This document shows, in pieces, positions 1 to 50,713 of a DNA stretch of 50,713 nt (positions within the stretch are counted from its first letter, which is position 1; the number at the start of each line of letters is the position of its first letter). The notes below the pieces were generated by a model that saw only the letters and a program-made list of their open reading frames with translations, ran no database searches and was not told where the DNA came from. The position numbers and the translations under genes were made by a program. The stretch is from Eubacterium sp. (GTDB taxonomy: Bacteria > Bacillota > Clostridia > Lachnospirales > Lachnospiraceae): contig JAFOIV010000089.1 in assembly GCA_017420535.1 (NCBI GenBank), positions 1-50,713 on the forward strand, read 5' to 3'.

Positions 1-125
1 AGCATTTTTCAAAAAACCTTTCCTAACAATTCTTAGATATCTCAAGTGTGTTACATATCTTTCATATCTTAAATATCTAAAGCGCCTTACATATTTTCAC
101 ATTTTTTCATATATGGATTAATTTT

Positions 126-153
126 AACATAAAACGAGCCATGAGGACAGCCT
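126..153. repeat. Fragment of the palindromic repeat (half element)
   Basis: The stretch TAACATAAAACGAGCC resembles the left arm of the palindromic repeats found at 156-208 and 1446-1502 (TAACATAAAAATGAGCC). It lies directly beside the complete copy at 156-208 and has no matching right arm. It is probably the remnant of an element truncated by a deletion or by insertion of its neighbour. Confidence 0.4.
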
Positions 154-155
154 GA

Positions 156-208
156 TTAACATAAAAATGGACCATAGTCCCGGGGGCAGTGGTCCATTTT
201 TATGTTAA
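156..208. repeat. Palindromic repeat copy 1, terminator-like
   Basis: A near-perfect 53-bp inverted repeat. The arms read TTAACATAAAAATGGACCA and its complement around a GC-rich centre (CCCGGGGG). It starts 7 bases past the stop codon of the nuclease gene. An A-run precedes the GC stem and a T-run follows it on both strands, so it can act as a bidirectional intrinsic terminator. Its centre is inverted relative to copies 2-4. Confidence 0.85.
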
Positions 209-215
209 CTAGATT

Positions 216-1082
216 TTATTCCTGCCGGCTTTCGCCTGTGCTGTAGTCAATGCTTATCCCCGGCTGCACGTTATATATAAAAACGTGGTAACACACACCT
301 GCCCCATTATCTTCAACAGAATAAGCTTCCATTTCAACGCCTCTTGAAAGCAGTTCATCACCTTTAAAATATGGCGTTACCCGGTAAAGAACATGAGAAT
401 CATTTTCTTCCAGATATTTCATCACCTTTTCCTCAAATGGCAGCATGCCATTTACATTAAAATGCCTCGTCCCCGTTATTAGATTACGCTCATTGGCATT
501 CTGCCCCGACAGCCCATAGGCCACAAGATGGCACCTGTTGTAGAGATATGGCGGATTTGATTCAACTACCCCCGGATATTTAGCCTGCTTCCAACCGCTA
601 GGCTTGATCTGACCAATCGGTCCTCTCTTTTCTTTCGGTATCATGCTTTTGTCCAGCAAAACATATGCCCCTCTGCATCTCCCCAGACTGTCTTGCTCAT
701 AATATTCCTCGCCCGTTTTTTCCTCTAAATCCCGCTTTGAAAATTCCGGAATATTATTATTAAGCTCCACATAAATGTTACCGTTATATTCAGGTATCAT
801 TTCCGGATGTTTTTCTACCAAACTGCCTGAAAATGAATCTTCCCTATTTTCATCCTTCAATAATTCAATTGAATCTCCTGCATCTTTCACATTTTCATCC
901 TGCAGGAGGATAGTATCTTTGGCTCTTTCTTTTTCATTTTCTTTGTAATATTCCTTCGCTAAAGCAAAAGAAAGTAGCATAAGTATTAACGTTATGCTAC
1001 TTCTATGTATCACTTTTATTCTTTTGTATTTACGTTTATCTCTATTGTTGCCCATAACGTCCCGCCTGCTTTTATTTTGCAT
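216..1082 (-). CDS. Secreted or membrane-anchored DNA/RNA non-specific endonuclease
   Basis: This 288-residue protein has a basic N-terminus followed by one hydrophobic segment (about residues 28-42), so it is exported or anchored outside the cell. The C-terminal half (about 100-280) matches the EndA/Spd-type nuclease family (EndoNS_2, beta-beta-alpha metal fold). The catalytic motif is N-R-C-H at 182-185, where H185 would be the general base. The family form is usually (D/N)RGH. N200 in ERNLITGT fits the metal ligand. The likely role is degradation of extracellular nucleic acid. The first ATG overlaps the end of the preceding small membrane protein gene by 11 bases. A second ATG at 1055 has a better ribosome site (AGGCGGG) and may be the true start. 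The two overlapping genes are probably cotranscribed, and palindromic repeat copy 1 follows as terminator. Confidence 0.8.
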   Translation of the reverse strand: MQNKSRRDVMGNNRDKRKYKRIKVIHRSSITLILMLLSFALAKEYYKENEKERAKDTILLQDENVKDAGDSIELLKDENREDSFSGSLVEKHPEMIPEYNGNIYVELNNNIPEFSKRDLEEKTGEEYYEQDSLGRCRGAYVLLDKSMIPKEKRGPIGQIKPSGWKQAKYPGVVESNPPYLYNRCHLVAYGLSGQNANERNLITGTRHFNVNGMLPFEEKVMKYLEENDSHVLYRVTPYFKGDELLSRGVEMEAYSVEDNGAGVCYHVFIYNVQPGISIDYSTGESRQE

Positions 1083-1296
1083 TCGCTACATAAAGAAGCT
1101 TTTTTGAATTCTTTATTTTTTTTGTCTTTTCCATTTTATCAGCAGAAATTGTTGCTAAAAGAATAACTATATTTGCAGTTAAAGCTCCTGTAAAATCTGC
1201 TCCGCTGTATAATGCCTTTGCCTGAATAGATTCTAACACAAATCCAACAAGAATAGCTACAAGTGTGATTGTTAAAATTTTGATTGATTTTTTCAT
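1072..1296 (-). CDS. Small two-helix membrane protein, unknown
   Basis: A 74-residue protein with two predicted membrane segments (about 6-22 and 35-50) and a lysine-rich tail, so both ends probably lie on the same side of the membrane. The start has a clear ribosome site (AAGGAG, 8 bases upstream). The 3' end overlaps the nuclease gene start by 11 bases, indicating translational coupling. I do not recognise the family. The coupling to an exported nuclease suggests a related role, such as export, anchoring or protection, but nothing in the sequence proves this. Confidence 0.6.
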   Translation of the reverse strand: MKKSIKILTITLVAILVGFVLESIQAKALYSGADFTGALTANIVILLATISADKMEKTKKIKNSKKLLYVANAK

Positions 1297-1445
1297 GATC
1301 GTTATCTCCTTTATAATAAATGTATTTTTGTTTCATTTGTTTGTTTCACCTTACATGTACATAATATAAAATCCTAAGAATTAAATCGTCATTTTAACAT
1401 TACGCAATCTTACATTTCTGTAATCATAAATTATAATTTGCACAT

Positions 1446-1502
1446 AGTTAACATAAAAATGAGCCACAGCCCCCGGGACTATGGCTCATTTTTATGTTAA
1501 CT
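1446..1502. repeat. Palindromic repeat copy 2, terminator-like
   Basis: A 57-bp near-perfect palindrome that begins 9 bases beyond the stop codon of the MerR-family gene. The stem carries ATGAGCCA and TGGCTCAT where copies 1 and 4 carry ATGGACCA and TGGTCCAT. Both arms changed together, so base pairing is kept. The centre CAGCCCCCGGGACTATGG is shared with copies 3 and 4. Confidence 0.85.
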
Positions 1503-1511
1503 TAGTATGAG

Positions 1512-2243
1512 TTATCTCGCGCAATAAATACTGATTGCTTTTGAGGCAAATACACCTGTGCCCTCGCCACCAGCTTTATCGATATTATCTCTCATTTCAC
1601 CCTCTGCAGCATAGGCTTTGCCAAGCCCTGAAAGGATCTCATTTGTACAGTTATACATATTCTTAGAAATGAAATCCTGAAGCTTTTTAACCTGTTTTTG
1701 AGGAATATCATCAGAAGGATCCATTTCCTTCATGCCTCCAAACTCAGTGAAGATAAGCATAAGGTCCTTCATCAATTTCTTATTATCCGCGTCAGTCCTA
1801 GCCTTGCTCTTTTCTTCATATTCTTTATAAGCATCTGTTGTTCCCCAGGTTTCCTTTGCTTTCTTTGCATATTCATCTATCTTATTTTTATCAAATGCTG
1901 TAAAATCCATAACTTTATTAACTCCTATCTCTTTTATTCCACGAGCCAGATTAAGAAGATTGTCGATGTGTTCTCTCTTTAGTGTCAGAAGTTCTATCTG
2001 CTGTTCCACCGCCTTTTTCTTATCGAAAGAAGGACTATCAATGATCTTTTTTATATCCTTTAAAGGAAATTCCAATTCTTTGAAAAGAAGTATCATTTGT
2101 AATCTTTCAATGGCTGCATCGTCATACAGTCTGTAGTCTGCGTCAGTATATCCTGCAGGTTTTAATAAGCCTATACTGTCGTAATACTGGAGGGTGCGTA
2201 TACTCACTCCCGAAAGCTTACTTACTTCATTTATCTTCATCAT
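1512..2243 (-). CDS. MerR-family regulator with TipA-type effector domain
   Basis: A 243-residue regulator. Residues 1-70 form the MerR winged helix-turn-helix (SKLSGVSIRTLQYYDSIGLL, then the RLYDDAAI wing). A dimerisation coiled coil follows at about 75-115. Residues 120-243 resemble the TipAS/Mta drug-binding domain, including the C-terminal stretch MRDNIDKAGGEGTGVFASKAI. Such proteins activate multidrug or self-inducing promoters when bound to antibiotics or peptides. A matching promoter with a 19-bp spacer lies 119 bases upstream at 2362-2392, so autoregulation is likely. No efflux pump gene is adjacent. The ribosome site is AGGAGG before the ATG pair; the second ATG (2240) is also possible. 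Confidence 0.88.
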   Translation of the reverse strand: MMKINEVSKLSGVSIRTLQYYDSIGLLKPAGYTDADYRLYDDAAIERLQMILLFKELEFPLKDIKKIIDSPSFDKKKAVEQQIELLTLKREHIDNLLNLARGIKEIGVNKVMDFTAFDKNKIDEYAKKAKETWGTTDAYKEYEEKSKARTDADNKKLMKDLMLIFTEFGGMKEMDPSDDIPQKQVKKLQDFISKNMYNCTNEILSGLGKAYAAEGEMRDNIDKAGGEGTGVFASKAISIYCAR

Positions 2244-2288
2244 ATCCGTTTCCTCCTTGAGAAAATCACATTAGCCACGCCATTTTAG

Positions 2289-2341
2289 TTTACATAAAAG
2301 TGGACCAATGCCCCCGGGACTATGGTCCACTTTTATGTAAA
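2289..2341. repeat. Palindromic repeat copy 3, in the merR leader
   Basis: A 53-bp palindrome with arms TTTACATAAAAGTGGACCA and the exact complement. Compared with copies 1 and 4 the A-T pair next to GGACC has become G-C on both sides, and the outer GTTAAC became TTTAC/GTAAA, again in compensated form. It lies between the predicted merR promoter (2362-2392) and the merR start at 2243, so it would be transcribed in the merR leader. Confidence 0.85.
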
Positions 2342-2361
2342 GCTTTGCCTCGTGTAACTTT

Positions 2362-2392
2362 AATATAAACTATTACGTAACGTAGGAGTCAA
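2362..2392 (-). promoter_or_regulatory. MerR-type promoter with 19-bp spacer and operator dyad
   Basis: On the minus strand, TTGACT is followed by exactly 19 bases and then TATATT. The overlong spacer is the hallmark of promoters activated by MerR-family proteins. Inside it, at 2374-2384, is the perfect dyad TACGTTACGTA, close to the spacer centre. The promoter points at the MerR/TipA-type gene. Confidence 0.7.
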
Positions 2393-2458
2393 CAATTTTT
2401 TTCACTCAAATTTACAGCTCAAATTTACAATTTTTTTTTTCAAATTTACAATTATTTT

Positions 2459-3661
2459 TTACTCAAATTTACTATAATCAAACTCAGTTATTTTAGGAGC
2501 ATATTCATTTGCTTCGTTATATTCGCTGCAAATATATAATCTCTTTTCTTCCCTGTTCCACTTTATTTTACTATAGTAACCCCATAGTGCTGCACAACTG
2601 TCATCCTCATCATCAAATTCATTATCCAGATAAAATCTACCATAACTTGCTTTAAAATCCGCCGCCCAACAATCTATTGTATCTTCATCCTCTCCACCAT
2701 TATTAGCATTCAGCTTCTGGGATTTTGTTTGCATAAAATGAGCCAGATCTGTCTGCCCCAGTCCCCAGGTAGTATCGATATGATAATACTTTCCCTTTAT
2801 CCTGACTATGGACCAGCAATGCCCATTATTAGTAACAGTTCCCGCATCAACACCCGCCTGGGTCAGAAGATAGACGTATGTCTGTGCAAATTCTCCGCAA
2901 ATTCCGCTCTTATTTTTTAATACATGCATCACCCCGCCCCATTCAGAATAATCTTCGTAATAGTAAAAGTTGTCCTGAAAATAAATATACAAAGCTAATG
3001 CCTTTTCAAAATCGGAATAATCATCCTCGAGAACCTCATTTAAAATCTTCTCAGTTTCATTTTTTTGTACCTCGATTTTTTCTTTCAATTCTTCCGTTGA
3101 GATTTTATAAGTAAAACGTACCGTACCACCTTCTACTTCCTTATCCCATGGCATATCCAGCCACTCACCCACAGCAGGCAGATTATCGGGTATAAGAACA
3201 TAATAAATGTAGCTAAATACCTCTTTATCAGGACATTCAAATTCTGTGCGTCCTTCCAGCAAAGCATCGATAAAACCATTCCAGTATTTTTCAATATCTT
3301 CAATACCGCATTCCTTTTCAAGATTATTCATAGCTCTCAAATTAAATGTATAATGGCTTTCTTTCGTTTTTGCCTGTTTTATAGATGTATAGTTAGCAAA
3401 ATATTCCTTAAGGCTCTCCTCAGTCTCATGATTTATAGCTTCATTTTTTGAAGTACCTTCACCATTAATATTACTTGCATCAATTCCCGTTGCCGCATCT
3501 TTTGTGGCGTCATTTTCACTGGTCACATTACTGCTTGTCTCTTCAGTCTGACTGGCTACAGTACTCTGCTCATTATTTCCCTTATTACCCGCTTTACATC
3601 CAACTAATGTTGACATCACAATACCTGTACATAGTATTGCCGCCAAAAGTTTTTTCCTCAT
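2459..3661 (-). CDS. Lipoprotein with transglutaminase-like domain
   Basis: A 400-residue protein with a lipoprotein signal peptide ending in the lipobox LVGC (Cys22), then a Ser/Thr/Asn-rich linker to about residue 75. A transglutaminase-like (papain-fold) domain occupies about 210-310. It has the catalytic triad in order: Cys in KSGICGEFA, His in NNGHCWSIV and Asp in YYHIDTTWG. It would sit on the outer face of the membrane. Bacterial members are thought to act as peptidases, cross-linkers or amidases of cell-surface proteins; the substrate is unknown here. The last 90 residues are acidic and aromatic and resemble no domain I know. It has its own ribosome site (AGGGAG) and lies between two palindromic repeats, so it is probably monocistronic. 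Confidence 0.8.
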   Translation of the reverse strand: MRKKLLAAILCTGIVMSTLVGCKAGNKGNNEQSTVASQTEETSSNVTSENDATKDAATGIDASNINGEGTSKNEAINHETEESLKEYFANYTSIKQAKTKESHYTFNLRAMNNLEKECGIEDIEKYWNGFIDALLEGRTEFECPDKEVFSYIYYVLIPDNLPAVGEWLDMPWDKEVEGGTVRFTYKISTEELKEKIEVQKNETEKILNEVLEDDYSDFEKALALYIYFQDNFYYYEDYSEWGGVMHVLKNKSGICGEFAQTYVYLLTQAGVDAGTVTNNGHCWSIVRIKGKYYHIDTTWGLGQTDLAHFMQTKSQKLNANNGGEDEDTIDCWAADFKASYGRFYLDNEFDDEDDSCAALWGYYSKIKWNREEKRLYICSEYNEANEYAPKITEFDYSKFE

Positions 3662-3770
3662 AAGTATCTCCCTTATTTTTATGATATTCGATTCTATCTT
3701 ATTTTTTCATTTTATTTATTAATTCTTTCTTAAAAAAATCTGTAAATAATCTATATTTTACCACTCATAA

Positions 3771-3827
3771 AGTTGACATAAAAATGGACCACAGCCCCCG
3801 GGACTGTGGTCCATTTTTATGTTAACT
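3771..3827. repeat. Palindromic repeat copy 4, terminator-like
   Basis: A 57-bp near-perfect palindrome that begins 9 bases after the stop codon of the M23 peptidase gene. The core stem ATGGACCACAG pairs with CTGTGGTCCAT, flanked by A- and T-runs. It can terminate the peptidase transcript and any transcript from the other strand. Confidence 0.85.
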
Positions 3828-3835
3828 TATTATAT

Positions 3836-5077
3836 TTATGGCTGTATATATAATTCCGGATTTACAGGCTCCCCATTTACCCAAACCTCAAAATGAAGGT
3901 GCGGTCCGGTTCCTATTCCTGACTCTCCAACATACCCTATAACCTGCCCTGCTGAAACATTATCACCTTTAGAAACTGCATAACCTGACATATGCTGATA
4001 CAATGTGCATAACCCATTTCCATGATCGACAATTATATAATAACCTCTTGCATCATTATAGGCTGTTTTAGACACAAAGCCATCACCTGCAGCAACAATT
4101 TCTACACCATAATCTCCAGATATGTCTATACCATTATGATATGTGGATGCCTCTGGACAGCCTTCAACATATCTCTGTCCAAATGGCGAATCTACCTGAT
4201 GCCATGAAGGACAAGGCCAGCAACATATTGTTCCGTCTCCTTTTATTTCAGGTATATATGTATCATCTCCACTTTCAGCAGCTTTAGTTCTGGCTTCTAC
4301 CACTTCCTGCCTCTTTTTTTCTACTTCAGCCTGTAACGCAGCAATCTCACTTGTCTTTGCCTCAATATCTGCATCAAGATCATAAATAAGATCATTAGTT
4401 TCTGATATCTGACTCTCATATTCCTTAAGCTTTTCCTTTTTTTCATCCTGAAGGCCCTTAAGTTCTTCCTGTTCAGCTTCATTTTCAGCCTTAATATCTT
4501 TAATATCTTTCAGTTTTTTCTGCATTTCTTCTTCACCAGTTGCAATTTCCTGTTTTATTGCCATTAACTTATTAAGTTGCTCCTGATCAAAAATGGATAC
4601 CTGTTCAACGTATTCTGACTGATTAACAAAACCGTCAAAATTCTCTATTTCAATAAGAGCCTGTATATAATCAATATCTCCATTTTCATAAGCATACTGC
4701 ATACGCTTTTTCATAGATTCATACTGGTTTTTCTCCATGATATATGCATTCTGAAGTTTCATTTCAGTAACAGCAAGCTGAGCCTGTATCTCATTTTTCT
4801 TATCATTTAATCCTTGAATCTTTGTTCTGCACGCTCCAATCTGATCATCCAGCTCCTCTATATCAGAAGTCGTATCTTCAGCATTTTTATTAAGGCCTTC
4901 TAACTTTTCTTCAGCCTCTTTCTTTTTTTCTTCTGCCTGCTCTTTCTCTTTTTTTGCATCATCAATATCATCCGCCTTAACAATTGAAAGATCATTTTTA
5001 TAAGTCATTCCCACCGGTAATACTAGTGATGCAGCGAGTATCAGACTTATTGTTTTTAACCTTCTTTTCCTACACAT
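3836..5077 (-). CDS. Secreted M23 peptidoglycan endopeptidase with coiled-coil domain
   Basis: The start is set at the ATG at 5077 because GGAGG lies just upstream; an in-frame ATG at 5101 lacks a ribosome site. The 413-residue product has a signal peptide (basic CRKRRLK, then SLILAASLVLP). A long heptad-rich coiled coil covers about 35-260, as in EnvC/CwlO-type proteins. A C-terminal LytM/M23 zinc peptidase domain covers about 290-413. Zinc ligands are visible as H-x3-D in YHNGIDISG and in the final motif GPHLHFEVW. The family cleaves peptide cross-bridges of peptidoglycan during growth and division, and the coiled coil usually binds an FtsEX-type activator or self-inhibits. A strong sigma-A promoter with an overlapping WalR-like box lies upstream, fitting control by the cell-wall two-component system. 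Palindromic repeat copy 4 ends the gene. Confidence 0.9.
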   Translation of the reverse strand: MCRKRRLKTISLILAASLVLPVGMTYKNDLSIVKADDIDDAKKEKEQAEEKKKEAEEKLEGLNKNAEDTTSDIEELDDQIGACRTKIQGLNDKKNEIQAQLAVTEMKLQNAYIMEKNQYESMKKRMQYAYENGDIDYIQALIEIENFDGFVNQSEYVEQVSIFDQEQLNKLMAIKQEIATGEEEMQKKLKDIKDIKAENEAEQEELKGLQDEKKEKLKEYESQISETNDLIYDLDADIEAKTSEIAALQAEVEKKRQEVVEARTKAAESGDDTYIPEIKGDGTICCWPCPSWHQVDSPFGQRYVEGCPEASTYHNGIDISGDYGVEIVAAGDGFVSKTAYNDARGYYIIVDHGNGLCTLYQHMSGYAVSKGDNVSAGQVIGYVGESGIGTGPHLHFEVWVNGEPVNPELYIQP

Positions 5078-5125
5078 TTTTAGCCTCCAACCTTTTATCA
5101 TTTTTGTAATATTTAATACTTTTTC

Positions 5126-5152
5126 GTAACATTTCTTAACAATTACGTAACA
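5126..5152 (-). promoter_or_regulatory. WalR (YycF)-like binding box
   Basis: On the minus strand the sequence is TGTTAC, 5 bases, TGTTAA, 4 bases, TGTTAC. This fits the published WalR consensus TGTWAH-N5-TGTWAH, with a third half-site added. It starts directly after the -10 box of the M23 peptidase promoter and covers the predicted start of transcription. Peptidoglycan hydrolase genes are the classic WalRK targets. A position over the start site suggests repression, but this is inference. Confidence 0.5.
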
Positions 5153-5181
5153 ATTATATACTATATTTCACATTATGTAAA
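5153..5181 (-). promoter_or_regulatory. Sigma-A promoter of the M23 peptidase gene
   Basis: On the minus strand TTTACA is followed by 17 bases and TATAAT. It would give a leader of about 70 bases ahead of the ATG at 5077. Confidence 0.75.
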
Positions 5182-5184
5182 TAC

Positions 5185-5222
5185 CCAAAAAAGGCACCTG
5201 CTACTAAGCAGATGCCCTTTCT
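5185..5222 (-). terminator. Intrinsic terminator after the multipass membrane protein gene
   Basis: The arms GGCACCTGC and GCAGATGCC flank the loop TACTAA. On the minus strand the stem ends in a run of T (AAAAAA on the plus strand). It lies about 50 bases past the stop of the gene at 5273-6388. Confidence 0.7.
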
Positions 5223-5272
5223 GAGTTCGCCTTGCGGCGCTCGTTTCTATATTATTCTATTATTGCTCTTAA

Positions 5273-6388
5273 TTATTCTATTACTGCGCGATCTAATGCT
5301 TCTGTATGATCCTTTGTTCCAACGAATACTTCGTTTGAATATGGATTCTTACCGATTCTTATAGCATTTCTGATTATCACTGCTATGCAAAGAACATTTA
5401 TTGCAAGAGCAAGCATTGCTACAAAGCCCTGCATTGAAGGGTCTGCTGTGATTCCCATCTCTGCTATAGCCTGATTTGCAGCGATTGTTTTACCCTGACC
5501 TGCATTGTAGATTGAAATGGCCTTGTCATAAAGTGCCATAGTTGAAATGCCAGCTTCTGTTGCTCCCTTGTAAACGCGAGGAAGTACAGCTGCAAACCTT
5601 CCGCTGAGCTGGAAAAGTGGAACTACCTGAGCCCACATGCACCAGATTGCCAGTGTGTTGGCACGGTTCTGGATCCATGCTCCCTTGTTCCAAAGTGCAT
5701 TTGCAAAAGTTGGAGCAAGAAGAAGTGCCACACCACAATACCATGTGTGTGTTGGAAGGTTGAGATATGTATACTCAAAATTCCATACGTCATAAGCTAA
5801 AATGAACCAGATTGTCATATCAGGCCAGAGCATATCTGACTGATTCTTATCCTTTGATGTATAAAGGTGAACGCAACCTGTCATACAGAAAATGTTGATC
5901 ATTCCGGCAATGGCATTTACTACATTCCACCATCCACCGTAAATAAATACGCCTTCATTTGAACACCACCAGGCACCTGAGAAGTCACCTGTAATCTTAT
6001 AAGCTGCAAGAGCTGATTCCATATCAGATACATTTGCGATCATGATATTTGCAGCAACGATAAACCATGGCCACCATTTGAACCATTTTTCTTTACCGAT
6101 GCCCCATTTATACTTGATCATCATGAAACCTACACAACCGATGTCAGCTGCATAAAGCTTGAAGTAATGGAACCATCCATCCATATAAGCTACTGTTGGA
6201 TTTGATGCACCTCCGAACATGTTGAAGTGTGCAAGAATAAAATAGATTGTAAGAATTGCCGGGATGATGACAAAGATTATCATTCCGCCTACCTTGGTAC
6301 GACGACCAAGCTCATTCATTACAATAAGACCAGCAAATACAAGGCACCAGCCAAGAATCTGCCAAAGATTAGTAATTTGGAAAAACAT
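5273..6388 (-). CDS. Tryptophan-rich multipass membrane protein (DUF5692-like)
   Basis: A 371-residue protein that is mostly hydrophobic, with about nine or ten predicted membrane segments. It is unusually rich in Trp, Tyr and Met (for example KWGIGKEKWFKWWPWFIV). From memory it resembles the uncharacterised family DUF5692 of anaerobic Firmicutes; I could not verify this. No transporter or enzyme motif is visible and no function is known. It is a single-gene unit with its own promoter (6452-6480), a 5' stem-loop, the ribosome site AGGAGG and a terminator. The well-formed signals and smooth codon choice suggest strong expression. Confidence 0.7.
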   Translation of the reverse strand: MFFQITNLWQILGWCLVFAGLIVMNELGRRTKVGGMIIFVIIPAILTIYFILAHFNMFGGASNPTVAYMDGWFHYFKLYAADIGCVGFMMIKYKWGIGKEKWFKWWPWFIVAANIMIANVSDMESALAAYKITGDFSGAWWCSNEGVFIYGGWWNVVNAIAGMINIFCMTGCVHLYTSKDKNQSDMLWPDMTIWFILAYDVWNFEYTYLNLPTHTWYCGVALLLAPTFANALWNKGAWIQNRANTLAIWCMWAQVVPLFQLSGRFAAVLPRVYKGATEAGISTMALYDKAISIYNAGQGKTIAANQAIAEMGITADPSMQGFVAMLALAINVLCIAVIIRNAIRIGKNPYSNEVFVGTKDHTEALDRAVIE

Positions 6389-6412
6389 TTACCCGCCTCC
6401 TTATTTTTTCAT

Positions 6413-6444
6413 GGAAAGTGAGGGAAACGAACCTCTCACCTTCC
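6413..6444 (-). other. 5' stem-loop of the membrane protein transcript
   Basis: On the minus strand GGAAGGTGAG pairs fully with CTCACTTTCC (one G-U pair). A bulged A, two more G-C pairs and a short loop follow. The predicted start of transcription from the promoter at 6452-6480 is near 6445, so the hairpin sits at the extreme 5' end of the mRNA. No T-run follows, so it is not a terminator. It may protect the mRNA from 5'-end decay or regulate translation. Confidence 0.5.
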
Positions 6445-6451
6445 AGTTTTT

Positions 6452-6480
6452 ATTATAAAAAATATGGCGGATAATAACAA
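6452..6480 (-). promoter_or_regulatory. Sigma-A promoter of the multipass membrane protein gene
   Basis: TTGTTA, 17 bases and TATAAT on the minus strand, about 64 bases ahead of the ATG at 6388. Confidence 0.65.
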
Positions 6481-6542
6481 TATTCTATTCTACAAAAATA
6501 AGCTAAAAAACAGTTAAAAACCACCAAAACAAAATGGACTTT

Positions 6543-7412
6543 TTATTTAGCAAGTATTTCCTTTAATTCATCAATTTCAAATGTATATGAAGTATTGCAG
6601 AAATCGCAGTTAAGTGATACCGGCTTTCCTTCTTCCACCATGCTCTCTATTTCTTTCTTGCCAATACTTATAAGTGCCTTTTTAACTCTTTCCCTTGAGC
6701 AGTTGCATTTATACCGGGTTGGTATCTTATCCTCAATCCTCATGTCATCCCCAAGGATTTCCTTCATCATTTCCTCAACAGTCTTTCCTTCCTTGAAGAA
6801 ATCAGTAACTGACTTAACCTTACCAAGTCTTTCTTCCAAAAGATTAACTGTCTCATTTGATGCAAATGGAAGCAACTGGATTATAAATCCCCCTGCATGC
6901 TCAACGGTGTTTTCCTTTGTCATTAAAACTCCAAGTCCCACAGATGTTGGAATCTGCTCGCTGACTGCGAAATAATATGTAAGGTCTTCAGCTATCTCGC
7001 CTGATACCAGCTGGGTCTGACCTACATATGGATCCTTAAGTCCGATGTCCTTTATCACTGAAAGAGAGCCGCGTCCCACAGCGCCGCCTACATTCAGGTG
7101 CTTTGCCTCATTTGCCGGCAGAGTTACTATCGGATTGTAAATGATTCCTTTCACGTTTGCATGAGCGTCTGCAGTTACTGTAAGTCCCTTTGCCGGACCA
7201 TCACCTTTTATCTGAATTGTGATAAGGTCTGTGTCATTTTTACACATAGCTCCCATCATTGCTCCAGCTGTAAGAAGTCTTCCAAGGGCTGCTGTACATA
7301 TTGGGCTTGTGCCATGTATATTTCTTGATTCTTCGCATAAATTTTTTGTATATGCCGCAAAGAATCTTACCTCATCATTAAATGCTAATCCTCTTAAAAT
7401 ATGGTCTTCCAT
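6543..7412 (-). CDS. hslO: Hsp33 redox-regulated chaperone
   Basis: A 289-residue protein of normal Hsp33 length. The N-terminal folded domain includes ICTAALGRLLTAGAMMGAM and the GDGPAKGLTV stretch. The C-terminal zinc switch has four cysteines, as CNC near residue 236 and CDFC near 270, spaced as in the family. Oxidation of these cysteines releases zinc and activates the holdase in the cytoplasm. It follows the methyltransferase gene after a 104-base gap that holds a 15-bp tandem repeat. The ribosome site AGAGG stands 6 bases before the ATG. I see no clear terminator within 100 bases downstream. Confidence 0.95.
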   Translation of the reverse strand: MEDHILRGLAFNDEVRFFAAYTKNLCEESRNIHGTSPICTAALGRLLTAGAMMGAMCKNDTDLITIQIKGDGPAKGLTVTADAHANVKGIIYNPIVTLPANEAKHLNVGGAVGRGSLSVIKDIGLKDPYVGQTQLVSGEIAEDLTYYFAVSEQIPTSVGLGVLMTKENTVEHAGGFIIQLLPFASNETVNLLEERLGKVKSVTDFFKEGKTVEEMMKEILGDDMRIEDKIPTRYKCNCSRERVKKALISIGKKEIESMVEEGKPVSLNCDFCNTSYTFEIDELKEILAK

Positions 7413-7425
7413 TTTTTACCTCTTC

Positions 7426-7470
7426 CTGATCATATTCTTTCTGATCATATTCTTTTTTGATCATATATTT
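7426..7470. repeat. Three tandem 15-bp repeats upstream of hslO
   Basis: The unit CTGATCATATTCTTT occurs twice exactly (7426-7440 and 7441-7455) and a third time with changes (7456-7470). Each unit carries the palindrome TGATCA. The array lies between the methyltransferase stop codon and the hslO ribosome site. Confidence 0.85.
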
Positions 7471-7516
7471 CAATTGTAGATCAATACGCTTTCAAAATAT
7501 TATCTCAATTATCAAT

Positions 7517-8428
7517 CTACAATTCCTGATTCATAAATTTTTCCAGATCATCCCAGGACTTTCCGTTTTCTCTGGCAACTACCACTATCCTGTCTGATGC
7601 TTCATCTGGTGTATCTTTTGAAGATGCATCATAAGCATCAATAAAGTTAAGGCCAGCTTCACTTAATAATTCCTTTATCTCTGCTAAAGAGTAGGCTCTC
7701 TGGACATGCACCTCATCATGCCTTTCGTAGAGAGGGACCGAAAAATCACCGTCGGCGCTTTCGTTTACGCTTTCGCTACCGTATGCGCTTTCGCTTACGC
7801 TTACGCTACCGTATGCGTTTTCGCTACCGTATGCATCTTCAATTCCCAGGAATAATGTAAGGTAAAGATTGTTTATCTTCTCTGCTTCATTATAACGGTT
7901 TTCCCAGATAAAGCTTACCTCATCCCTTACCTCTGCTATGGTGCTATCTCCCACAGTCTCTTTATAATAATGCTCGGTATGGAAATCAAAGATAAATAAT
8001 CCCTTAGGGTCCAGATAATTATTTACAAGTTTAAATACCTTAAGCAAGTCATCCTTTTTTGTTATATAATTCAACGAATCACATACAGAATAAATGGCTC
8101 TTACAGTTCCATAAAGTTCAAATTCCCTCATGTCCTGATTAAGATATAGGATTGGTGTCATTTCCTCCATTTCACTCTGGATCATAGAAAGTCTTTCTTC
8201 TGCCACATCCAGCATTTCAGCTGAGTTGTCAATTCCTATCATGTCATAGCCGGCATTAAAAAGTCTCTCTGTCATCTGGCCTGTGCCACATCCTAATTCG
8301 GCAATGATACCATCCTCTATTCCATCCTTCTTTAGGATTGAGCAGATGAAATCCGTCCACTCATCGTATGGAATGTTATCCATCAATTTATCATAAACAA
8401 ATGAAAAATAAGAATAAGAATTATCCAT
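7517..8428 (-). CDS. Class I SAM-dependent methyltransferase
   Basis: A 303-residue cytoplasmic methyltransferase. Motif I is AELGCGTGQMTERL at about 42-55, followed by the acidic strand end GIDNSAEML and the later motif FIFDFHTEHYYKE. The family methylates small molecules or proteins, and the substrate cannot be told from sequence. Residues around 202-231 form a low-complexity insert built from repeats of AYGS with Ser, Glu and Asn. It is encoded by the short repeats at 7753-7835 and probably forms a surface loop. The start overlaps the end of queH by 8 bases, so the two are translated together. Confidence 0.85.
   Translation of the reverse strand: MDNSYSYFSFVYDKLMDNIPYDEWTDFICSILKKDGIEDGIIAELGCGTGQMTERLFNAGYDMIGIDNSAEMLDVAEERLSMIQSEMEEMTPILYLNQDMREFELYGTVRAIYSVCDSLNYITKKDDLLKVFKLVNNYLDPKGLFIFDFHTEHYYKETVGDSTIAEVRDEVSFIWENRYNEAEKINNLYLTLFLGIEDAYGSENAYGSVSVSESAYGSESVNESADGDFSVPLYERHDEVHVQRAYSLAEIKELLSEAGLNFIDAYDASSKDTPDEASDRIVVVARENGKSWDDLEKFMNQEL
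7753..7835. repeat. Short-repeat insert inside the methyltransferase gene
   Basis: The unit GCTACCGTATGCG occurs at 7775-7787, 7805-7817 and 7823-7835 (the last with one change). Stretches of TTTCGCTTACGC type lie between and before them. All units keep the reading frame (periods 30 and 18). The base composition differs visibly from the surrounding gene. Confidence 0.8.
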
Positions 8429-9104
8429 TCTTTTTTATTTCCTCTTTTCTTTCTCTTTCCTGCTTGGAAAAAATGCAACCGCAGTAATTCTGTCTATAGA
8501 GATTATATTCTTCCGAAAGTTCTATGGATCTCTTGTAACCATTTTTCTTCTTAAAATCACTATATAAGAACCTAACGCTAGAATTATTTCCAGATTCATT
8601 CATACCGCCTTGAAGAGATTGATTTTCACTTTCCTCTAACTTCTTTCCGATCTCATTTAGCCATTGGGCATTTTTATAAGGACTTATGGAAAGGGTGGTG
8701 GAGAAATAATCATAACCGTTCTCTTTCGCATATTCAAATGTTTTCTTTAGTCTCATCTCATAACAAAGATAGCATCTCTTTCCTCTTTCAGGAAGATCTT
8801 CTAAGCCCTTTGCCATATCGAAGAAAACCTCCGGGTCGTAACCCCCATCTATGATCTTTACATTATGGGCAAAGTCCGCCTCTTTGGTAAATCTTATCAA
8901 CTCTTCATAACGCTTCATATATTCTTCTTTTTCATCAATGTTTGGATTGTAGAAAAAGATTGTAATTTCAAAGTTATGCTGGCTTAAAACCTCAAGGCAA
9001 TGTGAACTGCAAGGGCAGCAACAGGCATGAAGCAGAAGTTTTTTCTTTTCTTCCTTATCTATTTTTTCTAATTGTTTCGCAAAATGTATATAATAATTTT
9101 CCAT
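8421..9104 (-). CDS. queH: Epoxyqueuosine reductase QueH
   Basis: A 227-residue member of the QueH (formerly DUF208) family, which reduces epoxyqueuosine to queuosine in tRNA and replaces QueG in many anaerobes. The N-terminal PP-loop-like motif LLLHACCCPCSSHC (about 23-36) has the cysteines that bind iron and a 4Fe-4S cluster. More conserved cysteines follow in RCYLCYEMRLKKTFEYA and near the end in YCGC. Length is slightly above the usual because of a Ser/Asn-rich stretch near 175. The window also holds queF, for an earlier step of the same pathway. It is first in an apparent queH-methyltransferase-hslO run. Confidence 0.92.
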   Translation of the reverse strand: MENYYIHFAKQLEKIDKEEKKKLLLHACCCPCSSHCLEVLSQHNFEITIFFYNPNIDEKEEYMKRYEELIRFTKEADFAHNVKIIDGGYDPEVFFDMAKGLEDLPERGKRCYLCYEMRLKKTFEYAKENGYDYFSTTLSISPYKNAQWLNEIGKKLEESENQSLQGGMNESGNNSSVRFLYSDFKKKNGYKRSIELSEEYNLYRQNYCGCIFSKQERERKEEIKKNG

Positions 9105-9197
9105 AAAACGTCCGTGTTTGTATAATTTGTGGGTGACTTTGAGAGTTTATTACTCTTTCCGGTAGCTATTTCCACCATTTTTGTTATTATTTTACAA

Positions 9198-9226
9198 TTG
9201 ACTTTGTTAAAAATATACAATATACT
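9198..9226 (+). promoter_or_regulatory. Sigma-A promoter of the 77-aa gene
   Basis: TTGACT, 17 bases and TATACT: a near-consensus promoter. It gives a leader of about 64 bases before the ATG at 9297. Confidence 0.8.
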
Positions 9227-9296
9227 TTAGTCATGAAAAGATGAAGCAACTATCGTTGCAGTTTATTTTAATACCATTAGGTTAGGGGGCAGGCCT

Positions 9297-9530
9297 ATGA
9301 CAGTGGAACAAGCAGTTAAAAAATATAAGTTGGAACCACTTAATGAATTTATGGCAAAGCAAAAGGCGGAAGAGCTTAATGTTGAATCTGTACTATATTC
9401 CAATGTACAAAAGAACAAATTTGCTTATATCGTTAAAGATGGGGCTCGCGGTTATATGCTTTATAAAGACGAAAAAAGCTTATATACCAAGCTTTACAAA
9501 GGACTTAAGATGATTCCACTTGAGCCATAA
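9297..9530 (+). CDS. Conserved-looking small protein, unknown
   Basis: A soluble 77-residue protein, rich in Lys and Tyr, with no signal peptide or known motif. The evidence that it is real is the near-consensus promoter upstream, the purine-rich ribosome site (TAGGGGGCAGG) and a convergent terminator directly after it. The N-terminus MTVEQAVKKYKLEPLNEFMA looks helical. The second half, from FAYIVKDGARGYMLYKDE, looks like a beta hairpin. Function is not recognised. It stands alone between divergent queH and convergent minus-strand genes. Confidence 0.75.
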   Translation: MTVEQAVKKYKLEPLNEFMAKQKAEELNVESVLYSNVQKNKFAYIVKDGARGYMLYKDEKSLYTKLYKGLKMIPLEP

Positions 9531-9569
9531 CAAACCAGATACACAGCTTTTTTCATATACTTTCCACTT

Positions 9570-9613
9570 CAGACCGGGTATGTACCGCCAATACATATCC
9601 GGTCATCTTTTTA
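9570..9613. terminator. Bidirectional terminator
   Basis: The arms GACCGGGTATGTA and TACATATCCGGTC close on a short loop, and TCTTTTTATT follows on the plus strand. It separates the plus-strand 77-aa gene from the convergent minus-strand membrane protein gene. Confidence 0.85.
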
Positions 9614-9616
9614 TTA

Positions 9617-10168
9617 TCAGATGCTCATCTTATTCTTAAAACGAGACTTTAAGAATGCTAAAAACTTCTCATCGAGATCAAGGATATATACACATTTCTT
9701 CTTTCCATGATCTGCATATACTGCATAGTATTCTACTTCAGGATCTCCCTCTGTGCAGTCAACCTTAATGAGATCAGCCTTGATCTGAAGATCGTTTATA
9801 ACAGATGGATCGTTAGCCTTTTTAATGGCCTGTACTTCTTCTGACTTAATAGTTGAGATAACTTTTCTTTTTTCCTTGGCAAAAATCTTTGCTATTTCAA
9901 TGTCGCCACCAATGTAGATATATTCGAATTCTACCTTTAATCTCTTGGCAAGATAAAAGATAATGATAAATCCTGCTATAACGATTGGAAATAAAAGCGG
10001 ATAAAGGAATACAGTTGCATAAACTCCCACAAGTGTTATCAGCATTACTATTGCAAGTATAAAATACTGTGAATTAGCAGGCTTTCCCTTTACTGCTCTC
10101 TCACAATACTGCTGTTCGCCTACATGGAAAACTGGCTTGTTGTCGATTCCGTTCTCTTGCATTTCCAT
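9617..10168 (-). CDS. Two-helix membrane protein, DUF6106-like
   Basis: A 183-residue protein with two adjacent membrane segments (about 34-55 and 57-74). A soluble C-terminal domain of about 105 residues ends in the basic stretch KSRFKNKM. The layout resembles the uncharacterised DUF6106 proteins of Clostridia (from memory). The ATG overlaps the ispF stop codon as TAATG, so translation is coupled to ispF. No function can be assigned; the coupling may simply reflect a housekeeping operon. Confidence 0.7.
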   Translation of the reverse strand: MEMQENGIDNKPVFHVGEQQYCERAVKGKPANSQYFILAIVMLITLVGVYATVFLYPLLFPIVIAGFIIIFYLAKRLKVEFEYIYIGGDIEIAKIFAKEKRKVISTIKSEEVQAIKKANDPSVINDLQIKADLIKVDCTEGDPEVEYYAVYADHGKKKCVYILDLDEKFLAFLKSRFKNKMSI

Positions 10169-10767
10169 TAATCATTTCCCTCCGTTTTTTCATTTAATCT
10201 TTTCATAGCTGGACAGTTGGCACAACCATGAGACTTTCCATCTGTCTCAGGACTTGCAACTCTTCCAGTCATAATATCTTTATAAGCATAATTATCAACT
10301 GTTTCTAAGAGTGCTATAGCCTGGCAGGCAATTCCCTGTCCCTCACCTGTAAAGCCAAGTCCTTCTTCAGTTGTTGCTTTGATATTAATCCTGTCAATAT
10401 CAAGATAAAGAGCATCAGCGATACGCTGTCTCATTTCTTCAATATAGCCCGCCATCTTAGGGCGCTGTGCAATTATGGTTGCATCTATATTTCCGATGAT
10501 ATAATTCTCTTTATCAAGAATATCTCTTACACATTTGAGCAATTCAATAGAATCTGCTCCCTTATATTTTTCATCTGTATCCGGAAAATGTTTCCCGATA
10601 TCGCCTTTAGCCGCTGCCCCCAGCAGTGCATCCATAATGGCATGTACAAGGCAGTCCGCATCTGAATGTCCCAGAAGTCCTTTCTCATATGGAATCTCAA
10701 CTCCACCAAGAATAAGCTTTCTATCTTCTACTAATCTATGGACATCATAGCCCATTCCTATTCTCAT
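10168..10767 (-). CDS. ispF: 2-C-methyl-D-erythritol 2,4-cyclodiphosphate synthase
   Basis: IspF catalyses the fifth step of the MEP isoprenoid pathway, cyclising CDP-methylerythritol 2-phosphate. The metal-binding GYDVHRL (D8, H10), the [21 protein letters not shown] motif, [10 protein letters not shown] and the [12 protein letters not shown] loop are all present. The catalytic domain fits residues 1-158. The protein continues about 40 residues beyond the usual 155-160, with a Cys-containing tail (HGCANCPAM) that standard IspF lacks. It lies 81 bases after hflX and is coupled to the downstream membrane protein gene. Confidence 0.95.
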
Positions 10768-10848
10768 ATAAATCTCCTTATAATATTCTTTAAACCACTA
10801 TATACTATACAGTAATTAACCGAAAAATTAAAGCTTACTTTCGCACTC

Positions 10849-12111
10849 TTACTTAAGAAGATATTCCAGGCTGCTATCGATAGAACCTGTAATATGGATT
10901 CCTTCCGGAAGATATTCCTCTGATTTCAAATGTCCCTTCTCACGAAGCAGCTGAACCTTTGAAGCCTTATCATAAGGAAGAACCATATCAATATCTACGC
11001 TTCCCTCATGAAGAGTCTCTCTTATCTTTTCAAGAAGAGTATCCACTCCATCCCCTGAAGCAGCAGACATATAGACTGTATCTTCTTTCTTTAAGCCCAG
11101 CTCCTTAAGCGGAAGCTTCTCTTCTATATTTCCATCTAAAAGGTCTATCTTATTAAATGCTGTTACCCTTCTGATCCCTTCGATTCCCAGCTCTCCTAAA
11201 GTTTCATTTACAACCTTAAGCTGGTTTAAAAGATCCGGATCAGAGGCATCTCCAACTATAAGGATAAGGTCTGCATATTCAGCTTCCATAAGGGTTGTAC
11301 GGAAAGCATCCACCAGAAAATGTGGCAGCCTGCGGACAAATCCTACAGTATCGGAAAAAAGCACTTCCTCTCCATCCTCATATTTATATTTTCGGGTTAC
11401 CGGATCAAGAGTCGCAAACAGCTTATCCTCTGAAAGGACTCCAGCATCTGTAAGTCTGTTGAGAAGTGTTGATTTACCTGCATTGGTGTATCCCACTATA
11501 GCTACAGTCTTAATAGAACCTTCAAGTCTCTTCTTTCTGGTATTATGACGGCTTACATCCTTTTCCTTTAACTGACGTCTCAGCTCGCTAATCCTGTTTC
11601 TTATGATTCGTCTGTCAGTCTCTATTTTTTGTTCTCCAGGACCTCTTGTACCTATTCCACCACCAAGACGGGAAAGCTTTTTATAACTTCCTGAAAGATG
11701 TGATAAGGCATAATTCATCTGAGCTATCCCAACCTGTATCTTACCTTCATCAGTTGTGGCATGCAGCGCAAATATATCTAATATAAGCACTGTCCTGTCT
11801 ATACACTTAACTCCTGTGGCCTCGGACAGATAATCTGCCTGAGATGGCGTAAGTTCATCATCACAAATAATGGTATCTGCCCCTGTAGCCTCTACCAAAT
11901 CCTTTAATTCCAATAATTTTCCTGAACCGATATAAGATGCATTATTAAACTTAGGAAGTACCTGTATTATCTCCCCAACTTTCTCGGCTCCTGCAGTATT
12001 AGCCAGTTCTTCTAACTCATCTATGGAATTTCTTATATCTATGTCACTTTCTGTTGAAAGGGCACATTTTACAAGTATTACTTTCTCTTTTTCTTCCTTT
12101 GTCTCGTACAT
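10849..12111 (-). CDS. hflX: Ribosome-associated GTPase HflX
   Basis: A 420-residue GTPase. The N-terminal HflX domain (about 1-185) includes the glycine-rich signature SRLGGGIGTRGPGE. The G domain carries G1 GYTNAGKST (about 207-215), G3 DTVGF, G4 NKID and G5 SAASGDG. HflX splits stalled or hibernating 70S ribosomes and is a stress factor. Length and motifs are normal. It starts the hflX-ispF-membrane protein group. Confidence 0.96.
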   Translation of the reverse strand: MYETKEEKEKVILVKCALSTESDIDIRNSIDELEELANTAGAEKVGEIIQVLPKFNNASYIGSGKLLELKDLVEATGADTIICDDELTPSQADYLSEATGVKCIDRTVLILDIFALHATTDEGKIQVGIAQMNYALSHLSGSYKKLSRLGGGIGTRGPGEQKIETDRRIIRNRISELRRQLKEKDVSRHNTRKKRLEGSIKTVAIVGYTNAGKSTLLNRLTDAGVLSEDKLFATLDPVTRKYKYEDGEEVLFSDTVGFVRRLPHFLVDAFRTTLMEAEYADLILIVGDASDPDLLNQLKVVNETLGELGIEGIRRVTAFNKIDLLDGNIEEKLPLKELGLKKEDTVYMSAASGDGVDTLLEKIRETLHEGSVDIDMVLPYDKASKVQLLREKGHLKSEEYLPEGIHITGSIDSSLEYLLK

Positions 12112-12198
12112 TATTACTACCTTTTATCATTACAATTTCCGGTATCTAACCACTCCCTCTACTATATCAGAATTAACGCAATTTTCATACCTTAAATA

Positions 12199-12228
12199 AT
12201 GACATTTTCCCAGCTGACGTAGTATACT
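12199..12228 (+). promoter_or_regulatory. Putative promoter of the GGDEF gene
   Basis: ATGACA, 18 bases and TATACT on the plus strand, giving a leader of about 65 bases before the ATG at 12300. The -35 box is one base off consensus. Confidence 0.5.
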
Positions 12229-12299
12229 TATATTAAGTTTTCGTAAAATGTATTTGGGTTTAGATACATAATTGTATTTTTATTTATAGGTATAGGCGT

Positions 12300-13385
12300 A
12301 TGATAAAAAAACTGAAAGAAATCTTTTATAAACAGAAAAATTTTGATGACAGAATGTTTTTTATCATTCTTGTTTCTTCCACTGTACTTCTTGCGTTTTC
12401 AACGGTCCTTACCATATATGAAAACATTAGTAAATACGCCATCTACCTTCTTTTGGGTGTTGATGTATGCTGCATAGCTTCATTTATCATTGCCTATGTT
12501 TTTAATGATCTAAAAAAAGCAAAAATACTGCTTTATTTCATTGTTTTATTTATATTCATACCTTTAAGTTATTTCTTTAATGGCGCCCTTATGTCCGGAA
12601 TGCCACTTTATATGCTGGCAGCTACCACTATTATCGTGCCTTCATTATCCGGTAAAAAAAGAATACTCTTATTCCTTACAATATCACTTTATTATGTATC
12701 ACTTATCATCTTGTCCTATTACCTGGCAGGAACCGACATCATATTCATTCCTAAAGTTACCGCGGAATATACGACTTTTGACTATTCAATATCCTTTATA
12801 ATCTGTGGTCTCTTTATATATATCATGATGGCTCTCATATTCAGAGCCTATAATAATGAGCGCGAGAAAAACCTTATGGCCTTACAGGAACTTAAGCGGG
12901 CCTCAACCCACGATGCCTTGACCGGAATATCCAACAGAAGATATCTCTATGATACCCTGGAAGCTATGGGGGATGACGTATTCTCCCACTCCAATTATAT
13001 AGCCATGTTTGATATTGATTACTTTAAAAAGGTAAATGATACCTACGGCCACCAGTTTGGCGACAAGGCTCTTCGCATTGTAGCCGGAGAGATCAAACGT
13101 TTTACAAATGAAGATATCGGCGAGATTGTAGCCAGATATGGCGGAGAAGAATTCATTTATTTCATGCATGCTAAAAATAATGATGAAGCATATAAACGTA
13201 CTGACAAGATAAGATCCAATTGTGAGAAGCTGAAATGGAAAGAAAAAGACACTCCTATTACAATAAGCGGTGGTCTTATCCATTGTTCCGATTACACTGA
13301 TCTTACTCATATGATGTCAGAAGTTGATACCCTTCTCTACAAGGCAAAGTCCTGCGGAAGAAATTGTATCTGTAAAAAACTCTGA
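12300..13385 (+). CDS. Membrane diguanylate cyclase (GGDEF)
   Basis: A 361-residue protein with five or six membrane helices in residues 15-195 and a short linker helix. A GGDEF domain follows (about 205-360). The substrate motif DIDYFKKVNDTYGHQFGDKAL and the active site GGEEF (the catalytically competent variant) are intact, so it probably makes cyclic di-GMP from two GTP. I see no RxxD inhibitory site in the five residues ahead of GGEEF, so product inhibition may be absent. The sensor is purely transmembrane and its ligand is unknown. It is an isolated single gene ended by a bidirectional terminator. Confidence 0.93.
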   Translation: MIKKLKEIFYKQKNFDDRMFFIILVSSTVLLAFSTVLTIYENISKYAIYLLLGVDVCCIASFIIAYVFNDLKKAKILLYFIVLFIFIPLSYFFNGALMSGMPLYMLAATTIIVPSLSGKKRILLFLTISLYYVSLIILSYYLAGTDIIFIPKVTAEYTTFDYSISFIICGLFIYIMMALIFRAYNNEREKNLMALQELKRASTHDALTGISNRRYLYDTLEAMGDDVFSHSNYIAMFDIDYFKKVNDTYGHQFGDKALRIVAGEIKRFTNEDIGEIVARYGGEEFIYFMHAKNNDEAYKRTDKIRSNCEKLKWKEKDTPITISGGLIHCSDYTDLTHMMSEVDTLLYKAKSCGRNCICKKL

Positions 13386-13391
13386 TATATC

Positions 13392-13430
13392 TTAAAAAAA
13401 AGCCATGGCACACGCCATGGCTATTTTAAT
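13392..13430. terminator. Bidirectional terminator
   Basis: The perfect stem GCCATGGC/GCCATGGC around ACAC is flanked by AAAAAAAA on the left and TATTTTAAT on the right. It serves the plus-strand GGDEF gene and the long convergent minus-strand operon. Confidence 0.9.
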
Positions 13431-13440
13431 ATCATCACTC

Positions 13441-14556
13441 TTATAAAGTTATTCCTTTATCATCAGATTTGTCTGAAGAAGCAGCTGGTGCCTTATCATA
13501 CTTTGTTGAAAGTCCTTCAAGAGTTCCATCATCAAATTTCTTAAGCGGCTCTTTTAAGATCTTCTCAAGTCTTTCATCTTCTTCCTTCTGAATCTTCTTT
13601 TTCTTTTCCCACCAGTTTTTACCAATAAGCACTACTACAATACCGCCTGCTACAACGATAAGTGTTATTGAAACCTTATGTTTATTTGATTTCATAACTG
13701 TCTGGGCTTTGCTCTCAGCCATTATCCTGTTTCCGGCAGCTGAAAGACCATATCCAAAAGTCTTAGCCAAATCGTCCTCGCTCCATCTTGAAAGGATATT
13801 TGACTCAATAACTTCAAATGACTCAGCGTCAACTATCTCACCTGTTGCATTTCCTGCTGCTGTATAGAAAGCCTGCTCATTTCCCACATATACAAAGAGA
13901 AGATTACCACCACAGTCTCCGAAAAGATCATCATAAACTTTCTCTTCATAATTGTTGAAACCTTCATATTCTGACTTGGCAGGATAATCATCTACAACAT
14001 AGATAAATGGATAAACACCTGTGTCATTGTAGAACTCTGAAAAACCTGATATAAGATATCTCTCATTTCCTTTATCTATATAAACCTCGCCCTGATATGG
14101 CTTACTTTCATCAAGATAATAACCTTTGCTGGAATCAACAGGTCCGGTATATTTTGTTCTTCCAAGCCCCTGCTTAGAATTATAGCTCTTTCCATTTCCC
14201 TTGGTGCCTCCAAAGGATGCAATAAGAATAAAGATTATAAAAAATAATGCAACTGAAGTAAGACATCCGCCACATCCTGCTGAAGATCCGCCTCTACGTC
14301 TTGATCCACCATAATAAGCAGGTCCCCCGTAATAACCATATGGTCTTCTTGATCCTCTGCTGGATGGTCTGTAATTACTGTAGCTTCTTCCACTGCTGAA
14401 GCTGCTGCCGCCTATACTTCTATGACTTGAACTATGACTGCTGGATCTAAAACTTGATCCTCCAAATGAATGACTTCCTCCAGAGCTTCTGCCTCCTCCG
14501 AATGAATGTGAAGATGATGAATGGCCACCTCCACCACCGCCTATTGAACGTCCCAT
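13441..14556 (-). CDS. TPM-domain-like membrane protein with Gly/Ser/His-rich N-terminus
   Basis: A 371-residue protein. Residues 1-90 are low complexity (Gly, Ser, His, then Arg/Tyr: GGGGGGHSSSSHSFGGG). A hydrophobic segment (about 98-117) leads to an extracytoplasmic domain at about 150-290. That domain resembles a divergent TPM fold (FSEFYNDTGVYPFIYVVDD, GNLLFVYVG). A second membrane helix (about 297-312) and a charged cytoplasmic tail follow. TPM proteins act in photosystem repair or as membrane-associated factors elsewhere; the role here is unknown. Most TPM proteins carry such a Gly/Ser tail at the C-terminus, so the N-terminal position is odd. It is the last gene of the long operon, 23 bases after the DUF308 gene. 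Confidence 0.65.
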   Translation of the reverse strand: MGRSIGGGGGGHSSSSHSFGGGRSSGGSHSFGGSSFRSSSHSSSHRSIGGSSFSSGRSYSNYRPSSRGSRRPYGYYGGPAYYGGSRRRGGSSAGCGGCLTSVALFFIIFILIASFGGTKGNGKSYNSKQGLGRTKYTGPVDSSKGYYLDESKPYQGEVYIDKGNERYLISGFSEFYNDTGVYPFIYVVDDYPAKSEYEGFNNYEEKVYDDLFGDCGGNLLFVYVGNEQAFYTAAGNATGEIVDAESFEVIESNILSRWSEDDLAKTFGYGLSAAGNRIMAESKAQTVMKSNKHKVSITLIVVAGGIVVVLIGKNWWEKKKKIQKEEDERLEKILKEPLKKFDDGTLEGLSTKYDKAPAASSDKSDDKGITL

Positions 14557-14579
14557 TTTAAACCTCCCTGATTAAATAC

Positions 14580-15146
14580 TTATTCTTCCCACACGACGTC
14601 TGATCCGTCGTCAACAAATCTTCCACCCTTATACACCTTATAAGCTGTGTAGATATTTGATACTCCAAGGAATGCCATAACAATTCCTACAATGATAAAT
14701 ACTGCATCTGCCACAGTTCCTGAAAGGAAGAATAATACAAATCCAAGTACTGCTGTTATGATATCATTTGCAATATATTTCATAAAGTCTTTATCTTTTC
14801 CTCTAAGAGCTTTCGCATCAAAGATTCTTAAGATCGCGTTGATCATGATAGTAAGTCCAACGATCATGATAACAAATTTTATCAGGTCTCCTGGATTGGC
14901 AAGGAACATGATTCCTACTGCCAGAAGTATCACTGCAAAAACTACTGCTGATGGTACAAATGCCGCAATAAGCGAAAAGCCAAGAACCACCGCTGCTACA
15001 ATAAAAAATACACCTATAAGCTGAACTGCAAATGCAAGAACCCCAGCTCTCTTAACAATAAAAAGTATTCCAAATAATATCATGAATATTGGAACAATAA
15101 GTGCTTTATTGTCTTTTTTTATAAAATTAATAATATTCTTATCCAT
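14580..15146 (-). CDS. DUF308 (HdeD-like) membrane protein
   Basis: A 188-residue protein with six hydrophobic helices arranged as three similar pairs, which is the DUF308/HdeD pattern (repeated GxxxLxxNP/GDLIKFVIMIVGLTIMINAILRI-type units, the last ending FLGVSNIYTAYK). HdeD of E. coli relates to acid resistance, but most family members have no known function. The ATG lies one base after the stop of the preceding glycerophosphotransferase-like gene, so the two are coupled. The ribosome site lies within the end of that gene. Confidence 0.75.
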   Translation of the reverse strand: MDKNIINFIKKDNKALIVPIFMILFGILFIVKRAGVLAFAVQLIGVFFIVAAVVLGFSLIAAFVPSAVVFAVILLAVGIMFLANPGDLIKFVIMIVGLTIMINAILRIFDAKALRGKDKDFMKYIANDIITAVLGFVLFFLSGTVADAVFIIVGIVMAFLGVSNIYTAYKVYKGGRFVDDGSDVVWEE

Positions 15147-15147
15147 A

Positions 15148-16275
15148 CTATTTTCCTTCCCTTAAGATTCCTATTTCTTTAAGAATACGCATGGTTGCAT
15201 GCCCATCACAGGAACTAAGATATTTCTCTTTAAAAGCATTTAAGCTTTCTTTATCCACCTCATATTTGCCGCTACTAATTATATCATATAATTCATTTTT
15301 ATCTTTAACTATTTTCCCCGGAAATGTCTCAAGGTCATTATAGAACCCTCTTTCCTTCTTATATTCATCATAATCCGGAACATAGAAAAGTGTCGGCTTA
15401 TCATATAAAGAAAAGTCAAATACCACAGAGGAATAATCAGTAATAAGAAGATCTGCCACCGGAAAGATGTCCTCAGTCTTAAGACACATATTATATTCCG
15501 GATAATTCTTTCTTAAATGTGGATGAAGGCTTACACATAAAAACCATTCATCCTGCATACTGTTAAATATATCTACGATCCCGTCTTCAATCCCTATACA
15601 GGTTGGATCTGTAGCATTTCCGGCAAAAGAAGGAGCATAAAGACAAATCTTTTTTCCCTTTGCCTTAGGATATCTGAAATAGAAATTTTCTATCTTCTTA
15701 TCATTCATCCTCTTATTAAAATAAAAGTCTGTTCTGGCAATGCCCGTAGCTTTAACATTTTCTTCCTTCAGTCTGAAGGCTGACTCAAAAAACCGGCTGC
15801 AATAAGGCGATGACACAGTCACAAGATCAAAATTCTTTGTAGGTTCTCCCTTATAGTAAGCAGGTATGTCATCACCGGCATCATACCCCATCTTCTTTAA
15901 GGCTCCTGCCGCATGCCAAAGCTGGATCACTTTGGTCTCTTTTCTCTTATGGCAGGAAGAAACCGGAACAAAATAATTGGTGATAAAGACATATTCCGCC
16001 TCTGCGTATTTCTTCATAAATGTTTTCATGAAACGAAATACCATGGCAGGTTTCATTTTTCTTATATCCCCGGTATAAACCTCCGGTCTGTAACCCAGCT
16101 TCTTCAAGGCCAAATAAACAGGTTTCATCTCACTGGATAAACCCTTCTGGTTTGAATCTGCAAAAAGAATCTTGCCTTTTTTAACCTCTGTATTCTTTTC
16201 ATAATGCTTATATATTGCCGGCAAAACCCCTTGCTGCATAAGCATCTTAAAATAATCTTTTGTTTTTTTATCCAT
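15148..16275 (-). CDS. CDP-glycerol glycerophosphotransferase family protein
   Basis: A 375-residue TagB/TagF-type enzyme that would add glycerol phosphate (or a related polyol phosphate) from a CDP donor to a surface polymer at the inner membrane face. Family motifs are IQLWHAAGALKKMGYD (catalytic His), LICLYAPSF-like strand KICLYAPSF, LLITDYSSVVFDFSLYDKP and the end motif YLSSCDGHATMRI. It has one domain and no leading glycosyltransferase. It sits in the middle of an operon between a TPR protein and DUF308, far from the other transferase at 46927-49413. Confidence 0.88.
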   Translation of the reverse strand: MDKKTKDYFKMLMQQGVLPAIYKHYEKNTEVKKGKILFADSNQKGLSSEMKPVYLALKKLGYRPEVYTGDIRKMKPAMVFRFMKTFMKKYAEAEYVFITNYFVPVSSCHKRKETKVIQLWHAAGALKKMGYDAGDDIPAYYKGEPTKNFDLVTVSSPYCSRFFESAFRLKEENVKATGIARTDFYFNKRMNDKKIENFYFRYPKAKGKKICLYAPSFAGNATDPTCIGIEDGIVDIFNSMQDEWFLCVSLHPHLRKNYPEYNMCLKTEDIFPVADLLITDYSSVVFDFSLYDKPTLFYVPDYDEYKKERGFYNDLETFPGKIVKDKNELYDIISSGKYEVDKESLNAFKEKYLSSCDGHATMRILKEIGILREGK

Positions 16276-16333
16276 GTCTTAATGTAATATACTCTGATCC
16301 TTCATCAGATTCCATCTGATTATTTCTAAAATG

Positions 16334-17548
16334 TTACTCTTCAGAAAGGATATCGTTCACATCGTCTTCATTATTTTTTGTATCCTGGGCCTCGTTATCT
16401 TCCTTTGATGCCCCATCACCACTGTTATCTTTATTATCGGTGGTCTTTGCAGTCTCGCCTAATTTCTTCTTTAACTGATTTACTTCTTCTTTAAGATCAG
16501 CAATCTGCTTATCCTTATCTCCATTTGTTGCATCAGTCATTGATGCCTTTTCATTTAAACTATTAACCGTATTATTAAGGCTCTCAATCTCGGAATTTTT
16601 CGACGATAATTCTTTAATATAAGACTGCTCTTTTGTACTGATCTTCTCGTTGTAATTCCTTCTTACTGATGGAATTATAAGGAAATAACAAACCACAATG
16701 CCAAGGATGATACCCGCAACCATATAAATATTGGAGTATCTGGCAAGATTAAGTCCCTTATATCTCTTATAAACTGATTCCTGATTTCTCTTTCCCTTTT
16801 CCTGCCTTGGATAAACCATCTTGGCTGGTCGACCGTCATTTTCTTTCTCTTCTTCAACTCCATAGTAATTAAAGAGTTCTTCAGTCTCCCCGTATGAATC
16901 TGCCATTCTGGTAATATTTTCCTCAGTTTCACCTAATTCTCTAAGATAGTGAAGAGCTGTAGGATTAGTCCTGTCCAGACTCATAACATGAGCAAGGCAT
17001 TTACGGGCCATTCCTCCTCTGTTCTTACCAATATAGATAAGAGCCATAAGAAGATGAGCCTTGATAAAATTCTGATTAAGGGATATTGCTTTATTCAGAT
17101 TGATCATTGCAAGATCAATGTCGTATTTTTTAGCATGCTCCAAAGCAAGATTAAATTCACGGGCCGTGGTGCTGGCATTTTCAAGAGTTGAAGGATCATC
17201 TCTTAATTCCTTCAGATATCTTACCGCAAGATTATCCTTACCTGGATTTATATTTACACTTACAACCCAACAATTAAGGGCAGGAACTGTTTCACCCATT
17301 TCATAATAAATGAGTCCCAGCAGGTTCCTTGCAAGTGTATTGGACTTGTTATAGCGAAGAGAAGCCTTAAGGGAATCTATAGCTCCTGAAAGGTCTCTTA
17401 CTCTCGCCTTGTCCAGTCCCATATTGTAATAATATTTAGATGTATTGATTGCTTTTCTGAGGAAATCCTGACTAAGTCTGCATCTGGTACAATAACCATT
17501 GGTGCTTACAGGAGAACCACAGTAGAGGCATCTTTCTCTTACTGCCAT
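16334..17548 (-). CDS. Zinc-ribbon, TPR and coiled-coil membrane protein
   Basis: A 404-residue protein. A zinc ribbon opens it (C7-x2-C10 ... C20-x2-C23). About five tetratricopeptide-like repeats follow (residues 35-205, for example ALNCWVVSVNINPG and AISLNQNFIKAHLLMALIYIG). Then come a charged linker, one membrane helix (about 270-290), a coiled coil (300-370) and an acidic, Asn/Asp-rich end. TPR plus coiled coil points to a scaffold for protein complexes at the membrane. No enzyme motif is visible. It starts three bases after the stop of the 45-aa orf, so it is coupled to that gene and to folC. Confidence 0.8.
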   Translation of the reverse strand: MAVRERCLYCGSPVSTNGYCTRCRLSQDFLRKAINTSKYYYNMGLDKARVRDLSGAIDSLKASLRYNKSNTLARNLLGLIYYEMGETVPALNCWVVSVNINPGKDNLAVRYLKELRDDPSTLENASTTAREFNLALEHAKKYDIDLAMINLNKAISLNQNFIKAHLLMALIYIGKNRGGMARKCLAHVMSLDRTNPTALHYLRELGETEENITRMADSYGETEELFNYYGVEEEKENDGRPAKMVYPRQEKGKRNQESVYKRYKGLNLARYSNIYMVAGIILGIVVCYFLIIPSVRRNYNEKISTKEQSYIKELSSKNSEIESLNNTVNSLNEKASMTDATNGDKDKQIADLKEEVNQLKKKLGETAKTTDNKDNSGDGASKEDNEAQDTKNNEDDVNDILSEE

Positions 17549-17551
17549 ATC

Positions 17552-17689
17552 CTATCCTCTAAGGTTCTCTGTCATCTGAAGTACGATATCTGTAATATCC
17601 TTCAGATCATTATTTAATATATCTTCTTCAGCCTGACTAACTTCAAGACTTGGCTGAAATCTCTTTATCTCTTCATCGAAATCTATCAT
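17552..17689 (-). CDS. Conserved-looking 45-aa protein between folC and the TPR gene
   Basis: An acidic 45-residue reading frame (begins MIDFDEEIKRFQPSLEVSQA, ends MTENLRG). It has a very strong ribosome site, AAAGGAG, 6 bases before the ATG. It begins 11 bases after the folC stop and ends 3 bases before the TPR gene start, so it fills an otherwise unexplained gap exactly. The sequence is predicted helical with no Cys or membrane segment. Function is unknown; because of its tight coupling to the TPR scaffold it may be a partner of that protein. Confidence 0.7.
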   Translation of the reverse strand: MIDFDEEIKRFQPSLEVSQAEEDILNNDLKDITDIVLQMTENLRG

Positions 17690-17700
17690 ATTTCTCCTTT

Positions 17701-19017
17701 TTAACCTTTGGCAAGTTCCATCTTTTCACGAAGTTCTCCTGCAAGATACAGGGAACCTACCGCAAATACCACTTCATCTTCCGGAATACTCTTAAGCATT
17801 TCTACTGCTTCATCCAAAGTTTCAAAAACTGTAATATCATATTTGCTAAAATGTTTCTCAAAGGTTTCTCTTAATGCCGTTGTGTCCAGTGTTCTATCAG
17901 AATCAAACTTTGTTATATAAACCTTATCCGGGTCAAATCCCTCTGAAATGATCTTTATCACAGAATCATAATCTTTATCAGCGGAAACCGCGAAAAGAAT
18001 CATTTTCTTTCTCCAGTTACCCTTTTCAAAAATATTATTAGCAGTCTCTACGAACACCTTTGCTGCATCTTCATTATGAGCTCCGTCAATGATAAGATTA
18101 TCGCTTAAATATTCCATTCTTGCAGCCCATTTGAAATTATAAATTCCGCGATAAACTGCTTCAGCAAGGGTTTTCTTATCTAACTTTTTAAGCAGCAAAT
18201 GCGCCGCCATAATGGCTGACTCTGCATTCTTTATCTGATAGAGCGCCGGTGTACGAAGTCTCAGATTGTAATATTTATAATAACTATTATCCAGTGAAAA
18301 ATCAATTTTCTGAGAATCTGCCTTAATTATCTCAACATAAGTATCCCCAGCATCGATAAATGTATCTACATCCTTTATCTCACATTTTCCAATGATGATA
18401 TCATCAGCAATATCACTGCCTGTGTTAAATACCACCGGCACATTGCTGGTTATGATACCTGCTTTTTCTCCTGCAATCTTTTCTAATGTATCTCCAAGAT
18501 ACTGCATATGGTCCATTCCTATGGAGGTTATTATATTAAGCACCGGACTTACCATATTAGTAGCATCCAGTCTTCCTCCAAGACCTGTCTCAAGTATCAC
18601 ATAATCCAGGGATTTCTCATCAAAATAAACCATGGCCATGGCAAAAAGATACTCAAAGAAAGAAAGATGAGCAAGTCCATCTTCCTTATGTTCTTTATAT
18701 ACCTCCATGACTTTATCAAAAGCCATGACAAAATCTTCATCTGAAATATGGATTCCATCCACTGAGATTCTTTCATTTATCCTCTCTAAATGAGGGGAGA
18801 TAAAGGTTCCTACATGAAGTCCCGCTTCCCTTAAAATGGATGAAAGCATCTCTGTGACTGATCCTTTACCGTTAGTTCCTGCAATATGAACTATGCGAAG
18901 GCCTCTCTCTGGATTTCCCAGATATGCCATATATTTATTCAGATTTTCAAGACCTGTCTTACCAGCAAACCTTGGAATATCAAGTATATAGCTTACCGCC
19001 TCTTCATATGATGTCAT
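17701..19017 (-). CDS. folC: Folylpolyglutamate synthase/dihydrofolate synthase
   Basis: A 438-residue Mur-ligase-family enzyme that adds glutamate to dihydropteroate and to folates in the cytoplasm. The P-loop [12 protein letters not shown] lies at about 47-58. The second signature [10 protein letters not shown] is near 145. The C-terminal Mur ligase domain starts near [15 protein letters not shown]. Length is normal. The ATG overlaps the queF stop codon as ATGA. Both use GTP-derived products (folate and deazaguanine), which may explain the pairing. Confidence 0.95.
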
Positions 19018-19505
19018 CTGTTATCCACCTTCTCTGGGTGCATATCGTGATATGAAAGTCTGTCAAATGCCACATCCTCCCATCTTGTTCCCTTACGTCC
19101 ATAGTTGCAATATGGATCGATGGAAATGCCTCCACGTGGAGTAAACTTGCCCCAAACCTCAATATACTTTGGATCCATAAGTTTAATAAGATCCTTCATT
19201 ATCTTATTAACGCAGTCCTCATGGAAGTCTCCATGATTTCTGAAACTAAAAAGATAAAGCTTAAGCGACTTGCTTTCTACCATTTTCACATCAGGTACAT
19301 ATGAAATGTAGATAGTAGCAAAATCCGGCTGTCCTGTGATAGGGCAAAGACTTGTAAATTCAGGGCAATTGAACTTTACAAAGTAATCATTTTCCGGATG
19401 TTTATTTACAAATGTTTCAAGGATTGATGGATCATAATCCTGTGGGTAATTGGTATGCTGATTTCCGAGAAGGCTTATTCCTTCCTTTTCTTCTTCTGTA
19501 CGCAT
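19014..19505 (-). CDS. queF: NADPH-dependent 7-cyano-7-deazaguanine reductase
   Basis: QueF reduces preQ0 to preQ1 in queuosine synthesis. The short (type I) form of about 163 residues is seen. The catalytic Cys lies in [18 protein letters not shown], the substrate Asp in the same stretch, and the NADPH-binding segment [20 protein letters not shown] is intact. The start is set at the ATG at 19505 because AGGAG lies 9 bases upstream. The in-frame ATG at 19514, which overlaps the addA stop, is too close to that ribosome site. The gene connects addA to folC. Confidence 0.94.
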
Positions 19506-19510
19506 AGTTT

Positions 19511-22500
19511 TCATCTCCTGTATTTATCTATATTAACTTTAACTTCGCCAATGCCTTTTTTAAAGCCATATAGAATTATATCACTAACCTCAAGTTTTGT
19601 AATGTCCTCTATTGTATGTGCATAGAGATACATTTGCGACCTGTAAAGATTGGCTAAGCTTTCGCCATCTTTTACACTGTCTGTTTTATAATCTAACAGA
19701 ATTACGCTCATTTTTCCATCAGAAGATTCTTCATAGAAATATCCATCTATGATTCCCTGTATCACTACATCTTCATGACTAAGCTTTTCTCTGATATCAG
19801 AAAGATCCATAAAGACCTTTCCTCCATCTCCTGGATCCTCGTCAGATTCCAGCAGAGCCGCCTCGTAAAGCGGCGCATCATAAGGTAATTCATCCGCAGG
19901 AATTCCGGCTACAAACTGTCTTTCCTTATAAAGATAGCCCTTCTTATCAGCCCTGATCATCCTCTGAATAAGAGAGGCTGGATCATCACTGTAGAAATTA
20001 ATAAACCTCCATACATTAATAATCTGTCGATCCTGATCCGTAAACTCCTGAGAGTCAATGATTTCCTCAATGAGCTTCTTGTAGGACTCTTTATCTTTAA
20101 TCTCCCTAAATGGAAGAAGTTCCATCACCTTGTGCACCAAAGTTCCATATTGGGCTCCATTGGATGGCCTCTCGGTAGAAGGTTTCATTATTCCATCGGC
20201 TGGCAGCCCATCGCCGTATGTTCCTCCGGCTGTTAAACATGCAGCCTTCGAAACATCGGTCTCTGGGGCTATGTCAGCCGATGGATCTACTGCTTCTTCT
20301 TCCGATAGGGCTATTCCCGCCGATGGGTTTACTGCTTCTTCTTCCGATGTGGACAAATTTATATTGTATTTTTTTATTTCCGATACGGACATTTTTGCCT
20401 TAGTCTTTGTAGCCTTCCACTGAGGATAAACGAAGTCATATCTCTCCTTTATCCTCTTCTCATTTTCCTTTATGTCCCCGTTGTCTGCCTTAAGATCCTC
20501 TATTGCTTGAAGGGTTCTATCCAGCTCTTTTACATTGCTATCCTTTTCTATTGCAACCTTTTCTCTATTAATCTCTGCACAGACAGCAAACTCTGAATAG
20601 TTCTTTATCTTAAGGTCAAAGTAATCCGTGATCTCATCCTCATAGTCGCGGATGACAGGTCTTATAAAGTCCATGTAGCTTATGGCATTTACCATCTGAC
20701 TGTAGGAAAGTCCCTTTTTATCTGTCTTATGGACTTCATATGTTCCGGTAAGGATAAGCTTTTCTTTTGCTCTGGTAAATGCAACATAGAGAATTCTAAG
20801 CTCTTCATAAAGGGTTTCTCTTTTATCCATCTCATTGATGGCTTTTCTGAATAATCCGTCTTCTCTAAGTCTGTATCTTCCACCGATCTCTCTTATCTTC
20901 TTTGGTATGACATGATAATCAGCGCTGACTGCCACCGGCTTTTTTAAATCCTCTTCGTTAAATTTTTTACCTAATTTAGATACGAATACCACAGGATATT
21001 CCAAGCCTTTACTACTGTGGATGGTAGTGATATGCACTACATTTCCAGATTCTTTAAGACCTGAATTATTTGAAAAATCCTTGCTATGGATCTTCAGTTT
21101 CTCGATATATCTTAAGAAATCAAAAAGTCCCTTATTGTTTCCTGCTTCGAAATTTTCTGCATGTCTCTTAAGGGAGATAAGATTACTTAGGCGCTTATTT
21201 CCTTCAGGCATGGCAGAAACATAAATATCATAATCCGTGTCTCTATAGATTATCTCCAGCAGCTCTGCAATAGTGATATATCTCTTAACTTTCTTCCAAC
21301 GCTTGATAAGATCCATAGCCTTTTTAAGTTTAAATGCTATCTCTCTTTCTCTATCATCACCAGAATCAATATAGTCTTCCATAAACTTTTTAGTTTTGTC
21401 AAAGAGATATGTATTATCAATCTTTATCTTTGATACTATATAAGCCATTTCCTCATCTGTAATTCCTGTTATCTTAGACAGAAGAAATGATGCATATGGC
21501 ACATCCTGCCTTATATTATCAATACATTTAAGAATACTTAAGATGGTGAGTATTTCCGCTGCATCAAAGAATTCACTATCATCATCTACAGCCACAGGTA
21601 TCTTCTTAAAACCTAATGCTGCAGTAATTTCTTTTATATTTCTTATGCTGCGAAGAAGTATCACCACATCCTTATATTCCGCCTTTCTAAAACGACTGTC
21701 AGGGTTAGACGGATCATATTCTTCATTTCTGATATATAATGGATCATCTCCATTGATTAGTTCATCTATCCTGTCAGCAATAACGGAAGCTTCGCACTCA
21801 GCCAAAGTCATCTCAGGTTTTGTAGGTTCTCTGTCAGCTTCTTCTTTTACCTCATCCTTAGAAGCCCCTTCATTTTCCTTAGAATCCTCTGCATCTTTTT
21901 TTACAATAAGGATCTCTGGCTTTCCGGAAGTATGTATAGCTCCCTCTGGCTTAGGGAAGTTGGCATCGTAGATTTCTTTATCCGGAGCATTAAGCTTAAC
22001 ATTTTCATCATACTCAATGCCTCCAAAATCTTTTCTCATTACCTTCTCAAATATGAAATTTACACCATCCAGGATTTCCTTACTGGATCTGTAATTCATA
22101 TTAAGATAAAGGATGGTTCCCATAATCTCATTACTTAAGTATGTATTTTCCTTCGAAAGGAAAAGCTGAGGGCGGGCCTGTCTAAATCTGTAAATGCTCT
22201 GCTTTACATCCCCTACCATGAAAATGTTATAGAGATTCCCATTTTCGTCTTTTCTTGCCACACTGTTCAGGATATTTTCCTGCATGTCACTACTATCCTG
22301 ATATTCGTCGATATAGATATATTTATATTTCTCAGAATAGGCCTCTGCCAGCTTGCTTGGAGCATTCTTTTCTTTGTCAAAAAGAGCATTATAAGTAAAA
22401 TGAGCTATATCGCTGAATTCATATTTTCTCAGTCTCTTCTTTTCTTCCATCAGATTTGCTCTAAAGGTATTTACACACTTTAAAAGCACATTCACTATAG

Positions 22501-23515
22501 GCACTATGGTGTTAAGCTCATTTCTAATTTCCTCTTCGCTAAAGAACAGGAATTTACCTTTATTAAATTCTTCCCTGCAGTTAGTTCTTATGTCCTTGAT
22601 CCACTTAATATCACCTAATTTTGTTGTGGCAGGCATCCTCTCCCAACTTTCCCGGCTGTCCCTTGCTATTATCATTGCCCTTAAAGATTTAGCCAGAATA
22701 AAAGAAGTAAGGAATTCTTCATCTTCCTTATAAATCCGTATCAGCTTATCCAATACTTTAAGGACTTTATCATCCTGTTCAAACTCAGCAAGTCCCTCTA
22801 AATGATCCACAGCTTTCTTATAGTCTCTGATGTAGCATTCTATTCTTTTCTTTATATCTTCCACATGTTTCTTAACCCATGGAAGCTGATTGATATCCTC
22901 ATCTGTCAGTTCTTCTGGCAGGATCTCGCATTCTTTAAGCCATTTGTCAGGGTCTGCAAATCCATCTGAAATTCCACTGATCTTAAGGATCACTTCCTTA
23001 AAATCGCTATCGTCTATCCCTCTCTTTAAAAATGCAGCAACCACTTTTCTTACTTCTTCATCATTTCTATAAAGTTCGTCCATGGTCTCATCTAAGATGT
23101 CGCTCTCAAGGAGTTTTTTCTCTCCCTGATCAAATGTACCAAAGGAGGGATCTATCCCTATCTTGTTGAAGTTTTCTTTTACTACCCTGTTACAAAAACT
23201 ATCAATAGTTGAAATATCTGCATTAGAGGAAAGCCCCAGCTGCTTGTAAAGATATTTGCTCAGTTCTTCATCTTCACACTTTTCCGCTTCTTCCTCTAAC
23301 TTTTTTACGATCTTACCCTTCATCTGAGCCGCTGCAGCCCTGGTAAAGGTTACCACCAGTATCTCATCTATTCCCGCTTTTCTTTCCTTTACAGTATCGA
23401 TTATCCTCTGTACCAATACTGCCGTCTTACCTGATCCAGCAGCAGCTGAAACAAGCACATTTTTATCATTTTGAAGGCTGTCTAAGACTGCCTGCTGACC
23501 TTTATTCCAACCCAT
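19511..23515 (-). CDS. addA: ATP-dependent helicase/nuclease subunit A
   Basis: AddA is the UvrD-like helicase and RecB-type nuclease subunit of AddAB, which processes double-strand breaks for recombination. The Walker A motif [17 protein letters not shown]-like [10 protein letters not shown] lies near residue 25. [10 protein letters not shown] is motif [13 protein letters not shown] and [18 protein letters not shown] follow, and [13 protein letters not shown] is motif VI. The C-terminal nuclease core is [13 protein letters not shown]. Length (about 1334) is at the upper end for the family. A linker near residue 1075 holds an in-frame 42-bp tandem repeat. The start is set at 23515, which has GAGGAG upstream; the ATG at 23530 lies inside addB. 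Confidence 0.96.
20275..20358. repeat. Two 42-bp tandem repeats within addA
   Basis: Two neighbouring copies share CTGCTTCTTCTTCCGAT and GCCGATGG-type blocks at a period of 42 bases. They encode two copies of the 14-residue unit SEEEAV(N/D)PSA(G/D)IA. The repeat is in frame and lies in a variable linker between the helicase and nuclease parts. Confidence 0.75.
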
Positions 23516-23519
23516 CTGC

Positions 23520-26500
23520 TTACTCCTCATCCTCTATATCAAGATCATCTTCTAAATTATCTATAAACTCAGCTTCTTCAGTCTTACTGATAAACTGAGG
23601 ATTAGAAAGACTGCTGTTTATCTCTCTTCCTTTTTCAATGATCTTTTTTAATGAATCATCTTCTTTTGCCCTGACCCGGGGTTCTCCTGAACCTTCCATG
23701 AAACGGCACACTTCTCTTGCTTTGCACCAATCACAGGCCCATCCCTGGCCATTTTTTGAATCACATAAAGGACTCTTATCTATATTTCCGGTTAGAACTC
23801 TGGCTGTTGTTTCTTCCATCTTTCCAAGACTGAAATCAGTTATAGCCTTCAAGTCCTCAGCTGATGCATATTTCCCGGTTATCTTATCCTCTTTTATCTT
23901 TATAGGAACTACCATGCCTTCTGCATTTATCTTTTCATTTCCAGTCATTCTTTCTTCCTGGATCATAAGAGAACGATATTTTTCATCCCCCTCTTTATCA
24001 GCATCAATATTAGGAAGTCCCCTTAATACCTGTTCTTTAAGGGCACTGTTCCTTGCCTTTTCAATGAATTCATCAGACAAAGGATCAATCCCCTTCAGGT
24101 CTTCAACCTTAGCATTAAGATCTGAGATATGATAATAATAAAAACCGGAAGGAATAACATTTTCCCCTGATTCCTCATATTTTTTCTTAATAAGTCGAAG
24201 GATTATGCCCAGGTAAACTGATAGCTGTATGCTTTCTCCGCTAAGGATTTTCTTTAATTCCAGCTTCTTATTGCCGGTCTTATAATCCACGATCCTTACG
24301 TAGATATCCTTATCTTTCGCGAAAATGTCACCTCTATCAATCTTTCCTTTTATCTCAACAGGCACCTTTGTTCCGTCAGGTTTTTCAGCAGTAAATTCAG
24401 CCTTGAAGCCGGTTTCTACAAACTGAGGCTTCATCTTTCCCTGCTGCATCTGGAAGGAAAGAGTATCCATGGTATCTCTGGCTATCTTCTTTATATTTTC
24501 AAGAATAAAAACATCCTTTCCAGTCTTTTCATCTTCTCTAAGAAGCTCTTCTTTATTCTCAGTTACCGCTTCTACCACACTAAGATCTGTTATCTCTCTT
24601 AATTTCTCCTCAGAAACAAGACTAAAGTCCCCTTCATATTCTGCATTTACTCTCTTAAAAGTCTTCTCCAGAACGCTATGGATTATATTTCCCAGATCCA
24701 GCTGATCCGTGTAATGGCTCTTTCTTTCCTTAAGGCCAAGAATATAAGTAAGATAATAAAGATATGGACACTGGGCATATTTCTCTAACTTAGAAACTGA
24801 GATCTTAATATCCAAATCCTTTATGGTATCCTGATCTATATTTTCAGGCCTGTTCAGAAAAAATGCCGCATCCCCAATATTACATCTTAATTCTTCTTCA
24901 CCTAAAAGATTCTTATAGATTCCAAGTTTTACAAGATCATTATTCTTATATTCCTCATTCTTTTTAATGATCTCTTTTAGCCCTTCAAAATCTATGTCTT
25001 TATATTCTATAGAAAGATTCTCCACAACCTCTCTAAAGGTCTTTGTATAATCAAAGATATCCGTCTTTTTGGTACCTAAGAATTCCGTTCTTTTTCTTTT
25101 TACTTCCTTTACCTTTGGAAGTAACTTTTCAATTCTTCCAAGTATAAATGACTTCTCTTTTTCAGCACCGCTCATATCACTTTCTGCATAAGAAAGCACC
25201 AGATTATTCTTAGCCTTTTCAAATATAAGATAAAGGGTAAAGTATTCAATATATGATTTTAAAGTCTCACCAGGAGCCATTTTCTTCTTTAATTTTGCCT
25301 TAAGAAATGCCTCATCGATTTTTGCTCTGTCTCTTTCAGTGATCAGTCCATCAGGAGCCGCTTTTGGCGGCACCACTCCATCTACCATATTGATAAAAAA
25401 TACTGTATCCACATCAATAAGTCTTGTACGCTCCGGGTCCCCCACTATAACTGCATCCTGCACCGGTGGTATTACACCTATGGCAAGATTATCAATACCT
25501 GTTCCAAGGATCTCAGAATATTCGTGGATAGTCATTTCCTCATCTCCAAGGATGTCCTCTAATTTAAGCAGGATCTCTTCAATTACCCCAGGGATGGCAT
25601 GATAAGCCATCTCTTCAGCAGGTCTTTCCAGCTCTCTTAAAGTCTCTTCAGCTTCCATTACACAACTGGTGAAATCCAGCATTTCAGGGCCTATTACAAA
25701 TCTTATAGCTTCAGTAAATTCTCTTACATTTACTTTCTTACCTTTTTTTACAGCCTTATGAAGCACTTCCATTATCTCTAAAAATGCCACTCTTAATCTG
25801 TCTTCTGCTTCCAGCTGCTGTAAGACCTCTGTTGATACTTCCTTCTTTCCAAGGAAATCTGTTACCCTCTTTCCATATAATCTCTTTCCTCTTATTCCAT
25901 GAGCGATAACAGTATTTTCAAAGCATTCAATAAGGTCTATATCCAGATCTTTCTTTTCTAAATATCTGTCCATTACTCCTGTTTTAAAGAAAGAAAAAAC
26001 GCTGTCGTAACTATAGTCTTTATCTAATATAAGCAGCAATTCCCTGATACTTTCAGTATATGGATTACTTGAGAACTTTCTCTTATAATCAGAGAAAAAT
26101 GGAATATCATAATCCCTTAAAACTTCCTCACATATAGGGCTTAACTCTTCTAACCGTCCGTTAATGATGGCGAAATCTCTGTAACGCTTGTTATTTTCGA
26201 TTACTTCTTTTCTTATGGTTTCAGCCACTACACGGAGCTCTTCTAAAGGCGTGGAACATTTATTAATAAAGACTTTTTTATCATCCTTCTCATAGGACTT
26301 TACAGGGAAACGAAAGAGCTTATCTGCTATGGCACGAAGCTCATGGTCTTCCACAGTTTTATCCACGTCAAAAAATCTGATATCAGCCTCTCCTAGTCTG
26401 TCTATCAGAGTAAGATACATGTCGTAGCTTTCATAATAAAGCTCATATTCTTTAACTGTTCTTTTATCCCTTAAGATATCAGCGTCAATAGTAATGGCAA

Positions 26501-27218
26501 ATGTCATACTTTCTGCCCACTTTTTTACCGCCTGAAGTACATTCATCTGAACTGCAGTATATCCTGTAAAATGGTCAAAATAAAATACTGCATTTCTTAT
26601 TATGTTCTTTCTATCAAATATCTTTTCTTCATTCAGGATATCTGCAAATACTTTAAGGGTCTCTTCTGGTATGGAATATCTGCTGTTTTTTTCAGCCGAA
26701 AGGAATTCCTTATAAACAAGAATTATATCCTCTAATTTGCTATAAATCGCATCTTCTTTATTCAGATCTTTAAGAGCATCTGATAGATCCTCTGGTGATA
26801 TGTCAAAAAGAAGCATTTCCGAGATTATGGATTTCATATTGTCAATAAACCCACGTCTTTCAATGCTTCCCTTATAAACTTTTAATTCATCCTTTAATTT
26901 CCCCAGCGCATAACGGACAAGCATGCTTTTTCCATATTCTTCTAAAGGCATTTTTTCAGTATGGCCTGCCTCTTCAAATATAAGATGGGCCAGTCTGTTA
27001 AAACCTAAAATGCTTATGTTAAAGAATCCAGCCCTTCCATATTTTTCTTTCATCAGGGCTATGAATTTTCTTTCCAGAATACTTGTAACCTGTTCAGGAA
27101 CTATCAAATAATAATTCTTATCTGGATTTTCTATAGCCTTATCTATTATCTCGTCATACATGGCAGTGGATTTTCCGGTTCTTCCACCACCTGCATATAT
27201 TTTTATCTTTCCCTGCAT
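23520..27218 (-). CDS. addB: ATP-dependent helicase/nuclease subunit B
   Basis: AddB is the second AddAB subunit, with an inactivated helicase core and a nuclease. The P-loop GGGRTGKSTAMYDEI is at about residues 10-24. The nuclease motif IVDYKTGNKKLELKK lies near 1000. The iron-sulphur cluster cysteines appear as one in CPYLYYLTYILGL (about 835) and three in the C-terminal CDWCKAREVC region. The 1232-residue length is normal. It is the first gene of the addB-addA-queF-folC run, with its own promoter at 27261-27289. Confidence 0.95.
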   Translation of the reverse strand: MQGKIKIYAGGGRTGKSTAMYDEIIDKAIENPDKNYYLIVPEQVTSILERKFIALMKEKYGRAGFFNISILGFNRLAHLIFEEAGHTEKMPLEEYGKSMLVRYALGKLKDELKVYKGSIERRGFIDNMKSIISEMLLFDISPEDLSDALKDLNKEDAIYSKLEDIILVYKEFLSAEKNSRYSIPEETLKVFADILNEEKIFDRKNIIRNAVFYFDHFTGYTAVQMNVLQAVKKWAESMTFAITIDADILRDKRTVKEYELYYESYDMYLTLIDRLGEADIRFFDVDKTVEDHELRAIADKLFRFPVKSYEKDDKKVFINKCSTPLEELRVVAETIRKEVIENNKRYRDFAIINGRLEELSPICEEVLRDYDIPFFSDYKRKFSSNPYTESIRELLLILDKDYSYDSVFSFFKTGVMDRYLEKKDLDIDLIECFENTVIAHGIRGKRLYGKRVTDFLGKKEVSTEVLQQLEAEDRLRVAFLEIMEVLHKAVKKGKKVNVREFTEAIRFVIGPEMLDFTSCVMEAEETLRELERPAEEMAYHAIPGVIEEILLKLEDILGDEEMTIHEYSEILGTGIDNLAIGVIPPVQDAVIVGDPERTRLIDVDTVFFINMVDGVVPPKAAPDGLITERDRAKIDEAFLKAKLKKKMAPGETLKSYIEYFTLYLIFEKAKNNLVLSYAESDMSGAEKEKSFILGRIEKLLPKVKEVKRKRTEFLGTKKTDIFDYTKTFREVVENLSIEYKDIDFEGLKEIIKKNEEYKNNDLVKLGIYKNLLGEEELRCNIGDAAFFLNRPENIDQDTIKDLDIKISVSKLEKYAQCPYLYYLTYILGLKERKSHYTDQLDLGNIIHSVLEKTFKRVNAEYEGDFSLVSEEKLREITDLSVVEAVTENKEELLREDEKTGKDVFILENIKKIARDTMDTLSFQMQQGKMKPQFVETGFKAEFTAEKPDGTKVPVEIKGKIDRGDIFAKDKDIYVRIVDYKTGNKKLELKKILSGESIQLSVYLGIILRLIKKKYEESGENVIPSGFYYYHISDLNAKVEDLKGIDPLSDEFIEKARNSALKEQVLRGLPNIDADKEGDEKYRSLMIQEERMTGNEKINAEGMVVPIKIKEDKITGKYASAEDLKAITDFSLGKMEETTARVLTGNIDKSPLCDSKNGQGWACDWCKAREVCRFMEGSGEPRVRAKEDDSLKKIIEKGREINSSLSNPQFISKTEEAEFIDNLEDDLDIEDEE

Positions 27219-27260
27219 ATAACCCTCGTTTTGAATTTTTCTGCTTATTTACTAATAATC

Positions 27261-27289
27261 ATTATAGTATGTTTTCATGATTTTACCAA
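27261..27289 (-). promoter_or_regulatory. Promoter of the addBA operon
   Basis: TTGGTA, 17 bases and TATAAT on the minus strand, about 43 bases before the addB ATG. Confidence 0.65.
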
Positions 27290-27374
27290 TCACAACAATC
27301 ATTCTTCTAACCTAAAAAAAACCTGATAATCTCCAAAAATCTCCTGATAGATGGTTAAATGTGACAATTTCTTC

Positions 27375-27403
27375 TTGTGATATGCGTATTTTTTATTTAT
27401 AAT
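27375..27403 (+). promoter_or_regulatory. Promoter of the phosphoribosyltransferase-like gene
   Basis: TTGTGA, 17 bases and TATAAT on the plus strand. The leader of about 70 bases ends in the ribosome site AGGAGGGG ahead of the ATG at 27481. Confidence 0.7.
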
Positions 27404-27480
27404 GTATATTAGGTGTTAAAAGTAATTAATTATATAAGTCTTATATAATCATCTATTGTTCATGTACAGGAGGGGAAACT

Positions 27481-28122
27481 ATGCAGAACACATTTAAAAT
27501 AAACTCTCAGTATAATAATCTTATTAATCTGAAGGTTACTCCGGGACATTTTGCCACCACATCATCTCATATTAATTATATGATCGATCTTACAACATTA
27601 AAAGCAAGATGCAGTGAAGCAAAAGCTGTTGCCAAATCTATGGCTTCTGAATATATTGCTACAACTGTGGTAGATGCTATCGTATGTATGGATGGAACCG
27701 ATGTTATCGGAGCATATCTTGCCGATGAACTTACAAATTCCGGTATCATGTGCATGAATCAGCATCAGACTATCTATGTAACAACACCTGAACAGAATTC
27801 TCAGGGACAGCTGCTTTTTAAGGACAATTTAATCCCTATGATAAAAGGTAAGCACGTTCTTCTTTTACTTGCTACCACTACAACAGGTCAGACTATCGAT
27901 AAAGCAATCGAATGTATAACATATTATGGAGGTACCATTGCAGGTATATCAGCTATATTCTCTGCTACAGATGAAGTACAGGGAATGCCAATACATGCTA
28001 TCTTCCATTCAAAAGATATAGAAGGTTATTGTTCATATCCATCTCATGACTGTCCGCTTTGTAAAGCCGGTCAGAAGCTTGATGCTATAATATCAGCAGG
28101 TGGATTCCAGGTTATTCAATAA
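27481..28122 (+). CDS. Orotate phosphoribosyltransferase-like protein
   Basis: A 213-residue protein with the layout of a type I phosphoribosyltransferase. Residues 60-165 follow the PRTase core: VVDAIVCMDGTDVIGAYLAD, then a strand, the loop at 126-137, and YYGGTIAGISAIF. The PRPP-binding loop normally reads hydrophobic-DD/E-x2-TTG. Here it is LLLLATTTTGQT, so the two acidic residues are replaced by A131 and T132. A Cys pair, CPLC, sits near residue 191. It may bind a nucleotide or PRPP without full catalysis, or belong to a variant subfamily. It is a single gene with a strong promoter, a strong ribosome site and a strong terminator. Confidence 0.75.
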   Translation: MQNTFKINSQYNNLINLKVTPGHFATTSSHINYMIDLTTLKARCSEAKAVAKSMASEYIATTVVDAIVCMDGTDVIGAYLADELTNSGIMCMNQHQTIYVTTPEQNSQGQLLFKDNLIPMIKGKHVLLLLATTTTGQTIDKAIECITYYGGTIAGISAIFSATDEVQGMPIHAIFHSKDIEGYCSYPSHDCPLCKAGQKLDAIISAGGFQVIQ

Positions 28123-28166
28123 ATACTTTTTTCATTTTTTTCATTTTATTTTTTTCCTTTCATTTT

Positions 28167-28227
28167 GGCCTGACTTTTCAGGCCACAAAGAAGCCCACAG
28201 CAAATGCCGTGGGCTTCAACTTTTTTA
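28167..28227. terminator. Hairpin followed by a strong terminator
   Basis: A small stem (GGCCTGA/TCAGGCC, 28167-28184) precedes the main stem GAAGCCCAC/GTGGGCTTC (28190-28217), followed by AACTTTTTTATTA. It separates the plus-strand PRTase-like gene from convergent lacZ and may serve both. Confidence 0.85.
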
Positions 28228-28251
28228 TTATTCTTTTATTAAATCTCTTTA

Positions 28252-31200
28252 TTAAATTCCTCTGAAGCAGAAAGTGAATTTCATCTCATCTTCCACTGGA
28301 ATAAGGAATTCCTCATGAGTTCTTGCTCCCCAGCTGTCGTCACCGCCAATACCCATCTGGGCTTTAGCTACACGGACTACAGTATTATGTATCTCAGGAA
28401 GCTCATTAGAATGCATAGCATTTTCCATCTCATGTGGTGTATATGGAAGTGCGCTGAAGTTAAGTTCGTCACCAAAGAACATTATTCCTCTTCCCTTATC
28501 ATCTGTTACCATAGCCTTTCTTACACCCATCTTATTGCCGCATTCCTGTGGAACAAGATATTTAGCCATATTATCAGCCACTTTATTCTTATAGCATCCA
28601 AGACGAGCACCGTTCATTCTGTCAACATATGTCTCATCTGGTCCAAGTCCATACCAGGATACATTATCAAGATCTGCATCAAACTTAAACATCATTCCAA
28701 ATTCAGGCATGTCTCCAAGTTCTTTAACAGCCTTATAACCAAGTGTTGTTTCAATAGTTCCATCACCAAATACGTGATAATCAACTGTACATTCTGATAC
28801 AGGTGTTGTAGGCATTGAATATATAAAATGTACATTAACTGTACCATCTTCTAACTCAGTTACAACTGGTGCAATTCCCCAGTTTCTATCAGCTGTCTTA
28901 GGTGAAATATACATACTTGCTATCTTCCACTGTGCATAGCGAAGCTGCATTCCATTTCCGTAATCATTATCAATTGGGGCTCTCCAGAAGTTTGGAAGAG
29001 GCATAGCCTTTATTCTCTCAACTCCTGCATACTTATATGAGGCAAGTCCGCCTGTAAGCTCTGAGAAGAGCACGCTGAAGTTTTCTCCGTGAACTCCTAT
29101 ATTCCACTTACCATATGATATTCTAAGCTTATCACTGCATGTATAAGGCTTAACTTCTTTCTTTATCACCTTCTGTCCAAAGGCTACTTCATGTCCTGCC
29201 TTTGCCCAGAGTGTATCTTCCTTTAATCTGAAGGAAATAGTAATTGCAAATTCAGGACTTTCCTTAGATGAACGGCTTAATACATCCATCATCTTTTTTA
29301 TTGTGTTAGGAAGGCTGAATTCTGCTTCACTAAGTGGCGCTACACTTATCTCTGCCTTTTCATCAAGTACTTCTTTACCATTAGAAAGAAGGATGATATG
29401 AGCATCGAATCTGTCTGTGTTTACAAATAAATTCTTATTGATTATCTTAAATTCGTCTTCATTAAATTCAACTGAAATGTTCTGATAATTGAATTTAACT
29501 TCCATCATCTTAGGTGAAGGTTCTCTGTCACCGCCGTAAACTATACCATCCCCTGAGAAATTATAGTCTGTAGGGCGTTCCATCATATCTCCGCCATAAG
29601 CCTGATATTCATTGCCATAACGATCTTTTGCATTAATTGACTGATCGATATAATCCCAGATAAATCCACCCTGGTATCTTTCATTTCTATCTGAAAGGTC
29701 AGTATATTTCTTCATGCCACCACAGGAATTTCCCATTGCATGAGTATATTCACAGCAGATAAATGGCTTATCCTTGTTTTCCTCAAGGAATTTCTCAATA
29801 TTAGCAACAGATGTGTACATCTGGCTTTCCATATCACTTGTCTCATTATAAGATCTGTCATTGAATACGCCTTCATAATGAACAAGTCTTGTATCATCTA
29901 ACTCTCTGAAACGCTGTGCCATATTGCGGATAACAGTACCGCCATAAGATTCATTTCCCACTGACCAGATAAGGATAGCAGGATGATTCTTATTGGCCTC
30001 ATAACAAGACTGGATCCTGTCAAGAAGCATTGGCTCCCATTTTCCATTATCCTTTGGAACTATATAAGACAGATCTGCCTTCTTTCTGTTAAATGCATCC
30101 CATGATCCATGTGTTTCCATGTTATTTTCAGCTATCATATAGAGTCCGTAAATATCACAGAGTCTATAGATTTCTGAATCATCCGGGTAATGACATGTAC
30201 GAATAGCATTTATATTATTCTGCTTCATGGTAATGATATCTTTTACTGCATCTTCATAGCAAGGTACACGGCCCTGAAGAGAGCTGAATTCATGGCGGTT
30301 AACGCCCTTGAATACGATTCTCTTACCATTAAGCATCATAATGCCATTTTTCATTTCAAATTTTCTGAAGCCTACATTTTCCTCTATGACTTCAGTAACT
30401 GCATCTAAAGAGTCCTTGATCACAACCTTAAGTGTATAAAGCTGAGGATCCTCCGCACTCCAAAGAAGTGGTGAATCAAAGCTTCCTGAAAGTACAGTAT
30501 TATCACTGTTTATTTCTTTCTCACCGCTGATAATGATCTCATCATTCTTGATAAGAACATACTCAGCTTTTCCATTTCCTTCTGTCTTAAGTGAGATGTT
30601 AAGATCTGCCTTTGTGAAATCCTCATTTACACGTGGATCTACTTTTATATCATAAATACCTGTCTTTGGAATGTTATAAAGGATAACGCTTCTAAAGATT
30701 CCTGATAATCTAAAGAAATCCTGATCCTCACACCAGCTTGAAGCTGTAAATTTAAAGCATCTGACTGCAAGATAGTTATCTTTATCCTTAATAAGATCAG
30801 TAATATCAAAGTCGGATGCGTCGAAGGAATCTTCACTATATCCAACATAGGTGCCGTTAAGCCATAAAGCAAAACCTGATTCTACACCCTTAAATGAAAC
30901 TATGATTCTTCCGTCCTTATATTCCTCCGGGCGGTCAAATATTAAACTGTAATCTGCTACTGGATTAAATCTTTCCGGAATCTCCCCTGGCACGATGTCT
31001 TCTGAACCATCCCAAGGATACTGAACATTACAATACTGCGGCTTATCATAGCCTTCGAACTGAATATGAGAAGGAACATAGATCTTGTCCCAATTCTCTG
31101 TCTTTTCTTCTGATGCATAAAAATCTTCTTTAGCATCAGTTATATTCTTTGAATAATTAAATCTCCAAAGACCGTCAAGTAACTTAACAAGTGAGCTCTG

Positions 31201-31314
31201 CCCTAAAATAAGCTCATCTTCGTTTCTAAAAGCCTTATGATCAGAGTGTGCATCTAATCTTCCTTCGCAAAAAACCTCAGGATTTTTTACATTCTCGTAG
31301 TTGAAAGCTTTCAT
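28252..31314 (-). CDS. lacZ: Beta-galactosidase, glycoside hydrolase family 2
   Basis: The start is set at the ATG at 31314 because AAGGAAGGG lies upstream; a longer reading frame to 31380 has no ribosome site. The 1020-residue length matches LacZ-type enzymes. The sugar-binding jelly roll is at about 50-210, two Ig-like domains lie around the TIM barrel (about 320-600), and the domain 5 lectin-like part closes the protein. The acid/base Glu is in WSVGNESYGG and the nucleophile Glu in FICCEYTHAMGNS. There is no signal peptide, so it acts in the cytoplasm on imported galactosides. An AraC regulator gene lies directly upstream in the same direction. No permease gene is nearby. Confidence 0.95.
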   Translation of the reverse strand: MKAFNYENVKNPEVFCEGRLDAHSDHKAFRNEDELILGQSSLVKLLDGLWRFNYSKNITDAKEDFYASEEKTENWDKIYVPSHIQFEGYDKPQYCNVQYPWDGSEDIVPGEIPERFNPVADYSLIFDRPEEYKDGRIIVSFKGVESGFALWLNGTYVGYSEDSFDASDFDITDLIKDKDNYLAVRCFKFTASSWCEDQDFFRLSGIFRSVILYNIPKTGIYDIKVDPRVNEDFTKADLNISLKTEGNGKAEYVLIKNDEIIISGEKEINSDNTVLSGSFDSPLLWSAEDPQLYTLKVVIKDSLDAVTEVIEENVGFRKFEMKNGIMMLNGKRIVFKGVNRHEFSSLQGRVPCYEDAVKDIITMKQNNINAIRTCHYPDDSEIYRLCDIYGLYMIAENNMETHGSWDAFNRKKADLSYIVPKDNGKWEPMLLDRIQSCYEANKNHPAILIWSVGNESYGGTVIRNMAQRFRELDDTRLVHYEGVFNDRSYNETSDMESQMYTSVANIEKFLEENKDKPFICCEYTHAMGNSCGGMKKYTDLSDRNERYQGGFIWDYIDQSINAKDRYGNEYQAYGGDMMERPTDYNFSGDGIVYGGDREPSPKMMEVKFNYQNISVEFNEDEFKIINKNLFVNTDRFDAHIILLSNGKEVLDEKAEISVAPLSEAEFSLPNTIKKMMDVLSRSSKESPEFAITISFRLKEDTLWAKAGHEVAFGQKVIKKEVKPYTCSDKLRISYGKWNIGVHGENFSVLFSELTGGLASYKYAGVERIKAMPLPNFWRAPIDNDYGNGMQLRYAQWKIASMYISPKTADRNWGIAPVVTELEDGTVNVHFIYSMPTTPVSECTVDYHVFGDGTIETTLGYKAVKELGDMPEFGMMFKFDADLDNVSWYGLGPDETYVDRMNGARLGCYKNKVADNMAKYLVPQECGNKMGVRKAMVTDDKGRGIMFFGDELNFSALPYTPHEMENAMHSNELPEIHNTVVRVAKAQMGIGGDDSWGARTHEEFLIPVEDEMKFTFCFRGI

Positions 31315-31337
31315 ATTCGACCCTTCCTTTAATAGAA

Positions 31338-31372
31338 AAGCAGGTCCACCCTGTGTGATAGATGGCCTGCTT
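31338..31372 (-). other. Hairpin in the lacZ leader
   Basis: The arms AAGCAGG-CCA and TGG-A-CCTGCTT pair around a 14-base loop. On the minus strand TTTTCTATT follows and then the lacZ ribosome site. It could be a weak attenuator, a regulator-binding dyad or a read-through barrier after the AraC gene. Confidence 0.4.
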
Positions 31373-31486
31373 ATATACAATTCGACTATAAAAATTTTAC
31401 TATATTGTTTCTTTTTTTATACAACATTTTTACGCAAAAAAGATGCATTTCTAACCATTAAGCATTTAGTCAGTTTCCTTAAAGTT

Positions 31487-32437
31487 CTACCAGCCTCTTA
31501 ATGCTGATACCTTATAGCCTTGGAGCTTGCTCTTATAGTTTGCGCTGTTGATCTTCCACTGATATGGTGAAATACCAAGGAATTTCTTGAAATTTCTATT
31601 GAATGTAGTGGTAGATGCAAATCCGCACTCTATAGCAACCTGATCCATAGAATGCTTGGTCCTTCTCATTATAGAACATGCCTTCTGAACTCTTACAAGA
31701 TTAAGATAATCCACTGGAGGCATATTAACATACTCTGCAAATATTCTTCTAAAATGAGTCTCACTAAGGTTACAGCTATCTGCAAGTTCCTTAATCTTCA
31801 TAGGTTCTGAATAATGCTGTTCAATATAATTAAGGGCAGGCTTAATATGAGGGAAATTGTCATTAAGCATAGCATCATTAACTGATAACTCGTATTCCTT
31901 AGATGTTCCCTGTTCCTTCTGAAGACGCATGATCTTATAGAAGAGAACTCTTGAAAGACTGTCCACTGTCTCCTTAAAGAAAGGCTTTCTTGTTTTAAAT
32001 TCTGAGATAACATCTGTAACTATCTCTTTCATTCCACTCTTATCATCTGCAGAAAGGACTATGGCATGACTTCCAAGAATAGACATGCGGCTTTCCTTCT
32101 CTGTCTCATTTTCAGAGTAGATCATCTCAGAAAGCTCTGCAAAATCTATGAATAAATATTCCCAGAAGCTTATTCCTTCACTTACAGTTTTGTGTGGAAA
32201 ATCTGGTGGCACAATAGTCACCTGTCCAGGTTCATACTTTATTACCTCTTTATCAAGATAAAATGTTCCTGTTCCTTCATGGCATATTCCTATCTCAAAC
32301 AGATTATGAAAATGAAGCGGATCTTCATCAGAACCATATTTTCTTATCCATTTGTCACCAATTACAGGAAGTATTGTTGTCTCTCTTGGCGGGTCATAAA
32401 ACCTGAACTCCAAATGTTCGTTCTTTTTTCTTCCCAT
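31487..32437 (-). CDS. AraC-family transcriptional regulator
   Basis: A 316-residue regulator. The N-terminal cupin-type sensing domain is at about 25-160 (HNLFEIGICHEGTGTFYLD, GQVTIVPPDFPHKT). The C-terminal pair of helix-turn-helix motifs is at about 210-305, including LADSCNLSETHFRRIFAEY and the conserved CGFASTTTFNRNFKKFLGISP. The start at 32437 has GGGAGG upstream; a TTG 12 bases earlier is less likely. Because lacZ follows directly in the same direction, this is probably its sugar-responsive activator. Confidence 0.92.
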   Translation of the reverse strand: MGRKKNEHLEFRFYDPPRETTILPVIGDKWIRKYGSDEDPLHFHNLFEIGICHEGTGTFYLDKEVIKYEPGQVTIVPPDFPHKTVSEGISFWEYLFIDFAELSEMIYSENETEKESRMSILGSHAIVLSADDKSGMKEIVTDVISEFKTRKPFFKETVDSLSRVLFYKIMRLQKEQGTSKEYELSVNDAMLNDNFPHIKPALNYIEQHYSEPMKIKELADSCNLSETHFRRIFAEYVNMPPVDYLNLVRVQKACSIMRRTKHSMDQVAIECGFASTTTFNRNFKKFLGISPYQWKINSANYKSKLQGYKVSALRGW

Positions 32438-32636
32438 TGTTCCTCCCAATCATTTAGAAAATGTATTTTTGTTATTGCTTTATCAATCATTAAATAAAGT
32501 TTTTAATATGTATAACCGTTCTGTCCCTTCAAAACCAAGCAGCTAAGTACATATATTCCCCTTATAAATACCATTTCTTATGATTTTTATCCGTTAAAAA
32601 ACTATTATTCTATTTTTCTTCCCGCCTTAACTCCTG

Positions 32637-33629
32637 TTACTTATAAATATTTATATTTTTACTCAGATAAGATTTATATTCATCAACCACTTCCTCAGGG
32701 CCGACAATCTTTACATCTTCACCAAGTCCAAATATCCATCCATAGAACTGGCTTGTTACAGCCACTTCCACTCCCGCTTTAAAATGATCTTCATCATATG
32801 GCATGGTAAATATTTCCCTGCCAAAGGTGTCAAATATAACATTTGACATATAATTTTTCGCCATCAGCTCAACTTTTTTTACCTTTCCATCAAACATCCT
32901 GAATCTCTTATCAGTATATGTGGAAAGATCTATCTCTTTATATTTTTCAAAACCGTCCCGGGCTTCATCTGTTTCCTTAACCCGAATCATCTTATCTACC
33001 CGGTAGTATTTTATCTTTTCTCCTTCACTATCATAGGCAATAAGATAATAGTTCTCATCTTCCCAACAAAGAGCCCATGGACTTATCTTATATAAAGCTC
33101 CATCTTTCTTATAAACTTTCTTTCCTTTTGTGTCCCACATAAAGTATTTGAAAGTAATCTTCTTATTATTGCTTATGGCTGTAAGTATGGCATCCACAGA
33201 TAAAAATAAGCTTTCATTCTGGCTCTTTATCCTGTTTAATACATAAACCTGTCTGTTAAGCTGCTTCGCCTCATATTTAGAGCACAGATTATCCTCTATC
33301 TTTTTTATAAGATTTTTGGACTGCTTGGCTGTTATCACTCTTGAAGACTGAACAGCATCTACTAGCATTTTTAACTCTGCTAATTCAAAATCTCTGGATA
33401 CTGCATGATATAAAGATTTATTTCCATCTTTATCCATCTTGATATCCATACCAAAATCATTAAGTGCTTTTATATCTTCATATATGCTCTTTCTGCTGGC
33501 GTCTATCTCTTCAGCAGACAGTTTATTTATTATCTCTGTCATAGTAAGACCATTTGCCTCATCTGTCTCCCTTTGAAAAAGCCTTGAAAGATAAAGCAAT
33601 TTAAGTCTCTGGTTTTTCCCCTTAGCCAT
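32637..33629 (-). CDS. WYL-domain transcriptional regulator
   Basis: A 330-residue regulator with an N-terminal winged helix-turn-helix (about 10-70: RLKLLYLSRLFQRETDE, then SRKSIYEDIKALNDFG). The WYL domain follows (about 140-220), with the aromatic core ISPWALCWEDENYYLIAYD and the basic YYRVDKM. A WCX-type C-terminal extension ends the protein. WYL domains bind nucleic-acid or nucleotide ligands; members regulate DNA repair and defence genes among others. The start is set at 33629, where AAGGTG lies 6 bases upstream; the GTG at 33638 is part of that ribosome site. No obvious target is adjacent; the gene stands alone. Confidence 0.9.
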   Translation of the reverse strand: MAKGKNQRLKLLYLSRLFQRETDEANGLTMTEIINKLSAEEIDASRKSIYEDIKALNDFGMDIKMDKDGNKSLYHAVSRDFELAELKMLVDAVQSSRVITAKQSKNLIKKIEDNLCSKYEAKQLNRQVYVLNRIKSQNESLFLSVDAILTAISNNKKITFKYFMWDTKGKKVYKKDGALYKISPWALCWEDENYYLIAYDSEGEKIKYYRVDKMIRVKETDEARDGFEKYKEIDLSTYTDKRFRMFDGKVKKVELMAKNYMSNVIFDTFGREIFTMPYDEDHFKAGVEVAVTSQFYGWIFGLGEDVKIVGPEEVVDEYKSYLSKNINIYK

Positions 33630-33711
33630 AATTTTCACCTTATATAAAACGTAAGAATTCAGCTACGAATTGATTCATATTCGAGCATGAAATCTAAATA
33701 TAATATATCAC

Positions 33712-33751
33712 AAAAAAGTCCCATGAACACTATATTCATGGGACTTTTTAT
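33712..33751 (-). terminator. Terminator of the pantothenate operon
   Basis: The stem AGTCCCATGAA/TTCATGGGACT is followed on the minus strand by TTTTTTGTG, and by TTTTTATG on the plus strand. It lies about 85 bases past the panD stop codon. Confidence 0.85.
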
Positions 33752-33834
33752 GAAAAAAACACTTTTTTTCACTAATTTTAGTCTTAATCAACCATAAATT
33801 GTTAAATCCATGTCCAAAATGTCAGATTCATGAC

Positions 33835-34224
33835 CTACACATCGAACAGCTGGCCATGTTTTTCGTATCTTGTGGTACGAACGATCTGGTTTTTTTCATT
33901 TACAAAAACAACCTTAGGTGGGTTATCTGCAAATTCCTCTGCTGTCATCTGAGCATAGCTCATAATGATAACCTTATCACCTTCAGATACAAGTCTTGCT
34001 GCAGCACCATTAAGGCAAATAATTCCAGAACCTCTTTCTCCAGCGATAACATATGTTTCAAGACGATTACCATTATCTACATCTGCCACCTGAACCTTCT
34101 CATATTCTAAGATACCGCTTGCTTCCATAAGTTCCTCATCAACGGTAATACTTCCTACATAATTCAGGGCAGCCTGTGTTACAACAGCTCTATGAATCTT
34201 TGACTTTAAAAATGTTCCAAGCAT
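33835..34224 (-). CDS. panD: Aspartate 1-decarboxylase
   Basis: PanD makes beta-alanine from aspartate for pantothenate synthesis. The 129-residue proenzyme cleaves itself between Gly and Ser in NYVGSITVD (about 24-25) to form the pyruvoyl group. The conserved [21 protein letters not shown] stretch near residue 72 is present. It is the last gene of the panG-panB-panC-panD run, 30 bases after panC. Confidence 0.96.
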
Positions 34225-34254
34225 GTATATATCTCCTTTAAAACTATCTTACGA

Positions 34255-35109
34255 TTAAACTGTCATCATGAAATTATCGATGAGTCTTACCTTGTTATCG
34301 ATCTTAACAGCAATAGCTACAAGTATGTCACCTTCGATAACATCAATGTCTTCCATTGTAAGATTGTTAACTACATTTACATATTCTACTTCAGCCATTG
34401 GCTCTGATGTAAGAAGTTCGATCATCTTATTTCTTACTACTGAAGCATCTCTTTCTCCATCTTCAACTAATTTCTGTCCAAGCTTTATTGACTTGCTAAG
34501 GATAAGAGCTGCTTTTCTTTCCTCTGCATTCATATATGTATTACGTGAGCTCATTGCAAGGCCATCAGCTTCTCTTACGATAGGACATCCAACGATCTCA
34601 AGTGGCATATTAAGATCCTTAACCATTCTCTTAATTACTGCCAGCTGCTGTGCATCCTTCTGTCCGAAGTAAGCTCTGTCCGGGCATACGATATTAAAAA
34701 GCTTTGTTACAACTGTACATACTCCACGGAAGTGTACCGGACGTGAAAGACCGCAGAGATGATTTGTAAGTCCATTCATATCAACAAATGATACAAATCC
34801 ATCTTTATACATTTCTGATGGTTCAGGATTAAAGATAAGATCTGCTCCTGTTTCTTCACAAAGTGCTGAGTCTCTCTCTAAATCTCTTGGATATGCTTCT
34901 AAGTCTTCATTTGGTCCAAACTGTATTGGATTAACAAATACACTGACTACAGTTCTATCATTATTTTCGACTGATTTCTTAATAAGTGACTGATGTCCCT
35001 GGTGAAGAAATCCCATTGTTGGAACAAGACCTACTGTCTCATTGTTCTTTCTCCAACCTGCTACTATCTCTCTAACTTCAGCTACTGTCTTAACTACTTT
35101 GATTGCCAT
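34255..35109 (-). CDS. panC: Pantothenate synthetase
   Basis: PanC joins pantoate and beta-alanine using ATP. The 284-residue protein has PTMGFLHQGHQSLI with the HxGH-type nucleotide motif (residues about 30-40), VVSVFVNPIQFGPNEDL, and the KMSKS-like segment LAMSSRNTYM near 185. Length and motifs are normal. It lies between panB and panD. Confidence 0.97.
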   Translation of the reverse strand: MAIKVVKTVAEVREIVAGWRKNNETVGLVPTMGFLHQGHQSLIKKSVENNDRTVVSVFVNPIQFGPNEDLEAYPRDLERDSALCEETGADLIFNPEPSEMYKDGFVSFVDMNGLTNHLCGLSRPVHFRGVCTVVTKLFNIVCPDRAYFGQKDAQQLAVIKRMVKDLNMPLEIVGCPIVREADGLAMSSRNTYMNAEERKAALILSKSIKLGQKLVEDGERDASVVRNKMIELLTSEPMAEVEYVNVVNNLTMEDIDVIEGDILVAIAVKIDNKVRLIDNFMMTV

Positions 35110-35172
35110 ATTCTTATCCTCTCTTTATTAGTCTATATGATACTCATTTTCACCTGATCAGATGAAACCTTA

Positions 35173-36006
35173 TCAGTCCTCAATTGCAGCCTTAAGAATC
35201 TCTGCATCAATTTTATAATTATGTTCCTCTGCTGGATAAGTACACGCTTTTACTTCTGCATCATATGCCTTGAAGCCTTCTCTCATTACTTCTCCAACAT
35301 TTGCAAAATGCTTTACAAACTTTGGCTTATAATCGCTGAACATAGCAAGCATGTCAGCATATACAAGGATCTGTCCATCAGTTCCTGCGCCACCGCCAAT
35401 ACCGATTGTTGGAATGCTTAACTGTTCTGTTACATACTGTGCAAGTTCTGCAGGTACACATTCAAGTACTACTGCAAATGCTCCAGCTTCCTCAAGGAGC
35501 TTGGCATCACGGATAAGTTTCTTTGCTGATGCAAGATCTCTTCCCTGAGCCTTATATCCGCCGAAAGCATTTATTGACTGTGGTGTAAGCCCGATATGTC
35601 CCATAACAGGAATACTTGCCTTTACAATAGCTTCAACCTGAGGTATAACTTCTTCTCCACCTTCAAGTTTAACTGCTCCGCCTCTTCCTTCTTTCATAAG
35701 ACGTCCTGCATTGATAACTGCATCATATACAGAAGCCTGATATGACATAAATGGCATATCAATAACTACAAGTGCATCTTTAGCTCCACGGGCAACCGCT
35801 GCACCATGATGGATCATATCTTCCATTGTTACTGATACTGTATCCGGGTAACCAAGCATTACATTTCCAAGAGAATCTCCTACAAGGATACCATTAATGC
35901 CTGATTCATCTATAAGTTTAGCTGTAGAATAATCATATGCTGTAAGCATAGATATCTTCTCGCCTTTTTTCTTCATTTCCTTAAATGTAACTACTGTATT
36001 CTTCAT
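35173..36006 (-). CDS. panB: 3-methyl-2-oxobutanoate hydroxymethyltransferase
   Basis: PanB makes ketopantoate from ketoisovalerate and methylene-tetrahydrofolate. The start at 36006 follows the ribosome site AGGAGG, and the longer frame to 36030 overlaps panG. The 277-residue TIM barrel shows [36 protein letters not shown] (metal-binding Asp) and [20 protein letters not shown]. The end of the active site, [13 protein letters not shown], is intact. It is the second gene of the pantothenate operon. Confidence 0.97.
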
Positions 36007-36017
36007 ACTTTTTCCTC

Positions 36018-36893
36018 CTATTTTATACACTCTTCAATTTCATGATAATCCCTGTCAGGATTCTTCTTTTTAGCTATCTTAAGTGTCTGCCTGGATAATT
36101 CTTTGTAAATGTTTTTTATATTACTTGCTTTTTGGCTTTTTTCTTCATTCTTTTCCATAGCATTAAGTGCATCTAAATGTCTTCTTATAGTTGAAGTATC
36201 TCCTCTTTCTATAGGACCTGTAAGCTGAGATACATTTCCCTTTTCAGCTATTCCAAGAGCATTATCTCTAAAGAGATTCTTAAGGGCTTCTCTTGCCTCG
36301 CTATCTGTCATTCCACATTCAGTCATAAGACTTGTAGCAGCTTCATACAAGCCACATACTAAATTGCTGGCCATTACTGAAGATGCATGATAAAGAGCCT
36401 TGCTGTCACTGTTTATCACAGCAGTCTTTAAGCCGATATCTTCTATCATATGCTTTAATGTTTCTAGATATTTTTCGTGTCCTTCAATAGTTATAAAAGC
36501 GTTGGAAAACTTCCTATAAGTTTCATATCTGTCCGAGACAGCATAAATAGGATGGATGGAGTAGCCATAAATCTGATGTGGCGTATCCTTAAAGATATTA
36601 GATGAAATAGAACCACTAGTGTGGCAAACTATCTTTTGGCCCATTCCGTGATAGGACTTTATCTCATCCCATACAGAAGCGATTGCATTATCGCTGACCG
36701 TAAGCATCACTAAATCACATGAATCAATAAGTTCTTCTTTACTGTTAAACTGTAAGGTACCGGTAAATTCGCTGGCAGCTTTTGAATCCTCAGGATTCCT
36801 GCTATAATAACCTGCCACCTGAAGCCCATGTTCTTTCATGTATTTACCAAATGTAAATCCTACTCGACCGGCTCCGATAAATCCAATCCTCAT
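36018..36893 (-). CDS. panG: Rossmann/DUF2520 protein, probable ketopantoate reductase
   Basis: A 291-residue oxidoreductase. The N-terminal NAD(P)-binding fold begins [19 protein letters not shown] (GxGxxG). The C-terminal helical DUF2520 domain contains [11 protein letters not shown] and [16 protein letters not shown]. It is the first gene of the panB-panC-panD operon, 11 bases ahead of the panB start. The operon lacks panE, so this protein is the natural candidate for reducing ketopantoate to pantoate. A reductase of this kind (PanG) has been described in Francisella. The symbol is based on context and family, not on proof of activity. Confidence 0.75.
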
Positions 36894-37009
36894 TCTATCA
36901 CCTCCTTAAATTATTCATTAAAATAAACTTGAGGTGATGCTTTAACTTATCATCTTATTCCTGTGATACGTGTATCAGGTATAGTTTCTCTCGAATACCA
37001 TCCGATGTG

Positions 37010-37039
37010 AGTATAAGATAAACCTATATAGAATGTAAA
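37010..37039 (-). promoter_or_regulatory. Promoter of the panG-panB-panC-panD operon
   Basis: TTTACA, 18 bases and TATACT on the minus strand. It gives a leader of about 110 bases. The imperfect dyad CCTGATAC/GTATCACAGG at 36960-36979 lies in this leader and might be an operator. Confidence 0.5.
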
Positions 37040-37082
37040 GAAAATATTGATCTTGTATCTAATAAAATACAAAATCTTTATA

Positions 37083-37119
37083 TAAAAAAAAGAGGAATTC
37101 CTCTAAGGAAATTTCCTCC
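37083..37119 (-). terminator. Terminator of the unknown membrane protein gene
   Basis: On the minus strand GAGGAAATT pairs with AATTCCTC and a run of eight T follows. It lies 15 bases after the stop at 37134. Confidence 0.75.
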
Positions 37120-37133
37120 TGCTTAAATATTTA

Positions 37134-37895
37134 TCATATACGATTTCTGACCACTTCTACAGAAGGAAAATCTTCATTGTCTTTTCTTATTCTGTCGCAT
37201 ATCAAATCTATCTCGTCTTTAAATTCCTCTTCTTCTTTTCCCACTTTTGCCATATACATACAAAAATCATTATTGGTTTTTATAATGATCAGATTAAAAA
37301 ATGGCCCCAGTTCCTTTGCTTCAATAGCATTGCTTTTTTTCTTTACAACGCGGATCATTTTTATCTCTTCATATTTGATAGCTTTAACGCCACCGTCAAA
37401 CCCAACAAGAATCTCTGGTGCAAGTATCATCTCTGTTTTTGGAAGGAACACTGACTCATCTGAATTTGCCTGCTCATCGATGGCTAACTGGGAATAATGA
37501 GAAATGCCACATTCTGGATAAACTATCTTTACGATATCTTCTTTTCCGCCACAACCATAATAACCAATCAACAATACGATAATCCCTGTAATTCCAAACA
37601 TCAGTCCCAAAGGGTGATCATTACATAAAATATCAATCCAGACCCTTTTACTTTTTACGGGAAGCACCCTAAAATCTCTCCAGGTTTTAATTATTGACAT
37701 CAAAAATAATCCTAACGGAACCAGCCCCCAAGCAAAATCCTTTAGAAACCTCACTAAGCGTTTTTTTACCTTTTCCCGTAAGAAGAAATTTCTATACGGC
37801 TGAAAAAAGTAACTTAGCATCATTATCATGTTTTTTCCCCATAAAGTTTTTTTTCGTAACAGAGACATAATAATGAATCTAATGAAATAATGCAA
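37134..37895 (-). CDS. Membrane protein of unknown function
   Basis: A 253-residue protein with a basic N-terminal region and two membrane helices (about 52-68 and 95-113). A soluble C-terminal domain of about 130 residues is rich in charged residues and beta-strand patterns (AIKYEEIKMIRVVKKKSN, LIIIKTNNDFCMYMAK), which recall a PH-like domain. I do not recognise a named family. The true start is uncertain: several ATGs lie in the first 30 codons and none has a strong ribosome site. It is a single gene with its own terminator and lies next to a gene-poor region. Confidence 0.6.
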   Translation of the reverse strand: MHYFIRFIIMSLLRKKTLWGKNMIMMLSYFFQPYRNFFLREKVKKRLVRFLKDFAWGLVPLGLFLMSIIKTWRDFRVLPVKSKRVWIDILCNDHPLGLMFGITGIIVLLIGYYGCGGKEDIVKIVYPECGISHYSQLAIDEQANSDESVFLPKTEMILAPEILVGFDGGVKAIKYEEIKMIRVVKKKSNAIEAKELGPFFNLIIIKTNNDFCMYMAKVGKEEEEFKDEIDLICDRIRKDNEDFPSVEVVRNRI

Positions 37896-37906
37896 GTATA
37901 AAATAA

Positions 37907-37932
37907 AAAAGTGCCCTTATAATGGCACTTTA
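37907..37932. terminator. Terminator-like hairpin
   Basis: AAGTGCC and GGCACTT pair around CTTATAAT, with an A-run on one side and TTAAT on the other. It lies just upstream of the unknown membrane protein gene and may end transcription from the gene-poor side. Confidence 0.5.
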
Positions 37933-37940
37933 ATAGCTAA

Positions 37941-38009
37941 TTTTAGTGTTGTCTGCCAACGGTCCTCATGGGACAATATACAAGGTTTTAGTGTTGCCTG
38001 CCAACGATC
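37941..38009. repeat. Pair of 24-bp direct repeats, 45-bp period
   Basis: TTTTAGTGTTGTCTGCCAAC with CGGTC-type end occurs at 37941-37964 and again at 37986-38009, differing at two of 24 positions. A much weaker third match (TTAAAGTGTTAGCC) starts at 38041. There is no cas gene nearby and only one interval, so this is not called a CRISPR array. In the 831-base gene-poor stretch 37896-38726 it is followed by a hairpin (38060-38079), a 38-aa frame, the displaced gdhA end and 11-bp repeats. Confidence 0.7.
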
Positions 38010-38136
38010 GATTGCATCATCAACCGATAAATACATCAGATTAAAGTGTTAGCCATACTAAAGGAAGCACGCTTCCTTTAAATATAATTTATCACATTAT
38101 TAGAACATTGTATACTTTATTATCCCCTAAGTTTCT

Positions 38137-38253
38137 TTACTGCTTTGTATATTCCTCAATAACACTATCATCTATACAATTCTTTACTCTTTTTATAGAA
38201 TTAATTGTATATACATCTTTATTTCTTCTAGCACGTTCTGCTGCTGTCATCAT
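38137..38253 (-). CDS. Possible 38-aa peptide or gene remnant
   Basis: A 38-residue frame begins MMTAAERARRNKDVYTINSI and is basic at the start. GAAGGG lies about 12 bases upstream and a TATTATAAA-like -10 sequence lies further up. The codon pattern looks coding. It may be a tiny gene or the N-terminal scrap of a lost one. It lies just outside the gdhA-flanked island. Confidence 0.35.
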   Translation of the reverse strand: MMTAAERARRNKDVYTINSIKRVKNCIDDSVIEEYTKQ

Positions 38254-38321
38254 TCTTAGTTTCCCTTCAAACTAGTTATTTTATCCTTTTATAATATATC
38301 ATATACACAAAACAGAATCCA

Positions 38322-38353
38322 AAATAATCCCGCAGGCATTACTATCTACGGGA
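38322..38353 (-). terminator. Terminator next to the displaced gdhA end
   Basis: On the minus strand TCCCGTAG pairs with CTGCGGGA (one G-U) around ten bases, followed by TTATTTT. It lies 36 bases downstream of the detached gdhA 3' end at 38389-38421. It is probably the original gdhA terminator from before the island arrived. Confidence 0.65.
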
Positions 38354-38388
38354 CTTTAAATTCATATATTCAATTCAGATATTTATCA

Positions 38389-38421
38389 ATTAGCAAACAC
38401 CTTGAGCGATCATAGCTTCAA
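38389..38421 (-). repeat. Detached copy of the gdhA 3' end (attachment-site-like)
   Basis: These 33 bases match 43407-43439 at 32 positions. Read on the minus strand they encode the last residues of GdhA (EAMIAQGVC) and the stop codon. The single difference (CAA for CAG) is synonymous. No gdhA sequence lies upstream of it here. This is the pattern left when an element integrates at a gene 3' end. Confidence 0.85.
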
Positions 38422-38560
38422 ATCAGTGTTCGGCATAAATACTGAGGTTCTGGGAGGTGGTGTATATTACGTGTGTATTACGATTGACCTTTATTTCAGA
38501 TTTATATCTATTATTTTGATCTTATGAAACCGGCTCTACCCATCTTGTAAATCTTATCAT

Positions 38561-38615
38561 TCACCTCGAAGCAACCTCGAAATCACCTCGCAAATCTACG
38601 AAATATCCCCGAAAA
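38561..38615. repeat. Degenerate 11-bp repeats, distal cluster
   Basis: Units of TCACCTCGAAG type (11, 11, 12, 9 and 12 bases) run head to tail. They share the CGAAA core with the exact array at 38682-38725, which lies 66 bases away. Confidence 0.7.
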
Positions 38616-38681
38616 GGATAAATTCTCTAAAGCCGGCTATTTCACTATATTTCTCCTCAATCTTTAAGATATAATCCATCC

Positions 38682-38725
38682 GACCCACGAAACAGCCGCG
38701 AAATACCCGCGAAACACCCACGAAA
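38682..38725. repeat. Four tandem 11-bp repeats after the AlbA/ATPase gene
   Basis: Four head-to-tail units (GACCCACGAAA, CAGCCGCGAAA, TACCCGCGAAA, CACCCACGAAA) fit the consensus NACCCRCGAAA. The array starts two bases beyond the stop codon of the AlbA/ATPase gene. A unit of 11 changes the reading frame with each gain or loss, as in slipped-strand phase-variable arrays. Confidence 0.9.
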
Positions 38726-38726
38726 T

Positions 38727-40187
38727 TTATCTAAGACTATACGTATGCGTATTGTCATACTTATTGCCATTAAGTTTTATTACATCCAACTCTATTAGCT
38801 TATTAATCTTATTATTTACAGTCCTCTTAGTCTTTTGAATCAGATTGGCTAACTCCTCAGCTTTTACCTCTTTTCTTGTACTTATGAATATAAGCATTTT
38901 CTGCTCGTCAGAATCAAGCTGGTTCCAGATTTCTTCTCCTATCTCATCACGGGCACTTTCCTTCTGCCTTGTGCTTCTCATCATAATATTATTCTTTAGT
39001 ATGAGTTTTACACCCTGTTTACCTGGTTCAGTATAAATGGGTGCATCTAGGAAAAACTCTGCCATATCAGAGTATATACGCTTAACTCCTTCGTTTAACT
39101 CTCTCACATGTTCAAAATCGGTCATTACACGAGCAATTCTTGGATTTCTAGAAAAACTTGTAGTTCTTATATTATCTACCGTGACTATATTGGGCAGTTT
39201 TCCTGGGCTGTCTATTTCTAAACGATCATCAAACATAGCAACCTTAATATACTTACCTTCCATACCATATTCACGATGTGCAACTGCATTAACTATGCCC
39301 TCTAACCAAGCAAATTCTGGATATTCTGGAATAACAGAAAATCTACCAGTATTCGGATCAAGAGCATTAAATTCCCTAAGCTGATCTTTAATAAATTCTT
39401 TGGCTTTCCCTATCAATTTCAAAATAGGTTCTTCGAAAGATTTATCCTTCACAACATTCATTTCGGTACCAACTTTTTCTTCAGTACCCATATAGCGAAG
39501 AAATCGAACACGACAATTAGGATAAAATTGTGCTACATTTTCAGCAAATAGTAGTATAGCAGCATTAGTCAGATAGTCCTTTCCATTCTTTCTCTTCATA
39601 AGACCACGCCCACGTAAAATCTGTGCTGTATCAACACCAACTGCTCCAATTCTACTTTTATACTCTTCAATAAGCTCTTTATCTAAATCATCAATCTCCG
39701 CATCCTCATTAATTTCATCCTCATAGTGTCTGGAACCTTTTTCATATTCAAGAAGCTTAATATCTTCCCCTCTTAGCTCTCTCGTTTTATCGCCTATTCT
39801 TAGCCAGACAGTATCATTTGTCATATAGATAACTCTATCAACACTCGGAAAAATATGTAGCAGCAGAATACGATCCTTTTCACCCTTATAATTTATTACA
39901 TCAAGAAATTCTTCCTTATACGCCGGCATCGGACGACAATAATCCTTAACAAGATTAAGAAAGAGATTAAGTTTCTCATCGTCACATGAATTAATGCCCT
40001 CAACTTTCATAGTTTTATCACTAATTCCTATAATTAATGTTCCTCCTTCAGCATTTGCAAAAGCAGGAATCCAAGGAGCTATATCAGATGGTTTTACCTT
40101 TACAGACTTCCTGTCAAAGAATTTATTTTCTTTTTTAGTTGTCATATATTCCAATGTAAGCATTGGATTAATTACAGATTTAATCAT
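38727..40187 (-). CDS. Schlafen-like AlbA/ATPase protein with winged helix
   Basis: A protein of about 486 residues. The N-terminal AlbA_2 (Schlafen AlbA, formerly AAA_4) domain covers about 15-135 (SDIAPWIPAFANAEGGTLII, then GISDKTMKVEGI). The middle domain at about 300-385 is the HATPase-like part found in this family (GIVNAVAHREYG, RLEIDSPGKLP, RNPRIARVM). A winged helix ends it (KAEELANLIQKTKRTVNNKI). Such proteins are often called ATP-binding or RecG-like and frequently occur in defence neighbourhoods. The ATG at 40187 has GGAG upstream; a GTG at 40202 is an alternative. It follows the primase-helicase gene after about 100 bases. After the TAA the same frame continues as ISWVFRGYFAAVSWVGW through the 11-bp array, so the stop may have cut off a former tail. 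Confidence 0.85.
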   Translation of the reverse strand: MIKSVINPMLTLEYMTTKKENKFFDRKSVKVKPSDIAPWIPAFANAEGGTLIIGISDKTMKVEGINSCDDEKLNLFLNLVKDYCRPMPAYKEEFLDVINYKGEKDRILLLHIFPSVDRVIYMTNDTVWLRIGDKTRELRGEDIKLLEYEKGSRHYEDEINEDAEIDDLDKELIEEYKSRIGAVGVDTAQILRGRGLMKRKNGKDYLTNAAILLFAENVAQFYPNCRVRFLRYMGTEEKVGTEMNVVKDKSFEEPILKLIGKAKEFIKDQLREFNALDPNTGRFSVIPEYPEFAWLEGIVNAVAHREYGMEGKYIKVAMFDDRLEIDSPGKLPNIVTVDNIRTTSFSRNPRIARVMTDFEHVRELNEGVKRIYSDMAEFFLDAPIYTEPGKQGVKLILKNNIMMRSTRQKESARDEIGEEIWNQLDSDEQKMLIFISTRKEVKAEELANLIQKTKRTVNNKINKLIELDVIKLNGNKYDNTHTYSLR

Positions 40188-40291
40188 ATTTTTATACTCC
40201 ACGGTATATAAATAAATATCACTAACAACAAGTAATCTTTGTTGAGTTTACCATATAAACAATAAACTGTCATTGGACTAATGGTATAAAC

Positions 40292-43243
40292 TTATTTTCT
40301 CTTCTTCAACGCTATCTCCAGCAGTTCAGAAGCAACCTTCTCTGAATGTATCCTCATCAGATTATCCCAGACGTCATCACGTCCTAGAAGATTCATACCA
40401 CCATGCCATATAAGATCATTATCTATAACTGCAAAATGTTCCTCCACCTCATCCAAGGTTATTACATCTATTCCGCTTGAAATCATAGTATTAACCATGC
40501 TATGACAAAACTCTGTACTACCATGCCTTATTTCGTCTGGATTTGTTGTTATAACCGTAATTCTCACACCCGCTTCCTGGCGTTTAGAAATAAGATTTAA
40601 GAATCGATCTATCTTGTTTATTTGTATATCTGGGCTGGATATGATAATTCTACTATTAGCCTCTACTAAATCTCTTTCAAATGTATCCATATAATTATCG
40701 GATGAATATATTGCGTTTGCTGTCTGCTTAGTTGATATCATATCTGTAATAACAGTAAATCCAACATTTCTATATGTTCTAAGACGTTTTGAATACATTT
40801 TCTCAAACATGCCAATATGTGAATCTATATAATCATAAACCTGTACTTCTTTCTTTCCTGGATAATCGCGATTAAGGCGTCCCAGATATTGTTCTAATCT
40901 ACCATCAAAAGAAACCGGCGCTGCAAGCATAAGCGTATCCAGCCTTGGGAAATCAAAGCCTTCACCTATTTTTTGACCTGTTGCAATCAAAATAAGTGAA
41001 TTATCATTCGATAATTGTTGTAATTCTTTACGTATAGAACTATTTTCCTTATCTGTATTATCACCATACATCAAATACACTTTATCAGCATCAGTCTTAA
41101 GATTATCATATAAATATTTCGCATGTTCTTTGAAACGTGTAAGAATAACCGGGGTTCGGCCTTCCTTTACTGCAAAACGCGTATCATCTATGATCATATC
41201 ATTTCTGTCGTTATCACCACTGATAAGCTTATACAATGGAGTCGGATCATTTTTATCTTCATATATTCGGACTGTTCTTGTAAATCTTGGATAAACAATA
41301 TGTGGTATTCCTTGTTTTTCAACCCTTTCAAGTGCCGAATAAGAATGACGTATCGGACCTATAAGCATGAAAATCTCTTTATCCAACTGATCACTTCTTT
41401 TAGGCGTAGCTGTAAATCCATAAACATATCTTGCATTGATATTCTGCATCACATTCATACCTGTACTGGACGCTACATGGTGACACTCATCCATAATTAC
41501 AAGGCCATACTTTTTCATCATACTATGGTAGTTTCCCTTAGCATATAAGGATCCTACCATTGCCACATCAATTATTCCTGTTAACGTATCCTTTCCTGAC
41601 GATAATCTTCCTATTACGCTGTCTCTTCTTTTTATCCTGCCAGTTTTTGTTTTATATATCGGAGGTTCTTCATCTATTTCCAGAAATTTCTGAAGAGATT
41701 CCACCCACTGTTCCAACAAATCCTTACTCTGAAGAATAATTAACGTATTCACCTTTCTTTTGGCAATGATATAGCTTGATACAACAGTCTTACCAAATGC
41801 AGTTGCAGCACTAAGTACTCCATTGTCAAACGAAAGCATTTTATCAACTGCAATCTGTTGTTCTTCTTTCAACTCTCCATTAAATGAAACCTTTATAGGA
41901 ATTCCCTTTTCTCTTTCATCTATTATTTCAAAAGGAATATCCGCAGTTTTACATTCTGATATTATCTCTTCACGCAGACCTCTTGGAATGTTTATATACC
42001 CTGACGTATCTCTTCCAAGATATATTGCCTGAAACTGATAATAATTTGATTTTCCCATCTTAAGTCTTTTATAAAACTCCGGATTATCAAATGCAGCAAG
42101 GCTTCTTATTTGGTTCTGCAATCTTGGAGCTAGATTAAGAGCATCTACATATATACCATCCGATAAAGTAATATGCATTTTCCCAACTACATCATCTTTT
42201 AGAAATGAATCTCGTTTCTTCCATGGCTTTACTCTTTTTATACTATTGTCAATCATAGCAAAACCTCTACCTTGAGATATTTCTGCCTGCCACTTTTCCA
42301 TATAATACTTAATATCATTCAATGAAAGACGTCTCGATAAATCAAGTAATTCTAACCATTGGTCAGGGTAAGCATTCCAATTAGCATCAACAAATGCACT
42401 ATTACCATTCTTCAAAGCACGACCTTGAAGAGGTAAAGCTATAAGATTCCCAAGACTATTTGCATTATCCTGACAAGGATACATTCTGTCATAATATTTG
42501 AATGTTTTAAGGTTATATGACATCATACCCTTATCAAGAATCATAAAACCAAAATTTCTCGCTATGTTTGCACTTACTGGTTCAGAAAATGAAATCCATA
42601 CATGTGCGCCTCTACCTGAGCGTGACCTTTCAACCAATGGTCTTATTCCGTTTGATTCACATATTTCTCTTAAAGCATTAACCTCATCCTGCCACTCGTT
42701 ATCAGCATTTGCAAAATCAGTCTGTTCTGATCCTTTCTCATGATTATCAAAATCATAAACGATAAATCTGCATGTTCCATCTTCGTAAAGAGGATACACT
42801 CCAATTACATCTGATCCATCTTCTTTATAACCAAACAGATGATTTCTTACATGATAAAGCTCAAGTCTTTTCCAATGTCTATTTTCACAATCATCACATT
42901 TAAATTTACTATTATTCTTCTTTGGACATAACGTATCCTTCCAAAAATTCTCACATTGAGGAAAATATCCTCCGTTCTTTCCTCTCTTTGCAAATACATC
43001 TTCTCTTCCCCAAAACACAGAATAAAAAAGCTTTACCATTTCATCTGTAATCCACCTGGAAACAATCCGTTCTCCCTGATCGGGATCATATTCTGAATGC
43101 TCTTCGATAATACTTTCAAAAACATCTCCCGAAGCAAAAGGAATGTCATTCTTCAATAATATATCTTTTAATTCATTATTTTCTTTTTGTAATTTTCTAA
43201 CCAAATCTCTTAACGAATCCAGATTGTATGATTCAATATTCAC
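40292..43243 (-). CDS. TOTE-type primase, SF2 helicase and PLD-like fusion protein
   Basis: A 983-residue multidomain protein starting at GTG (GAGGG upstream). Residues 1-30 are a short coiled coil. Residues 60-310 match the archaeo-eukaryotic primase domain of TOTE conflict systems, with a zinc knuckle (C97, C106, C116, C119), the catalytic D-x-D in YDFDNHE (164, 166) and the nucleotide motif SGRGAHVW (209-216). Residues 455-800 form a DEAD/DEAH helicase: Walker A ATAFGKT (480-486), DECH (585-588), TATPKRS (611-617) and the motif VI-like EQYLGRLNR. The last 130 residues resemble a phospholipase D-like domain, with EEHFAVIDNDLIWHGG near 934-949. Its catalytic HxK appears as H-F-A, so nuclease activity is doubtful. 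Probable role: nucleotide-dependent nucleic-acid sensing or processing in defence; this is inference. Confidence 0.88.
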   Translation of the reverse strand: MNIESYNLDSLRDLVRKLQKENNELKDILLKNDIPFASGDVFESIIEEHSEYDPDQGERIVSRWITDEMVKLFYSVFWGREDVFAKRGKNGGYFPQCENFWKDTLCPKKNNSKFKCDDCENRHWKRLELYHVRNHLFGYKEDGSDVIGVYPLYEDGTCRFIVYDFDNHEKGSEQTDFANADNEWQDEVNALREICESNGIRPLVERSRSGRGAHVWISFSEPVSANIARNFGFMILDKGMMSYNLKTFKYYDRMYPCQDNANSLGNLIALPLQGRALKNGNSAFVDANWNAYPDQWLELLDLSRRLSLNDIKYYMEKWQAEISQGRGFAMIDNSIKRVKPWKKRDSFLKDDVVGKMHITLSDGIYVDALNLAPRLQNQIRSLAAFDNPEFYKRLKMGKSNYYQFQAIYLGRDTSGYINIPRGLREEIISECKTADIPFEIIDEREKGIPIKVSFNGELKEEQQIAVDKMLSFDNGVLSAATAFGKTVVSSYIIAKRKVNTLIILQSKDLLEQWVESLQKFLEIDEEPPIYKTKTGRIKRRDSVIGRLSSGKDTLTGIIDVAMVGSLYAKGNYHSMMKKYGLVIMDECHHVASSTGMNVMQNINARYVYGFTATPKRSDQLDKEIFMLIGPIRHSYSALERVEKQGIPHIVYPRFTRTVRIYEDKNDPTPLYKLISGDNDRNDMIIDDTRFAVKEGRTPVILTRFKEHAKYLYDNLKTDADKVYLMYGDNTDKENSSIRKELQQLSNDNSLILIATGQKIGEGFDFPRLDTLMLAAPVSFDGRLEQYLGRLNRDYPGKKEVQVYDYIDSHIGMFEKMYSKRLRTYRNVGFTVITDMISTKQTANAIYSSDNYMDTFERDLVEANSRIIISSPDIQINKIDRFLNLISKRQEAGVRITVITTNPDEIRHGSTEFCHSMVNTMISSGIDVITLDEVEEHFAVIDNDLIWHGGMNLLGRDDVWDNLMRIHSEKVASELLEIALKKRK

Positions 43244-43341
43244 TCTAATACCCTCATCATTTTATGACAATACAACTTAATTCTTCTAGAAACCATCGAT
43301 ACAACACAAACTAATTGTAACATATAATCTTTTGCTTAACA

Positions 43342-43378
43342 GAAAAAAATCCCATAAGCACATGGCTTATGGGATTTG
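43342..43378 (-). terminator. Current gdhA terminator
   Basis: The perfect 13-bp stem AAATCCCATAAGC/GCTTATGGGATTT closes on a 5-base loop and a T-run follows on the minus strand. It starts about 30 bases after the gdhA stop and also shields the island from gdhA transcription. Confidence 0.9.
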
Positions 43379-43406
43379 AATAGTTCTTATACTATATTAG
43401 GTTTGG

Positions 43407-44781
<1,375 letters not shown>

Positions 44782-44806
44782 TTATTTCATTTAACGGAAC
44801 GACTTG

Positions 44807-44835
44807 ATTATACCTTGTGAAATATCGTTTGTAAA
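44807..44835 (-). promoter_or_regulatory. Promoter of gdhA
   Basis: TTTACA, 17 bases and TATAAT on the minus strand, with a leader of about 45 bases before the ATG at 44754. Confidence 0.8.
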
Positions 44836-45030
44836 TAAAAAAATTCAGTTTTTTCTATTTTTCTTTAATTTTATTTCGCCCATCCATGCTTTAAAGTAAT
44901 TTTTTTAAGTCATTTTAAAGATTTTAAAGAATTTTTTATAGATTGCTTAGGTATCCCCCTGTTTCATACTTAAAAATTTTAAGTTAATTTTTGATTTTGC
45001 CTTGCAACATTATGACCGTAAATTCTTCAC
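44836..45030. other. A/T-rich spacer between divergent promoters
   Basis: This stretch lies between the gdhA promoter and the promoter of the plus-strand polymer operon. It has runs of T and loose repeats of ATTTTAAAGA. I see no gene, riboswitch or clear operator in it. Confidence 0.5.
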
Positions 45031-45059
45031 TTGTATTAATAATAAGATGCTTTTATAAT
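45031..45059 (+). promoter_or_regulatory. Promoter of the cytidylyltransferase operon
   Basis: TTGTAT, 17 bases and TATAAT on the plus strand. The leader of about 35 bases ends in GCGAGGAAATAAT before the ATG at 45100. Confidence 0.75.
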
Positions 45060-45099
45060 TTGATTAACTATGCGATAAATTATAAAGCGAGGAAATAAT

Positions 45100-45822
45100 A
45101 TGAATATTGCCGTTGTTATTGCCGGTGGCGTCGGCTCAAGAATGGCTCAGGATATTCCTAAGCAATTTTTAAATGTTAACGACAAACCTGTACTTATATA
45201 TACCCTTGAAGGTTTTCAGCGTCATCCTATGATCGATGCTATCGAGCTGGTATGTATAGAAGGATGGGAAGAAATCGCCAAGGCTTACGCCAGACAGTTT
45301 AATATAGATAAACTTAAATGGGTAGTAAATGGAGGAAACTCTGCCCAGGAATCCATCAGAAATGGAGTTTATAATTTAGAAGGAATCGCAAGTGATGATG
45401 ATAATATCATAATCCACGACGGCATCCGTCCGATGATAGACTCATTTGTACTTTCTGATGTTATTAAGATCTGTAATGAAAAAGGAAATGCAGTTACTTC
45501 TCTTCCTTATAATGAACAGATTTTTAAGATCGATCCTGATGATCCTTCTTCCACCACTGAATACATCCCAAGAGAAACTCTTCGCCGTGTATCAACTCCT
45601 CAGGCTTATAAGTTCGGGCTTCTTGATAAGTCCTATCATAAGGCCTTCGAAGAAGAGATTGGAATATACGGTTCATCATATACCAACACTATGATGGTAG
45701 AACTAGGCGAAAGACTTTATTTTGCGGCAGGTTCAGATAAAAATATCAAGCTTACCACAAAGGATGACTTAGAGACATTTAAAGCTTATCTTTCATCCGG
45801 CCTTGATTCCTGGATCAAATAG
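45100..45822 (+). CDS. IspD/TarI-family cytidylyltransferase
   Basis: A 240-residue nucleotidyltransferase that joins a polyol or methylerythritol phosphate to CMP. The N-terminal CTP-binding motif is VVIAGGVGSRMAQDIPKQFL (Arg14 and Lys22 type residues). The IIHDGIRPMI motif and the late TTKDDLETF motif are present. It could be IspD, but it forms an operon with an NAD-dependent epimerase and a CDP-glycerol transferase, and several IspD positions differ (GIRPMI, LPYNEQIFK). A TarI/Bcs1-like role, making a CDP-polyol such as CDP-ribitol for a surface polymer, is more likely. No gene symbol is given because the substrate is open. Confidence 0.85.
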   Translation: MNIAVVIAGGVGSRMAQDIPKQFLNVNDKPVLIYTLEGFQRHPMIDAIELVCIEGWEEIAKAYARQFNIDKLKWVVNGGNSAQESIRNGVYNLEGIASDDDNIIIHDGIRPMIDSFVLSDVIKICNEKGNAVTSLPYNEQIFKIDPDDPSSTTEYIPRETLRRVSTPQAYKFGLLDKSYHKAFEEEIGIYGSSYTNTMMVELGERLYFAAGSDKNIKLTTKDDLETFKAYLSSGLDSWIK

Positions 45823-45871
45823 CTTTTCGTTTTCTACATCAGGTAACTATTTATAATAAGGATTAATAATT

Positions 45872-46927
45872 ATGAATTTAATTGATAATAAAGAATATTT
45901 AGAGGATGTTTCTTTAGTCGCTTCTCTTCCAATTGATTGGAATATGTTTAAAGATTCTTCTATCATGCTCAGCGGTGCTTCTGGTATGGTAGGAAGTTTT
46001 CTTATAGATGTACTTATGCATAAGAATAAAGAAGGTTTAAATATAAAGATCTTTGCTTTAGGAAGAAATGAAGAAAAGGCTAAAGACCGATTCTTTAAGT
46101 ATTGGAACGATCCACTGTTTTCATTTATAAAGGGTGATATAAACGAAAATATAAATCTTAATGAAGACGTTGATTATATCATCCATGGTGCCAGCAATAC
46201 CCATCCCCGTCAGTATTCTACTGATCCTGTGGGAACTATTACAACTAATATTATAGGCACAAACAATCTTCTTAAATACGCCAAAGACCATAAAACAAAA
46301 CGCTTTGTATTTCTTTCTTCAGTTGAGATCTATGGTGAAAATAAAGGGGATACGGATCAGTTTAAAGAAAATTATCTTGGATATATAGACTCAAACACTG
46401 CCAGAGCTGGTTATCCTGAAAGCAAGCGCTGCGGTGAAGCTTTATGCCAGTCTTATATCAGCCAGTATGATATGGACATTGTCATTCCAAGACTTTCCAG
46501 AATATACGGCCCATCAATGCTCCAAAGCGACACAAAGGCCATCTCACAGTTCATTAAAAAAGGTGTTATGAGAGAAGATATCGTGCTTAAGTCTGAAGGA
46601 ACACAGGTATATTCCTATTCCTATGTTGCTGATTCAGTTGCAGGAATCCTCACAATACTCGCCAAAGGAAAATGTGGCGAAGCTTATAATGTATCGGATC
46701 CTGATTCAGATATCGCCTTAAAGGATCTTGCAAAGATCATTGCCGATAATGCAGGAACCTCGGTTATATTTGAGCTTCCGGATGCTATTGAAAAAGCTGG
46801 TTATTCTACAGCTACAAAGGCTACCCTTGACAGTTCCAAGCTAAGAAATGAACTCTCATTTGTAACCGCTTATGATATTAAAAAAGGTGTAAACCGCACT
46901 ATTGATATATTAAGGACTTTGATCTAA
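45872..46927 (+). CDS. NAD-dependent epimerase/dehydratase (extended SDR)
   Basis: A 351-residue extended short-chain dehydrogenase. The dinucleotide motif is MLSGASGMVGSFLIDVLM (about 32-49). The active-site pair is Y and K in AGYPESKRCGEAL, with the preceding Ser in FLSSVEIYGENKG. Family members act on nucleotide sugars as epimerases or dehydratases. Between a cytidylyltransferase and a CDP-polyol transferase it may modify the CDP-linked substrate or a polymer sugar. Its stop codon overlaps the start of the next gene by one base (TAATG), so the two are coupled. Confidence 0.87.
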   Translation: MNLIDNKEYLEDVSLVASLPIDWNMFKDSSIMLSGASGMVGSFLIDVLMHKNKEGLNIKIFALGRNEEKAKDRFFKYWNDPLFSFIKGDINENINLNEDVDYIIHGASNTHPRQYSTDPVGTITTNIIGTNNLLKYAKDHKTKRFVFLSSVEIYGENKGDTDQFKENYLGYIDSNTARAGYPESKRCGEALCQSYISQYDMDIVIPRLSRIYGPSMLQSDTKAISQFIKKGVMREDIVLKSEGTQVYSYSYVADSVAGILTILAKGKCGEAYNVSDPDSDIALKDLAKIIADNAGTSVIFELPDAIEKAGYSTATKATLDSSKLRNELSFVTAYDIKKGVNRTIDILRTLI

Positions 46928-49413
46928 TGAGTTTAAAAAAATATATGCCTTCCACCCAGACGAAGGCAGCATTCCATATTACATTTTTAAAGAATTTTTT
47001 TATATTCAAACGAAACATTAAAAAATTCTGTTTCTTTAAAATTCTGGTACCGCTGCAGTATAAGAAAGCCTGTCTTAAGCCTCTTCAGGAAGATAAAGTC
47101 ATCTTCCTGGAGCTAAGTGCAGAAGAATTAAGTAATTCCGACAGACTTTTATATAATACCCTTATTAAAGATTATAATTTAGACGTTCATGTTCATTTTC
47201 TTCTTAAGGGCAGTGTATCTCAAAATGAATTATATAGAAGGCAGCAGGCATTTTTAAAAGATGCCGCTACTGCCAAATATCTTGTATATAACGACAGCTA
47301 TAATTTCACTGGTGCCTTAAAAAAACGTAAGGGGCAGCACATCATAAATCTTTGGCACGGAGCAGGCGCCTTTAAAAAATTCGGATTCTCTATCGCAGAG
47401 AAAAAGTTTGGTATGGATAGAGATGAAATGCGCCGCTTCCCTCTTCATCCAAAGTATGACATCGTAACAGTCAGCAGTCCTGAAGTCCGCTGGGCTTATA
47501 TAGAGGCTATGGGAAAAGAAAAAGAAGCTGACTCCGTAAAAGCTCTGGGTATCAGCAGAACTGACATTTTCTATGATAAAGATTTTGCCCTTGCTTCAAG
47601 GAACAGACTCTACGAGATATTTCCAAATGCCAGAGGTAAAAAAGTAATCCTCTATGCTCCAACCTTTAGAGGACATGTAAATACTGCCACCTCTCCTGAT
47701 ATGCTTAATATCAGAAGCTTTAAGGAACAGCTTGGAAAGGATTATGTGCTTCTTTTTAATCACCATCCTTTCGTTAAGAAACCACCTGAAATACCTTATG
47801 ACTTAAGGGATTTTGCCATAGATCTGACAGGTCTCATGTCTATTGACGAGCTTATAACAGTTACTGACATTTGCATTTCAGATTATTCATCTCTTATATT
47901 TGAATACTCTTTATTTGAAAAGCCTATGATCTTTTATGCTTATGATCTGGCTAACTATTTTGACTGGAGAGGTTTCTATTACGACTATAACGAACTTACT
48001 CCTGGTCCAATATGCTATACCAACAAGGAAATGCTGGATTATATAACGCATATTGATGAAAGATTTGATAAGGCAAAAGTGAAAGCTTTCAGAGAAAAAT
48101 ATATGGCCAGCTGTGACGGACATGCCACCGAGAGGATCATCAGGGAATTCTTTGAAGAAAGTATTGAAAAATATAAGCGTGATACTCCTCTTTCAGGAGA
48201 TTTCTCCAGTATTCCTGATTCTTCAAAGCCATATTATGACTACACAAATCTTATGTCATTCCTTACAAAAGTAAGAAATGAAGTTAAGAAAACCTATGAT
48301 AAGGAAAAATCAAAGCCTATCGTGAAAGGCCGCATTTTACTTATATTAGATGAGTATTCAGATACAACTGTATTTCATAACATTATAAAACTTGCTCCAA
48401 AATATAAGAATTTAGAAATAATAGATGACTTCTCAAAAAATGACCTGAAGCTAAAGGAATATATATCCCGCCTTGCAACTGCAGAAGTTGTACTTTCCGC
48501 CGGAGAACCTTATATCCTTAGAATGATCAACCTTAGAGAAGACACTAAACTTATACAGATCCTTCCTGAAGTAATCTCCGCTTTTAAGAGCTGGAACAAC
48601 CGAAAAGAAAGGCTCATCTCCTACAACAGATATGACTGCCTTAATTTTCCTATAAACTCAAAATACGATGAGATAATCACTTCCTTTGAAGATGAGAAAA
48701 ACACCAATCCTGTAACCTTCAATTACCAGCTTAAAAACACTGGAAAGATAAATATGATAGGTAACATTTATACAGATATGTTCTTCGACAAAGGCTTTGT
48801 AAAACACGCAAAAGAACATATCGAAGCTCTTATTCCAGAATCTAAGGGTAAAAAGAAGATTCTTTTTCTATGTAAGAACAGGCCGGGACTTGGATCAATG
48901 CTATCTCACCTTCTTACAGAGATATATGAAGAATATGCCAGCAGTCACATCTGCATAGTTAAGACCAGCGACGCCAGTCTGATCCCTGAATATCTTCAAG
49001 GTTTTGCCATAAGCCCTAAATTAAGAGCTTTAGCTAATAGAAAAAGTATTGATCCTAAAGAACTGACATCAAATGACTATCGGATCAAAGATATCTCTGA
49101 GATAAGACTTCTCTCAGCGGCTGATATCATCGTCTCTGACTATGTAACCAAGGCCTTCAGCGTTCTTGCTACAGGTAAAAAGCTTGTGCTTTATACTCCT
49201 GATATTGCTACCTACCCAGATAAAGTCGAAGCCCTTATTGATTATGAAGATGAATTTGGCTGTCTCATCGCAAGAAACACAGCTGAATTCATAGATAGAT
49301 TAAATGAATCAGAAGAAGAAACAAAAGAAAACGCAGCTATGATCAAGAATAAATATCTTTCTTGCTGCGACGGAAAAGCAAGCAAACGATTACTGGATCA
49401 GCTTAGCAAATGA
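46927..49413 (+). CDS. Two-domain CDP-glycerol/polyol phosphotransferase
   Basis: An 828-residue protein. The N-terminal half (about 50-410) is a full CDP-glycerol glycerophosphotransferase domain: INLWHGAGAFKKFGFS (catalytic His), VILYAPTFRGH, HHPFVKKP, CISDYSSLIFEYSLFEKP and YMASCDGHATERI. After a linker, the C-terminal half (about 450-828) is a degenerate second copy. It keeps LGISRTDIF-like INMIGNIYTDMFFDKGF, AADIIVSDYVTKAFSVLATG and KYLSCCDGKASKRLL, but has no clear WHG motif. This suggests an active transferase fused to an inactive acceptor-binding copy. The enzyme would polymerise polyol phosphate on the inner membrane face, in the same operon as the two preceding genes. Confidence 0.88.
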   Translation: MSLKKYMPSTQTKAAFHITFLKNFFIFKRNIKKFCFFKILVPLQYKKACLKPLQEDKVIFLELSAEELSNSDRLLYNTLIKDYNLDVHVHFLLKGSVSQNELYRRQQAFLKDAATAKYLVYNDSYNFTGALKKRKGQHIINLWHGAGAFKKFGFSIAEKKFGMDRDEMRRFPLHPKYDIVTVSSPEVRWAYIEAMGKEKEADSVKALGISRTDIFYDKDFALASRNRLYEIFPNARGKKVILYAPTFRGHVNTATSPDMLNIRSFKEQLGKDYVLLFNHHPFVKKPPEIPYDLRDFAIDLTGLMSIDELITVTDICISDYSSLIFEYSLFEKPMIFYAYDLANYFDWRGFYYDYNELTPGPICYTNKEMLDYITHIDERFDKAKVKAFREKYMASCDGHATERIIREFFEESIEKYKRDTPLSGDFSSIPDSSKPYYDYTNLMSFLTKVRNEVKKTYDKEKSKPIVKGRILLILDEYSDTTVFHNIIKLAPKYKNLEIIDDFSKNDLKLKEYISRLATAEVVLSAGEPYILRMINLREDTKLIQILPEVISAFKSWNNRKERLISYNRYDCLNFPINSKYDEIITSFEDEKNTNPVTFNYQLKNTGKINMIGNIYTDMFFDKGFVKHAKEHIEALIPESKGKKKILFLCKNRPGLGSMLSHLLTEIYEEYASSHICIVKTSDASLIPEYLQGFAISPKLRALANRKSIDPKELTSNDYRIKDISEIRLLSAADIIVSDYVTKAFSVLATGKKLVLYTPDIATYPDKVEALIDYEDEFGCLIARNTAEFIDRLNESEEETKENAAMIKNKYLSCCDGKASKRLLDQLSK

Positions 49414-49427
49414 TTGTTCTAATACAG

Positions 49428-49497
49428 ACAATGCCTATAGCTGGCATTGTAGCTGTTAAAAAATGCCCCCTCAGCACAGAGGGGGCATTCGCTTTTT
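49428..49497. terminator. Two hairpins forming a bidirectional terminator
   Basis: A small stem ACAATGCC/GGCATTGT (49428-49450) precedes a strong stem AATGCCCCCTC/GAGGGGGCATT (49462-49489). The strong stem is followed by CGCTTTTTATA on the plus strand and has an A-run on the other side. It separates the polymer operon from convergent glpK. Confidence 0.9.
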
Positions 49498-49507
49498 ATA
49501 TACTTTC

Positions 49508-50713
<1,206 letters not shown>

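Follow-up and report, generated by a model that had tools for sequence, protein, structure and literature searches.

The Pfam family AEP-TOTE (PF22548) and the longer of the two proteins described here have in common the fusion of a zinc-containing AEP primase to an SF2 helicase; no literature using the name TOTE in this sense was found in our search. The closest solved AEP domain is that of PrimPol (PDB 7nqd and 7nqf, profile E about 1e-16), which we take to be the CRISPR-associated PrimPol, CAPP; in TOTE, unlike in CAPP, an XPB-like helicase follows the AEP domain in the same chain. An SF2 helicase and a PLD-type domain also occur together in Mokosh and in BREX-related helicase-PLD proteins (PADLOC MkoC 1e-8, MkoB 1e-6), but TOTE carries an AEP domain and has lost the HKD motif; membership of Mokosh, which takes a helicase, an active PLD and a full-length model match, failed, with partial PADLOC matches only. 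Defence hotspots are a known idea, and the chromosomal slot described below is shared with Wadjet JetABCD, a MukB-like condensin system which, unlike the cargo of our island, contains neither TOTE nor Schlafen; in genomes G311, G340 and G342 it is accompanied by a right end of the type found in our island.

Relatives of the shorter, 491-aa protein have been described as well. The portion of PMC12839542 devoted to them presents Schlafen RNases that carry a minimal histidine kinase and a wHTH in the same protein; in at least 1017 taxa they lie close to BREX and BR loci, and they are counted among backup effectors. The domain order given there is the same as in the 491-aa protein, so that this protein belongs to an already known type of accessory effector. 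It is the neighbourhood that differs, with TOTE next door in the gdhA slot and no BREX gene present among the flanking genes scanned (six window proteins, Pfam). According to the relevant part of PMC5862951, SLFN13 has the acidic triad E205, E210 and D248 and its class comprises tRNA/rRNA endonucleases; in our alignment with SLFN13 (PDB 5yd0), with the residue offset counted by hand, these positions correspond to E25, D30 and D62 of the 491-aa protein, which differs in having Asp as the second acid and in its C-terminal GHKL and wHTH domains. Both protein families are already known. As far as the open-licence literature tells, the pairing of TOTE with a Schlafen-type protein and the way RNase genes change behind a TOTE that stays constant are new, and so is the cassette at the gdhA 3' end with its shared right end, gdhA as an integration site lying outside that search.

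Layout of the island behind gdhA

The window, that is the whole stretch of 50,713 nucleotides that was analysed, belongs to the genome of a clostridial bacterium and includes an inserted DNA cassette of ~5 kb directly behind gdhA. The features of this region are the following:

43408..44754, minus strand: gdhA, NADP-glutamate dehydrogenase, the chromosomal anchor, outside the island
43407..43439, minus strand: left border, the 33-bp 3' end of gdhA including its stop codon, attB-like, direct repeat
43347..43377, minus strand: terminator-like hairpin in the interval from gdhA to the TOTE gene, consensus match only
40292..43243, minus strand: TOTE-type protein, 983 aa, with a C4 Zn module (97-119), AEP primase (68-308), SF2 helicase (457-810) and degenerate PLD-like C-terminus (859-976)
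38727..40202, minus strand: Schlafen-type protein, 491 aa, with AlbA_2 (25-143), GHKL/HATPase_c_4 (316-396), a winged helix (about 423-490) and the acidic triad E25/D30/D62
38422..38520, minus strand: island right end, ~95 bp, conserved, common to the related loci L114, L115 and L116
38389..38421, minus strand: right border, second copy of the gdhA 3' end (97%), direct repeat
37134..37895, minus strand: 253-aa ORF just outside the island, without family match (ORF and profile scan)

Both ORFs are found where the original prediction had placed two co-directional genes, on the minus strand and 89 nt apart in the ORF list; between them no RNA family was detected at gathering level, sub-threshold matches only. 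Judging from the terminator-like hairpin, a match to the consensus only, the island is likely transcribed apart from gdhA, and a promoter scan was uninformative (24 found, 25.4 expected). By ORFs and Pfam, neither of the two island genes is an integrase.

Domains and motifs of the two proteins

A zinc AEP primase of the TOTE family joined to an SF2 helicase had been foreseen, and this was borne out by Pfam, by invariant residues and by fold. The 983-aa protein matched AEP-TOTE PF22548 at 2e-72 over residues 68-308 (244 bits against a curated cut-off of 27) and ResIII at 1.5e-19 over residues 457-616, while Helicase_C (4e-4) stayed below its cut-off. The D-x-D/His and zinc-cysteine residues of AEP domains have a catalytic role. 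When 57 TOTE sequences were aligned, the window's included, D164/D166 and H214 of the AEP domain and the zinc cysteines (Cys 97/106/116/119) were invariant in all 57, as were the Walker A K485, the DExH box D585/E586/H588 and Q785/R789/R792 of motif VI, and the protein bears the features of an SF2 helicase. Its nearest solved relatives by profile are XPB chains and the PrimPol chains 7nqd/7nqf, and the AlphaFold model (pLDDT 84) returned XPB/UvsW as Foldseek matches. PADLOC gave the CRISPR-associated PrimPol as best match and none named for TOTE.

The PLD-like C-terminus that had also been proposed holds as a match at the level of the profile (PLDc_2, 3.6e-4, residues 859-976, below its cut-off) and fails at the level of the motif: the canonical HxK(x4)D was kept in 0/57 sequences, the residue at the H place varying and the K place being occupied by His in 44/57 and never by Lys, with D941 kept in 57/57. 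Because the canonical motif is absent from all 57 sequences, this part of TOTE is probably a structural or binding domain and not a nuclease. An active PLD nuclease, considered as a candidate, was ruled out by this loss.

For the 491-aa protein the predicted combination of AlbA_2, an ATPase-like domain and a winged helix was recovered. Pfam matches were obtained for SLFN_AlbA_2 (2.6e-16, 60.7 bits against a cut-off of 25.3) and HATPase_c_4 (3.4e-20); the winged helix was seen in Pfam as a sub-threshold match to HVO_A0114 (17.1 bits), and is backed by winged-helix chains in the PDB and by the AlphaFold model. That model (pLDDT 86) matched 3lmm and SLFN in Foldseek, and the nearest solved relatives by profile are DIP2311 (3lmm) and Schlafens. 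The AlbA_2 profile and the acidic triad by which a Schlafen RNase is recognized are both present, the second acid being changed from E to D at D30, and from these features the protein is probably an RNA-cutting enzyme. Moreover, E301 and N305 were kept in 24/24 aligned sequences, an ExxxN which we take to be the motif named N-box in GHKL ATPases.

Cargo exchange at the gdhA 3' end

Of the 61 genus genomes searched, nine contained the right end with its repeat (10 copies, 73-100% identity), and in six of the eight genomes besides the window's it lies downstream of gdhA on the gdhA contig. G330 has a contig break inside TOTE, so that gdhA and the TOTE N-terminus are on one piece, and the TOTE C-terminus is on the other together with AbiD and the right end; G343 has the right end on a 3.4-kb contig without gdhA. 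Five of the nine genomes contain TOTE, namely the window's, G349, G305, G324 and G330, where G305 corresponds to locus L115, G324 to L116, and G349 was equated with L114 by identical coordinates. TOTE matches in four more genus genomes (G329, G350, G352 and a remnant in G311) belong to other lineages, at 45-52% identity. In L115 a direct repeat of 184 bp (99.5%; 9606-9789 and 13977-14160) surrounds the TOTE-PBECR4 island, longer than the 33 bp of the window.

The gene that follows TOTE at gdhA encodes a predicted ribonuclease in 5/5 loci: Schlafen in the window and L114, PBECR4 in L115 and L116 and, across the contig break, AbiD in G330. The Schlafen of L114 has 530 aa and is 17% identical to the 491-aa protein of the window, beside a TOTE that is 97% identical, and the DNA match between both loci stops 26 nt beyond the TOTE stop. 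PBECR4, identified by Pfam in L115 and as its 83% homologue in L116, adjoins TOTEs 87% and 76% identical to the window's, and AbiD adjoins one 75-77% identical. Nature has thus provided an exchange experiment, with the same site, the same TOTE and a different RNase. G324 has an acyltransferase segment, in which an HTH and a GNAT gene were also recognized by eye; this segment is closed by the right end, and TOTE comes next.

The slot holds other cargo as well. Wadjet is found in three of the nine right-end genomes, G311 (JetABCD in PADLOC), G342 (JetC and JetD in PADLOC) and G340, whose Wadjet is 92-97% identical to that of G311. G342 carries a ToxN gene and the Wadjet operon as stacked segments, one right end closing each. 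G339, a close relative (gdhA protein 99%) without a detectable right end, has Wadjet JetABCD in the slot, with proteins 92-99.6% identical to the PADLOC-scanned set of G311. When its DNA was compared with that of the window, identity was lost at the gdhA stop (43406) and came back at 37562, inside the 253-aa ORF, at 77% and then, from 37137, at 91%; one cargo has been exchanged for another at a single site. The locus displays both marks of an integrative island, a direct repeat of the target 3' end and exchange of cargo at the site, and the mobile island of the original prediction is confirmed by the repeats at both ends and by the different content of the same place in G339. Its assignment to conflict or defence is likewise favoured, by a slot common to Wadjet, AbiD and ToxN and by the enrichment of Schlafen genes beside TOTE (see below).

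Our preferred reading, to which we give a probability of roughly 0.6, is that the island is a mobile, non-autonomous defence cassette at the gdhA 3' end, in which the TOTE module is constant and a single further gene, encoding a predicted RNase, is exchangeable. The 5/5 TOTE loci followed by predicted RNases of three families, together with the end of the window/L114 match 26 nt past the TOTE stop, would also fit a sensor-effector pair in which TOTE senses invading DNA and switches on the adjoining RNase, the effector being exchangeable for that reason. We regard this as quite improbable. A 435-aa AAA_14/DUF4143 gene (PADLOC PDC-S01; loci L217, L220, L285 and L215), 98% identical in G311, G339, G340 and G342, likewise precedes Wadjet, and in G342 the Jet proteins behind this near-identical gene share only 26-31% identity with those of G311; since the Wadjet cargo shows the same pattern, a constant first gene may be a mere effect of where recombination breaks. 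Moreover, two of the partner types come with RNA elements of their own (drum RNA before PBECR4, abiF RNA before AbiD), control of AbiF by RNA is known elsewhere, as set out in the pertinent part of PMC12373285, 74/91 TOTE loci lack a Schlafen within 700 bp, and the partners are common without TOTE.

For the cassette reading, protection against phages and the biochemical steps are what we infer. The cassette would enter by site-specific recombination, duplicating the last 33 bp of gdhA, with a recombinase acting in trans. The XPB/UvsW-like translocase of TOTE could engage unusual or foreign DNA such as forks, bubbles or R-loops, while the zinc-AEP domain may bind or extend 3' ends, for primer or gap synthesis, and the degenerate PLD may be a binding or dimer module. 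The Schlafen RNase would be gated by its GHKL ATPase domain and winged helix and, once released by this ATPase/wHTH part, might cleave tRNA-like RNAs as an abortive-infection output. The two genes are more likely layered, separable modules than one complex.

A broader picture can be offered tentatively, as a possibility to which we assign a low likelihood: the gdhA 3' end would be a docking site at which small non-autonomous defence cassettes (TOTE with an RNase, Wadjet, ToxN), each with the same kind of ~95-bp end and a copy of the gdhA tail as its closing sequence, become inserted, stacked and exchanged for each other through a trans recombinase, TOTE being a constant sensor with plug-in abortive RNases (Schlafen, PBECR4 with drum RNA, AbiD with abiF RNA). 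The gdhA cassette site could be mined for other defence genes.

Neighbours of TOTE across the family

TOTE was matched in 37 of 299 family genomes, in several of which the gene is broken, a state that fits dispensable defence and decaying elements alike. SLFN_AlbA_2 matches lay within 3 kb of TOTE in 10/75 cases (34 TOTE genomes, by eye) against 0.15 expected under random placement, a null that ignores islands. Within 80 loci, Schlafen-type genes made up 12 of the 171 genes lying no more than 700 bp from TOTE (distributed over 11 loci) and 9 of the 867 genes farther away, which served as the control (odds ratio 7.2, p 2e-5); the adjacency of the two families is enriched. In Pfam, the 119 co-directional genes within 700 bp, among which the gdhA-site loci are included, comprised Resolvase (10), HATPase_c_4 (9), Schlafen (7), AbiEii (6), PBECR4 (3), Fic (3), PemK (2) and Zeta (2); the 119 farther control genes comprised two Schlafen, and AbiEii, PBECR4, Fic, PemK and Zeta were absent from the 25 of their 162 families listed. 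Wadjet and type III restriction genes were seen among the farther genes too (PADLOC), therefore the wider TOTE neighbourhoods are rich in defence and the near and far PADLOC tallies separate poorly.

A Schlafen-type gene within 700 bp was found in 17/91 TOTE loci, and on a quick tree of the 91 TOTE proteins this adjacency takes 12 changes, all 12 forced by well-supported branches, compared with a mean of 15.9 for shuffled labels (2/500 shuffles as low as 12). Considering both the enrichment near TOTE and the 12 changes, the association is repeated but short-lived. The partner is upstream or downstream of TOTE depending on the locus, and aligned partners are 16-23% identical to that of the window; in L074 (5372-11672) two different Schlafen-type genes are found, one on each side of TOTE. 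The 491-aa protein was matched in 52/299 family genomes, its closest homologues in these (63% and 54%) being in genomes without a TOTE match at cut-off.

These data bear on the idea, contained in the original prediction, of a dedicated antiviral unit of two genes formed by TOTE and its own Schlafen/HATPase protein. The enriched adjacency (10/75) and the slight clustering of the label on the tree speak for it, but with adjacency in 17/91 loci, 12 changes, partners on either side and such low identity of the aligned ones to the window's we consider it highly unlikely. The exact pairing as one unit does not survive a 97%-identical TOTE with another Schlafen (17%) and further TOTEs with PBECR4 or AbiD, and a fixed pairing was rejected as a candidate on the comparison of the window, L114, L115 and L116 and on the tree.

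The main rival of the defence cassette, unlikely in our judgement, holds that TOTE is a helper of mobile elements, which would synthesize primers, repair forks or open strands when such an element integrates or transposes, the neighbouring toxins being addiction modules. In 10/91 loci a serine recombinase is located within 700 bp of TOTE, and in eight of the loci (L143, L144, L151, L154, L155, L184, L186 and L137) its longest ORF shares about 30-60 nt with the TOTE 3' end, which suggests translational coupling. The relatives on plasmids, six of which were examined out of 611 matching records, are shorter (786-815 aa), align only to about residue 831 and, unlike the window protein, have no homologous PLD-like end; beside them a tyrosine-recombinase triplet occurs in 3/6 plasmids, TniB-TniQ upstream in 1/6 and toxin-antitoxin genes in 2/6. 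Against a helper role, the island of the window contains no recombinase or replication gene, nor was any integrase, recombinase or replication gene present among the 25 of 73 families listed for 66 gdhA-downstream genes of relatives, and the slot alternates with Wadjet. Moreover, the serine-recombinase label needs only three changes on the tree and thus represents few element lineages. Viral relatives were not found either, as a two-pattern scan of viral_contigs returned 69 stretches of which 0 were confirmed.

A phage-borne gene was rejected on that scan and on a tblastn search of phage records, in which 1590 matched the TOTE query and none over >80% of it; the sole phage record with >60% identity is an unannotated faecal contig of 9.7 kb covering 21% of the query. 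The right-end motif had 0 exact matches in viral contigs. With one site, one TOTE and differing RNases, it becomes directly testable if primase-helicases of the TOTE type provide defence by themselves, activate the RNase next to them or are simply in the service of mobile elements.

On the alphaproteobacterial plasmids L286, L289 and L291 a TOTE-type helicase without PLD-like end adjoins three tyrosine-recombinase genes, an arrangement that is presumably RIT-like. In L287 (1787-7265) the gene for a TOTE-type helicase overlaps TniQ within a TniB-TniQ transposition operon.

Two RNA elements were observed beside the alternative partners. In G330 an abiF RNA (RF03085; L218, 2354-2390, plus strand) stands immediately before AbiD, after TOTE. 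Between TOTE and PBECR4 of L115 there is a drum RNA (RF02958; 13055-13159, plus strand; 44.0 bits against a gathering score of 43), and L116 gave no drum RNA match at gathering level. Of 25 drum RNAs (loci L230-L254) in 250 family genomes, 18 are followed on their own strand, after 48-142 nt, by a PBECR4 (PF18813) match, one of the remaining seven being cut by a contig end. The arrangement, an RNA element ahead of a nuclease gene, is like that of the abiF RNA system, a type III-like pairing of RNA and nuclease in the pertinent part of PMC12373285; by its position, drum RNA is probably the RNA partner of the BECR nuclease in a system resembling type III toxin-antitoxins. In the literature searched drum RNA is named solely in PMC7657543, and its adjacency to PBECR4 points to a likely function for it.
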